From Clytia hemisphaerica (Eukaryota > Cnidaria > Hydrozoa > Leptothecata > Clytiidae), in assembly GCA_902728285.1 (NCBI GenBank), contig CACVBU010001018.1:127372-191371 (forward strand): a DNA stretch of 64,000 bases. Direction: 5' to 3'. Positions 1 through 64,000 of this stretch are shown piece by piece. The position numbers were made by a program, and so were the translations under genes. The notes under the pieces were generated by a model, which saw only the letters and a list, made by a program, of their open reading frames with translations, was not told the DNA's origin and searched no databases. Position 1 is the stretch's first letter, and each line of letters opens with the position of its first letter.

Positions 1-1217
1 AAATACACTTTTCTTTTTTAAGGCAATAAAAATTTTAAAACGTATTACAGTATATATATCTACTCTCTTTAAAAAGATAAAATAAAATGAAAACATATAA
101 TAAAACATAAACTTGTCTCAGACCAATCACACCAAAACGTTTCAAAATGGCACCTTAAAATAAGTCAAATAGCTAAAATGTAATAACCTCATAGAAATTA
201 ACTTTTAGTCTTGCTATCTATCTATCAATCTATATTTTAAGTATCAAAAGGTCCTAAGACCCATTATCCATACATACAAATTATAAGATTGTATAAAAAT
301 AAAAAGTAAATAATTAACCTATGTAAATTTTTTGCACTAATAGAGGACACAAAGATAAGAAATAGTTTGAGTAGGCTAAATTAGAGTAGAGGTAGTGGCA
401 GAGCAACCGGCAAAACTAAGAAGGTGCACAACAAGACGCCAAACAAAAAACAAAAGAGGTATATATGCAAAGATAAAGAAAAGCTGGTTGTAAAATAGTG
501 GCTATTATTTGAAATGGGAGAGTCCTCGATTGAAACAATTAATAAAAATAAATTGTATTTAATAAGTTACATAAATGTAATAGGGATAAAATGCTAAACT
601 AGTGTAAAGTACTGATTCATAAAAATTAGAGACTCAAGCAGGCTAAGTTGAGGCACAAAGATGCTGAGAATAATTATACAAATTAAACTAATTGGGTAAA
701 AATTGATACCTCATACCTGCTAAGCCCAGCTGATATTAATTGCTTGTAAATGCAATGTTACTTGGACCGCAAAAATTAGTTCCGATAATGTAAAGGACTG
801 TTCATGTAGTCCATATGAACATTATGTGAAATTTCGGTTTTCTGCTGTGTAAATAAATAACATACAAAGAAAATGAAACTAAAGTAAATAAACGTGAAAA
901 AAATTCTGAACAAAAAGATGTATACATAAAAGAAACACTTTTTAATACGAAAGATTTTGTTATAGAATAAAAAATTCTTATGATCAAAGGAGTGATTAAA
1001 AAAATAAATGCTAATCAAAACTGAAAATATAAAACGTAGTTTCTCAAAATTTCAAGAAAATCATGAAAATTATTTTAAAAAGCTCTCACTAGGGTTTCAA
1101 ATTTTTATGACTTCGACAGTTAAAATATATAGTAGGGGCTTTGTAATAATAACACCAACAATAAAGGCTCTTGTCTTCTCTTTAAAATTATATAAAGTTA
1201 AGAAAAGAAAATACTTA
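1..1217. other. Gene-free AT-rich stretch
   Basis: No convincing gene. The short open frames here are low-complexity Phe/Ile/Lys-rich translations of AT-rich DNA. A short TCTA-type microsatellite lies near 205-230. Nothing else recognised. Confidence 0.6.
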
Positions 1218-1439
1218 CCGTGAGATCGGGTAACTTGCATCAGTGGAGGCTAACATACATGCATAGCCCTCAAATGAAAGACTTGGCTGGTCATTAAAAT
1301 ACAAAGTTAATTCAAAACAAAAATGGTAGAGTAGAGCTGCGAGCGGAGCTGCCTAGTTGTATTTTAATAACCAGACAGGTCATTCATTTGAGGGCTATGC
1401 ATGTTTGCCTCCACTGATGCAAGTTACCTGGTCTCACAG
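1218..1439. mobile_element. Foldback MITE with TA target duplication
   Basis: The left arm (1218-1303) and right arm (1358-1439) are near-complementary over about 82-86 bp. Ends read CCGTGAGATC on the left and the complement of CTGTGAGACC on the right. A TA dinucleotide flanks each side (1216-1217 and 1440-1441). Long arms, a short spacer and a TA duplication fit a non-autonomous Tc1/mariner-type foldback element. There is no coding capacity. Confidence 0.8.
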
Positions 1440-2732
1440 TATAAAATGTCTGTCTTTTTGACAGGTTTTGACCCATTTTGACGAAACATATGGAAACCTC
1501 AAAAAAATGCTTTCTTGGACGACCTATCACATAAACACGAATTAATTGATAAAAAATGAAATTGAAATAACCTATCTACATTGGGGCACTAAAAGATAAC
1601 ACTACAACAATCCAAACAAGAAATGATGTTGCCGTTAAAATAAAACATCAAAAAAACATACTCCAAGCCAAAATGCAATGTTTATCAAATAAAAGTTTAC
1701 AGTATCTCGTCAGGAAAACAACCAAAACAATCACACAAGTTACAAAAGTTTATAAAATCCACAAAACCTCTGACCTCCCTATCTCTGCTCTGACCTCATG
1801 AATGTAGTAAGAACCAAGCATTAACTTGTTCCAGAGGTATTGTCCATATAAGAATTTGTATTCCAAAGCAAATATTTCTTGTACTGCCCATTCTTCTCAT
1901 CAATTCTTCAACTTGGACCAGTTTCACATCTCAATAGAATGTTAATACCATTTTGCCAATCATTTAATGTCCAAAGTTATGGGGATGTAGCGTTTCTTCA
2001 TGTCACCCAAATGTCTCTAAAATCTTTAAGTTGGTTGGTTTGGTATACGTGTATGTTCAACAAAGAAAGGGCAAAGTGATTGTTTGTTCTTTTCTTGTAC
2101 CCATGTGCATGTTGGGTTTTAGCTTCAACCCAACCACTGTCGAAAGGTTGTCTGAGTCATCCAAATATTTTTTTTCATTTTAGATTTGCTTTTTCTCAAT
2201 ATTGCTAGCTGTAAATAATAAGTGGTATATCGATTCATTAAAGGAAATAGAGATAAGAGCCGCAAAAATTGAGATTCCCAACTTTTCATCATTCTAGCTC
2301 ATTACATCAAATTTGACTCTCTAATGTATATCCAGCAATGTCTTGACAATCCCATCGAAATATACTCTCAAACTTGGTAAAAAAGTCCAATATATATTGC
2401 TGATTCGATTGACATAAATATCCAATCCCATATCGAAAGGTAATGATATGTTATTTCCAAAAGAAATGTACTCTTTTTTGAAGACACTCTAGCTGAATTT
2501 TGTCCGCCATTTGCAATGTTTTGATTCTGAGATTTTTGACTCGATATGCCGGGCCTTGTTAAGCGAGTGGCAAAATCTCATCTTGGGTTATCGAAGCAAA
2601 AAAAGGATTTGAAGCCAACAAATCCTACCAAAGCTTGACTTTGACTGTTAAGCATATATTTTCTTATGAGGAACAACAAAATACAATCAAAAACGTATTT
2701 AGAAATTTAGAAAACATACTAAACGTCGCGTA
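1440..2732. other. Gene-free stretch
   Basis: No supported gene. The 66-codon open frame near 1879-2079 has no recognisable motif. No remains of a RING or B-box exon were seen here, which matters because a TRIM fragment resumes on the far side of the nested elements at 10916. Confidence 0.5.
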
Positions 2733-3033
2733 CACTGGGCGAAATCATAGATTTCTAATGTAGGAAATATATAGGAAATCTAACATTTTCTATATATTTC
2801 ATACGTTTTGAAAGACCAAATTTCCTACGAAATGTAAAGATGGAGATTTCCTATTCAGACATTTCCTGACACATGGAATTATCATATTTACTAACTTTAC
2901 ATATAATAGAATTTCAAGTTTAGAAGTTTTCAACAAGGGAAATATTACATTTACTAACTTTCCATGGAATGTAATGTCAAGTTTAAAACATTTCCCAAAG
3001 GAAAATATTCATAATTATTATCTTTACACAATA

Positions 3034-3184
3034 GTAGGCCCGACTCGTAACAAATTTCATAAAAATCGTGCAAATTTGGAACAAAGCACCAAATTTGGAC
3101 CAGATGCTCTTTATACCCTATAGATTGATATTAGAAGGGTAACCCAAGATAATTCCAAAGGTTACCCTCTAATTAGGGCTAATA
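3034..3184 (+). repeat. Left terminal inverted repeat of the inner element
   Basis: Matches 7541-7680 in inverse orientation. The distal 10 bp and the inner 116 bp are conserved; about 25 bp between them differ. Confidence 0.85.
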
Positions 3185-3616
3185 AGTGTAATTAGCCCCA
3201 ATTAAGGCCGGAATCACGTTTTACTTAGTTGTTGATCTACAAAGCGGGTATTTCTCAAACTTTTAGCCACATACGAGACGGGGTATGGTACCAAGTCATT
3301 ATAAGGTGAAATTTGAGTTTTTAATGGTAGCTAATTAGCATTAATTAGCCTAATTAGGCTTAATTTGAAGCTAATTAAGTGAAAATCTTTATTTTCTATA
3401 CATTAGCTCTAAAATTCAACTGAATTTTTTTAATGGGTATAATAAGGTATCAGATCTAATTAGACGAAGATTCGATATTTTGGGAATTGAAAATATAGTC
3501 AAAATAATATATAGTTGAAAATATAGCTTCAAATATCATTGAATCTCCAAAATTGAGACAGCAGTGCAGGTGAGAAGAACAAGTCAAGCAGAGAAGAACA
3601 AGTCAAGAAGGAAACA

Positions 3617-6600
3617 GTGACGAGTCAAATCTTACCAGTATTCATCGAAGAAGCTGCAACACCCTCAATGGTGAAACATTGCCTGACCGTTATCTTGAAG
3701 TGCCATGAATATACGAATCCTGGTGAAGTCCCATGGGTTACAGCTGACCAACCTTTGCATGCACTTTTAAAGACAATTCAATGGCGCTTTCCTGAAACCC
3801 ATGGTGAAGATAAACTGTTTGGCGTCACGTGTGCGCTACATATCGAGAAAGCAGCGTGGACGTGTGTTGGACAAGTCGAAGACTGATCTGGGACTATCAG
3901 TTTCATGGCTGATGTCGACATCTCTACAATTGGTGTTGCCGAATCCTGTCTTCATTGCTCACACATATCTCGTAGTCGCTACCTTAATACTGTTGGCGCT
4001 TGTGTTCACTGCATGCTGTTGTGTGATGCTTATCAAGAATACAAGGACCAGTTACCCAATGGTTCGGAACCGATCGATATGTTCAAATAGCGTGAAGAGC
4101 AGAAAAGCCCAATGTTTCGCTACCACTACCTATTGCTAAAACTAAAAAACTTTTAGTTTTACAGTTTGTGAGGTCAGTCAGAAGCGGTGACCAGAGTCTT
4201 TACCTCACCAGTCTAACGAAGATAGCATTTTTTTTTTTGCGTTAAATCATGTTCACTATTCAAAATGGACTCCAGTACATATACGTCATATGCTGCTCCT
4301 ACTGGAAACCCATCCAGAAATCCATCACCATTTCGAGCAAGGTCGGCTTACAATCAACAAAACTGGAAGGCGTTTCTCCAACATCGGCCTGGATCGTGGA
4401 CAAGAGCAGAAAATTAAAAGGTTCAAAGAACATGGTGGCCCGTTACCGTTTACGCATTCACCATATTAGCTTCTTCTGTATTTGGTAGCAGGTCCTGAAG
4501 TTATTAATCAGGTCGCATTCTTCCAGAGCTTAATGTCACCGGTAGCTTGTAACACTGTATGTCACCACGAGCAAACAAAAGGCATACCAAAACAAGTTCA
4601 TCGAACACACGAAATCTCTCTATTCTAAATATTTAGAAGTTGCCAATATCTTTACGGACAAATCAAATGTATTGTTCGATTTATCAACTGATCAAGTAAA
4701 GCCACCTACTTAGACTAGTAAACTAGTCGGTTATTACTTATAATTACTTATAATAAAACTGTCAATAAAATAATGTAAACACTAATTAAATATTCAGCGC
4801 GCGTGAGAGAAAAGGAAAATAACTGACTAGAAGCTTCTTCCAACACCTTTTTTTCTTCACCTAAAATCGTAAGGAGAGACATACAGATTTCTGTATGTCT
4901 GACCCGGGCGGGATTGTATTTATTTTTCTTTCTGTTTATTGCGTTTTTAGAAATGCTCATTTATTTATATGTTCCCATGTTCAATGTTACTATGAAATAT
5001 CATTTAGTCAAAAAAGTTGGATGGATTCTCAAAAACCTAAAAAAGGTTGTAAAATTAAACAACGTTTTTTGAGGGAAGAAGCTTCTAGTCGTTGAAATTC
5101 AGAAAAGGCAAGCAACCTCACCTCTTCGATTCTTTTTATTTGGAGCTTGAATTTTTTGTATATGGGTCTGTTTTCAACGACTAGTTTACTAGTCTACCAC
5201 CTACTACGATCGACTCAATCATGTCTTTAGAGTCTCGCGGTAAGGAACAGTACGAAACCTTTGTCAAGGACAGGCTTGTCGAGCAGTAAGTCGATAATAT
5301 ATTCGTCTGTTAACTTATTCTCTATTCCCGATCTATTAAACCTACATTCGGCTATGCCAGGCCGAGTAAGACCTTCATAACGTGTTTGTTATTGATTGAT
5401 TAATCAATTTTGTGAATATTCTTTTGCGTTGTTCAATATCTTAGATCTGTTCCCATTACCGAGAAAATCCCGAAGAACAAACTGAGTCTCATGAAAGAGA
5501 TAAAGAAAGCTAAATCGAAAGCCCAAGATGTCAAAGACCCGAAGAACCTTGCAGCCGTCTTATCGCAACTCTACGTGGCCAGCCAAGTGCGTGGTGCAGA
5601 TCCAACGGAATTCTTCTCTCATGAAAACGTGCCAAATCCACCTTCAATTTCAAAAGATGGTCAGTTGTATCATGAGACAAAGTCCGATCTTGCCGAAGTA
5701 CTCGGCGGTGGCTTATCTTCAGAATGTTTAGCATCCCAGCAACCTACATCCGATGCTGTTGTTTTAGATGGTCCAGCCATAATCCACATGGTAGCACCTA
5801 AAAATGGGTCTACTGTTGACGAGTACTCCAAAGTCTTTGCAACTCATGTCAATTCGTATTTTAATGATGTAAACATAGTCGATGTTATCTTTGATATTTA
5901 TCTAGATTCAAGTCTTAAAGAAGGTGTGCGAGAAACCCGTGGTACTGCCCCTTCTCAGATCGTCAAAGGTACCACTAAAATTTCGAAATGGTCAAGGTTC
6001 TTGAAGAATGGTTCAATTAAGCAACGCCTTTTTGAATACATTGCCCATTATCTTAAATCTCAGGTGACTCCATCTAATAATAAGCAACTTATCGTTACGT
6101 GTCGTGACATGGTGATAACAAACCCAATTTCCAAATTTTATTACCGTGTGACCATGAAGAAGCCGACACTCGTATGATACTGCACGCGAGTGATATCCTT
6201 GAAGATGTGTCATCGGTCACCTTAAGAACAGTTGATACAGATGTGTTGGTTCTTGATATAGCTTTATCTAACATGTACCCAACGAAAAAGATCTGGGTCA
6301 GCTTTGCGTCGGTGATTAAAAGAAAATGTTTTCGGCACATGAAATCCGCATTCAATTTGGTCCGGAGAAAGCCCAGGCACTGCCAATGTTCCATGCTTTC
6401 ACAGGCTGCGACACGGTGTCCTCATTTAAAAATGTCGGCAAGAAAACAGCATGGGAAAGGTGGACATCGTTTAATGGTGTTACTGACGCTTTTCTACAAT
6501 TGACAGAATCACCAGACGACCTGTACGATGAAACAACTGCTAACGAGTATCAATCTTCTACGCAAAGAACTCTTTAAACGAAGTCGCTTAATTGAAAAGA

Positions 6601-6954
6601 TTCCACCCACTTCAGGAGCATTAGTTCAACACAATCGACGTACAACCTTACAGGGAGGACATTGCTGAGGTAAATCATCCTAGAACAAGATGAATCTTCC
6701 ACCTGTCACAGAAAGGGGATGGCTGGACAATAAGCAACCTCTATGGACAGTTGACCCAAGATGGTATTTTTAAATGCAGCGGTCCTTGTGGATGCAAAAG
6801 GTCGCAGCAAAATTGTACGGACTTGTGTAAGTATAAAGGCAGATGTAAATGGTGGGAAGATAATGACGAAGAGAGTTCTGACGACGATGAAGATGATGGA
6901 TCGGCCGAGCCCCAAGCTATTGAAAATGAAGACTTGGAAGAATATTCGAATTAA
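3617..6954 (+). pseudogene. Decayed transposon-borne gene: DTD / HAFTGCDT / Cys-rich C-terminal family
   Basis: Conserved blocks occur in order on one strand but in shifting frames. They are FIEEAATPSMVKHC and ADQPLHALLKTIQW (3640-3790), LHIEKAAW (near 3840), ALNHVHYSKWTPVHIR (from 4241), CHHEQTKG (near 4565), HEEADTR then RTVDTDVLVL (6153-6255), FHAFTGCDTVSSF and GKKTAW (6390-6460), IPPTSGALVQH (near 6605), and a Cys-rich tail with CSGPCGCKRS (6770-6860). The acidic C-terminus ends at 6954. I recall this protein as a multicopy uncharacterised family in cnidarians and molluscs; the TVDTD plus GCDT pair resembles a PIN/FEN-like nuclease core, which is inference. An intron fits 5286-5444 (GTAAGT to TTAG). 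Breaks: stops at 3884 and 4088, frame changes near 4140, 4480, 4610, 6150 and 6325, a stop near 6575, and the MITE at 4711-5196. The N-terminus is not recognised. Confidence 0.8.
4711..5196. mobile_element. Mutator-like MITE with 9-bp target duplication
   Basis: A perfect 19-bp inverted repeat, TAGACTAGTAAACTAGTCG, opens at 4711 and closes at 5196. The 9-bp CCACCTACT is duplicated at 4702-4710 and 5197-5205. Removing the element and one duplicate restores continuous reading in the gene it interrupts, which confirms the boundaries. A second inverted pair (4825-4841 and 5074-5090) and a perfect hairpin (4878-4899) lie inside. A 9-bp duplication suggests the Mutator group. No transposase is encoded. 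Confidence 0.88.
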
Positions 6955-7540
6955 ACACTCTCAGATTTTGTTATATTTTATCACTTAATTATGTGGCACT
7001 TTAGATTATTATTTTATTTCCAAATATGAGATTTTACTTCAAGATAGTTTATAGTTTTTAATTAGGCAATTGTTTGATTAGCGGATAGTTTTTACTTGAA
7101 TACTTATAATCAAGCGTCGAGACTTCGATCTAACCAACATTGTGTCACGTTTAAAGTTAAATTTATTTTTCCTCCGTTTGAGTTTCATGAGAAAATTGTC
7201 TAATTAAGGGGTAATTAAGGTTGAATATTATGTTAATTAAGAGAGTGTATTTCATATTTATTATTTCGATTTTCACTTTTGTCAACATTTGATACAAAAG
7301 GAAGTTTATCGTAAATAAAATCGAGTTCGTTGTTTCAAATTACTTGAATATGGAAATATCGTTTAATTAGCTACAAATTAGCTTTAATTGAGCATAATTA
7401 GGCTAAATTATTAGTTCCAACAGTGCTTATTGTTTCCTGGAATCATTTGCAAGGTCTTTGCAAAAGATTTAAGCTGGTTTTAAACAAAATAGTCAGTTGA
7501 AAAACGTGAATCTCGTCTTAATTAGCACTAATTGGACTTA

Positions 7541-7680
7541 ATTAGCCCTAATTAGAGGGTAACCTTTGGAATTATCTTGGGTTACCCTTCTAATATCAAT
7601 CTATAGGGTATAAGGAGCATCTGGTCCAAATTTGGTGCTTTGTTCCAAATTTGCACAATTTTAACGCCAATCGGGCCTAC
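7541..7680 (-). repeat. Right terminal inverted repeat of the inner element
   Basis: Inverse copy of 3034-3184, ending in TCGGGCCTAC at 7680. Confidence 0.85.
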
Positions 7681-8219
7681 AAGGATGAAACATTAAGTTT
7701 AAAAGATTTCCAAATTGCAAATGTTAAGTTTCGATGTATCAAAATAGAGCTAAAAAGGAAGGAAGACACAAATGTTACTTTTTAGTTTACATTTCATTTT
7801 ACTGATCTATTTCATCTTTAGAAGAACTAAAAATTCATATTAAATAAGATAAAGTAAATTTAATATTTAGATAATATAAATTACAAGGTAAAAAAATACA
7901 GAAAAAATACAAATGCTGTGTATACAATGTATGAGGGTAAAAACTTAAGAGTATTAGTCAAATAAGTTAAACTTTGGTCAAACTTTCTTTATTAAAATTC
8001 CAAGATCAGTATCCTATTTCAAGCAACTTTTAGCTCTTGAAACAAACACTCAAAACATCAAAGAAATCAGTAACCGTCACTTGCCAAATAACTCGATTTC
8101 AGGATCATAAGTCAATCAGCTTTCTCAAAGATCGTGTCAGTTCATGGTGTTCCCTGAAGAAAAATTGAAAATCGATAATAATATGGTCAAACTATCAAAA
8201 GTAAAAATATGAAATTAAC
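7681..8219. other. Right arm of the outer element, no gene
   Basis: AT-rich DNA. The first 60 bp (AAGTTTAAAAGATTTCC motifs) resemble the arm sequence just left of 3034, as expected if the inner element split one arm. No gene seen. Confidence 0.5.
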
Positions 8220-8889
8220 CCAAGGGCTCTGACCTTGACGGTCAACGGGGAAGTACCACTGGAGTTTGAAAAGTTGATCCTATCAGATGTGAACTTTTGG
8301 CAAAATTGGAACCCTGTCAGAATAAAAAATTAAAAGATCTCTCATTTTCACCCTGGAATGGCAAAAATTAATAAAAGTAGCCGAAAAACTTTTAAATTTT
8401 CTCATTTCCACCCTGAAAAGTGTCCAAAATAATCAAAATATTCGACCCTATCAGAAACTCATCTTGAAAATTGGAAAATTTTGCACACTGTTAGATATAG
8501 TATAAAAAAGGGACCCTGCCCAGCAGAACGTCCCCATACCCAATTTTGACTAAGTCCCGGGGGGGGGGGGTACTACCCTTGTCGGCCGACGGGGGTGCTC
8601 CGCTGAGGTTCGAAAAATGGACCCTACGTGGGACTCGAAATTTGCGAAAAAAGTGACCCTGAATGGGACTGATATTCCAAAATTTTCTCAAATTTTCTAC
8701 TTTTCCCCCAAATTTTCCAAAAATAGGCACCCTACGAGGGACTGATTTTTCTATTTCGGTGTTTTTGCGACCCTACCTGGGACTCGTGGAGGTTAAATAA
8801 GGTACCCTGACCAGCGGAGCATCCCCGTAACCCATCTTGCCCTAGTACCCCCCCCCCCGGGGACTAAGTGCCCCCCCCCCCCCTCCGGG
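8220..8889. mobile_element. Older C-rich MITE, split by a younger relative
   Basis: 8220-8555 aligns by eye with the element at 8556-8861: paired GACCTTGACGGTCAACGGG and CAGCAGAACGTCCCC ends with repeated GACCCT/TATCAGA spacing between. Its C-rich terminus continues after the insertion at 8870-8889. It is more diverged than the element inside it and therefore probably older. Confidence 0.6.
8556..8861. mobile_element. C-rich hAT-like MITE with 8-bp target duplication
   Basis: Opens with CCC followed by a long G run and TACTACC; closes with CCTAGTA, a long C run and GGG. The 8-bp GACTAAGT is duplicated at 8548-8555 and 8862-8869. The interior carries repeated GACCCTACNTGGGACT blocks. An 8-bp duplication suggests a hAT-type source. 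Relatives lie at about 32020-32350 and 46196-46446. G-run lengths may be unreliable in the assembly. Confidence 0.85.
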
Positions 8890-10040
8890 AAATTTTATTT
8901 GATCTCTAGTTTTGAGAGAAAAGGCTACCTTGTAAAGCAAATGGACTAGGAATAGTTGAAAAAATTTAATTGAATTCTGTGATAAATACCTTTCTCGTTT
9001 TGTCTGTCAGATCATGTGGTGTAGGCTATCTGGATTTTTCCTTTATGGTGCAGAGAGTTGTACAGTTTCAGTGCTTGATAAAGTCATTTAACCTGTATAA
9101 AAATAAACAAAACTGATGTATATTGCTCCATCATTCATTCACAAACAAAGATAATCATTTTAATCATATCTCAGAATAGTCAAAAATTGAGAAGAAAGCT
9201 TTGCCAAAAACATTTCATTGCTCAAAAAAAAAATTGAAATACCTACATATATAGCAAATTATCTAGCTTATAGTTCTTTTAAAAAAAGTAGAATACAAAT
9301 AAGCAGATAATTTCCTTACTTACCCTTGATTTACCTGACGAGAAATGGTTTGGTGGAGTTTATTTTATGATATACAGCATCACGACCTGTAGTGTAGAAA
9401 GACAAAAGAGTCAAACATTTTGACAACAAATGAACAGCAAAGGAAAACAACATTCACAAAAAAGTAAAAAAAAGTAGAAAATATACCCCTGATCTGGGTG
9501 AATGACATGACAAATCGCAAAGGCAAATTAAAGAAACAAAAAGATACAAAAAAATCCTTAAATGAGTGTTGTCTGATCGACCCTTAGTTTAGGATATATA
9601 GAAATAGCACAAACTAGACTCATTTGTTGATATAAATCGGTGAAGTAATACTTACACATCATGATTTTGTGGTTGAATTAAGTTTCTCCTTTCCATTTTT
9701 CTTACACCAGACTCCAGATCAGCTTTTCACTTCCACCACTCCAACTTTAACACTCAAATCAAAGAAACCATAAAATTGAAAACTTGTTTTGAATGTTTTG
9801 ATTTCGTAAAGCGAATCTGGCATCTGGTCAGGGGGTTACATTATTAAATTTTGCTTAAAATACTCTCAAAAATATAACATAAAAACCATTAGGCGTTCTT
9901 CGAATTAAAATTATTCGAGTGAATTTAAAACTAAACTGGAGTAATCTTCTAAAACATATTTACATTGTAAATACTGATATCATACGAATCATATTGGTTT
10001 TCTATTGACCCCCGGTTTAAGATCTATGCCGCCATTTTAG
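8890..10040. other. Gene-free interior of the outer element
   Basis: No coding sequence, TIR pair or tandem repeat recognised. AT-rich with A-runs. Confidence 0.45.
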
Positions 10041-10891
10041 ATTGGCGCTCTCATATTTCAAAAATTGTAAATTTAGTGAAATATGATATTTTCAAGAATT
10101 CCCATTTGATGGAAATTTCAATTTTTAAATTTAGTGAAAATTTAATGAAATATCATATTTCAAGAGATTTTAACGACATGAAAATTTCATATTTTCAAAA
10201 TATTGAAATATAGTAAAGATCATCTTTCAAATAGATTGAAATCCTTGAATTATCATATTTTTTCAATATATTTCAGATATTTACACGTTCGAAAGGTGGA
10301 CTTTCAAAGTCCGCTTGAAATTCATTGAAATACCATTTTTTATATACAGTTTTACTATATTTACAATTTGGGAAATCTATGATTTCGCCCAGTGGTACTT
10401 CAAGTTGTTCGAAAAGTGTTGAATATCATATTTCGAGACATTTTCATTCAATGTAAAGGCTGTAAAGTTCGTATTTTACAGACTTTGAAAATATAGTAAA
10501 CATACCGGTAGTATTTCAAGTTGTTCGAAAAACGTCGAAATATCATATTTCGAGACATTTTCATTAAACGTAAAGTTCATATTTACAAATTTAGAAAATA
10601 TAGTAAACACCATATTTGGAGCTCTTTCGAAATATGTTGAAATCTCATATTTCGATACATTTTCATTAAATGTAAAGTTCGTATTTACAAATTTAGAAAA
10701 TATAGTAAACACCATATTTCGAGCTCTTTCGAAATATGTTGAAATCTCATATTTCGATACATTTTCATTAAATGTAAAGTTCAAATTTACAACATAAAAT
10801 TTCCAACATATTTCCCGAATTGAAAATTGGACTTTCCAAATCCATTTGAAATATAGTGTAAAGTTCGAGTTTACACTATATTTACAAGTTA
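10041..10891. repeat. Subterminal repeat arm with about four 102-bp tandem units
   Basis: Begins with loose GAAATATCATATTTC motifs. From about 10427 a unit of 102-117 bp recurs (CATATTTCGAGACATTTTC at 10427, 10544, 10646 and 10748), each followed by AAAGTTCGTATTTAC and AAATATAGTAAAC. The unit length is divisible by three, so the minus strand shows an open frame of 34-residue repeats; it is a by-product of periodicity and not supported as a gene. The array spans the outer element's right end at 10394. Confidence 0.7.
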
Positions 10892-10915
10892 GGAAATCTA
10901 TGATTTCACCCAGTG
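10892..10915 (-). repeat. Second right-hand terminus of the CACTG family
   Basis: GGAAATCTATGATTTCACCC followed by AGTG repeats the terminus at 10372-10394 with one base change. It abuts TRIM-like coding sequence directly at 10916. No matching left end with a shared target duplication was found, so the partner end may be deleted. Confidence 0.75.
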
Positions 10916-11566
10916 TTGGAGTCAGAAACTACTGCCAAAGCTAAAGAGGAATTGAAGCAAAAACTTGAAAAGATGAAAGACAAGAAGCAAACAATGGGTG
11001 ATTGTCTCCAACAAGCAAAGCTTTTTTATAAAGATGTTATTGATGAAGATGAAGCGAGCGTTGAATTAAATAAGAAAACTTTCAACGAAGCGCGAAATAT
11101 TCTCGCTGAAAAGGAAGAGCAGCTCATTGTTCAAGTTCAAGCCCAAAGCATGTTAAAAGGTGAAAATCTTGATAAATTCTCAAAGGCTGTTCATGCAGTC
11201 ACTCAGACAGCAAATTATGTGGAATCTGTCGTGAAGGAAAATTGTGATGATCTGGAGATGATTAGTGATATGTCCAAACAGATGGATAAAGTCTTCCAAG
11301 AATATTATCTTGATGAACCTTTATCGTACACTCAGTTTCCAGTGGGCCTTCACTATTCTTCAGAAAATTCTTTTTTCTGCAGAGCTCCCAATGTAATCAG
11401 ATTTTCTGTAAATCATCGATTGCCACGAATGTTACGCAAACAATATATGAAAAGTTCTAGGCAAAAGCCCAATTCATTGGCTTTCCATATGGACCTCCAA
11501 CATCGGCATCTTCACCCTCAATATTTGGATATCATCAAACAACAATTCAACGCCTTTACACTGTAA
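10916..11566 (+). pseudogene. TRIM-like coiled-coil fragment D1, 5' end lost at a transposon terminus
   Basis: An uninterrupted 216-residue frame aligns with the part of the TRIM gene at 18334-19197 after B-box 2. Shared features are AKEELKQKLEKM, a Glu/Lys-rich coiled coil (about residues 5-80), a TQTANYVESVVKENCDDL block (paralogue SQSVQYVESILNENCDDL), then a short C-terminal region. RING and B-boxes are missing: homology starts exactly where a CACTG-type terminus ends. No B30.2/SPRY or NHL domain follows, and the sister gene also lacks one. The apparent GTG start lies inside the transposon terminus and is unlikely to be used. An expressed fragment cannot be excluded. Confidence 0.75.
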
Positions 11567-12181
11567 ATTTCGCTTATGGGCAGACATTGTTGAGCTAGAA
11601 ATATGTATTGTGTGACAACTGTCTTTTACATGGTATACAACATGGTTCGAACCCCCCCCCTTTCTTAATGGGGAATGACACTTTCCGAAAAAATGAAGAA
11701 GGGGGATCAGAAATTTTCATGAAAAAGGGGGGATAGAAAGGAAGGGGATAGTTTAAGAAGGGGGAAGGGGGCTTACATATTATATTGTAGATTATTTTCA
11801 AGCACTGTTATTAAATTTGGTCTTCATGAAAGGAAGTTTTTTTTAGTGTAGTGTGAGTCAAAAAGAAGAAAGAAGTTTATTATTTCGCTTTCTCTCTCTA
11901 AAGAAACTTCACATAAATTTGCTAGCTATTTTTGTCCAAAATCCTACGCATTTTTAAAGGTTGAGGGATGCCAACAGGGGGAACATTTATAAAGGGGGAC
12001 CCTTTTCAGCACTATGTACAAGCGAAATTCCAAGCCCACTGGCCGTTTTCTGATCTACAAATTGAGTTTTAGCTGGTTGCCTCCGCCATCGGACCTCTTA
12101 AAGTTTTATTGATGATGTAAATAATTAAAAAAAGCTCTAAGATAAAAAGAATGGAGCTTATCTTTGTTATAGAGGGAATAT

Positions 12182-12431
12182 ACACGCTTTTTTATAAAAA
12201 CAATTTAATTTTGGATCAGGCTAGGCTGTTCTTCAGTTTTTGAAATTTTAAGGCTTAAATGTTCTGGCGATGTTGTTCTTAATAAGGATTTAAAAACTGT
12301 TAGAATCTGTTAAGATTCGGTACTTATAGTAATTTCTGAAATCTGAGGCTCAGATTGTTCTTAATTCTTAGGTTTTAGGCAATTTTCAGCCTCACGTTCT
12401 TATAAAGTTTATCTTATAAAGAACTCGTATA
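12182..12431. mobile_element. Degenerate element of the ACACG-TTTTTTATAA family
   Basis: Starts ACACGCTTTTTTATAA and ends in a loosely complementary CTTATAAAGAACTCGTAT. Several TTCTTAATAAGG-type motifs lie inside. Better preserved relatives are at 33788-33983 and 45306-45598. Duplicated with its block near 15672-15920. Confidence 0.4.
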
Positions 12432-12469
12432 GTTTTTGACTGATTCAGTCTATTGTTTACAACGCTGTC

Positions 12470-12664
12470 TGCACCCCAAAATGTAGGTTAACCCCAAAAT
12501 TTAAGTTTCCAGTTTGGCGTTCTCTACAATTCTTTATATGTTTTTGAGCGGTCGAATAAACTCTTTTAATTGATAGCGTTTAAGAGTGTGTGATTGCCAA
12601 AAATCATGAATATTAATATATATAATAGAAAGTTATGAATGAAAAACCTACATTTTGGGGTGCA
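12470..12664. mobile_element. MITE with TGCACCCC ends, 195 bp
   Basis: TGCACCCCAAAATGTAGGTT at 12470 is matched by its complement ending at 12664. A second internal CCCCAAAATTTAAG lies near the left end. No coding potential. Duplicated at 15964-16158, same length, as part of the block duplication. Confidence 0.8.
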
Positions 12665-12755
12665 GTGACATTTCTCTTATAAAACTTATAATTATCTAAT
12701 AAAATAGAAATCAATTTTTTGGACCTTCCTAGCTGCAGATTGCGTATTAGCAATG

Positions 12756-14649
12756 TTCAAAACATGACCAGTCCAGCTTTTGATTTTTGCTGTTTCTCAT
12801 TTTTCTTCCTTTTCTATTTCCATTCTATAATTATCATAAGTTAGGTCCAATATTAATGGTGCTATTATTGTTTATAAGAACAAACTATATAAGAACATGA
12901 GGCTTCGATGGCAAAATTATTTAAAATATTGTAAGAACATTAAAGCTTTGTGGACTCTAAAACACCAAGTTCTTAGGAAGTGCACGAAAAAAATCAAAAT
13001 GGTACCAAAGTAAGAATATTCTAAGAAAATTTTTATAGGCTTAAAAGTTAAAAAGTTAAGAACATCCAAAGGCTTTAAAAGTTTTGGATCTTCTTGTAAA
13101 AAACATGTAGTTTTTTTGACTTGCACAACCCACGAGTTACGAATGGGAACTTTAAGGATTCGATGTAAGTAGATTTAAAGTTAGTATAGAATTGTATTTC
13201 TTAAGTGTAAGGTTCAAAAGTTATTTTTCTATTATATGTAATTTTGCAAATGAGAAAAAGCACTAATTTTTTATGATTTGTAAATTTTGATTATTAAGAA
13301 TTTTCTATAGTCACTACAACTTATTTCTTATCAAATATATGATTTTGTCAATTGAAAAACTAAAAAATCGAGAAAAAATGGAAATTATTATAATCTGATG
13401 TTTGCATTTGTAGGGTGTTGTAAGTAGTAAAGTAAATGAAAATAAGCAATGTCTACAATAAAGTACCGAAAATGGATCATTTATAATGAACGTTTGTTTT
13501 TATAAAATCGTTAAAAGTATTCGTAAAAAATATTCGTTGAAAAGATAATTTTGAGTGAAATAATTTCAGGATAAAATTGTTCTCTAAAATTCAAAAACAT
13601 GAAGATGAAGATGAAGATTTTCTTCTGCATCAAAATCTTTTCGTTACTTTTTTTGAAATTTTGAGAAATGCTGATTTATTTTGAAATTAATAAAAAAGTT
13701 TTTCTATCTTTTTCTATCTTCCTATACAGCAGATCGTCCATTTTTAGCGATTTATCGCCGATTTGGACCGTAGAGTTTGATCGCTTTATCATGGGTTTAA
13801 AGATTTTTTTGACTTTTTTTTCAATATAATGCGTTATATACTCTTTTGCTGGGGTTTGGGTTGTCCTTATCAAATTATGAGTATAAATGTTAAATGAAGT
13901 CGTTCATAATTTTTGATCTGCCAATTTTAAATTCAGTCAAAAACTAAGAACTTAATAACTCGACTTTGGAAAAGAGTTTTTTAGAAGTTTTGCTCAGGAT
14001 CAATGAAGGAATCTACAACAAAAAATATAAAACCTTTAAGATTTAGCAAATCCAGGATTAAGCCTCATATTGTTCCTATAAAAGAAAGAGAGCTTGCCTC
14101 AAAGTAGGCTTGAAACTGTCACCTATTTTTTTCTTATATTTATTTTTCAATAAATTTTACAGGCAAAAAAAAATCAAAAGCAAAGAAATGGCAGAGCAAG
14201 GAATATTCCCTGTCTTTCGATATACTGGTGGCAGTGTGAACACTATACTCAAAGAGTTAGCAGTATACTCTGGTATACTCGATAAATGGCTTGCGTAAAT
14301 GTAATGAAGCTCAATCGTTCTATAGTAAAGATTACAAGAGTAACTTTTGTTTTCGACCCCTTGCATTTGCCACCAATCACAAGTGAAAAATACCCCGTTC
14401 ATTTGCCAGGATGTGCCTGACTGAACTACTAACTAACAAACAATTCTTGATCTACAAGTGGGAATATCTAACCAAACTACGTTTATAGCTTAAATGCTCC
14501 AACTTGATTTTTTTAATAATGAACTATACTGTATAGATGAACCCATAGTCTGTGGCCAGATCAGAAAATTATTATTTTTCACCCGGTTGGTTTCCAGAAA
14601 CTCTACATTTTTTTATTTTTGCCTGACAGCAAAATTTTTCTACATTTTT
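12756..14649. other. Gene-poor stretch between the two TRIM fragments
   Basis: AT-rich. Near 12860-13120 there is a weak relative of the TATAAGAACA family, sharing GAGGCTTCGATGGC with 33815-33840. A 62-codon frame at 14110-14298 has no recognisable motif. Nothing else supported. Confidence 0.45.
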
Positions 14650-14856
14650 TAAATGCATGTGGAAGAAAATGTCAAGTTAAAGACAAACATCTTCCACATT
14701 TTAAACGCACAGGGGAAAAAATGTCCAAGTTCACAGCAAAAACTTCCACGTTTTAAAGCACGTGAAAGAAAATGTCCAAATTCACAGCAAAAATTTCCAC
14801 GTTTTAAACGCATGTGGAAGAAAATATCCAAATTCACAACCAAAAGTTTTCCACGT
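14650..14856 (+). repeat. About four 54-bp tandem repeats
   Basis: Units carry TGTGGAAGAAAATGTCCAA, TTCACAGCAAAAA and CTTCCACGTTTTAAA. The unit is 18 codons long, so long frames stay open on both strands. The array runs directly into TRIM fragment D2. It most likely arose by replication slippage. Confidence 0.85.
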
Positions 14857-15198
14857 TTTCTCAAAGGCTGTCCATGCAGTCACTCAGACAGCAAATTATG
14901 TGGAATCTGTCGTGAAGGAAAATTGTGATGATCTGAAGATGATTAGTGACATATGTCCAAACAGATGGATAAAGTCGTCCAAGAATATAATCTTGCTGAA
15001 CCTTTATCGTTTACTCAACAACCGCTCGAATACTATTATGGGGAATCAGACCAGCATATCTTCTGCAGAAATCCCGATGTGATCAGATTTTCTGTAAATC
15101 ATCGAATGCCACGAGTGTCACGTAAAAGTTATCAGAGTTTATTTGCGCAAAAGCCAACTTCACTGGCTTTCCATATGGAAAGCAAGAAAGGGGGATAG
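14857..15198 (+). pseudogene. TRIM-like coiled-coil fragment D2, frameshifted
   Basis: Paralogue of D1: TQTANYVESVVKENCDDL is identical, followed by SKQMDKVVQEYNLAEPL and NPDVIRFSVNHRMPR. Against D1, two extra bases near 14950 (GTGACATATG versus GTGATATG) shift the frame. The C-terminal 30 or so residues of D1 are deleted, so reading stops at 15196-15198. The coiled coil upstream of the VESVV block is replaced by the 54-bp array. No RING or B-box remains. Clear pseudogene. Confidence 0.85.
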
Positions 15199-15963
15199 TT
15201 TAAGAAGGGGTTAGTCTAAGAAGGGGGCTTACACATATATTGTAGATTATTTTCAAGCATTGTTATGAAATTTGGTCTTCATGAAAGGAAGTTTTCTGTT
15301 AGTGTAGTCTGAGTCAGAAAGAAGAAAGAAGTTTATTATTTCGCTTTCTCTCTAAAGAAACTTCACATAAATTTGTTACCTATTTTTGTCCAAAATCCTT
15401 GGGATAGACATTTTTAAAGGTTGGGGGATGCCAAGAAGGGGGAATATTTGTAAAGTGGGACCCTTTTCAGCACTATGTACAAGCAAAACTCCAAGCCCAC
15501 TGACCGTTTTCTGATATACAAATTGAGTTTTAGCTGGTTGCCACCGCAATTTTTTTAAACCTCTACCATCAAACCTCTCGTTAAAGGTTTATTGATGATG
15601 TAAATAATTAAAATGCAACAAAAAATGTTCTAAGATAAAAAGAATGGAACTTATCTTTGATTATAGAGGGAATATACACGCTTTTTTATAAGAACAATTT
15701 AATTTTGGATCAGGCTAGGCTGTTCTTCATTTTTTGAAATTTTAAGGCTTAAAATGTTCTTGCGATGTTGTTCTTAATAAGGGTTTAAAAACTGTTAGAA
15801 TCTGTTAAAATCGGTACTTATAGTAATTTCTGAAATCTGAGGCTCAGATTGTTCTTAATTCTTAGGTTTTGGGCAATTTTCAGCCTCGCATTCTTATAAA
15901 TTTTATCTTATAAAGAACTTGTATAGCTTTTGACTGATTCAGTCTATTGTTTACAACACTGTA

Positions 15964-16158
15964 TGCACCCCAAAATGTAGGTGAACCCCAAAATGTAGGT
16001 TTCCAGTTTGGCGTTCTCTACAATTCTTTATATGTTTTTGAGCGGTCGAATAAACTCTTTTAATTGATAGCGTATAAGAGTGTGTGATTGCCAAAAATCA
16101 TAAATATTAGTATATTTATTAGAAAGTTATGAATGAAAAACCTACATTTTGGGGTGCA
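15964..16158. mobile_element. MITE with TGCACCCC ends, second copy
   Basis: Same ends and same 195-bp length as 12470-12664. Located at the equivalent place in the duplicated block, so it predates the duplication. Confidence 0.8.
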
Positions 16159-16235
16159 GTGACATTTCTCTTATAAAACTTAGAATTATCTAATAAAATA
16201 GAAATCAACTTTTGGACCTTCCTAAGTGCAGATTT

Positions 16236-16589
16236 TCGTTGGATGTTTTCCTTAAATTTTCCTTGTTTTTTTTCACATAAAAACATTATTAATATCAACC
16301 ATATTTTAATTGTCAAAAAAACTGAATTTTGAAGCCTGAACTTTCTAAAAATCTACGGAATAGATGAAGGGCATAGGAAAAATAGGTTTTCTTGAATTTC
16401 TCGAGCTGTACTTTATATTTTTTCATGAAATTGTGGACACTGATGCAAAATGGCAATATCTAAAATGTGACAGAGCCCGATTTTCAATAAACATACTTTT
16501 CCGGCCGAAAATGCTGGAAAACTGTTTTTTTTTGGCATTTTCTCGAGATTTCATAATTAGTTTTTTCTGAATTTTTGCAAAAAAAAAAA
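16236..16589 (+). mobile_element. Candidate poly(A) retroposon inserted into copy 2
   Basis: In copy 1, GCAGATT joins GCGTATTAGCAAT directly at about 12740-12757. In copy 2 the same two sequences are about 354 bp apart, and the extra segment ends in a run of 11 A. An insertion ending in poly(A) at a precise junction suggests a retroposed sequence. No clear target duplication or internal promoter boxes were seen. Confidence 0.5.
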
Positions 16590-17068
16590 GCGTATTAGCA
16601 ATTTGTTGTTGTTTTTTTTATCCTGTTTTTATTACCACAATTCATATTCTATCATCATTTTATTTACACCAATCCAAACTAATCTTATAAACTGTAAATG
16701 TATGCTTCGCCAATCCTGTAGAATTATAAGAAAAACATAAATTTTTAAGGGAAAATTTTTCCTATCAAAGTTACTAGGTTATAAACATGAATTTTTTGAA
16801 TTTTTCTATAACATGAGATTTATTTAGCACAGGCGGCCTATGGATATATTTTTCAAGCGTCTTTTTTTAATTCTGGCATTTGAAGTACAATAATTTTCGG
16901 ACAACAATTTTCTTATGAACAATTAATTTTTATAAACTTTAAATTTAATTTTTTAATAACGAAAATCTTACAATTAAACTGAAAATAACTATGCTCAGTA
17001 CTTGTTTATTATTATTTCATTGTTTTGTTGTTTTGTTTGGGGTTTCAAAAGATTAATGAATTTGAAAG

Positions 17069-17250
17069 ATGCATGAGAGTTACAAAGTTACTTTTATGGT
17101 CGTATCAACCCTTATTATTATAACCCTACCGGTATTGAGTCATTGTTTCAATGCTGTCAAGAATTTAATGAATATTTGCTTTACACATTTTGTGAAATTT
17201 ACGTTGAAAAACTCTGCAAAATTGTCACTTTTTCTCGCAAATTCTAAAAT
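17069..17250 (+). other. Putative 5' leader exon of TRIM gene 1
   Basis: An open segment ends at a good donor (GTAAGT at 17251), and an acceptor (CACTAG) ends at 17400, one base before the TRIM ATG at 17402. Splicing joins in frame, adding about 61 residues with a hydrophobic run (TFMVVSTLIIITLPVL). Either it is an alternative N-terminus with a membrane anchor or it is plain 5' UTR. It is also duplicated, so conservation alone does not show coding. Confidence 0.4.
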
Positions 17251-17401
17251 GTAAGTGTCCATTGATAATAGTTAATTAAAAGTATTCGTCTTTTATTATT
17301 CTTTTAGATAAAAAGTGGAAAATACGAAACTATAAAATGAAAAAGTAAATAACATAATACTATCAGCTGCTTCCAATAAATAATCCTGAACTGTCACTAG
17401 A

Positions 17402-19197
17402 ATGGCTGGTGTGGAAGTTGGACAAGAGTTGGAATGTTGCGTTTGTTTGGATCAATTTGTAAAACCAAAGCTTTTGGATTGTATGCACACTTTATGTGAG
17501 GGATGTATCGACAAACTGATTCAGAGTGGAACTGTGAAATGCCCTGAATGTCGAGAAGAAACCAAGGTTTGTTTCAATATTTTACTGATCTTACTGAATA
17601 TTACTTTTAACTGCTTTTACCGCTTCTCTAAGATCAATCATAAAACATCACTGGTGTCTGTGATCGATACAGTGCAGTCAGAATAATACACCTATCAACC
17701 TTAAACAGCAAGGTCATTAGGGACTGGTAATAAATTTACAGAAAATTATTCTTTTTCAACACTTTGCATTTTCAAGCGATATCTTCAAACGAAAGCAGCA
17801 CAGAAGCTTATTCTAGCAAAAACTTTATTCTCGCTGAGGGAATCTTTGCGGTGGAGCGCAAACAATTTCTAGCTGTTCCTGCGTTTGAATTGAGCCATTC
17901 GCTTATAGATTGACATCAAAATGATGATATAAAAATTATAAAAGATGTGCACATAGAAGGTGTCGTCAGTGTTTTTTTGAGCTCTATGTTTAAGCGATTG
18001 AAATAACAACCAATAGATTTAAATAGACTAATTAAGAAAATTGCTTCTAGACAGGACAATTAGTATAAATCACTAAGGATCAGTACTCTTACTACTACTG
18101 TAACTTTGCAATTTTTATAAGTCTCCTCTCAAGCTTGCCGCGTCGCTTAACTGTTTATAGATGTATATAGATTACTTATATATGTTATAGGTCCCTAATG
18201 GTGCAGCTGAGCTATCTACCAATTATATTGCACAAAATATTATCGAAAAAGTGAAAATGCTGCAAAGAAAGGCCCATTCTGTCAAGATTGTGTCGCCGAG
18301 TCTCCTGCTTCAAACCATTGCGAAACTTGTGTTTTGAGTTTATGTAAAAAATGCACTGAATATCATCAGAGTTGTGTTCGCTTTGTTGGTCATAAAATTA
18401 TTGACATACAAAATGTCACGAAAAAAATTTCTAGTCCGAAGCGTTACTGTCCGAAACATAATGAGCTGTTGAAATATTTTTGTAAGCAATGCAAGGTTGT
18501 CGTATGTAATGATTGTTGTATGATAAGTGCACAACATAAAAATCATGATATTACATTGGTGTCGGAAGCTATCGACACAGCCAAAGAAGAATTAAATCAA
18601 AAGCTCAAGAAGATGAGTGAGAGTGAGTTAACAATGGTTCAATGCCTTGGAAAAGTCAAAGAAATTCACCAAAAAGTTGCTGCAGAAGAGGAAAACAATG
18701 CTAATATGATCAAACAAGCTTTTGATGAAATAAGAGTTGTTCTTGCCAAGAAGGAAGAAGAACTGGTGAAACAGCTTCCAACAATTAAAGCAGACGAAAA
18801 GGAGAAGCTTAAATTTGACAGATTTTCAACAGCAACCAGCAAAGTTTCCCAATCTGTACAATACGTTGAATCTATCCTGAATGAAAATTGTGATGATCTA
18901 GATATCATATGTGATCTCACAAAACAATTGGATGAAATCTGCAAGGAATACAGTTTGAATGGTACGTTTATTGTATCTTCTACACCTCTACCTTTATATT
19001 TGCAACTGAAAGGAAAATCAACGAACCCACCTCTTCTGATCCTCAAGAGTAAGGCAATGTTAACACTGTATCATAAAAATGCGCTCTCAGGAAGTTCGCT
19101 GGGCTTTGATATGGGCTTCGAAAAGCATTCACTCAATCCTAGAAGGGATGCATTGATAATGATATCTGAGCAAATAGGAACCTTTTCATTATCATAA
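17402..19197 (+). CDS. TRIM-like RING / B-box 1 / B-box 2 / coiled-coil protein, one-base frame break
   Basis: Probably a RING-type E3 ubiquitin ligase. Exon 1 (17402-17566, phase 0) is a C3HC4 RING with metal ligands C12, C15, C27, H29, C32, C35, C47 and C50. The intron is 17567-18190 (GTTTGT to TTATAG). Exon 2 (18191-19197) encodes B-box 1 (FCQDC, HCETC, LCKKC), B-box 2 (YCPKHNELLKYFCKQC, CNDCC, HKNHD) and a Glu/Lys-rich coiled coil from about TAKEELNQKLKKM, then a short C-terminus without SPRY or NHL. Exon 2 begins in one frame but the B-boxes lie in another. The tandem copy has GTGAAAAATG where this has GTGAAAATG (near 18251-18259), so one A is missing. That is either a null allele/pseudogene or a sequencing error in an A-run. 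ATG 17402 follows an acceptor. Confidence 0.8.
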
Positions 19198-19805
19198 TAT
19201 TTTGTGTAACCAGTATTGGATGATAATTATAAACAAAATAACTAAAACAATGATACATACATAATCATATATCACTTATATTTTGAATAATTTTTGTTTT
19301 ATAGCATTTTGATATCGTATATTTTATAAATATTTGTTGTTGTTTTTTTATCCTGTTTTTATTGGCACGATTGATATTCTACCATTATTTTATTTACACC
19401 AATCCGAAATAATCTTAAAAACTGTAAATTTATGCTTCGCCAATCCTGTAGAATTATAGGAGGATAAAAATCATACATTTTTAAGGTAAAATATGAATGA
19501 AATTTTTTCCTATCAAAGTTACTAGGTTATAAACATGAATTTTTTGAATTTTTCTATGACATGAGATTTATTTAGCACAGATGGCCTATGAATATATTTT
19601 TCAAGCGTCTTTTTTTAATTGTGGCATTTGAAATACAATAATTTTCGGACAAAAATTTGCTTATAAACAATTAATTTTTATAAACTTTAAATTTTATTTT
19701 TCAGTAACGAAAATCTTACAATTACACTGAAATTAACTATATGCTTATTACTATTCATTATTGTTTCATTGATTTTGTTGTTTTTTTTGGGGTACCAAAA
19801 GATTA
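19198..19805. other. 3' flank of TRIM gene 1 and upstream region of copy 2
   Basis: From about 19330 it repeats 16600-17060. No gene seen. Confidence 0.6.
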
Positions 19806-20002
19806 ATGAATTTGAGAGATGCATATGAGAGTTACAAAGTTACTTTTATGGTCGTATCAACCCTTATTATTATAACCCTACCGGTATTGAGTCATTGTTT
19901 CAATGCTGTCAAGAATTTAATGAATATTTGCTTTACACATTTTGTGAAATTTGCGTTGAAAAACTCTGCAAAATTGTCACTTTTTCTCGCAAATTCTAAA
20001 AT
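19806..20002 (+). other. Putative 5' leader exon of TRIM gene 2
   Basis: Copy of 17069-17250 with an earlier in-frame ATG at 19806. Donor GTAAGT at 20003; acceptor ends at 20152. The join to ATG 20154 is again in frame, and the hydrophobic run is identical. In copy 1 a 2-base loss puts the upstream ATG out of frame but leaves a later ATG. Confidence 0.4.
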
Positions 20003-20153
20003 GTAAGTGTCCATTGATAATAGTTAATGAAAAGTATTCGTCTTTTATTATTCTTTTAGATAAAAAGTGGAAAATACGAAAGTATAAAATGAAAAAGTAA
20101 ATAACTTAATACTATCAGCTGCTTCCAATAAATAATCCTGAGCTGTCACCAGA

Positions 20154-21492
20154 ATGGCTGGTGTGGAAGTTGGACAAGGGTTGGAATGTTGCGTTTGTTT
20201 GGATCAATTTGTAAAACCAAAGCTTTTGAATTGTATGCACACTTTATGTGAGGGATGCATCGACAAACTGATTCAGAGTAGAACTGTTAAATGCCCTGAA
20301 TGTCGAGAAGAAACCAAGGTTTGTTTCAATATTTTACTGATCTTACTGAATATTACTTTTACTGCTTCTATGAGATCAATCAGAGAACATCACTGGTGTT
20401 TGTGATCGATACGGTACAGTCAGAACACACCTATCAATCATCCTTAAACAGTACAGTTTTAGAGGAGGCCCCCCAGTGGTTTGCGTGATGGCGTGATTGG
20501 GACTTTTTTCTTGCGTGATGGCGTGATTAGAGATTTTTTTTTGGCGTGATAGGGCAAAAATTTGAGGCGTGATGCGTGAGTTGGGCTATGTTTTGCAATT
20601 TTTTGCGTGATGACAAATTTTAGCGATTTTCTTAATGCGTGATGGAGAAAGTTTTTTTGCGTAATGGCGTGATTAGGGGTGCCGCTGGGGGGGCCTCTTA
20701 GAGGTAATAAATTCACAGGAAATTCTCATTTTCAAGCGATTTCTTCAAACGAAAGCAGCACAAAAGCTTATTCTACCCAAGACTATATTCCCGTTGAGGG
20801 AATCTATGCGGTGGAGCGCAAACAATTTCTAGCTGTTCCTGCGTTTGAATTGAGCCATTCGCCTATAGATTGACATAAAACAGATGATATAATTATAAAA
20901 GATGTGCACATAGAAGGTGTCGTCAGTGTTTTTTTTAGCTCTATGTTTAAGCGATTGAGATAACAACCAATAGATTTAAATAGACTAATTAAGAAGATTG
21001 CTTGACAGGACAATTAGTATGAATCACTAAGGATCAGTACTCTTACTACGACTGTAACTTTGCAATTTTGATAAGTCTCCTCTCAAGCTTGCTGCGTCGC
21101 TTAACTGTTTATAGATGTATATAGATTACTTATCTATTATCGTTTTTGTAATTTTTTTTTTTTTTTTTTTAATCTGACTGAAGACTGCCTGAAACTGCAC
21201 TATCCCCTAGCTCCTGCACGAAACTCCGAGTATCGGAAAATAAACTAGTCTCTATTATTGACTGATAGATTACTTATCTATGTTATAGGTCCCTAATGGT
21301 GCAGCTGAGCTATCTACCAATTATATTGCACAAAATATTATCGAAAAAGTGAAAAATGCTGCAAAGAAAGGCCCTTTTTGTCAAGATTGTGTCGCCGAGT
21401 CTCCTGCTTCAAACCATTGCGAAACTTGTGTTTTGAATTTATGTCAAAGATGCACAAAGTACCATCAAGAGCATCAATTCAATGTCTTTTGA
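20154..21492 (+). CDS. Short TRIM-like RING / B-box 1 protein (truncated tandem copy)
   Basis: Exon 1 (20154-20318) encodes the same RING as gene 1 with all eight ligands. The intron 20319-21288 carries two insertions. Exon 2 (21289-21492) encodes ELSTNYIAQNIIEKVK and a B-box 1 (FCQDC, HCETC, LCQRC, YHQEH), then stops at a TGA after FNVF. The frame is intact through the site where gene 1 lost a base, giving about 122 residues. Homology ends shortly before the stop, so the coiled coil and B-box 2 were lost when the duplication ended. It could be a functional mini-TRIM or a relic; expression data would decide. Confidence 0.75.
20466..20696. mobile_element. MITE in the intron of TRIM gene 2
   Basis: Ends AGGCCCCCCAGTGG and CCGCTGGGGGGGCCT, flanked by TTTAGAGG (20458-20465) and CTTAGAGG (20697-20704), a near-perfect 8-bp duplication of hAT type. 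The interior repeats GCGTGATGGCGTGATT several times. The equivalent site in gene 1 (near 17712-17730) lacks it, so it arrived after the tandem duplication. Confidence 0.8.
21138..21265 (-). mobile_element. Short poly(A) retroposon (SINE-like) with 16-bp target duplication
   Basis: TAGATTACTTATCTAT occurs at 21122-21137 and 21266-21281. Between them lie 128 bp with a long T run near the left end, that is, a poly(A) tail on the minus strand. Gene 1 has only one copy of the target, with no insert. Body motifs include GCACTATCCCCTAGCTCC. No clear A or B box, so it may be a truncated SINE or a retroposed transcript tail. Confidence 0.75.
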
Positions 21493-22892
21493 TTTGAAAT
21501 TGAAAAAATATATACATAAGCATAACCCTACCAGGGAAGCCTTGATTGCTAGACAGCTTAACGGTTTTATGCTAGCTTAGAGCGTTATTTTTTATGTTTT
21601 TCTTTTGTTTTTGGTTTTCACTAGGAAATTGTATTTTTATGGTAAACTTCTCAAATTCAGGAGAAGAAGTAGGCCCAAATAATTACGAATAATTACACAA
21701 AGTGATTTATTTTACAGATATTTCGACTGCTTCTGACCATTTTGGTCGACGTGTGCTAAAATCCACCAGTTTTGGATATGTTTTATATTTTATATGTTTT
21801 ATTAAAATTTGATAAGAGTCTGTCCACCTAGCAATTGATTTGAAGTTTGACAACTGGGATCTTCTTGTCAAGCTGCAGTGCGGACCTCCCTCTATTCCCT
21901 CTCGCAACCTCCGCCGGCCACTCCCTCCGATGATAGCTAGCTATCGTATCTATTATAATTATTTTTATATATAATTCTTGATTTAACTTACTTGAAGCAA
22001 ATATTGTGGCAAATGAACAAACTTGCACATTTTTATAATTTATAATTTTTGATTAAGATTTATAGGAGCATGTAATCAAAGATTTATGTAATTAAAGGGT
22101 AATGACAGGGTTGCATCAATAATACTCTCTTTAATTGGTTATAATAATCAATATTTTAGTACAGTTGATTTCTGTGATTCGATATTCAAGGGTCGAAGAA
22201 TTTTCTTCGAATTAGAGAAAGATTCGAGTTACGCGAAGTATTCTATACTATTTTTTAGCTTAGGGGATCAATATTTTAGTTCGAATTAGAGAGAGTTGAT
22301 CTATTGTTAAATAGAACAATCAACTAACGCAACATGCATTCTTTCCTTTTGATGAATCGTGAAAACCACATATAATTAATACCTCCAACTTATATGGTCA
22401 AATCTTCTTTCTTAATTAGTAGAAAAAAGTTTAAAGTAATTAAATCTTTATTGCTCGCCCAATTCATAAAGTAAGTATTATTGGCACCCAGTCCATTAGT
22501 TCACTCATCATCTTCTAGAAAAAAGTGCGTGTCTCGTGGTTTCTTTTTTTGTTTCACGGGACAAAAAGTGAGCGAAATACCCTAAAGACACGAAATTTAG
22601 TACGCTGATTTTGTCCCTGGGACAAAAGTGAGAGAAGCACAAAGGTTATTGAAAGAAAAATGGGGTGGAGACACGAAAAAGCGTTTCAGGTTGGTGAGAT
22701 GGAGCATGTTGCATTGCACCAACGCGAAAAAAACTTCTCGTGTCCCCAAGTCTTTACTGTTTCGGGTTATTTTTACTATTTGAAATATTGGACCCTTTGG
22801 AGCCCTTTAGTGTACTACCTAAACTTAAATATTATTTTACTTTGATAGAAGATATTATCCACTTCCAGCCAAAAAGATTAGTTTTAGTACTA
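21493..22892. other. Gene-poor stretch with a probable pogo/Tigger-like scrap
   Basis: Near 22160-22310, CAGTTGATTTCTGTGATTCG followed by TTCGAATTAGAGA motifs resembles a pogo-type terminus; similar TTCAAATTAGAGAGA lies near 40180. Around 22527-22750, TGTCTCGTGG and GAGACACGAAA motifs recur inverted. No gene supported. Confidence 0.35.
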
Positions 22893-23143
22893 CAGGGTGT
22901 CCCTAATTAAAGTATCGAGTCGAAACACAACTATGAGTAGAAAGTTTTATGTGCGTGTTCACAAAATTGTATTTTAAGCTCTCCCTCTTTTTTCTTTGTC
23001 ATTACGATTAATTTATACGTTGTAACTACCTTTTGTAATAAGCCTGTGTGATGGAGAACGTTCTTATATTTTAGCGATAACACACACAAACTTTTCTACT
23101 CAATCGCATTTTCAAACTCGATACTTTAATTAGGGACACCCTG
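22893..23143. mobile_element. Mariner-like MITE, 251 bp, TA duplication
   Basis: CAGGGTGTCCCTAATTAAAG opens the element and its complement closes it; the TIR extends to about 28 bp. TA flanks at 22891-22892 and 23144-23145. CAGGGTGTCC ends with TA duplication are typical of Tc1/mariner-derived MITEs. No transposase. Confidence 0.88.
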
Positions 23144-23166
23144 TATTTTGGTGAATTTGTTTTGCT

Positions 23167-23385
23167 CAATATACCTTTTTATAAATTACGTCACGAACAT
23201 CACTTGTATCGTATTCAAACAATTTAAAAAAATCCATGGTGATCACATCCCTTGAGACATTAAATTATTTTTTTATGAATTGAAAAAGTAGCTGTAATAA
23301 AATCTGCTGGGAGTTAATCACCATGGCAATAATTTCAAAACGAGGCAAGTGATGTTCGTGACGAAATTTATGAAAAGGTCTATTG
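23167..23385. mobile_element. Foldback MITE with CGTCACGAACATCACTTG arms
   Basis: Left arm CAATATACCTTTTT then CGTCACGAACATCACTTG; the right arm is its inverse with few changes. A second inverted pair, CCATGGTGATCA-like, lies inside. Boundaries are approximate; no clean target duplication. Confidence 0.7.
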
Positions 23386-24235
23386 ATCACGTGATTTAAA
23401 AATGTCCATCTTTATCAAAAGACCATAAAAATTAAATCAAAAGTCAAAAGGAATTCTGTTTTCCCATTCTTTCCACATTTTCTACCATGCACCGCATGCT
23501 GCAGGTACAGTAAACCAATATATGCGGTATGTAATCTTTATTGAAGCAGACTTCCTACTGTGATAATAATTTGGAAAAATTATGTTGTCAGTTCAGCTAA
23601 TGCTCCCATCAAAAGCAAGGTTGAAAGTAGAATTGCTGGTCGAACGGTTTTAGCACTCCTGCAAACGGGAGACTTTTTAACACCATTGGCAAAATTCCTT
23701 ATGTTTTTGTCCCCATTTATGAATAAGAACATTTCACTCCACAACTATCCAACAGGTCTTTCTAGACAATATATTTTCTATACCTATGAGTACTTTGATA
23801 AAAGAAGGAGATGTCCGACCGGAGTGAATTATAAGGATGAACTCAGAACCGCCTCATGTAATATAAATATGACTTTTTTTGATCCACTGAGCCCTTGCGA
23901 CGCAAGTCCATTGCGAATGAACGAGGCCGCCCTTGCAAAGCCAAAGCACGGCATCTAGCCTTTTGGGCTTTATAAATATGTGGTTTGAGTCATTAAGTTG
24001 GCTTTCTAGTGCAGCTCTACTGTTGTGACAAAAGTGCCGGGATTCTCAAAGTAAGCGCAAGTGCATGTCAGAGCGAATGAGAACTATCGAACCATCTGAT
24101 ATCTGATAAAGTTTGTTTGTTTCTGTCAGCGAACACTTGTTGAAGAAACTTGGAAACTGTGAAAACCCAGGCAGACACGCAAAATATGCATCTCCTAATC
24201 AATTTAACATTATCAAAAACTATAGAGCGCTTTCG
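23386..24235. other. Gene-poor stretch with one unassigned open frame
   Basis: A 132-codon frame at 23560-23958 begins at GTG and has its first ATG about 47 codons in. It shows no motif I recognise, is not hydrophobic throughout, and has no nearby splice structure I can defend. Listed so it is not lost; probably chance. Confidence 0.3.
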
Positions 24236-24420
24236 TAATAGATCTTATCAGAGTTTTTGATTTTTCTAAAAAAGTGATGCATTGTGGGACTGTTTCGGGA
24301 GTATTACAATAGAATTCCCTCGAGGAACTCCTAAGAGATTTTTATTGTAAAACTCCTGAGAAACAATCCCACGATGCATCGCTTTTTTAGAAAAAACAAA
24401 AACTCCGATAAGATCTATTA
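24236..24420. mobile_element. Foldback element, about 67-bp arms
   Basis: Left arm TAATAGATCTTATCAGAG to GGGAGT; right arm ACTCCTGAGAAACAATCCC to AGATCTATTA, complementary with a few mismatches. The centre of about 48 bp contains a smaller inverted pair (TTACAATAG and TTATTGTAA). No coding sequence. Confidence 0.85.
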
Positions 24421-24442
24421 TTTCATTTGGTCATTTTGTTAA

Positions 24443-24727
24443 CCCTTTGAGTGCCAGGGTCCTTTTTTCTAAGTTTTTTTTAAAAAATCGCTAGTTCAAA
24501 CTTTAAGGGCTTATATCTCCTGATCTAGAAGGAATTAGAAGCTGGTATATAGCTCGTTGGATAGCTTAGAGTCTCTTCTTTCTTTTGGGCGCCTTCGGCG
24601 CCGCCCAATCTAATTCCTACGAGTTCGACCAAAAATAACGATTTCTAACTCAAACTGGGCATTACAGGAGGGCTTCGCCCTCCTATATAGCCCATGTCGT
24701 ATATATACGACATCGGCACTTAAAGGG
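24443..24727. mobile_element. piggyBac-like MITE with TTAA duplication and internal hairpins
   Basis: TTAA (24439-24442), then CCCTTTGAGTGCC; closes GGCACTTAAAGGG, then TTAA (24728-24731). This is the classic piggyBac-type signature. Inside are three compact hairpins: 24587-24606 (GGCGCC TTC GGCGCC), 24667-24683 (GGAGGGC TTC GCCCTCC) and 24695-24712 (perfect palindrome TGTCGTATATATACGACA). No transposase. Confidence 0.88.
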
Positions 24728-24731
24728 TTAA

Positions 24732-25156
24732 TTGAGAAAAATTGCATTATTTGAGAAAATAAGTGACAACCAATCAGAATCGCGCATTTAGAATAATTTG
24801 AATAAAAGTCGTAAAAACGATTTCATGGTGCATGATTCAAATTACTAATTGTTTACATCATAGGATTTGAGTAGAAAATAAAAAGATCGAACAAATCGGC
24901 AAAAAGCTTTTGCAAAAAGAAGAGGATGTTTGGTGGTGAAAATGCTTACACAAGCGAAAAGAATTGCGAATATTGATTTTAACTTAAATTTTTAATCTTT
25001 TGAGTTTTAAGCCTAAAATGATCTTAACATGTCCCTATTTTCACCATGTTTTCTTTTTTTTCTTAAAAGATCGGGTGTTTTAGAGTCCGCAAATCCTTAA
25101 AATGCTCTTTTTTGAAAAATTGTCGGTCAAAGTTTTCTTTATGGTTGGCTCGGATT
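24732..25156. other. Gene-free stretch
   Basis: No gene, repeat or TIR recognised. Confidence 0.5.
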
Positions 25157-25162
25157 ATCAGA

Positions 25163-25447
25163 ACACGCCTGTCTCAGTGCCCCGGTAGAGTTTTTCCCTC
25201 AGTGGGGATGAAAATTTCTATCAAAATGCCAATAAGGATAGAAAATCTATTGTTTCCAGCTCGACAATTCCAGTGGGGATGGTTTTGGAGTGCAATTTTT
25301 TTACATTCAGTTTTCAATGGGGATAAAATCATAGAGCAATTTCGCAGTGGGGTTGAAATTGTAGGATATTTTTTCCACCGGGGACAATTCTTTGGCCAAT
25401 TTTTCCACCGGGGTGGGGGGTTCACTGGGTCTGTGACACAGGGGTGT
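25163..25447. mobile_element. MITE of the ACACCCCTGT family with 6-bp duplication
   Basis: Opens ACACGCCTGTCTCAGTGCC, closes CTGTGACACAGGGGTGT, flanked by ATCAGA at 25157-25162 and 25448-25453. The interior has several CAGTGGGGATG and CCACCGGGG blocks. An overlapping 134-codon frame is a shadow of the repeats. Relatives: 32437-32658, a lone end at 25464-25515, and fragments near 28420-28610, 31880-31955 and 46740-46856. Confidence 0.8.
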
Positions 25448-26395
25448 ATCAGAGAGCGAAGATTACACACCTGTCTCAGTGACCCGGTGGCTTTTTTTGA
25501 AATTCACCGGAGATGAAGTATTCTTTTAAAAATCCAGAGGCAGTTACATCAAAATGTCTCGAAAATGTCAATATGAAAATTGCGAAATCAGAGAACATAT
25601 GTCTCGCTCATTATAAAAAGGCCGAGACAAAATTTCAATAATTGGATTGTAACATCGAGTTAAGTCTCTTTTGTTAAGTCACCAGGGGGTAAATAAAACA
25701 GACCTTGATACATTTATCGTTCGTTTCAACTTGACGATTCGTTTAAAACTCAGCCTCCTAAATATTTGGGGTAGGTAAAATATGTACAAAGAAATTCATA
25801 CTTTTCCAACCCGGCCAATCTTTAAAAAAGAAGCGAACAATAAAATATAATTACCCTTTCCAAATAAACCTCTTCGGTGGCGAGTGTAGTCTACTCTGAC
25901 GTAATTGTAAAATTTATGTGATGGGAGTTTGACATAGTAATGTAATGTTGTTTGGGGAATTATGAAGTTCTCTGGAATTTCGATTGCATTTATTCCGGTT
26001 GATTTTTCATGACTTCTAATGGTACTTTTTCTAACGAGTTTGATTACTCTGTTCTCACACTTATGTCTTTTTTTTTCGCGTCCTTTTCCGTGATTACTTT
26101 TATTTATATTTTTAAAGACAGGTAAGAAGGCATATTGATGTAACTGAGAGGGTATTTTTCATAGACATAATTTTTACACGTTTTTTTATACCATTAAAAA
26201 AAAATGTTGTAATTCATGATGAAATTGGCCAAAATAATGATAAATATGCTTTTACGAAAACCACCATCCGGGAATTCAGGAACAGAACCTAGACAAGCTC
26301 CTTTTTTAGAAGATCTTTAACTGCCAATTACCAATTATACCCAGTAAGGCTCAAACGCCATTTTATGCTTCAGGTTTGGGTCGATTTTACTCGGA
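25448..26395. other. Gene-free stretch with a lone MITE end
   Basis: 25464-25515 repeats the ACACCTGTCTCAGTGACC terminus of the neighbouring family without a nearby partner. The rest is AT-rich with no supported feature. Confidence 0.5.
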
Positions 26396-28130
26396 ATTTT
26401 GCTATATTTTACTATCACATGCGATTGACGATTAAGTTTCACATAAAGATCAATGGAGACTGATAAAAGAGAGTTGTTTTCAGAATGTCGAAGCAAATGA
26501 AGTTTAACTGAGCTCGATGTATGGATAACCTCTTTTCTTCATTGATAATGTATTAACTCGGTCTTATGTCAGTCATAGCTTTCCTCGATTTCTTTACTCG
26601 ATTATATTTGATAAGTGTGTAAGTGTATCTTTATTCGAATTTACTCGATTTTTGCCGATTTTATTCGCAATTTTACTTCTTTCGACTTTCACATGCGATT
26701 GATGATTAAGTTTCACATAAAGATCAATGGAGGCTGATAAAAGAGAGTTGTTTTCAGAATGTCGGAGCAAATGAAGTTTAACTGAGCTCGATGTATGGAT
26801 AACCACTTTTCTTCATTGATATTGTGTTAACTCGATTTTATGTCAATCGTAGTCTTCCTTGATTTATTTACTCGATTATATTTGGTAAGTGTGTAAGTAT
26901 TTTTGTTCGATTTTACTCGATTTTATCGATTTTATTCGGAATTTACTACTCTTCACTTTCTGATGCGATTGACGATTAAGTTTCACATAAAGAACAATGG
27001 AGGCTGATAAAAGAGAATTGTTTTCAGAATGTCGAAACAAATGAAATTTAACTGAGCTCGATGTATGGATAACCTCTTTTCTTCATTGATATTGTGTTAA
27101 CTCGATCTTATGCCAATCGCAGTCCTCCTCGATTTATTTCCTCGATTATATTTTTTGGGTTGTAAATTTTTTCTTCGCCTTTACTCGATTTTCTCGATTT
27201 TATTCGCAATTTTATTACCTTTGACATTCTGATGCGATTGACGATTAAGTCTCACATGAAGATCAATGGGGGCTGATAAAAGAGAGCTGTTTTCAGAATG
27301 TCGAAGCAAATGAAGTTTAACTGAGCTCGATGTATGGATAACCTCTTTTCTTCATTGATATTGTGTTAACTCGATCTTATGTCAATCGTAGTCTTCCTTG
27401 ATTTATTAACTCGATTATATTTGGTAACTGCGTAAGTGTTTTCGTTCGATTTAACTCGATTTTCTCGATTTTATTCGGAATTTACTACTCTTCACTTTCA
27501 CGTGCGATTGATGATTAAGTTTCACATAAAGATCAATGGAGGCTGATAAAAGAGAGTTGTTTTCAGAATGTCGAAGCAAATGAAGTTTAACTGAGCTCGA
27601 TGTATGGATAACCTCTTTTCTTCATTGATATTGTGTTAACTCGATCTTATGTCATTCGTAGTCTTCCTTGATTTATTAACTCGATTATATTTGGTAACTG
27701 CGTAAGTGTTTTTGTTCGATTTAACTCGATTTTCTCGATTTTATTCGGAATTTACTACTCTTCACTTTCACATGCGATTGATGATTAAGTTTCACATAAA
27801 GATCAATGGAGGCTGATAAAAGAGAGTTGTTTTCAGAATGTCGAAGCAGATGAAGTTTAACTGAGCTCGATGTATGGATAACCTCTTTTCTTCATTGATA
27901 TTGTGTTAACTCGATCTTATGTCATTCGTGTTTACTCAATTATATTTGGTAAGTGTGTAAGTATTATAATTCGATTTTACTCGATTTTATCGATTTAATT
28001 CGGAATTTTACCTTTGACTTTTTCCTGAATCGACTATGTCATTCGTAGTTTTCCTCGATTTATTTACTCGATTAGATTGACTGAATGCATTAGTGTGTTT
28101 CTCGATTTTTGTCAATTTTTGTCGATTTTA
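26396..28130. repeat. 270-bp tandem satellite, about six units
   Basis: GCGATTGACGATTAAGTTTC starts units at about 26421, 26695, 26965, 27234, 27504 and 27774; spacing is 269-274 bp. Each unit has a conserved half (CACATAAAGATCAATGGAGG to GAGCTCGATGTATGG) and a variable half rich in TACTCGATTTT. The last unit is shortened and decays by about 28130. No coding potential. Confidence 0.93.
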
Positions 28131-30200
28131 CTCTTTGTTTCTAGTTGATGACAACGACAACAATGAATGGTTAAGGATCCTGATGCAACCCATCAGCGGA
28201 TTCTTCTTCTACATTACAATTTGTTAAGAATAAACACGGTAAGAACGAAATTTCTCGAATAATTTGCTTTTTTTTTGAATTGTGCTTTATCTTATTACAG
28301 TCTTCTTTTAATAAGAACAATCTCATGAGAATAAGGAGGCTCAAAATATGCCAAAAATAAGAACAATTATTAGAACCAAAGCAGTGCCTGGATTTGCTAG
28401 AAAACCCAAGGTTTCTAACAACATACGTCCTCAGTTTCAATGACCCAGTGGGTATTTTAAAACACCAGATTTGATAACTTTTGCATCGATTATGTTATAG
28501 CAGTAGGTGAATAAAAATTAAAGGAGACTTTTACTTGGCAATTTGTTCACTTTTTTATCCACCGGGAAGATTTTATCGGGTCATCGATACAGGGGTGTAT
28601 ATATAGGATTGATTAGAAGGATATAATGGTGCATGAATATATTTAACGGAAGTGTACGGTATTTTTCTACTGATTACTTTTCCGCTATTTTATAGATTGG
28701 TTGAGGGTATTGTTGAAGCTAAAAATAACCCATCAAACTAAGAGAACCCTGCACGTCGACCATATTGTACAATGAACGATAGAGGAGATACAGAGATTGT
28801 GATTCTGATTGGCTAATTGAGTTTTGTTATCCATATCTCTAAATTTATAGATAGTTAACTATATTGTTACCAGGCTTCTTCAGGCGCGGAGTTTACGCAA
28901 AATACTTGGAGATTCCCGGAGTACGTGTAAGAACATCTTTTTAAAAAAAACTTGGACTGTTTTAGTATTTCCAGTACCTTTTCAACATTAAAAGTAATGT
29001 GTCAAATCATTTAGGTCAACCGCAGGGAAAATTTTGTAAAACGGTCAAAATGTATCGCAGAAAAATTTTTAACTTTCTGCATCGTCTTCTCAAAACACGT
29101 TTTAGGGGGTTTTCGCGCACCTTGTCAGCTTTTTCTCAGGATTGAGAAAAGCTATCGACTTGAAATTTTCAGGGCAGTTTTCCATTATGGTAAGCCTCAG
29201 GATAAATGAAGCAGTTTTAAATAAAAATCATTTTTTGACTTTTAAACTGAAAAAGTACAAATTTTAGGTTCCAGACCCCCTGATTTGAAATTTTACAAAA
29301 TTTTCCACTCATCCTGGAGACTTTCATGATACTAACCTTCACAGAAAAAAAATTTTGAATAGCTTTCCTAGATTTTCTTAAAAGGTTGACACAGTATTCT
29401 TATAGCTTTTACCCCCTGGACGATTTTACCCCCGTCTTTGCTATTTTTAGAATTTTTTTTTAATTTTTCAAATCCTTTATTGTTGTGCTACAATTGTGGA
29501 AAGTTTCATTGAAAAATATGTACTACTTTAGAAGATATAACAAAAAGTTTAAAAAATGACATTTTAAATTTCTCATATGACTACCCCTTTAAAGTTAGAT
29601 TTTCGATAGAAATTTCAAGAGGTAATACTTTTTGATTTCTAAAAAGGGCTCAGTAGTGAACGATGTTAATCGAAAGTTTGAGCAATTGACTTGAGTGCCT
29701 CTTCTGAGTTATACTATAAAACCTGTTTTCGTCTGCTTATTTTTCTCGATCTTTATAATAAATTCTCTTCTTTGTAATGATATGTGATGCGTGGATGTAA
29801 ATATTTTATCTTTTTTACTTTGAATAAAATATAAAAAGTAATTCCAAAATTTGCATTTAAAATGAATTTCATCCCCCAACAGTTTTGGACCGTTTCAGAC
29901 GAGACTAAAAGATGAGCTATTCAGATTTTTGTAGACCTATCTAATTTTTAGTATTTTAAGTCTTCGTTTACGCTGACTTTATAAGAATTTACTCTAAAAA
30001 TATCCACATTAAGAACTCTGAGAATATGACCATTAAGAATTTGGCAACTGCACCTCAGAATGGCATTTGTGTTCCTGTAATTACCAATTATACTCCGAAA
30101 TTGCCATTATTTTAAAACATGTTAAATTTGGTTGAAATCAAGACCTAAGGCACTCAGGTTAATTTATATTTAATTTTATCATTACGTAACATGAATGTGA
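28131..30200. other. Gene-poor stretch
   Basis: Ends of the ACACCCCTGT MITE family near 28420-28610 (CAATGACCCAGTGGG and TCGATACAGGGGTGTA), possibly one decayed element. No gene recognised in 28620-30200. Confidence 0.45.
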
Positions 30201-32019
30201 ATAACAAAATGCGTACCTAAATGAGGTCGTTCGCTGCGGCAACGTGTTACTTGTGGTTTCAAGAGGACCACAAGTGGTCATCCAGAATATAGTATAATTG
30301 AAATTGCGGACGACAGCCTAATTGCCTTGTGATCACCACAAGGCGTTTTCCAGGGGTACGGTATATAAGTAATTTAGGCGCCTTGGGTGGATGATTGGTC
30401 TGGTGGGGGAGGGTTGGTGGATAATAGAAACCCACCCATTTATCTTAGTCTCTTCAATAGGTTGAGTTTTTTTAGTGATTTCAACTAAGAAATTATGAAA
30501 AAATATATATTTTGTTTGAGTTTTTAGAATATTTTGAATTTTATGAAAAAGAATGTCCGGGACCTAGAGCATTGATGCCCCGATGGTCCAATAGGACCTT
30601 AACCCTTTGAGGACACGCGATCATGGCCTCAAAGAGCCCCAGGGGGTTGAGCCTCTACACCGTATTCACCCGGTCGTTAGTATGTACTGACTTGCATGCA
30701 AGACCAGCAGCTGACTAAGAGCGTAGGCAGTGAGGAGTTTTGGCAGTGAGGAATAATTTGCTGTGTCAGTAGAGGTCCAGTTCACCGGTATCGAACCCTA
30801 TGTGCATAGTATGCCGTCTCCGTATGTGTGAAAAGGCTTATCGTGACACGCGACCAGAGCAAGTTAACCTTATTGGGGTGACCGAGTACGCCATATAACT
30901 ACTTGTGGTCTTGTGAAGGAAATTATTGTTAGTTATCAAGACAAATGCTTCACGGAGTATATTTTCTTTACAGCAACAACATATTCCGGAATTGCTTTTG
31001 TGCAAATTACATTTTAGATCAAATCTTCCATCATATATTTGCAATAAACCCCTTAAACAGTTACCCTTAACAAATTTAATAACTCCAAACTATCTATTTA
31101 TCAAAATGACTAACTACATATGGTTGAAGAAGGACAAATTACGCATGTGTGGTATAAAGCAGATAATATTCTTTAAAGGAACAGATTAAAGATATCGGCC
31201 AAATATTGTCACCATTTCCAAAAAAACTTTTAAAGAGGGGGTCTATGTAACAAATCCTGCTTTACTAAAAATATACAAATAGAACGACCCCGACTTACCC
31301 TCTCGGATTCATTCCCTTTTGTTTATCACGGCAATTAACTACATGTGGTTTAAAAGAGCGACAAATTACGCATGCGTGTTACAATGGCAGGATTTGCAAG
31401 ACGAACCTACTGGAAATGAAATCCCATTTCTTGCCCCCACCACCAGAATTTGTGGACATTAATGCCTTTTATGTAAGATTGAAAATTAAACGCAAATCTA
31501 ACTCGAGAATACCCCAAGATTAGTTTTGTGAGATTTCACACTAACAGTTATGGGAGTAGTAGAAAGAAAATACACCCGTTTAATTGAAAATTGACATTTT
31601 ACCAAAAAACATCATCATTCTTAAAAGTACGAAAGTCTAAAAAAGGTTAAAAAGGGTTAATTCAATAATCCTTACAAAGACCATATTTAAAATTGTACAA
31701 AAGTTACATACATCTATTTAATGCATGCGCGTTAGCAAAATTTACAAAAATTTACAATACACGGGCACTAAAAATGGAAATTCAGTTTTTTTCACCTTTT
31801 TATTCGTCTAGCCGCTATTCTGCTATGTTTAGCCTCTGGAATGTTTCAGCTTTGAAAAATTAGAGTATAATTTTCCACTAGGGACGATATTTTGACCAGT
31901 TTTTTTTCCAGTGGAAAGGGTTCCCAGTGGGTCTGAGAAGAGGGTGTACATAAATTTGAGCCAGATTTATGAATATTTTATCTTTATGCTTATGACTTTT
32001 TTCAAAACTTAACGGTATT
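30201..32019. other. Gene-poor stretch with small palindromes
   Basis: 30251-30277 (ACTTGTGGT and ACCACAAGT) and 30324-30345 (GCCTTGTG and CCACAAGGC) are short hairpins on one motif. TTAACCCTTTGAGGACACGC near 30600 resembles a lone piggyBac-type end. About 50 bp around GACAAATTACGCATG occur at 31108-31151 and 31324-31378 and inverted at 39982-40040. No gene supported. Confidence 0.45.
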
Positions 32020-32350
32020 GGGTACCATGTTCCGTCAGGGTACCGCACTGGGATCCCCTACTCCTGAAAGAATACATCATGCTGGAGTTTAAAAAGTCGA
32101 CCCTGTCAGATATGAATGTTTGGGACCATGTCGGAACGAAAAATTCAAAAAATCTTCCGATTTTCACCCTGAAAAGTGGCAAAAATGACAAACGATTGAA
32201 AGATTTTCTGATTCCAAGCCTGAAAATTGTCTAAAATAACCAAAAGTCGACCCTGTCAGATACACACCTTAAAAATAGTAAACTTGGGATCCTGTCAAAT
32301 ATCTTCAGAGCCTAAAATAGGTACCCTGGCCAACAGCACGTCCCCCAGGA
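32020..32350. mobile_element. Degenerate C-rich MITE relative
   Basis: GTTCCGTCAGGGTACCGCAC at the left and GGTACCCTGGCCAACAGCAC with GTCCCCC at the right; the interior repeats GACCCTGTCAGATA. It resembles the older element at 8220-8555 more than the younger one at 8556-8861. Confidence 0.55.
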
Positions 32351-32436
32351 TTGAATGACTATGTTCAATTTCGATTTATTATTCAAAAAATATTCTTGAA
32401 AAATTATATTTTAAAGTTGAAACTGTAAACAATGGA

Positions 32437-32658
32437 ACACCCCTGTATCACAGACCCGGTGGGGCCCTAACCCAGAAAAATACCCTACAAATCAGCCCCA
32501 TTTGGAAGTTGACTTCATTCTAAATTCAATGTAAAAACCATCTCCACTGGATTCTTTGAGGTTGGAACAATAGAATTTCTATCCCCATTTTGATTTCGAT
32601 AGGAATCTTTATCCCTACTGTGGGAAAAAGTTTCACCGGGGCTTTGAGACAGGGGTGT
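32437..32658. mobile_element. MITE of the ACACCCCTGT family
   Basis: ACACCCCTGTATCACAGACC to TTTGAGACAGGGGTGT, flanked by AATGGA and AATGAA, a 6-bp duplication with one change, matching the 6-bp duplication at 25163-25447. No coding sequence. Confidence 0.8.
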
Positions 32659-32848
32659 AATGAATGTTGAAATTCCAGGTCATAATATGGAAATTTCATC
32701 CCCAGTTTCCAGAAGTTTTAAACTTTAATAAGGCAGGGTTAGATCAAGAAAAATCTTCGTTTGGGCTTCGGTACTTTTTCTACCGAGTCACTAAGATGGG
32801 GTACATTTTTTTAATAAGCAACTCTTGGGTCAGCCTTGTGGTTACTTA

Positions 32849-33032
32849 AAAGTCTTTCTCAAAAGTATGGGGACACTTTAGTTTTTTGACTTTTTCTTAG
32901 CACTCATTCATGCTATGTTAGAAAGTCATACACCGTTGGAAAGATATTTCCAATGAGAATAATCTAAAGGATGAAAAATTTTTGGAAAATTGAAATATGA
33001 AGAAGTATCCAGAGAGTTTTGAGAAAGACTTT
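32849..33032. mobile_element. Small inverted-repeat element
   Basis: AAAGTCTTTCTCAAAA at 32849 is matched by its exact complement ending at 33032. About 184 bp. Target duplication unclear (TTA on the right only). Confidence 0.6.
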
Positions 33033-33787
33033 AGCACTCTAGCTCAATTTCTGATAATTTCCCATTTTAAAGCATTAAATCTCGAATACTTTCCATGGGG
33101 CCGATCATCTGCGTCAGAAAAAACATACAATTTGCCATAACGAGCAAAGATTTTTAATCTCTTCTAACATGTGCATATTTCCCTTCCTTCCGGTAACGGT
33201 TATTCAATAAAGTATGTACTTGAAATAGACGTTGAAAAAACGTTAAAAAACGTTAAATGACCATTAAACAAAAACTGAAATCCTTTGTGAATTAACACCA
33301 CGTATATAAACACCGATACCAGATATATTTTCGATCATGTTTCGATTGAAATAACGACGCCAATCGCAATCAAAATGACTTCAGTATGCAAACTACACTG
33401 TAAACATCTCCGCCACTGCTTACTCCACCCGAATTTATCACGCCTCTCCTAAACTATTCCCTTTTTTAGTGATCTTGTGTAGACGATAGGATCGTCTATA
33501 TGCAAACCAATAAGTATCTAGTATATTATTAACCAATCAGCGACAGAGATGTCTGACCAATTGTGTGCAAGGATAAGTTGACTTTGACCAATTATGAAAA
33601 GGATAAGTGGGCTTTGACCAATCATGTGCAAGGATGACTTGGCCTTGACGAACCATAGAAGACTTGTGTGCAAGGATGAATTCATATCGATTTACAGCGA
33701 GTAATGAAGTTTTCTAAACGGAAGAGAGAAATCAAAGAGATGATAGTTCATTTCTAGCAGTTTCGACCTAGTCCGAATTGCAGAACT

Positions 33788-33983
33788 ACACGTGTACTTT
33801 TTATAAAAACAAACTATACAAGAAGACAAGGCTTCGGTGGCCAAAATATCAAAATATCGAGACAAAGTTTAAAAAACTTTGAAATGTCTTGAGAACATTT
33901 TTACCAAAATTACCAAAAAGTTGATAACATAGAAAGTCTTTTTCATAAAAAATATTTTGGGTGCTCTTATAAAAAAAACGTGT
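33788..33983. mobile_element. MITE of the ACACG-TTTTTTATAA family
   Basis: ACACGTGTACTTTTTATAA at the left and CTTATAAAAAAAACGTGT at the right form imperfect inverted ends. The interior GAGG/AAGGCTTCGGTGGCC segment recurs near 12900. No coding sequence. Confidence 0.6.
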
Positions 33984-34274
33984 ATTTTTCTAATGGCAAT
34001 GAATTTTTTTCGGGAAGAGTATACAAAGGCAGCAAATTTGTAACCCTGGTGATTCCACCAAGTGCGCGATAAAGTAATCAAGCCTCTCAACTTTGATCCA
34101 TCATAGTTTTAAGTAAAGAAGTTTTTTTTTAAATATTTCATCGTTTTCACTTGATTTAGGGGGGAGGGCTGTTTCTGTTCGGGGTCGAAACTAAGGATAA
34201 TAGCTCCTGAAATAATAGAGCTTTCGGCATGAAATTTTCTGTAAATTCCTAACTTTTATTTACTTTAGGCGTAC

Positions 34275-34385
34275 AAACTTTCGCGAGCAGAAACTTTCGC
34301 GAAGACGAAAAATCGCGAAATTCACGACATTTACTTTCGCGAATGTAACGGAAAAATTTTTCGCAAGAATAAACTTTCGCGAATC
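34275..34385. repeat. Cluster of ACTTTCGCGA motifs
   Basis: Four ACTTTCGCGA copies and one AATCGCGAAAT within 110 bp. TCGCGA is self-complementary. Related motifs (TTTCGCGAG, TTCGCGAGAA) appear near 39760 and 39890. Confidence 0.7.
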
Positions 34386-34407
34386 AAGACGTAAAATTGA
34401 GAATGTC

Positions 34408-34655
34408 ATGGACCGAAAAGAGTTATGAGGAGTTAAGATAAGAATTATGGAGTGAAAAGTCATCATACTCAAATATGAACATTTTTTGAACCGGCCCTAA
34501 AAGCTTGGTATGAATAGGGTTTATTAATGGCGTAAGCTCAGAATTTTGCAAAAGCGGATAAAGGCCCGTTGTAAAAGGGGTTGGCGTTAGCTGCCGTTAA
34601 ATTATGGACCGAAAAGAGTTATGAGGAGTTAAGATAAGAATTATGGAGTGAAAAG
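34408..34655 (+). repeat. Identical 52-bp direct repeat, 196 bp apart
   Basis: 34408-34459 and 34604-34655 are identical from ATGGACCGAAAAGAG to GGAGTGAAAAG. Identity in otherwise decayed DNA suggests a recent event or a terminal repeat of a small element. Confidence 0.85.
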
Positions 34656-35948
34656 GACCGGTATTTTATGATCCGACAATACGATAATGCTCAGAAAATA
34701 TTAATGATTAAAAATTACCTCAAATAACAAAGTTCCATACGAATGCAAGAATCTTCAATCTGGTCGTTTGTGTTACAGACTTTTCATCCACGAGGGTCTA
34801 AAAGAAATACAAAAAAACCTTTATGTATAAATTTTCCGATCCTAGGTCTTAAAAGCTAGAAATTACGCTCTTGGTAGACTGAAGTCGTTTATAATGCGTG
34901 TAACACAGTAGTATAGGCGTTATATGATAATACGATTATTGTTACGGGATTTAGTTTGTACAAACTAAAATTGTTCTCTCCATTACTTTTTGCTTTATTT
35001 CTACTATGTCTGAATTAGTCGCTAGCTTGCTAGACTACGCTTTTGGAAGCCATATATTTCTATCTGAAAAGGTGACCCTGGGGTTTCCATACAAATGCCG
35101 GATTGAAAGTTTAATATATCGCCAGATTTCAAAAAATATAAAGCGCGAAAACAAATAGATTCAATCCGTCAAATACAGTGCAAACCTTTTACCATAATTT
35201 CATTTCACAAGATAGTGAAAAAAATTGTCCAATTTCAGGGTTGGTGCTTTAGCAACTAGGTTGTTTGTTTAAAGTAAAAAATTTGTAGACCAAAATTGTA
35301 GGGTATTTTTCCCACCAGAGATGAAATTTTGGCGTCATTGGCGTCATTGCCATTCCACTAAAATGATTCCCCAAAATGTCAACCTCGAAATTGAAAAGAA
35401 CCCGACCTGCAAGCAGGATTTTCATTCACTTGACATTGCTTTTAGTTTTGTTGCAACTGTTTAGTTTAGTTTCTCTGACAGATCACTAGATCTAATCCTG
35501 CAGAACGACATACCAATAGTACATAACTAGATGTACTAGAAGCCATCCCTTCTAGCCCCCTCTTTAATTTCATACTCTAAGAAGACGGACGCAATTAGCT
35601 AGGTATTTGATTTTAACTTATTTTTTGTGGTTTTATCCTTAATTATCTTTGCAATCCCTCAGATTTATTCACTACACTGTGAGTGGAAATGTAGTTGAGC
35701 AATAGGGTTGTAAGAACCATTATATATGTCGATACAGACAGATAAATTTCATGTCAGTTTGGACAGATAAATATATATCACTTGTAAGCGTGAAAATTGC
35801 CATAGAAGAGCAGCCATAAATATGTACTTTTTAAATTATCTTTATAGAACCCTGTTTTTGTCGACGTTTTTGTCGACGTTTATCTAACGTTCACGACGTC
35901 CATATAATTTTAGATGAACGTTGAAACAATGTTGTGTGCCAGCTGGGA

Positions 35949-38650
35949 ATGAGTTCCTCTGATGATTCAGTTCACAAAGAAATCCCCCCTGGTTCTGTTG
36001 ACCTGGACGACCCGAACACGGTTAATAAAAATGGGCAAAGACCTTATGATGAGTGTACACCCCAACAACCGAAAAAGACATCGCTGAAAACAGATGAATA
36101 ACTTTATAAAACCACTGGACATTGCAGACAGTAACACTGAGATTGACCGACACCAAGGAACTTAGATAAATTTCGTATTCTAGATGAATCGTTTAAAGTA
36201 TTATTAAACGAAGCTGGCAAAAAGGATGTGGTAGAGCAGGATGAGGAACTTATGAACACAGAAGCGGGTCTTGGATGTCTTGGGCCCATTTTGTAGTATT
36301 TGGTCAACATGGAGGTAGACAAAGACAAAATTGTCAAGGATGAAAACGCTCTAGAAAAGCTGATTGAAGGAGCAAAAGCTGCATCTACATCCTTTGAGCA
36401 GACAGTGACAGTAGTTGGTCCACTTATTAACCACATTTTGTAGATTCTCTGTTCTCTTCTCAGTCATGTTTAACGACAAAAAGAAAGCCAAACTTCTTCT
36501 CAAAGATTGGAAGGATCTTTTGGTGAACGAAGAGATTTATCTTTTTGGGGGAAAGTTCGAAGACAAGGTTGTTAAAACTCAAAAAAACAGACTAAAGACA
36601 AAACAGTTACTAAAGGACTCTATATCTCCTAAAAATCCTCGCTTTCTGAAGGGCCCTCCTCCTCAGAGACTGCGAGGAAGAGCGCGAGGAGGATACAATT
36701 GGTCATTCAGGAATTTCCGTTCCTATTAAGGCAACCAAACAAACTCCAACAATTCTCCAAATAACATTGATGGATTCAGCAATCGTGGCAGGGGTAAGAA
36801 TTTTAAGATTTTCTCTGTTTCAAGTTGTCAACCGATAACTTATTATTTCAAGTTCACCCAGCTTTGAAAGGCCTTTTTGGGGGTTCGACAAGTTTGGTCT
36901 TAAGATTAGCAGGCAGGCTGAAGTATTTTCTAAAAGACTGGGAAAAGGTCAAAAACGATCAGACTATTCTAGACCTTATTCAGGGTTGCAAGATTCCTTT
37001 TGTTCAATGGGAAACCCCAATTCAAAAAATTGTCCATTGAGAATGAACAGAGAGGAAGAGATGATTATAGATCAAGAGATGGAGAGTCTATTGGAAAAGG
37101 GGCCATAAAAGAAACGGTCCCATCTCCAGGTCTTGAGCACTCTTTTTACAGTGAAGAAAAAAAGACAAGGGTTATCCAAGAGCGATAAATCTAAAATTTC
37201 TAAGCTCGCACATCCCTTAATGTCATCTTGAAAATGGAAGGTTTGTATTGGCTAATGGATCTATTATGTCCGGGAGACTTATTAATCAAATTGGATTTGA
37301 AGGAAGTTTTCTTCTCGGTGGCGTTAGGGAAACAGTACAAAAAATTAGTCAGGTTTAAAATGGAAAGGCAGGTTGTATCAGTTCCTGTGTATTTGTTTCG
37401 GTCTTGGTCCAGCGCCCAGATTATTCACCAAATTGATGAAGGTTCCTATAACTATCTTAAGAAGACTGAATATTTGGTTGATTGTCCATCTTCATCATCA
37501 ACATTAAAAAATCCCAACTAGAACCATTATGCCCGGAGTTGGAGTTCTTAGGTGTGACTGTGAATTCGGTGAGTTGACTTTACCATCGGACAAAATTAAA
37601 AGATTGGACAAAAGAAAATATTGTCAGCCAGTGCGAACAGATTCTGTCCCAAACAAAGGTGAGTCTGACGAAGCTGACAAAACTTCTGAGGAGGTACTGT
37701 TTGCAGCACCACTGCATTACAGAAAAATTTAAAGATGTCAGATAAAGGGGCTGAAGTTTTTACCAGTCAAAAGTACACCTGTCGGAGGAGGTGAGACTAG
37801 AGTTAGAATGATGGAAGGAGAATCTAAAATTGTCAAATGGAAAATCTCTGTTAAATAAGAACCCAGACATGGTAATGTCTACGGATGCATCTAAGAAAAA
37901 CTGGGGAGTAGATTGTCAGGTCAAACGAACAGGGGGACCATAGTCAATGACAGAGAAGTGGACTGCATATAAACATTCTACAATCATGATCGAAATATAT
38001 TGAGATTTGACGTTTTTCAGAATTTAAAGTTCGGTTCCTAAGGTCCTAAGTCTTAAAGTCTCATTTTAAAAGTCAAAGTTAAAACTCTACTTTCCAACCG
38101 TAGTTTAGGGCGCTTAAAAATCATTTTTAGTGTTTAAAATTTCGCAGGAAAGTCCACTTTGTCTCAATTATTTTGTCCATGATTGTAGAATTAGCTTAGT
38201 TAGCAATAAAAAAGTCACACGGACTACCTCAAATGTACGTTGTATCCATCTTCAGATGGACAACACAACAACCCTTTCCTACATAGTGAAAATGGGGGAG
38301 GGGTACTCAAAACCAGGTGTTGTTGGAATAGACTCAGGAGGTTTTGAATTGACTACTGTCCAAGGAAACAGGAGATTACTGTGGAATACCTCCCTGGAAA
38401 ACTAAACAAGACAGCAGACTGGGAGTCGAGAAACGTCAAGGACTCCAGCGAGTGAAAACTAGACCAAGAAGTTTTCATACAGATCACAAGAAGTCTGGGC
38501 CGCCCACAGATAGATCTATTTGCCTCTCGAGTGTCGTACCAGCTTCCTCGGTGTGTTTCGTGGAAACCAGACCCAATTTGTCTCAAAATGGACGCCTTTT
38601 TAAATGTTATGGGAAGGTCATCTGATGTATGCATTCCCTCCGTTTTGTCT
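35949..38650 (+). pseudogene. DIRS-like retroelement remnant (gag, RT, RNase H)
   Basis: A gag-like start (ATG 35949) and a Lys-rich segment with a FLKGPPPQRLRGRARGG tail (36640-36720) precede RT blocks: GRLKYFLKDWEKV (36909-36950), KMEGLYWLMDLLCPGD and LLIKLDLKEVFFSV (37230-37320), then FRSWSSAQ and a decayed catalytic box (37395-37500), and PELEFLGVTV in another frame (37534). RNase H-like blocks follow: MSTDASKKNWGVDC (37875) and MDNTTTLSYIVKMG (38256). At the end are LPGKLN (38388), ADWESR and QIDLFASR (38505). DNTTxxxYIxKMG with DLFASR is typical of DIRS/Ngaro elements (established pattern, recalled). At least eight frame changes or stops, and an unrelated AT-rich insert near 37980-38140. 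No tyrosine recombinase or terminal repeats found. Dead copy. Confidence 0.8.
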
Positions 38651-40317
38651 GTGTGCTAAATAAAGTAGCCCAGGAGCAAGCAGAAATGAATCTATCACCG
38701 TTTTTCAATAATGACGTCATTTGAATCTTACTCATGACGTGTTTTTTTTATGTATTTTATAACGTCAAATCAGTTTTTTCTTCAGATTGACTTAATGTAA
38801 ATTTTTGACCCAACACTTTTCGAAATCCTCTCATTGATACGATTGTTTTGAGCTATATATGAGAGTTAAGGAATAATGGGAAGCGGTGCGCGTCACGCAA
38901 AATATATTTAAGACATGCCTTAACTCACCCGAGGAATTTAACCTGCATTCAGAGGAGAGAACAAGCACAGTAGGTAAAGGTCAGTTACGAGGGCGGTATC
39001 TTGTGAAAAGGCGAGCAAGCTTGACCGTTTATAAAAAGGCGATGTTAATATTTTCAGAAGCAGCTGGCGAAACAATCTCGTGTAACTTATAGCGTGTCCA
39101 AAAAGGACATAAGTTTGGCGCAGAAAACTTGGGGCCTTTGCAGAAGCATCAACAGTGTTTTGAAATATTCTAGGGTTACCTAGGACGATTAAAACACATC
39201 AAATTTTCTTGAACATACCCCTGTCTTATCAGAACATATCAATATTTCTACCTGATATATTTATGGAACCCTAATCAGAATAGATCGAAATTTCTAGCCA
39301 ACATATACGTTCAGAACACATCGGAAAAAAGAGATCCTCTAGCCGCAGACAAAAAAATTCTCTCGCCGCCTGCTTTCGTATTTTTAATACATTAATTCGA
39401 GAAGTATGCAATCATTGACTTTTTCTTTCAAAACCGAAAGAAACAAAGAAACCTTATGTTAAACAGACAACCATCGCCACAATCCCATCTTGGCCTGTTG
39501 GAAATTCATCTTTTCAGGTATCATTCAAATTGAAAATCAATACTTGGTCCGATGGATTGAAAATTATTTTCACATTCACTCCCGAAGGAACAACCATCCG
39601 ATTAGCTTCTAATTTTGCCAATTATCGGGTAAATTTTTTATTTAAATCTTCGGTTCTTCCAGTCGCCCTTCATCCCTATTTCCATCTCCTCAACTCATCT
39701 TTACATACCACCTCTACATCTCTCTCTACCTTAAGTGCATTACTTTTCACGAGAATAATATTTCGCGAGTTTTTCCGAAAATTCTTAATAAAATTTAATG
39801 CTTGCAAAAATTTTAAAAACTAGTATTTTTGCCAAAGTTGAAATGTGCCAAAAATGAAAGAAATTTGTTGAAAAAGGAGGCGATTCGCGAGAAATATATT
39901 CCACGAAAATTAAACTATTCTTGAAATAAATAGTAAGAGTTAGTTCATGTAATGTTTCCAGCTCACCCAAATAGAGACTTGTACGCATGCGTAATTTGCC
40001 GTTCTTTTCAACCACATGCAACTAATTCCCGTGATAATCAGGCAGAGAGGCATCAAGTACTATTATGGGAATCTTTGGTATGATCCTAATTTGGAATCCC
40101 CGCCAATAAGAAACCTTAAAACACTTTTTATAAATCGAATTTCTCCGTAATTCAAAAAACTTAGATTCCCAATTTGAGTTCAAATTAGAGAGATCAAAAT
40201 TTCTACTCTAATGTTATTTTAAATTATTATCCGACGCGCGAAAATAGCGACATTTGATTGGCTTCTTTGCTGTCCAATATTTTCGAATATATAGCTTGGA
40301 AGTAGTTCAAACTATGA
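38651..40317. other. Gene-poor stretch
   Basis: 38842-38940 has GAGTTAAGG and CCTTAACTC in inverse orientation. The 68-codon frame at 38886-39092 has no recognisable motif. 39890-40200 holds CGCGA motifs, the inverted copy of the 31.3-kb repeat (39982-40040) and a pogo-like TTCAAATTAGAGA scrap. Confidence 0.4.
39419..39628 (+). other. Possible isolated exon, beta-sandwich-like (carbohydrate-binding?)
   Basis: A frame open from 39419 encodes TIPSWPVGNSSFQVSFKLK and a TWSDGLKIIFTFTPEG segment, with a GTAAAT donor after CGG at 39628. Alternating hydrophobics and spaced Trp are reminiscent of CBM2-like folds. No partner exons were found, and the frame stays open beyond the donor to 39823. Speculative. 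Confidence 0.2.
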
Positions 40318-42110
40318 TAACGCTCTGGACACAAGGTGACTTTGACTCACTTCTTCGAGAGGCAAGAACCATCGATTTTGAAGAAAAACTGTATGAAGAC
40401 CAGCGCTGAATCGAATTCAAAAAGATTTGCAAAGTCTATCTTATCTGGAAATGTGAAGGCAGCCTTACGATTGCTAGATGTTGAATCTTCGAAGGGTGTG
40501 CTGAATCTAACCAACTCCACGCTTCAAGGTCCCGGTGTCCGTCCGATTGGTATTGGAGAAGTTCTACGAAGAATAGTAGGGAAAGTCGTCATCAACACCA
40601 TTGAACCGGACATTCTCAACAGTGCAGGTTCCCTACAATTGTGTGCAGGACTACCAGCAGGCAGTGAAGCAGCAGTACATAGCATGAAAGATATCTTTGA
40701 GGAGCAAGAAACTGATGCAATACTCATCATTGATGCAGAAAACGCATTCAATTCACTGAATCGAAAAGCATTGCTTCACATCATCAAGTATATCTGCCCA
40801 CCGATGTCGACGTACGTGAAGAATTGCTACCGTACTGCATCAAGATTATTCATTTCGGGCAGCAATCAAGAAATCTTGTCTGCAGAAGGCACAACACAAG
40901 GCGACCCATTAGCTATGCCATCCTATGCTATAGGAGTTGTTCCGATGCTCCCACTCATCGTAGACAAAAGTGATACCAAACAAGCAGCTTTCGCAGACGA
41001 TCTTTATGGTGCTGGTTCTCTTCCCAGTCTTCAGAAATGGTGGGCCAAGATTGAACAAACAGGTCCATTGTTTGGATACTTTCCAAAGGCTTCCAAATCA
41101 TGGTTGGTGGTGAAAGACGAAAAGCTGGAGGAACCCAAAGTGATGTTTGCAGACACCAATCTAAAGATCACCTCATCGGGTAGAAGATATCTGGGAGGCT
41201 TCATCGACAATCAAGAAGGGATTCATGCATACAAGAGAGAACTGGTCGAGAAATAGATTTCTGAAATAAACATCTTGTCAGAGATTGCAAAAGCTGAACC
41301 TCAAGCAGTGTATTCTTGCTTCACACATGGGTGGGTACACAAACTCAACTACTTCTTACGAGTTATCCCTGACTTCACAAACAAATTGAAGTTGCTAGAC
41401 CAAATCATCAACCAAAATTTGCTGCCTACGATGTTCGGGAAAAATTTAACTGAAAATGAGCGTAAGCTACTAAGCCTTTCACCAAAACTTGGAGGTTTAG
41501 GACTGCCGATATTCTCAGTCGCGTGCGTTCATGAATACGACAATTCAAGAAGTTTAACATCACAAAGCATCCAAAACATCCACCACCAAAAGCACGACTT
41601 TGATGTTAACTCAGAGGAATGTAAAGATATGGAAAAACAAGAGCTCACAGGCGAGCAATTGAGTTACAAGCGACGAGGCAAGACTCGACTTGAGTGTTCG
41701 ATGTTGTTGGCAACGCGGAGAACGTGCATTCTTTGACGTAAGGATTTTCAATCCATTTGCTCACGTTAACAGGGACCTAGACAAAGTCTTTCGAGCCAAC
41801 GAAAAAGAGAAGAAGAGAAGTTATGGAAGACGGGTAGTCGAAGTTGAGCACGGCTTATTCCCACCCCTAGTTTTTACTCCATATGGAGGTTTTGGGCACG
41901 AAACTTCAAAAGCCATTACAGTGCTTATAAATAAACTCTCTGAAAAAAGAGACATTGAAAGATCCACAATGGGTAAACGCAAAGTTGTCGTTCGAATTAC
42001 TGAGATCAGCAATCCTCTGTTTACGGGGATCCCGAAACGATAAAAGAGCATTATTACAACAAAATGAAATTGACAACATTGAAATTTTTATGAAAAAAAA
42101 TAGGAACACA
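40318..42110 (+). pseudogene. Reverse transcriptase remnant with nuclease-like C-terminus (unnamed non-LTR-type family)
   Basis: N-terminal block GDFDSLLREARTIDFEE (from about 40338), then RT motifs RPIGIGEVLRR (40531), IIDAENAFNSLNR (40727), EGTTQGDPLAMPSYA (40877) and the catalytic AFADD (40985), then KASKSWLVV and LGGFI. The thumb-like NERKLLSLSPKLGGLGLPIF region follows at 41456-41515. AFFDVRIFNPFA and YGRRVVEVEHG (41727-41850) look like a PD-(D/E)XK-type nuclease region, and LLRSAILCLRGS closes it (about 42000). The family is one I recall as multicopy in corals and other invertebrates. Breaks: frame changes near 40360-40400, a deletion between SSKGVLNL and GPGVRPIG, TAG at 41254-41256, frame changes near 41670 and 41970. 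Ends unknown; possibly 5' truncated. Clade not assigned. Confidence 0.82.
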
Positions 42111-43155
42111 TATATCTAAAATTTGTCTAAAACGGGACTAGACTAGTCGTATATGTTTTATAAAAAATTAGATTTATTTTACAGCGTGCCGGGAAAGCCT
42201 CCGAAGTTATATGATTGTTATAGGAGTGTTTTATATATGATTTTATTTATATTCAAATTTATAGTCGGAATATGTTTTTAAGTTGCAACTTTGGTCCAAA
42301 TTTCATGTTCATACCATTAGCCAAACTGGAATTATTTAAAGAACAAGTTTTGCTGACGCCAGCATTTTTTGGTTTTTGCGGTTTTTCGCAAAATTGGCAA
42401 AACCTAAATTTAAGTAACACCGATTTTCATGTTATACATCGTAATGCGCTTCTTTAAAGGTATAATTTATTATGCTAGGAGGGGTGGAATTACCTCCGAA
42501 AGATTAACAAAAATTTGCACACGCATTAATTTACCTGAGGAGTTCCGAGATTTTTTCCGTACAATATTTTCCGAGCCTTTAGGCGAGAAAAATATACGGA
42601 AAATTCGGAACGAGTGAAACATTTCCATATTGTACGAGCAAATGTCTGATAACTGGTTTATCGGTGACCCAAAAAATTTACTTTTTATGAGAAAAAAAAG
42701 CGCAGGATATTTTTGTAGCAAAGTGACGTTAGTTTGCTTCTACCGATACAATGCAACAATATCTTTTCTTCAATTTATATTTTGTACACGTAAAAACAAG
42801 ATATATTGTACTCTTTTTAACCAATCAGATTGCAGATATTTTTTGGATTGCCGATAATGCAAACTATCAGCTTATTGGTTTAGTGCCCACCGAAATGATC
42901 GATCACACCTGGCAAATACGATAGATACAGGAGGTGGATGAAAACGGTGTACATATAAAGTCAATTTTATTTCTATTTCGGCGACGAGCTGAGAGACACA
43001 GTGACAAACAAGCTTCCAAAACTCACGTTTTCCAATGTGAATATCATAGTTTCCAAAAAGAGAGTATAATGTTTCATTTAAAGAACTTGTGGAAGTTACT
43101 AAAGAGGGAGATGATAACCTTCAAACCCTGTGTGCAGCTAAACTTACTTTGTATA
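42111..43155. other. Gene-free stretch with one notable hairpin
   Basis: Several short frames here (61-83 codons) are AT-rich shadows. The only structure seen is the hairpin at 42542-42611. Confidence 0.5.
42542..42611. repeat. Imperfect 30-bp hairpin
   Basis: GTTCCGAGATTTTTTCCGTA pairs with TACGGAAAATTCGGAAC, continuing to GAGCCT and AGGCGAG at the loop. It could be a short foldback element or a structured transcript. Confidence 0.65.
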
Positions 43156-43243
43156 CAGTGTGCCCCGAAAGAAAAACATATACACACTAAAATGTTCCTA
43201 CTTCTTATCGTGTCCTGCCATATGACTTTTTCGGGATACTCTG
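43156..43243. mobile_element. Very short mariner-like MITE, 88 bp
   Basis: CAGTGTGCCCCGAAA against CAGAGTATCCCGAAA on the opposite strand (12 of 15 match), flanked by TA on both sides (43154-43155 and 43244-43245). Confidence 0.6.
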
Positions 43244-43359
43244 TATAGCTGGTTGACTTTTATATGAATATCGCGTGTGCCAGAAATAAGTTTTCCTCGT
43301 TAGTGTGAAATTGCTTCGAGTTATATTACTTTTCAAGGAATCAAGCCCTCAACGGCCCT

Positions 43360-44060
43360 CAAGTTGGCGTAAACTCAAAGTTTTGCAGAAGCAGATAAGG
43401 GGCCGGCTTAAAAGGGACTGGCGTTAAAGTACAGTGTTGACCGGATTGAAAAGATGTGATGACCTGATGAAGTTACTCAGAATTAAATTTTACCTCAAAT
43501 GAAAATGTTTCAAAATTCCTGAGTTTTAGACTGTTAATATCCATACGGTTGTGGGAATCTTCATTCTGGTAGTATGTCTTTTCAAACTTTTCATCCGCAA
43601 TGATCTAAAAGAAATATAAAGACATTATTAACTTTATCTCTTTTTTTGCCAATCCAGACGAGAAAGTAAAGTGTTGACCGGATTGAAAAGATGTGATGTT
43701 CTGATGAAATTACTCAGAAAAATGAAATAACGATTAAGAATCCAGGGGAGGGGGCAGTCAGGCAAATTTTCTGACAGGTATGTGCGGCGGTCAAGGGTAT
43801 GTTTTTCAAGATAGCTGAAATGCACTCACTATAAGGGTGGACATTTCAGCAAATCCAGGATTACAAGATTACAAGTTGGTTAAACCATTGCCCCCGGTTT
43901 GAGAATCAAAATTCCTGAGCTTGAGATTGATAATACTCATACAGTTGCGAGAATCTTCATTCTGGTCGTTTGTCAAACTTTTCATTTGCACAAGGATCTA
44001 AAAGAAACATAAAGTCATTATTAAATTTGTCTTTTTTTGCCAATTCAGACGAGAAAGGGT
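43360..44060 (+). repeat. Dispersed and locally repeated family (also at about 34520-34820)
   Basis: GGCGTAAACTCAAAGTTTTG with AGAAGCAGATAAGG parallels GGCGTAAGCTCAGAATTTTG at 34529. GTTGACCGGATTGAAAAGAT recurs at 43435 and 43673. GAATCTTCATTCTGGT with CTTTTCATCC and GATCTAAAAGAAA recurs at 43553, 43951 and (weaker) 34750. So several partial copies of one unidentified repeat. Confidence 0.75.
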
Positions 44061-45305
44061 CTACTCAGCTCCCTCGCCAACCTAAAAAATAATCAAAGCC
44101 CTCCTGAAAAAGGGTTATATGAAAGTAATTTCGCAATAGGATTACGTAACTTTAGTATATCGGGTACTCAAGACCCCTAATGTACGAACGTAAGAAGGAC
44201 CAAGTTAATGAAGAATTGTCTTACTGTCCCCAGACATTGAGACTTTTGAGGCAAGTTTTTATGACGTCATCGATTATGACGTCATTTCCCTTTTTCCACG
44301 AAAATCAGCGAAAAAACAATTAGGTTAGACATCAGGTTAGAAACTTCATCATAGTGCCCTTTATGTTCAGTCATTTGTTTGGTCGTTTTCTGTCGGCTAA
44401 TGTAATCTAGAAATTATGGTAATTTTCAGTTATTGAGACATGCCATAATTTACCTGAGAAACATTATTTTTTGCGTTCAACACGATATTTCCATGTTTGT
44501 CCTTTGTTAATTGCATCGACAGATGCATCTATTTGTAAGCCTAGCCTAACATCGAAAATAAGTAGAGAAAATAAAGTATTAATATTCACAATTGGAAATT
44601 GACTATGGTGGAGTGTTTCAAACCATACCCAAGGGGAAAATTGGCAATTGGGGAGTCTAGGATATCCACATTGCTGATGGACACACCAGGATAACGTATC
44701 AAATATCCAGTCTCATCTACATTATTTAATCAATGTTTACCAGACTTTAGTAGAATTATCAGGGAGACATTTGCCATGACAACGCTTGAGTGGTCTTGAG
44801 TAGGATCCTTCATTGGGCCATTAATTTTTTTACGCATACAAGGGCTGGGGCGGGGTGGACGAATATATATATATTTTTTTTTATATATATGATTTGAGAA
44901 GCTACATTACACTTACGAACATATACTACTTACAAAAACAAACACAGAATAAATAAATAGCTCCTCCCCCCGCAAGGCACTAAGTGATATCGCCAAAGGT
45001 ACTAAGCTATTGAATAAAAGAAAAAAACTTAAAGGGAAAACCATCACTAAAAGGATAAACACAAATATTAAAAAATATTAGAGCTTTGTAAGAAGATCAT
45101 TAAACTAAAATAAGGCACCACTAAACCTTTCAGAGTCGAGAATGAATTCAATGACATGAGTAATTATTATGTTATTTATGTTGAAAGGTAATTCTGGATC
45201 ACCGTACAACAAAAGGTCGAAGAGTTTAAGAGGGCTTAGTGGATAAATATTTATGTCTTGGTTCAGAAGTTTGTTGAACAAAAGATGTCTTGCCTGAGAG
45301 TAAAT
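44061..45305. other. Gene-free stretch
   Basis: AT microsatellite at 44864-44892. No gene or inverted-repeat element recognised. Confidence 0.5.
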
Positions 45306-45598
45306 ACACGTTTTTTTTTTTATAAGGAACACGTTTATAAGGAACTCGAGGCTGAAAATGGTTCAAAAAATAAGGACTTGTTAAGGAACTGCCCAGGCTG
45401 AGAATAAGTGGATTTGAAAATAATGTACCTTATTGGGACTAATTTGACCAAATTTTGATCTTTCAAGGGGCAAAAAGTTCAAAATTTCCTATGTAGTAAG
45501 GAACTCGATAATGAACTTTGAGACTGAAATTCTCTGTAAGAATAAGGAACTCCAGGCTCAGAGCAAAGTTAAGGTTCCTTATAAAAAAAACAACGTGT
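45306..45598. mobile_element. MITE of the ACACG-TTTTTTATAA family, 293 bp
   Basis: ACACG, a T-run and TATAAGGAAC open the element; GTTCCTTATAAAAAAAAC then AACGTGT close it. AAGGAACTC-type motifs recur inside (45349, 45385, 45499 and 45544). No coding potential. Confidence 0.7.
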
Positions 45599-46195
45599 AG
45601 AGCAGTGCAAAAGAAAGTGTTGAGAGTTTTCGATGGAATTTGTTCTACACGCACAAAATGGATCTAAGGTGTCACGAAAACCGTGTCTAAATTTATGTTC
45701 ATTGAGGTGACTAAATCCCACTCGAAGACGATTGAGAAGGATCACACCCTGGTTGTCACGAGCTCGAATATTTCCAGGGATATAATCTGAGAAGAAATTT
45801 CATTAATAGCTGTAAAGTAGTTCGTAAGATGTCATGGGCCTTATATTGATCTGTCATTTCCACGTCATCAACATGCCAAGACTGAGCAATTTATACATTT
45901 TTATTTATCATTTATTTCTTTTGTTGTATCTGAAAAGCAAACAACAAAGTTTAAAATATGTTCACCTTTTTATTACAAAATCCAAAACTTTTGAAGCCTT
46001 CAGATATTCTTAAAATTTTTCAAGTTTTAAGTTTAAAAATGTTCTTAACTTGTGCTTGATTTTAGAGTTTTGTGAGTATTTTTGTTTGAAAATTAAGTTT
46101 CTATAGGAAGTATAGGTCTGCGAATCAGACTATATGTATGTATGCCTGTATGTATGTTTATTTGAAGTTCACTAAGAGGTAGCAGCCCGGGGGGG
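45599..46195. other. Gene-free stretch
   Basis: A TGTATG microsatellite near 46135-46160. Nothing else recognised. Confidence 0.5.
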
Positions 46196-46446
46196 GGAGG
46201 TACTAGGGTTGCGAGCTGACGGGGGGGTGCTGCCCGACTTTCGAACTTTGGACCCTAACTGGGACTAAAAAAGAGAAAACAAAGTAAAATTTTGGGAATT
46301 TTCCTATTTTTCCGACACTTATTGGGACTGAAATTTGATTTTCTGAAATTTGATTTTTCCGACCCTTAGCGGGACTTTTGAAATCCAAAAAGGTACCCTT
46401 AAGGGCGGCACGTACCGTACCCTCCATTTGCATAAGTACCCCCGGG
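46196..46446. mobile_element. C-rich hAT-like MITE, third copy
   Basis: CCC plus a G run with GGTACTAGGGTTGCGAG at the left; CATAAGTACCCCCGGGG at the right; GGACCCTAACTGGGACT blocks inside. Flanks GGTAGCAG and ATAGCAAT share TAGCA, a plausible decayed 8-bp duplication. Confidence 0.75.
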
Positions 46447-47090
46447 GATAGCAATAAGCTAATAAAAGTCAACAATACTTTACAATTTATAAGGTGATTA
46501 CAAAAAAAAGCCGACACCGTCAAATGTCAATATAGGCTCGGAAGTTTCTGCACAGACGTGATAAAGGTTTCCGTTGCTTTAGATTTAGATTTAGATTCCT
46601 TCCTTGTTGAGATGAAACAAAAAACTTCCTGTCAACCTTAATAAAAAATTCGCCCAAGATTCCGATGGGTAGAAAACAATATTCTACAATTTCAGCCCAA
46701 TAGGAAATTGACTTCATTCCCACTTAAAATTCAACGGAAAGAATTGCACTCCAAAACCATCCCCTCTGAATTTTTGAGCTTGGAACAATAAGATTTTTGT
46801 GTCCCCACTTAGTGAAAAAACTTCCACCTTCGATGAGACAGGGCTGTCACGAAAAACCTCCATAACAAATGATTTAGCAGTATATACAAAGCAGCTTAAA
46901 AAGCTCTAAATAAAACTTCATATGAAAATGAGAGCATATCAACAACAATGAAAGTTAAGTCTGGTCCTTGTAATAAAGTGTCATTCAAAGAGACGCCCCT
47001 GTATCTTGAACTGCAATCAAAGACAGCTCGAAGCTTGTCAGGTTTACGCGGATGGTAAGCGCCACGATGTGGTATGTACCATACAAACTT
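46447..47090. other. Gene-free stretch with a decayed MITE end
   Basis: 46740-46856 resembles the right half of the ACACCCCTGT family (CCATCCCCTCTGAATTTTTG and GAGACAGGGCTGT). No gene. Confidence 0.45.
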
Positions 47091-47310
47091 AGTCGGCCCT
47101 GAGTGACTAAATTTTGGCTTGGTGACTAAAATTAGGGCCGACTAAAAATTAGGGCCGACTAAAAATTTGGGCCGATAAAATTTGGGCCGACTAAAAATTT
47201 AGAAATGGCCAAAACTTAGTTATTAGTCGGCCCTTATAAACCAAATTTTGACGAGGTGACTAAAATTAGGGCTGACTAATAATTAAGGCCGACTATAAGT
47301 TTTGGCCGAT
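47091..47310. repeat. Cluster of AGGGCCGACTAAAA motifs in both orientations
   Basis: At least four near-copies of GGGCCGACTAAAAATT or GGCCGATAAAATTTGG on the plus strand, two AGTCGGCCCT on the minus, plus two GGTGACTAAAATTAGGGC. Paired orientation suggests a foldback element built from a 17-bp motif. Confidence 0.8.
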
Positions 47311-50096
47311 AAGGCATGTCCATGCTCGAACAAGACGGCGAAATCAAGTAGTCATTCCTCATCCTTTCCTCCTTTATGAGCTTCCTTTTCAAATAGCTTT
47401 CCCTTGAAACTGCTTTATGACGATTGTTGAAAAACTGCGATTCCTCTCTGAAAGGTATTGGGCTATTCCAGAAATAGTCTGTACCCCCTATGTTGAGGAG
47501 GTGTGACGTCCAGGGTATAGAAAATAAAAAAATCCAGGGTGGTCCGTTTTTTGAGTGTAAAAATCTTGGGGGTCAGCAAAATGAGGCAGAAAATCCAGGG
47601 TGGTCAGTATATTGATTCAAGACAAGACTAGACATTTGCCTCTAAGAAATTCTTGATGATATAAGATTTCAAATTCCCAAACCAAACAAAAGAAACAGCC
47701 AGAAATTTTATATCCCCTAATCCTCGATGACAAAAAAGTGATTTTAGTCGTATTTTGAGGAGAGTCGACCAGACCTTCAAACAGAAGAAAAAGGAAAACA
47801 AAAAAGATACCTTACACAAAAAGACTTCTTTCAGCAACTTTGGAAGCTTGTTTCAAACGTTTGTTTTATTTTTCCCACACAACATCTATCTTTATTTCTT
47901 GAATCGCAAAAACCTTGTGTCATAATTTCTTTCATTTTTATTGATGCCGTGTGCGTTCGGTCGAATCGTCCTGAATGAAATAAAAGAAATTCAAATTGCA
48001 CGCGCGGAATTTGATATTTTTATTACTCTATTGTGATTGGGCGAATTGCGCGTAATTGATTGGCTATTATATTAAAACGTCATGACATCAATCAAATCAT
48101 TTGTCAGAAATACAGTGATATTGCAAAGTATTCAATTTTTCTCAGCCATAGCTTGCACTAAACATGCCCCCTTTAATAGATACCTTATGTCGTATATCCC
48201 CCTGGTTGGATACACACCTCTTATTAATTTAATATCACATCTTAGTTCTTGAATAAATCTTTTTCAAAGGTAAATACAATCAAAAAAACTCTTGTTCAAA
48301 CGGAATTTACAATGTTCTCCAAACTCACGCGATCTCTCGTCACTCTCTCACGCTTTCACTTATTTCTACGTCATGTCTTCATCATCCCGTTTCATAACAA
48401 AGTCCACTTCTTACCCTGAGTATCAGAGGTTAAATTTTCAAAGAAAATAGTAACCTCTGAAGACAAATAATAGAAATTTTATCGCGCATGTGTCAATCTA
48501 ATCACTGTAGAAAGAATCAAAGATGAAGAGCAAATATTACTATATTAATGTCTAGCAGACTCTATCAGTATGCAGTTTACTATTTACGAATTCCCCAGAA
48601 ACCTCCAAGTGTAATTGAAATTATTTTATTTCGAAAGAAATCTTTTACATGATCCCCAAATGTATAACAGTAATTACTAAACTTTTAATTATGGAAATGT
48701 CACTTTAATTGAATCGAAATAATAGACAGACTTTATGTTATGATTCTCTATCACTGACTCTTTTTACAAAGCATTGATGACTTTTTGTAAGTTGTGTTTT
48801 CAACGACGGGAATAAAAATATCGACTATGACGCTCATCCAAGATCTTGGATGGTCGTCATGGTTACTTTTGTCTTCGCTGATTGCTCGATGAATAGAATC
48901 TCGATTCGTCGGCACAGCGTAAATATATGATTTTGAGCTGTGCTTTTCACGGTATCCACTTCTTGGAATAGAATAAAATCATAAACAACACACATTCCAA
49001 CTACTGTTCAAACGCAAAAGAAATGAAATACAAAATAGTCACTAAAATTGAAGGTCTATAAATCGGAACTTTATCTCGGATTTGAACCTCCATGTCGTAT
49101 ATCCCCCTGGTTGGATACACGTAGTTCTATGGTGCTTTTTGAAAATGTGTTCGAAATATGCAAAGATAAGAAAACTAGAAAATAGATCAGTTCATAAAGT
49201 TTGACTTATAGAGCTTCCTTCTTAGAGATTAAGCTTACCTTAAGATAAAGAAAGAAGAAATCTTTTTCTCCAAATTTAATATCTTCTTCATATTATTCCT
49301 AAATTTACATCCATTGCCATAATCATATCTTACATTCTTACATCTCTTCTAATTTACAGTTCTATGTCCATCCTAAGATGGGTAAAACTACACTTCTACT
49401 GTGTTACAATTACAAAAACCTCAGTTTAAATACATTTTAGCTTATTTATAAGTTCTGTTAATTAATATTACAATAAGTGTAGATAATAGTTATTGTTCGT
49501 GCTAGGTGTGTGTTTGGATCGGATTGGTTTGTAACAACAATGGGATTTCACTGCTTGAATCTGATTGGTTGATATTCTCAAAATAGGGTGCGGTTGTGAT
49601 AGAATTTTGGCTCTCAGGAGTTCGCAGGTGATTTCGTTGAGTGGGTGACGAAATGTTATTTCTTCATATTAATGATGATGAGTTTGTTTTAGAATTAAAA
49701 CAATCTGTTGTTGTCCCTCCTTCCTTTAAGGTACTTTGCAATAGAAATATGATCAGTTTGTTTTCTTGATCAATGATGATTAGGTATTGATTGGTGATAA
49801 TTAGATAAAGTACTTTTCAATAGAAATTAGGTAATCATCTTTTTCAGTATCAGCTTAAGAATTCAAGCATTCTTTAAGTCAAATCAGTCCTTTTACACGA
49901 CACTTATAAAGCTTGAATTACAAAGCTTTTCATGTTTTATAGGCAGGGTCTTTGAATAATCTTCAGGAAATATTTAGAATGACTTTCTTCTCAAAATCAT
50001 TTTCTTTGAAACAACAATAACAAAAATAAAAATAACAAACATATCAAAACATGAATTTATAACTTCCAAGACTATATTTTGACAATGATATAATTT
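47311..50096. other. Gene-poor stretch with a 29-bp direct repeat
   Basis: 47515-47610 repeats AAAATCCAGGGTGGTC. The identical sequence ATGTCGTATATCCCCC then TGGTTGGATACAC occurs at 48187-48215 and 49092-49120. No gene seen. Confidence 0.5.
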
Positions 50097-50460
50097 TCAG
50101 CTAAGTTGTTGTCTATATCGTAATGTAATATTGTTTTGTAAAGAATACAGTGGGTACAGAAGCATTCCAAAACCAAAATGATTCAAAATATATACAACCA
50201 AACAACAGGAACATAACATGAAATATCCTTCAGGAATTTCTCGAACAAAAGGAGTGTTAATGTCAAGTTTGTGTACCGTCAACTGCTCTAAAATGGGATT
50301 ACTTGAGATAACATGGGACATACTGCTTTCTGGTCAGCTTTTTCTCTTCATCGTCACATCCTCTTCAACAACAAACAGATTTCCATGTTTCTTGGACAGT
50401 ACAAAAAAGATGATTCTGTGGAGGTTCGGTTAAAATGGTCGCTGTTTTGGTGTCCCATTG
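50097..50460 (-). pseudogene. Unidentified protein-like fragment
   Basis: Minus-strand reading gives FFVLSKKHGNLFVVEEDV, an in-frame TGA, then MSHVISSNPILEQLTV and TPFVREIPEGYFM, with natural-looking amino-acid use unlike surrounding AT noise. GCAGTTGACGGTACA within it recurs at 50836. I do not recognise the family. It may be a decayed exon or a retroelement scrap. Confidence 0.3.
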
Positions 50461-50495
50461 CACAAACATTGCACAGCTCCATTAAAAACGCAGAC

Positions 50496-50662
50496 AATAG
50501 ACGATATCGGCTTAACGTGAAAACTCAGATTTGATCCCCGAATATTGCCCACAATGCTTTGTGCGGAAAAAAATTCACCGTGAACTTTTTTCCGCGCAAA
50601 GCATTGTGGGCAATATTCGGGGATCAAATCTGAGTTTTCACGTTAAGCCGATATCGTCTATT
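50496..50662. mobile_element. Near-perfect long palindrome (82-bp arms)
   Basis: Left arm AATAGACGATATCGGCTTAA onward; the right arm is its inverse ending at 50662, with about three mismatches and a spacer of about 3 bp. No target duplication obvious. Foldback MITE. Confidence 0.9.
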
Positions 50663-51837
50663 CATTCCAATTCTTGTTCAACATTTTGAAGTCAAAACTC
50701 TCTTGTCATTAAAATGTTATATTAAAATGAAGTTTGATGCTTGGTTGAACAACTGCTATCTTTGGGCAAACTCAGCGTATTTGAAGCAGCGATTCAGACC
50801 TCGTAAAAACATATAATGTCAATCTGGCTTTGAAGCAGTTGACGGTACATCCAACGTGTAAAACTACTTTAATGGTTAATATGGTATTTGTCATGGTGAA
50901 TGAACGAAGGCTGGAAGGCAAAACCATAAAGCTGAAATAGGAATAGAGAAGAAGAAACTGTCAATAGATAATTTGATAATTTGATAACAAATATCCAGGT
51001 GATGTCAATCAGACTGTTTGATTACCCTGGTATCACTGGAGGGAAACTGGTATCGCCTCCAAATAGTAGAGCTTTCTGGTAATAAAATTGTAAAAATTCA
51101 AAAGTCAAAAACATTTAAAATATACATTTTATCTTAGACAAAGTGCAGACCAAGAAAGGTCTGCAGTTTGGAGGCAATGTAAAGTTTCCCTCAAATGATG
51201 CAAATTACCCCTTTTCACGGGTACCAATCTAATCTAACATTATCAAACGATAGGTGTTAGATTACCGCAACCAAATCGAACAGTCACGAAACTAAAAGAT
51301 TCTGGTAAAGTTGAATTATGTTCGAACGACCCTACCGATTCCCCGGACTCCAGGGATTTTCTTGTTGCGTGTCCGAGGATTTTAACATTACTTTTTGAGA
51401 CTTACCCCGGACTGAACGCATGGTCTGCGAGACGTACTTAAAAATTGGGCGATCACACATGGGCGTCAATTTCACCATCCCTATTCTGCCCGCTTTCATG
51501 CGAACTTAGTCGACCGTGCGTTAACTCGTGACAACACGTTCACTTATCCAGCCGCGTGGTTCACTTATCTGGCAGCGCAATTTGTTTGCCTGGGGATAGA
51601 AATATTTCTTTCGTTCGACAGGGTCGTCTTCGATCAGGTTCAGTAACCAAACACCTACAGTTTGATTCTGTTTGATAAAATTTGATAGTTCAATTGCGAA
51701 AATTTGGATCAATTGAATTCAATTGACATCGCCTGGAGATAAACAGAAGGTTCGTTAATGGTGGTATGCAAAGTTTTTTCCAATTTCTGATAATAATTAC
51801 CCAAAAGTAACAGTAAAGTATTGATGCCTGATTATAG
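50663..51837. other. Gene-free stretch
   Basis: No supported gene, TIR or tandem repeat. Confidence 0.5.
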
Positions 51838-52014
51838 AACCTTTTTTTAAAGAGGCAGCCATATTGAATAATTATGTACTCCAGCATAAAAACAATGATA
51901 CAGCCATGCATAATTACTGTATCATGCATATTTTAAAAATTATGCATGGCTGTATCATTGATTTTATGCTGGAGTACATAATTATTCAACATGGCTGCCT
52001 CTTTAAAAAAAGGT
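51838..52014. mobile_element. Long palindrome, about 78-bp arms
   Basis: AACCTTTTTTTAAAGAGGCA and the rest of the left arm pair with the right arm ending at 52014, with about four mismatches and a centre of about 20 bp. Unrelated in sequence to the palindrome at 50496. Confidence 0.9.
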
Positions 52015-53120
52015 TTATACAACAAAGATACAAAGCAAAAAGAAATTCTTTAAAATAATTTTCAATCATACATCCTATCTGAAACATTACTTTTCCTATC
52101 TGAAACATTACTTTTGATAAAATAGTATTATATACTTACTATCAAAGTTGCAGAACAGTATATGGGATTATACCTTCTACTTTCTGAAACCAACTGGTCC
52201 CAAGTTGCTTCGTTGCTTTTTGTTGTTGTATTCCAAGCTATGACTTTGGAGCGCTAAAGACGCTATATTTCTGTTCACGCGGCGTTGTTGTATTCCAAGC
52301 TGTAACTTTGGAGCGCCAAAAACGTAAAATATTTGTTCGCGCGGTCGAGCTAGCTTAAAAGCTCACCACATGGCAATCTTTTAGTAGGTGCGGTCACTAG
52401 GTTACATCGTCCCGTTTTTTTTCTTGAAAAATTTTTCGCCAGCTCGATCCCCAGCGATCCTTCGGGAGCAATTACAAAAAGCAGCACACGCTTCGGAAAT
52501 CAGAGCAAAAACCTTTCTTAGCCTAGTTTTTTTGTCTGACTTGAGAAATTAATGGGTATTAAAGCATAGAGTAGGATGTTTTTAATGTAGAGGAATTATA
52601 CCATGTAGACTGTTGTACATTATCTAATTGTTTCGAGGTTTACCAAATTTAAAACAGAAGTCAAAACAAGTCAAGATATGGAAACATTTAAAAAAACAGG
52701 CAAAATGTCGGAAACTTTCAAGAAATAAAGACTTTGGGGCGATAGTTTTAAACATCCCTGTCTTACAGCCCCAGTGCAACTTTTTCCCACAGCGATGGTA
52801 AATCGCAATGGAGGTGTTTTTGAGCTTGATATTCACATTTTATTTTTCATTTTTAGAAATAATTTTAATGATCAAGTGTAAAAGATCTTAATGGCGGACG
52901 TAGAGGCTTCCCTATGCCCTATGGTTTTCGTACTGGACATTGCTATCCATTTGAATGTGCTAACGATCGATATGACGTTGGAATGATATCTAAAATATAA
53001 GTACTTAAAATTAAAAATTACCCTTCAAAAAATGTATTTTGACCGTTTTTGTCTGGAAAATAGTATAATATAGTTCTTAAAATTTTGGCCTAAAAAGTTT
53101 TGTTCTTATAAAAAAGCTGT
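52015..53120. other. Gene-free stretch left of the satellite
   Basis: A two-copy repeat of about 65 bp at 52223-52347 (TTGTTGTATTCCAAGCT and ACTTTGGAGCGC) is the only structure noted. Confidence 0.55.
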
Positions 53121-56100
53121 ACTGAAACAGTCTTCAAATAAGTATTTCTTTACCACAAAAACAAGCAAATAAAGAATTTCTTATCGATAAAAACAAGCAA
53201 ACAAAGAAATGGAAATATTCAACTAACATGGCCATATCAGTTAGACGCAACCGATATGGACACTGACATGTCATCCATCTCAGAGTGACTTCAATGAATG
53301 TTATTTAACTGAAACATTCTTCCAAATGGTATTTCTTTTCAATAAAAACAAGCAAACAAAGATTAGCAAACATTAAACTAAAATGGCCATATCGGTTAGA
53401 CGCAACCGATATGGACGCTGCAATTTCATTATCCGTTAAGTGACATCAGTGAATGTAATTTAACTAAAACATTGTTCCAATAAGTATTTCCTTTCAATAA
53501 AAACAAGCAAACAAAGATTTGGAAACATTAAACTAAAATGGCCAAATCAGTTAGACGCAACTGATATGTACACTGACATGTGTTCCAGCTCAGAGTGACT
53601 TTAATGAATGTTATTTAACTGAAATATTCTTCCAAAAGGTATTTCTTTTCAATAGAAACAAGTAAACAAAGATTTAGAAAAATTAAACTAAAATGAGCAT
53701 ATCGGTTAGACGCAACTGATATGTACACCGGCATGTCTTCCTGACCAGAGAGACTTCAATGAATGTAATTTATCTGGAACATTCTTCCAAATGGTATTTC
53801 TTTTCAATAAAAACAAGCAAACAAAGATTAGCAAACATTAAACTAAAATGGCCATATCGGTTAGACGCAACCGATATGGACGCTGCAATTTCATTATCCG
53901 TTAAGTGACATCAGTGAATGTAATTTAACTAAAACATTGTTCCAATAAGTATTTCCTTTCAATAAAAGCAAGCAAACAAAGATTTGGAAACATTAAACTA
54001 AAATGGCCAACTCAGTTAGACTTAACTGATATGTACACTGACATGTGTTCCAGCTCAGAGTGACTTTAATGAATGTAATTTAACTGAAACATTCTTCTAA
54101 TAAGTATTTCTTTACCACAAAAACAAGCAAATAAAGAATTTCTTCTCCATAAAAACAAGCAAACAAAGATTTGGAAACATTCAACTAATATGGCCATATC
54201 AGTTAGACGCAACCGATATGGACACTGGCACGTCATCCATCTCAGAGTGACTTCAATGAATGTTATTTAACTGAAACATTCTTCCAAAAGGTATTTCTTT
54301 TCAATAAAAACAAGCAAACAAAGATTTAGAAACATTAAACTAAAATGAGCATATCGGTTAGACGTAACTGATATGTACACTGGCATGTCTTCCAGCCCAG
54401 AGTGACTTCAATGAATGTAATTTATCTGAAACATTCTTCCAAATGGTATTTCTTTTCAATAAAAACAAGCAAACAAAGATTAGCAAACATTAAACTAAAA
54501 TGGCCATATCGGTTAGACGCAACCGATATGGACACTGCAATTTCATTCTCCGTTAAGTGACATCAGTGAATGTAATTTAACTGAAACATTGTTCCAATAA
54601 GTATTTCCTTTCAATAAAAACAAGCAAACAAAGATTTGGAAACATTCAACTAATATGGCCATATCAGTTAGACGCAACCAATATGGACACTGGCACGTCA
54701 TCCATCTCAGAGTGACTTCAATGAATGTTATTTAACTGAAACATTCTTCCAAAAGTTATTTCTTTTCAATAAAAACAAGCAAACAAAGATTTGGAAACAT
54801 TAAACTAAAATGACCATATCAGTTAGACGCAACTGATATGTAAACTGACATGTCTTCAAGCTCAGAGTGACTTCAATGAATGTAATAATTTAACTGAAAC
54901 ATTCTTCCAATAAGTATTTCTTTACCACAAAAACAAGCAAATAAAGAATTTCTTCTCCATAAAAACAAGCAAACAAAGATTTGAAAACATTCAACTAATA
55001 TGGCCATATCGGTTAGACGAAACCGATATGGACACTGGCATGTCATCCATCTCAGAGTGAATTCAATGAATGTTATTTAACTGAAACATTCTTCCAAAAG
55101 GTATTTCTTTTCAATAGAAACTAGCAAACAAAGATTTAGAAAAATTAAACTAAAATGAGCATATCGGTTAGACGCAACTGATATGTACACCGGCATGTCT
55201 TCCTGACCAGAGTGACTTCAATGAATGTAATTTATCTGAAACATTCTTCCAAATGGTATTTCTTTTCAATAAAAACAAGCAAACAAAGATTAGCAAACAT
55301 TAAACTAAAATGGCCATATCGGTTAGACGCAACCGATATGGACACTGCAATTTCATTCTCCGTTAAGTGACATCAGTGAATGTAATTTAACTAAAACATT
55401 GTTCCAATAAGTATTTCCTTTCAATAAAAGCAAGCAAACAAAGATTTGGAAACATTAAACTAAAATGGCCAAATCAGTTAGACGCAACTGATATGTACAC
55501 TGACATGTGTTCCAGCTCAGAGTGACTTTAATGAATGTAATTTAACTGAAACATTCTTCTAATAAGTATTTCTTTACCACAAAAACAAGCAAATAAAGAA
55601 TTTCTTCTCCATAAAAACAAGCAAACAAAGATTTGGAAACATTCAACTAATATGGCCATATCAGTTAGACGCAACCGATATGGACACTGGCACGTCATCC
55701 ATCTCAGAGTGACTTCAATGAATGTTATTTAACTGAAACATTCTTCCAAAAGGTATTTCCTTTCAATAAAAACAAGCAAACAAAGACTTAAAAACATGAA
55801 AAACATGAAACTAAAATGGCCATATCGGTTAGACACAACCGATATGGACACGGGCACGTCATCCATCTCAGAGTGACTTCACTGAATGTATTTAACTAAA
55901 CATTCTTCTTCTAATGGTGTTTTTTTCAATAAAACAGCAAAACAAAAGAATTAAAAACTTGAAACTAAAATGGCCATATCAGTTAGACGCAACCGATATG
56001 GACAAGGGCACGTCATCCATCTCAGAGTGACTTCAATGAATGTTATTTAACTGAAACATTCTTCCAAATGGTATTTCTTTTCAATAAAAACAAGCAAACA

Positions 56101-59100
56101 AAGATTTAGAAAAATTAAACTAAAATGGCCATATCGGTTAGACGCAACCGATATGGACACTGGCATTTCATCCTCCTCTAAGTGACTTCAGTGAATGTAG
56201 TTTAACTGAAACATTCTTCCAGTAATTATTTCTTTTCTATAAAAACAAGCAAACAAAGATTATGAAACATTAAACTAAAATTGCCATATCGGTTAAACGC
56301 AACCGATATGGACACTGCAATTTCATTCTCCTTTAAGTGACATCAGTGAATGTAATTTAACTGAAACATTCTTCCAATAAGTATTTCTTTTCAATAGAAA
56401 CAAGCAAACAAAGATTTAGAAAAATTATACTAAAATGAGCATATCGGTTAGACGCAACTGATATGTACACCGGCATGTCTTCCTGACCAGAGTGACTTCA
56501 ATGAATGTAATTTATCTGAAACATTCTTCTAATAAGTATTTCTTTACCACAAAAACAAGCAAATAAAGAATTTCTTCTCCATAAAAACAAGCAAACAAAG
56601 ATTTGGAAACATACAACTAATATGGCCATATCAGTTAGACGCAACCGATATGGACACTGGCACGTCATCCATCTCAGAGTGACTTCAATGAATGTTATTT
56701 AACTGAAACATTCTTCCAAATGGTATTTCTTTTCAATAAAAACAAGCAAACAAAGACTTAAAAACATGAAAAACATGAAACTAAAATGGCCATATCGGTT
56801 AGACACAACCGGTATGGACACGGGCACGTCATCCATCTCAGAGTGACTTCACTGAATGTTATTTAACTAAAACATTCTTCTAAATGGTGTTTTTTTTCAA
56901 TAAAAACAAGCGAACAAAGAATTAAAAACTTGAAACTAAAATGGCCATATCAGTTAGACGCAACCGATATGGACACGGGCACGTCATCCATCTCAGAGTG
57001 ACTTCAATGAATGTTATTTAACTGAAACATTCTTCCAAATGGTATTTCTTTTCAATAAAAACAAGCAAACAAAGATTTAGAAAAATTAAACTAAAATGGC
57101 CATATCGGTTAGACGCAACCGATATGGACACTGGCATTTCATCCTCCTCTAAGTGACTTCAGTGAATGTAGTTTAACTGAAACATTCTTCCAGTAATTAT
57201 TTCTTTTCTATAAAAACAAGCAAACAAAGATTAGGAAGCATTAAACTAAAATGGCCATATCGGTTAGACGCAACCGATATGGACACTGCAATTTCATTCT
57301 CCTTTAAGTGACATCAGTGAATGTAATTTAACTGAAACATTCTTCCAATAAGTATTTCTTTTCAATAGAAACAAGCAAACAAAGATTTAGAAAAATTAAA
57401 CTAAAATGAGCATATCGGTTAGACGCAACTGTATGTACACCGGCATGTCTTCCTGACCAGAGTGACTTCAATGAATGTAATTTATCTGAAACATTTTTCC
57501 AAATGGTATTTCTTTTCAATAAAAACAAGCAAACAAAGATTAGCAAACATTAAACTAAAATGGCCATTAAGGTTAGAAGCAACCGATATGGACACTGCAA
57601 TTTCATTCTCCGTTAAGTGACATCAGTGAATGTAATTTAACTAGAACATTGTTCCAATAAGTATTTCCTTTCAATAAAAGCAAGCAAACAAAGATTTGGA
57701 AACATTAAACTAAAATGGCCAAATCAGTTAGACGCAACTGATATGTACACTGACATGTGTTCCAGCTCAGAGTGACTTTAATGAATGTTATTTAACTTAA
57801 ACATTCTTCCAAAAGGTATTTCTTTTCAATAGAAACAAGCAAACAAAGATTTAGAAAAATTAAACTAAAATGAGCATATCGGTTAGACGCAACTGATATG
57901 TACACTGGCATGTCTTCCTGACCAGAGTGACTTCAATGAATGTAATTTATCTGAAACATTCTTCCAAATGGTATTTCTTTTCAATAAAAACAAGCAAATA
58001 AAGATTAGCAAACATTAAACTAAAATGGCCATATCGGTTAGACGCAACCGATATGGACACTGCAATTTCATTCTCCGTTAAGTGACATCAGTGAATGTAA
58101 TTTAAATAAAACATTGTTCCAATAAGTATTTCCTTTCAATAAAAGCAAGCAAAGAAAGATTTGGAAACATTAAACTAAAATGGCCAAATCAGTTAGACGC
58201 AACTGATATGTACACTGACATGTGTTCCAGCTCAGAGTGACTTTAATGAATGTAATTTAACTGAAACATTCTTCTAATAAGTATTTCTTTACCACAAAAA
58301 CAAGCAAATAAAGAATTTCTTCTCCATAAAAACAAGCAAACAAAGATTTGGAAACATTCAACTAATATGGACATATCAGTTAGACGCAACCAATATGGAC
58401 ACTGGCACGTCATCCATTTCAGAGTGACTTTAATGAATGTTATTTAACTGAAACATTCTTCCAAAGAGTATTTCTTTTCAACAAAAACAAGCAAATAAAG
58501 ACTTAAAAACATGAAAAACATGAAACTAAAATGGCCATATCGGTTAGACACAACCGGTATGGACATGGGCACGTCATCCATCTCAGAGTGACTTCACTGA
58601 ATGTTATTTAACTGAAACATTCTTCCAAATGGTGTTTTTTTTTCAATAAAAACAAGCAAACAAAGACTTAAAAACTTGAAACTAAAATGGCCATATCAGT
58701 TAGACGCAACCGGTATGGACAAGGGCACGTCATCCATCTCAGAGTGACTTCAATGAATGTTATTTAACTGAAACATTCTTCCAAATGGTATTTCTTTTCA
58801 ATAAAAACAAGCACACAAAGATTTAGAAAAATTAAACTAAAATGGCCATATCGGTTAGACGCAACCGATATGGACACTGGCATTTCATCCTCCTCTAAGT
58901 GACTTCAGTGAATGTAGTTTAACTGAAACATTCTTCCAGTAATTATTTCTTTTCTATAAAAACAAGCAAACAAAGATTAGGAAACATTAAACTAAAATGG
59001 CCATATCGGTTAGACGCAACCGATATGGACACTGCAATTTCATTCTCCTTTAAGTGACATCAGTGAATGTAATTTAACTGAAACATTCTTCCAATAAGTA

Positions 59101-62100
59101 TTTCTTTTCAATAGAAACAAGCAAACAAAGATTTAGAAAAATTAAACTAAAATGAGCATATCGGTTAGACGCAACTGATATGTACACCGGCATGTCTTCC
59201 TGACCAGAGTGACTTCAATGAATGTAATTTATCTGAAACATTCTTCCAAATGGTATTTCTTTTCAATAAAAACAAGCAAACAAAGATTTAGAAAAATTAA
59301 ACTAAAATGGCCATATCGGTTAGACGCAACCGATATGGACACTGGCATTTCATCCTCCTCTAAGTGACTTCAGTGAATGTAGTTTAACTGAAACATTCTT
59401 CCAGTAATTATTTCTTTTCTATAAAAACAAGCAAACAAAGATTATGAAACATTAAACTAAAATGGCCATATCGGTTAAACGCAACCGATATGGACACTGC
59501 AATTTCATTCTCCTTTAAGTGACATCAGTGAATGTAATTTAACTGAAACATTCTTCCAATAAGTATTTCTTTTCAATAGAAACAAGCAAACAAAGATTTA
59601 GAAAAATTATACTAAAATGAGCATATCGGTTAGACGCAACTGATATGTACACCGGCATGTCTTCCTGACCAGAGTGACTTCAATGAATGTAATTTATCTG
59701 AAACATTCTTCCAAATGGTATTTCTTTTCAATAAAAACAAGCAAACAAAGATTAGCAAACATTAAACTAAAATGGCCATATCGGTTAGACGCAACCGATA
59801 TGGACACTGCAATTTCATTCTCCGTTAAGTGACATCAGTGAATGTAATTTAACTAAAACATTGTTCCAATAAGTATTTCCTTTCAATAAAAGCAAGCAAA
59901 CAAAGATTTGGAAACATTAAACTAAAATGGCCAAATCAGTTAGACGCAACTGATATGTACACTGACATGTGTTCCAGCTCAGAGTGACTTTAATGAATGT
60001 AATTTAACTGAAACATTCTTCTAATAAGTATTTCTTTACCACAAAAACAAGCAAATAAAGAATTTCTTCTCCATAAAAACAAGCAAACAAAGATTTGGAA
60101 ACATTCAACTAATATGGACATATCAGTTAGACGCAACCGATATGGACACTGGCACGTCATCCATCTCAGAGTGACTTTAATGAATGTTATTTAACTGAAA
60201 CATTCTTCCAAAAGGTATTTCTTTTCAACAAAAACAAGCAAATAAAGACTTAAAAACATGAAAAACATGAAACTAAAATGGCCATATCAGTTAGACACAA
60301 CCGGTATAGACATGGGCACGTCATCCATCTCAGAGTGACTTCACTGAATGTTATTTAACTGAAACATTCTTCCAAATGGTATTTTTTTCAATAAAAACAA
60401 GCAAACAAAGACTTAAAAACTTGAAACTAAAATGGCCATATCAGTTAGACGCAACCGATATGGACAAGGGCACATCATCCATCTCAGAGTGACTTCAATG
60501 AATGTTATTTAACTGAAACATTCTTCCAAATGGTATTTCTTTTCAATAAAAACAAGCAAACAAAGGTTTAGAAAAATTAAACTAAAATGGCCATATCGGT
60601 TAGACGCAACCGATATGGACACTGGCATTTCATCCTCCTCTAAGTGACTTCAGTGAATGTAGTTTAACTGAAACATTCTTCCAGTAATTATTTCTTTTCT
60701 ATAAAAACAAGCAAACAAAGATTAGGAAACATTAAACTAAAATGGCCATATCGGTTAGACGCAACCGATATGGACACTGCAATTTCATTCTCCTTTAAGT
60801 GACATCAGTGAATGTAATTTAACTGAAACATTCTTCCAATAAGTATTTCTTTTCAATAGAAACAAGCAAACAAAGATTTAGAAAAATTAAACTAAAATGG
60901 CCATATCGGTTAGACGCAACCGATATGGACACTGGCATTTCATCCTCCTCTAAGTGACTTCAGTGAATGTAGTTTAACTGAAACATTCTTCCAATAAGTA
61001 TTTCCTTTCAATAAAAGCAAGCAAACAAAGATTTGGAAACATTAAACTAAAATGGCCAAATCAGTTAGACGCAACTGATATGTACACTGAATTGTGTTCC
61101 AGCTCAGAGTGACTTTAATGAATGTTATTTAACTTAAACATTCTTCCAAAAGGTATTTCTTTTCAATAGAAACAAGCAAACAAAGATTTAGAAAAATTAA
61201 ACTAAAATTAGCATATCGGTTAGACGCAACCGATATGGACACTGGCATTTCATCCTCCTCTAAGTGACTTCAGTGAATGTAGTTTAACTGAAACATTCTT
61301 CCAGTAATTATTTCTTTTCTATAAAAACAAGCAAACAAAGATTATGAAACATTAAACTAAAATGGCCATATCGGTTAAACGCAACCGATATGGACACTGC
61401 AATTTCATTCTCCTTTAAGTGACATCAGTGAATGTAATTTAACTGAAACATTCTTCCAATAAGTATTTCTTTTCAATAGAAACAAGCAAACAAAGATTTA
61501 GAAAAATTATACTAAAATGAGCATATCGGTTAGACGCAACTGATATGTACACCGGCATGTCTTCCTGACCAGAGTGACTTCAATGAATGTAATTTATCTG
61601 AAACATTCTTCCAAATGGTATTTCTTTTCAATAAAAACAAGCAAACAAAGATTAGCAAACATTAAACTAAAATGGCCATATCGGTTAGAAGCAACCGATA
61701 TGGACACTGCAATTTCATTCTCAGTTAAGTGACATCAGTGAATGTAATTTAACTAGAACATTGTTCCAATAAGTATTTCCTTTCAATAAAAACAAGCAAA
61801 CAAAGATTTGGAAACATTAAACTAAAATGGCCAAATCAGTTAGACGCAACTGATATGTACACTGACATGTGTTCCAGCTCAGAGTGACTTTAATGAATGT
61901 AATTTAACTGAAACATTCTTCTAATAAGTATTTCTTTACCACAAAAACAAGCAAATAAAGAATTTCTTCTCCATAAAAACAAGCAAACAAAGATTTGGAA
62001 ACATTCAACTAATATGGCCATATCAGTTAGACGCAACCGATATGGACACTGGCACGTCATCCATCTCAGAGTGACTTTAATGAATGTTATTTAACTGAAA

Positions 62101-64000
62101 CATTCTTCCAAAAGGTATTTCTTTTCAACAAAAACAAGCAAATAAAGACTTAAAAACATGAAAAACATGAAACTAAAATGGCCATATCAGTTAGACACAA
62201 CCGGTATAGACATGGGCACGTCATCCATCTCAGAGTGACTTCACTGAATGTTATTTAACTGAAACATTCTTCCAAATGGTGTTTTTTTTCAATAAAAACA
62301 AGCAAACAAAGACTTAAAAACTTGAAACTAAAATGGCCATATCAGTTAGACGCAACCGATATGGACAAGGGCACATCATCCATCTCAGAGTGACTTCAAT
62401 GAATGTTATTTAACTGAAACATTCTTCCAAATGGTATTTCTTTCAATAAAAACAAGCAAACAAAGATTTAGAAAAATTAAACTAAAATGGCCATATCGGT
62501 TAGACGCAACCGATATGGACACTGGCATTTCATCCTCCTCTAAGTGACTTCAGTGAATGTAGTTTAACTGAAACATTCTTCCAGTAATTATTTCTTTTCT
62601 ATAAAAACAAGCAAACAAAGATTAGGAAACATTAAACTAAAATGGCCATATCGGTTAGACGCAACCGATATGGACACTGCAATTTCATTCTCCTTTAAGT
62701 GACATCAGTGAATGTAATTTAACTGAAACATTCTTCCAATAAGTATTTCTTTTCAATAGAAACAAGCAAACAAAGATTTAGAAAAATTAAACTAAAATGG
62801 CCATATCGGTTAGACGCAACCGATATGGACACTGGCATTTCATCCTCCTCTAAGTGACTTCAGTGAATGTAGTTTAACTGAAACATTCTTCCAATAAGTA
62901 TTTCCTTTCAATAAAAGCAAGCAAACAAAGATTTGGAAACATTAAACTAAAATGGCCAAATCAGTTAGACGCAACTGATATGTACACTGAATTGTGTTCC
63001 AGCTCAGAGTGACTTTAATGAATGTTATTTAACTTAAACATTCTTCCAAAAGGTATTTCTTTTCAATAGAAACAAGCAAACAAAGATTTAGAAAAATTAA
63101 ACTAAAATGAGCATATCGGTTAGACGCAACTGATATGCACACCGGCATGTCTTCCTGACCAGAGTGACTTCAATGAATGTAATTTATCTGAAACATTCTT
63201 CCAAATGGTATTTCTTTTCAATAAAAACAAGCAAACAAAGATTAGCAAACATTAAACTAAAATGGCCATATCGGTTAGACGCAACCGATATGGACACTGC
63301 AATTTCATTCTCCGTTAAGTGACATCAGTGAATGTAATTTAACTAAAACATTGTTCCAATAAGTATTTCCTTTCAATAAAAGCAAGCAAACAAAGATTTG
63401 GAAACATTAAACTAAAATGGCCAAATCAGTTAGACGCAACTGATATGTACACTGAATTGTGTTCCAGCTCAGAGTGACTTTAATGAATGTTATTTAACTT
63501 AAACATTCTTCCAAAAGGTATTTCTTTTCAATAGAAACAAGGAAACAAAGATTTAGAAAAATTAAACTAAAATGAGCATATCGGTTAGACGCAACTGATA
63601 TGTACACCGGCATGTCTTCCTGACCAGAGTGACTTCAATGAATGTAATTTATCTGAAACATTCTTCCAAATAGTATTTCTTTTCAATAAAAACAAGCAAA
63701 CAAAGATTAGCAAACATTAAACAAAAATTGCCATATCGGTTAGACGCAACCGATATGGACACTGCAATTTTATTCTCCGTTAAGTGACATCAGTTAATGT
63801 AATTTAACTGAAACATTGTTCCAATAAGTAATTCCTTTCAATAAAAACAAGCAAACAAAGATTAGGAAACATTAAACTAAAATGGCCGAATCAGTTAGAA
63901 GCAACTGATATGTAAACTGGCATGTCTTCCATCTCAGAGTGACTTCAATGAATGTTATTTAACTGAAACATTCTTCCAAATGGTATTTTTTTTTCAATAA
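53121..64000. repeat. Hairpin satellite, about 68 monomers of about 155 bp, runs off the window
   Basis: Monomers (145-190 bp) carry, in order, CCATATCGGTT-AGACGC-AACCGATATGG (11-bp stem, 6-nt loop), a variable spacer, GTGACTTCAATGAATG, a second hairpin GAATGTT-ATTTAACTGA-AACATTC, GGTATTTCTTTTCAATAAAA, ACAAGCAAACAAAGATT and AAACTAAAATGG. Sequence variants recur in fixed order. One variant (hairpins at 54193, 55001, 55654, 56630, 58370, 60117, 62017) often has an extra stretch of about 35 bp with a duplicated ACAAGCAAAT/CAAAG motif. No coding frame. Size and organisation fit centromeric or heterochromatic satellite, but location is unknown. Confidence 0.95.

Follow-up and report, generated by a model that had tools for sequence, protein, structure and literature searches.

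Structure of the element and its insertion site

We analyzed a 64,000-nucleotide stretch of the Clytia hemisphaerica genome (contig CACVBU010001018.1), here called the window, in whose numbering all positions are given. An insertion bounded by terminal inverted repeats (TIRs) occupies positions 3032 to 7679 and carries a decayed gene and a smaller nested element. The left TIR (3032 to 3183, plus strand) starts with TAGTAGGCCCGA, and the right TIR (7541 to 7679, minus strand) ends short of one TAG unit relative to the TAGTAG start. Self-comparison of the window showed that the arms at 3062 to 3183 and 7541 to 7662 are 122 nt long and 98% complementary; the outermost ~30 nt of the TIRs diverge more, the terminal TAGTAGGCCCGA and TTGTAGGCCCGA excepted. 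Inside the TIRs lie weaker inverted pairs of TAATTAG-rich subterminal DNA, repeated between both sides. A preliminary description of this DNA, made from the letters alone, had already reported the near-identical repeats and the subterminal DNA. It had also recognized the TIR-bounded unit, which stands, but its coordinates, 3034 to 7680, are replaced by those above, which we set from an empty site.

The window copy is inserted in a repeat. Its joined flanks matched 29 places in the genome, 24 of which ran uninterrupted through the junction. We read six junction-spanning copies and found the empty site TTTACACAAGGATG in four of them; the other two (L068 and L070) were each one base off, the difference in L070 falling within the CAA of the site. 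The filled site reads TTTACACAA, element, CAAGGATG. Because empty and filled sites could be compared, the target duplication of the window copy was assigned as CAA (3029 to 3031 on the left and 7680 to 7682 on the right), with the right end of the element lacking one TAG unit.

The gene lies on the plus strand, its conserved blocks in order and spread over three frames, with stops and frameshifts. The remnant of exon 1 (3584 to 4710), a DUF6589-like transposase region, matches codons 589 to 963 of the 990 codons of exon 1 in an intact copy, L031. It is followed by a nested 486-bp element (4711 to 5196; 4702 to 5205 with its duplications), which has 19-bp TIRs, TAGACTAGTAAACTAGTCG, and is flanked by a 9-bp duplication, CCACCTACT. 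Exon 1 ends beyond this insert (5197 to 5285), its first nine bases there being the second copy of CCACCTACT. An intron with GT..AG borders (GTAAGT...TTAG, 5286 to 5444), also found in L031, precedes exon 2 (5445 to 6954), which runs to the stop through a candidate FEN/XPG-like nuclease domain and a Cys-rich tail, with changes of frame. The earlier picture of a single decayed gene with ordered blocks and one intron thus holds, except that the window retains only ~60% of what is a larger gene, its 3′ part, and that the nested element went unreported. The alignment to L031 exon 1 begins at codon 589, the first ~588 codons being absent, which is why the transposase region could not be seen from the window copy. 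Searches of Pfam and NCBIfam with pieces of the window gene and with the L031 protein gave no match above the cut-off.

Copies in the genome

We searched the 417-Mb assembly (951 contigs) and found at least 42 matches to the left TIR, both arms counted; 20 TIR-matching regions (L031 to L050) were examined. Five gene-bearing copies, namely, the window copy and L031 to L034, have both TIRs, an identical layout, and unrelated flanks. L031, which is 6.3 kb long, runs from TIR to TIR and contains an open gene, its left TIR end being altered. Exon 1 is open for 990 codons from an ATG, the intron has GT..AG borders, and exon 2 is open to the stop (~540 codons), so that the copy encodes one protein of ~1,530 residues consisting of an N-terminal Cys/His-bearing region, a DUF6589-like core, the nuclease, and the Cys-rich tail. 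Compared with the four decayed copies, L031 gave pN/pS values below 1 in all eight comparisons (0.36 to 0.88), and this depletion of nonsynonymous substitutions in decayed copies is as expected if functional copies were their source. Because open and dead copies coexist, it should be possible to test what a transposon-borne flap nuclease does.

The preliminary description had held the element to be a transposon, and it was right: the gene-bearing copies share their TIRs, and 3-bp duplications and an empty site were found. Eleven paired elements entered the count of duplications, after exclusion of regions with one end only (L035 to L039, L045, and L047 to L049) and of L041, whose flanks are the same as those of L040. 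With the boundary set at TAGTAGGCCCGA, an exact 3-bp target duplication was present in 5 of the 11. Shuffled flanks gave a mean of 0.73 elements with such a duplication and reached five in 3 of 20,000 shuffles. No other combination of length and offset that we tried scored as high, except a 2-bp TA that is itself TIR sequence (six elements). Under the common boundary, the window copy, L031, L033, L044, L046, and L050 had no exact 3-bp duplication. In L031 and L033, too, one junction may be short by 3 nt, by a reading like that of the window copy, for which the empty site was seen; a search for an empty site with the L033 flanks returned only those flanks themselves. In all three copies alike the shortfall would comprise the terminal TA of the TIR plus one adjacent base, although in the window copy the loss of a TAG unit describes it just as well.

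Six of the 11 paired elements had no match to the gene. Might the gene, then, be a host gene captured between the TIRs of an unrelated, nonautonomous element? The gene-less elements speak for this, as do further fragments of the gene family, on C781 (86% identity) and C735 (74% and 55%), that fall outside the copies examined for TIRs. Against it, TIRs and a common layout characterize every one of the five gene copies examined, L031 carries its open gene within a TIR-to-TIR unit, and relatives of the nuclease part form a dispersed family. At least 86 matches to the nuclease part were listed in the genome, 79 of 414 candidates having been scored; most are of 28 to 47% identity, and many have long open frames. 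The preliminary description had called the protein family abundant in cnidarian and mollusc gene sets; the abundance measured here is that in this one genome. We regard capture as extremely improbable. The finding that these TIRs also enclose other contents, which the preliminary description had named as an argument against a link between gene and repeats, is partly borne out, yet the gene-less elements are short (222 to 1434 bp) and look like nonautonomous derivatives; gene copies devoid of TIRs, which it had named as well, were not seen among the five.

A probable nuclease domain resembling FEN1 and EXO1

We aligned eight family members across the nuclease (alignment A1; residue numbers follow P0002). 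D159, K167, R171, R174, E251, E252, D254, D277, D279, and D336 were invariant in all eight. In the window, the codon of the first nuclease Asp, in an LDG motif, is at 5767 to 5769, and this residue varies, being Glu in L054. The codon of the invariant Asp of the FDxY..S.K...R..R block is at 5893 to 5895, the HEEADTR block is at 6153 to 6173 (E, E, A, D, and T invariant in 8/8), the DTD block is at 6234 to 6242 (both Asp residues invariant in 8/8), and the GCD of FTGCDTVSSF..GK is at 6404 to 6412 (Asp invariant in 8/8). The Cys-rich tail, at 6775 to 6846, shows a weak resemblance to the Tesmin/TSO1 CXC domain in two of the eight members (best E value, 0.045).

A single-sequence search of the PDB gave no match. 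Searched as a profile against the PDB with E values up to 10, A1 matched four chains, all of them EXO1 and all in register, with E values of 0.6 to 0.9 that alone are not significant; in these matches D159, of the FDxY block, falls on D78 of EXO1 and D336, of the GCD, on D225. An earlier comparison by hhalign of the untrimmed alignment with FEN1 only had been weaker (score, 23.2; E value, 0.05). After trimming to the nuclease and the addition of EXO1, comparison with four archaeal FEN1 sequences plus EXO1 scored 36.0 (E value, 5.3e-4; probability, 31%) over 58 columns round the GCD, and it was by these two changes that the E value of 5e-4 was reached. One hundred column-shuffled templates scored 14.9 on average and 22.2 at most against the nuclease profile, and an unrelated profile scored 13.6. 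The FDxY block gave another stretch, collinear with the first but weak alone (E value, 0.37). Pfam searches with the other A1 members listed only matches below the cut-off, the best of which (E value, 0.0092) was to an unrelated model of an unstructured region. No relatives were found among phage records at E values up to 0.1 or in pattern-limited scans of viral contigs and prokaryote genomes.

Judged from sequence, the DTD/GCDT block likely belongs with the FEN/XPG nucleases, the similarity being weak and local. Like the 5′-nuclease family of FEN1, EXO1, and XPG, it has acidic blocks in the order D, D..K..R, E-x-D, D-x-D, and GCD, and a GCD..G.GK segment; unlike that family, it is fused to a putative transposase, has no Pfam XPG match, and has a first Asp that is not invariant. 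The suggestion that TVDTD plus GCDT resembles a PIN/FEN-like acidic core is therefore likely right, by the ordered acidic residues and the profile similarity to FEN1 and EXO1.

A probable transposase region upstream of the nuclease

Exon 1 of L031 (query P0001) matched the Pfam family DUF6589 with an E value of 1.9e-4, and that of L054 did so with an E value of 0.004, both below the curated cut-off. Five aligned upstream regions share the motifs DQP, GxLHIE, HxHY.RW, and EQ.xK, which may belong to an RNase H-like DDE core. Profile-profile comparison of the upstream region with three DUF6589 proteins of the same genome (L051 to L053) scored 34.4 (E value, 0.0014; probability, 17%), with a maximum of 24.3 in 100 shuffles and a score of 12.7 for an unrelated profile. 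The upstream region thus appears to be distantly homologous to DUF6589, through a weak and local similarity. L051 was considered as a possible nuclease-bearing DUF6589 relative and set aside, its best match to P0001 or P0002 being no better than an E value of 0.10.

L052 and L053 adjoin a helicase on the opposite strand (Helicase_C; E value, about 1e-13), and the L053 helicase also matches RecQ_Zn_bind below the cut-off. From this linkage we infer that DUF6589 would be the transposase of Academ elements; a literature search on AcademX and DUF6589 found no paper naming DUF6589. The distant homology and the two helicase-linked loci speak against the "new DNA transposon group" of the preliminary description. 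Its statement that the protein is not a DDE transposase can hold for the nuclease half only, a DUF6589-like transposase region lying upstream.

At least 17 of the 72 listed nuclease clusters have, upstream of the nuclease and on its strand, a P0001-like region; 5 of these are of the window element family and 12 are others. In the remaining 55 clusters there was no P0001-like region nearby among the matches listed, which may reflect distance or real absence. Also among the matches listed, no DUF6589 match (of 105) had a nuclease match (of 86) at 17 kb or less, so that the transposase at nuclease loci would be at best a distant DUF6589 relative. Those two absences, together with the good conservation of the nuclease and its lack of a Pfam match reaching the cut-off, would suit a new superfamily in which the FEN/PIN-like domain is itself the transposase, as first proposed. 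The full-length protein argues the other way, with shared motifs and distant DUF6589 homology in its upstream region, as do the clusters in which a P0001-like region precedes the nuclease; in addition, no FEN-family enzyme is known to join strands. We therefore judge a new superfamily of this kind very improbable.

L054 is a 40% relative in which self-comparison showed no flanking TIR. Four other copies start at its position 2452, and matches end at 2451 (C898 and C340) and 2456 (C782), which suggests a sharp left end.

Probable relationship to Academ transposons and a possible mechanism

AcademX elements encode a nuclease of the XPG type. As a lineage of the Academ superfamily, AcademX is recognized in Repbase and reportedly by Kojima in 2020, as cited in PMC10045372. 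We conclude that the window element is most probably an AcademX-type member of the Academ superfamily, decayed from an autonomous DNA transposon of the cut-and-paste kind; the evidence for this assignment is the length of the duplication, the nuclease, and the resemblance to DUF6589. Counting against it are the separation of listed DUF6589 and nuclease matches, the weakness of the similarities to DUF6589 and to FEN1 and EXO1, the variable first Asp, the six paired elements that lack an exact duplication, and the 55 clusters with no P0001-like region listed nearby. An excerpt of PMC10045372 gives AcademX a nuclease and duplications of 3 or 4 bp, and AcademH a helicase and duplications of 9 or 10 bp; we filed the element under AcademX because it shows the former pair. 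With AcademX it shares an encoded nuclease (by similarity), 3-bp duplications, and TIRs, and we found nothing that sets it apart. AcademH differs in its helicase and its 9- to 10-bp duplication, whereas the Pfam matches of the L031 protein include no helicase and the duplication is 3 bp. The AcademH-like loci L052 and L053 have the DUF6589-like transposase region in common with the window family but carry an opposite-strand helicase where that family has a fused nuclease. According to PMC10294476, Academ elements have been amplified in bivalves, with 100 curated families of a mean length of 5,565 bp; the 6.3-kb L031 is near that mean.

An Academ relative outside both AcademX and AcademH, a third lineage that acquired its own nuclease, would fit the distance of the DUF6589 similarity (E values at the 1e-3 level) and the separation of listed DUF6589 and nuclease matches; we think it improbable, the combination of a 3-bp duplication with a nuclease being the one given for AcademX in that excerpt of PMC10045372. 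Under the AcademX assignment, a large gene family of this genome that Pfam does not recognize gains a likely function, as transposase-nuclease genes, and such genes should be masked and not counted among host genes.

In the mechanism that we propose, the transposase core would bind the TIRs, excise the element, and join its 3′ ends to a target with a 3-bp stagger. At the junctions of donor or target, the FEN-like domain would take off 5′ flaps or the nontransferred strand, and the short TIR-only elements would be mobilized in trans. The 3-nt shortfall at one junction might be a trace of trimming by the transposon's own junction-acting flap nuclease rather than of later decay. We consider this unlikely, but if it were true, this genome would contain a very large family of transposons that bring their own junction-processing enzyme.

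A scan of the window for Rfam families and tRNAs found none. One open frame in the window encodes a B-box zinc finger.

The decayed two-exon, putative transposase-nuclease gene of the probable AcademX-type transposon carries within it a nested element of 486 bp (window positions 4711 to 5196) with the terminal inverted repeat TAGACTAGTAAACTAGTCG. The 9-bp duplication CCACCTACT belongs to this nested element, which may be MULE-like or AcademH-like, judging only from the length of the duplication. The transposon itself was inserted into a dispersed repeat, parts of which flank it at window positions 2912 to 3031 and 7686 to 7802. At least 24 uninterrupted copies of this repeat are found genome-wide.

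Elsewhere in the same genome, two loci are candidates for AcademH, the helicase-bearing Academ lineage. Each encodes a DUF6589 protein and an opposite-strand helicase (3318 to 5195 and 9067 to 9900 in L052; 3932 to 5770 and 8699 to 9901 in L053).

Other open frames in the window encode a B-box zinc finger (18211 to 19194; E = 3e-12) and a reverse transcriptase domain (40321 to 41253; E = 9e-10). The window also contains a tandem array with a period of 270 and 6.1 copies (26381 to 28008) and a large one with periods of 155, 310, and 465 that reaches the window end (53171 to 64000).
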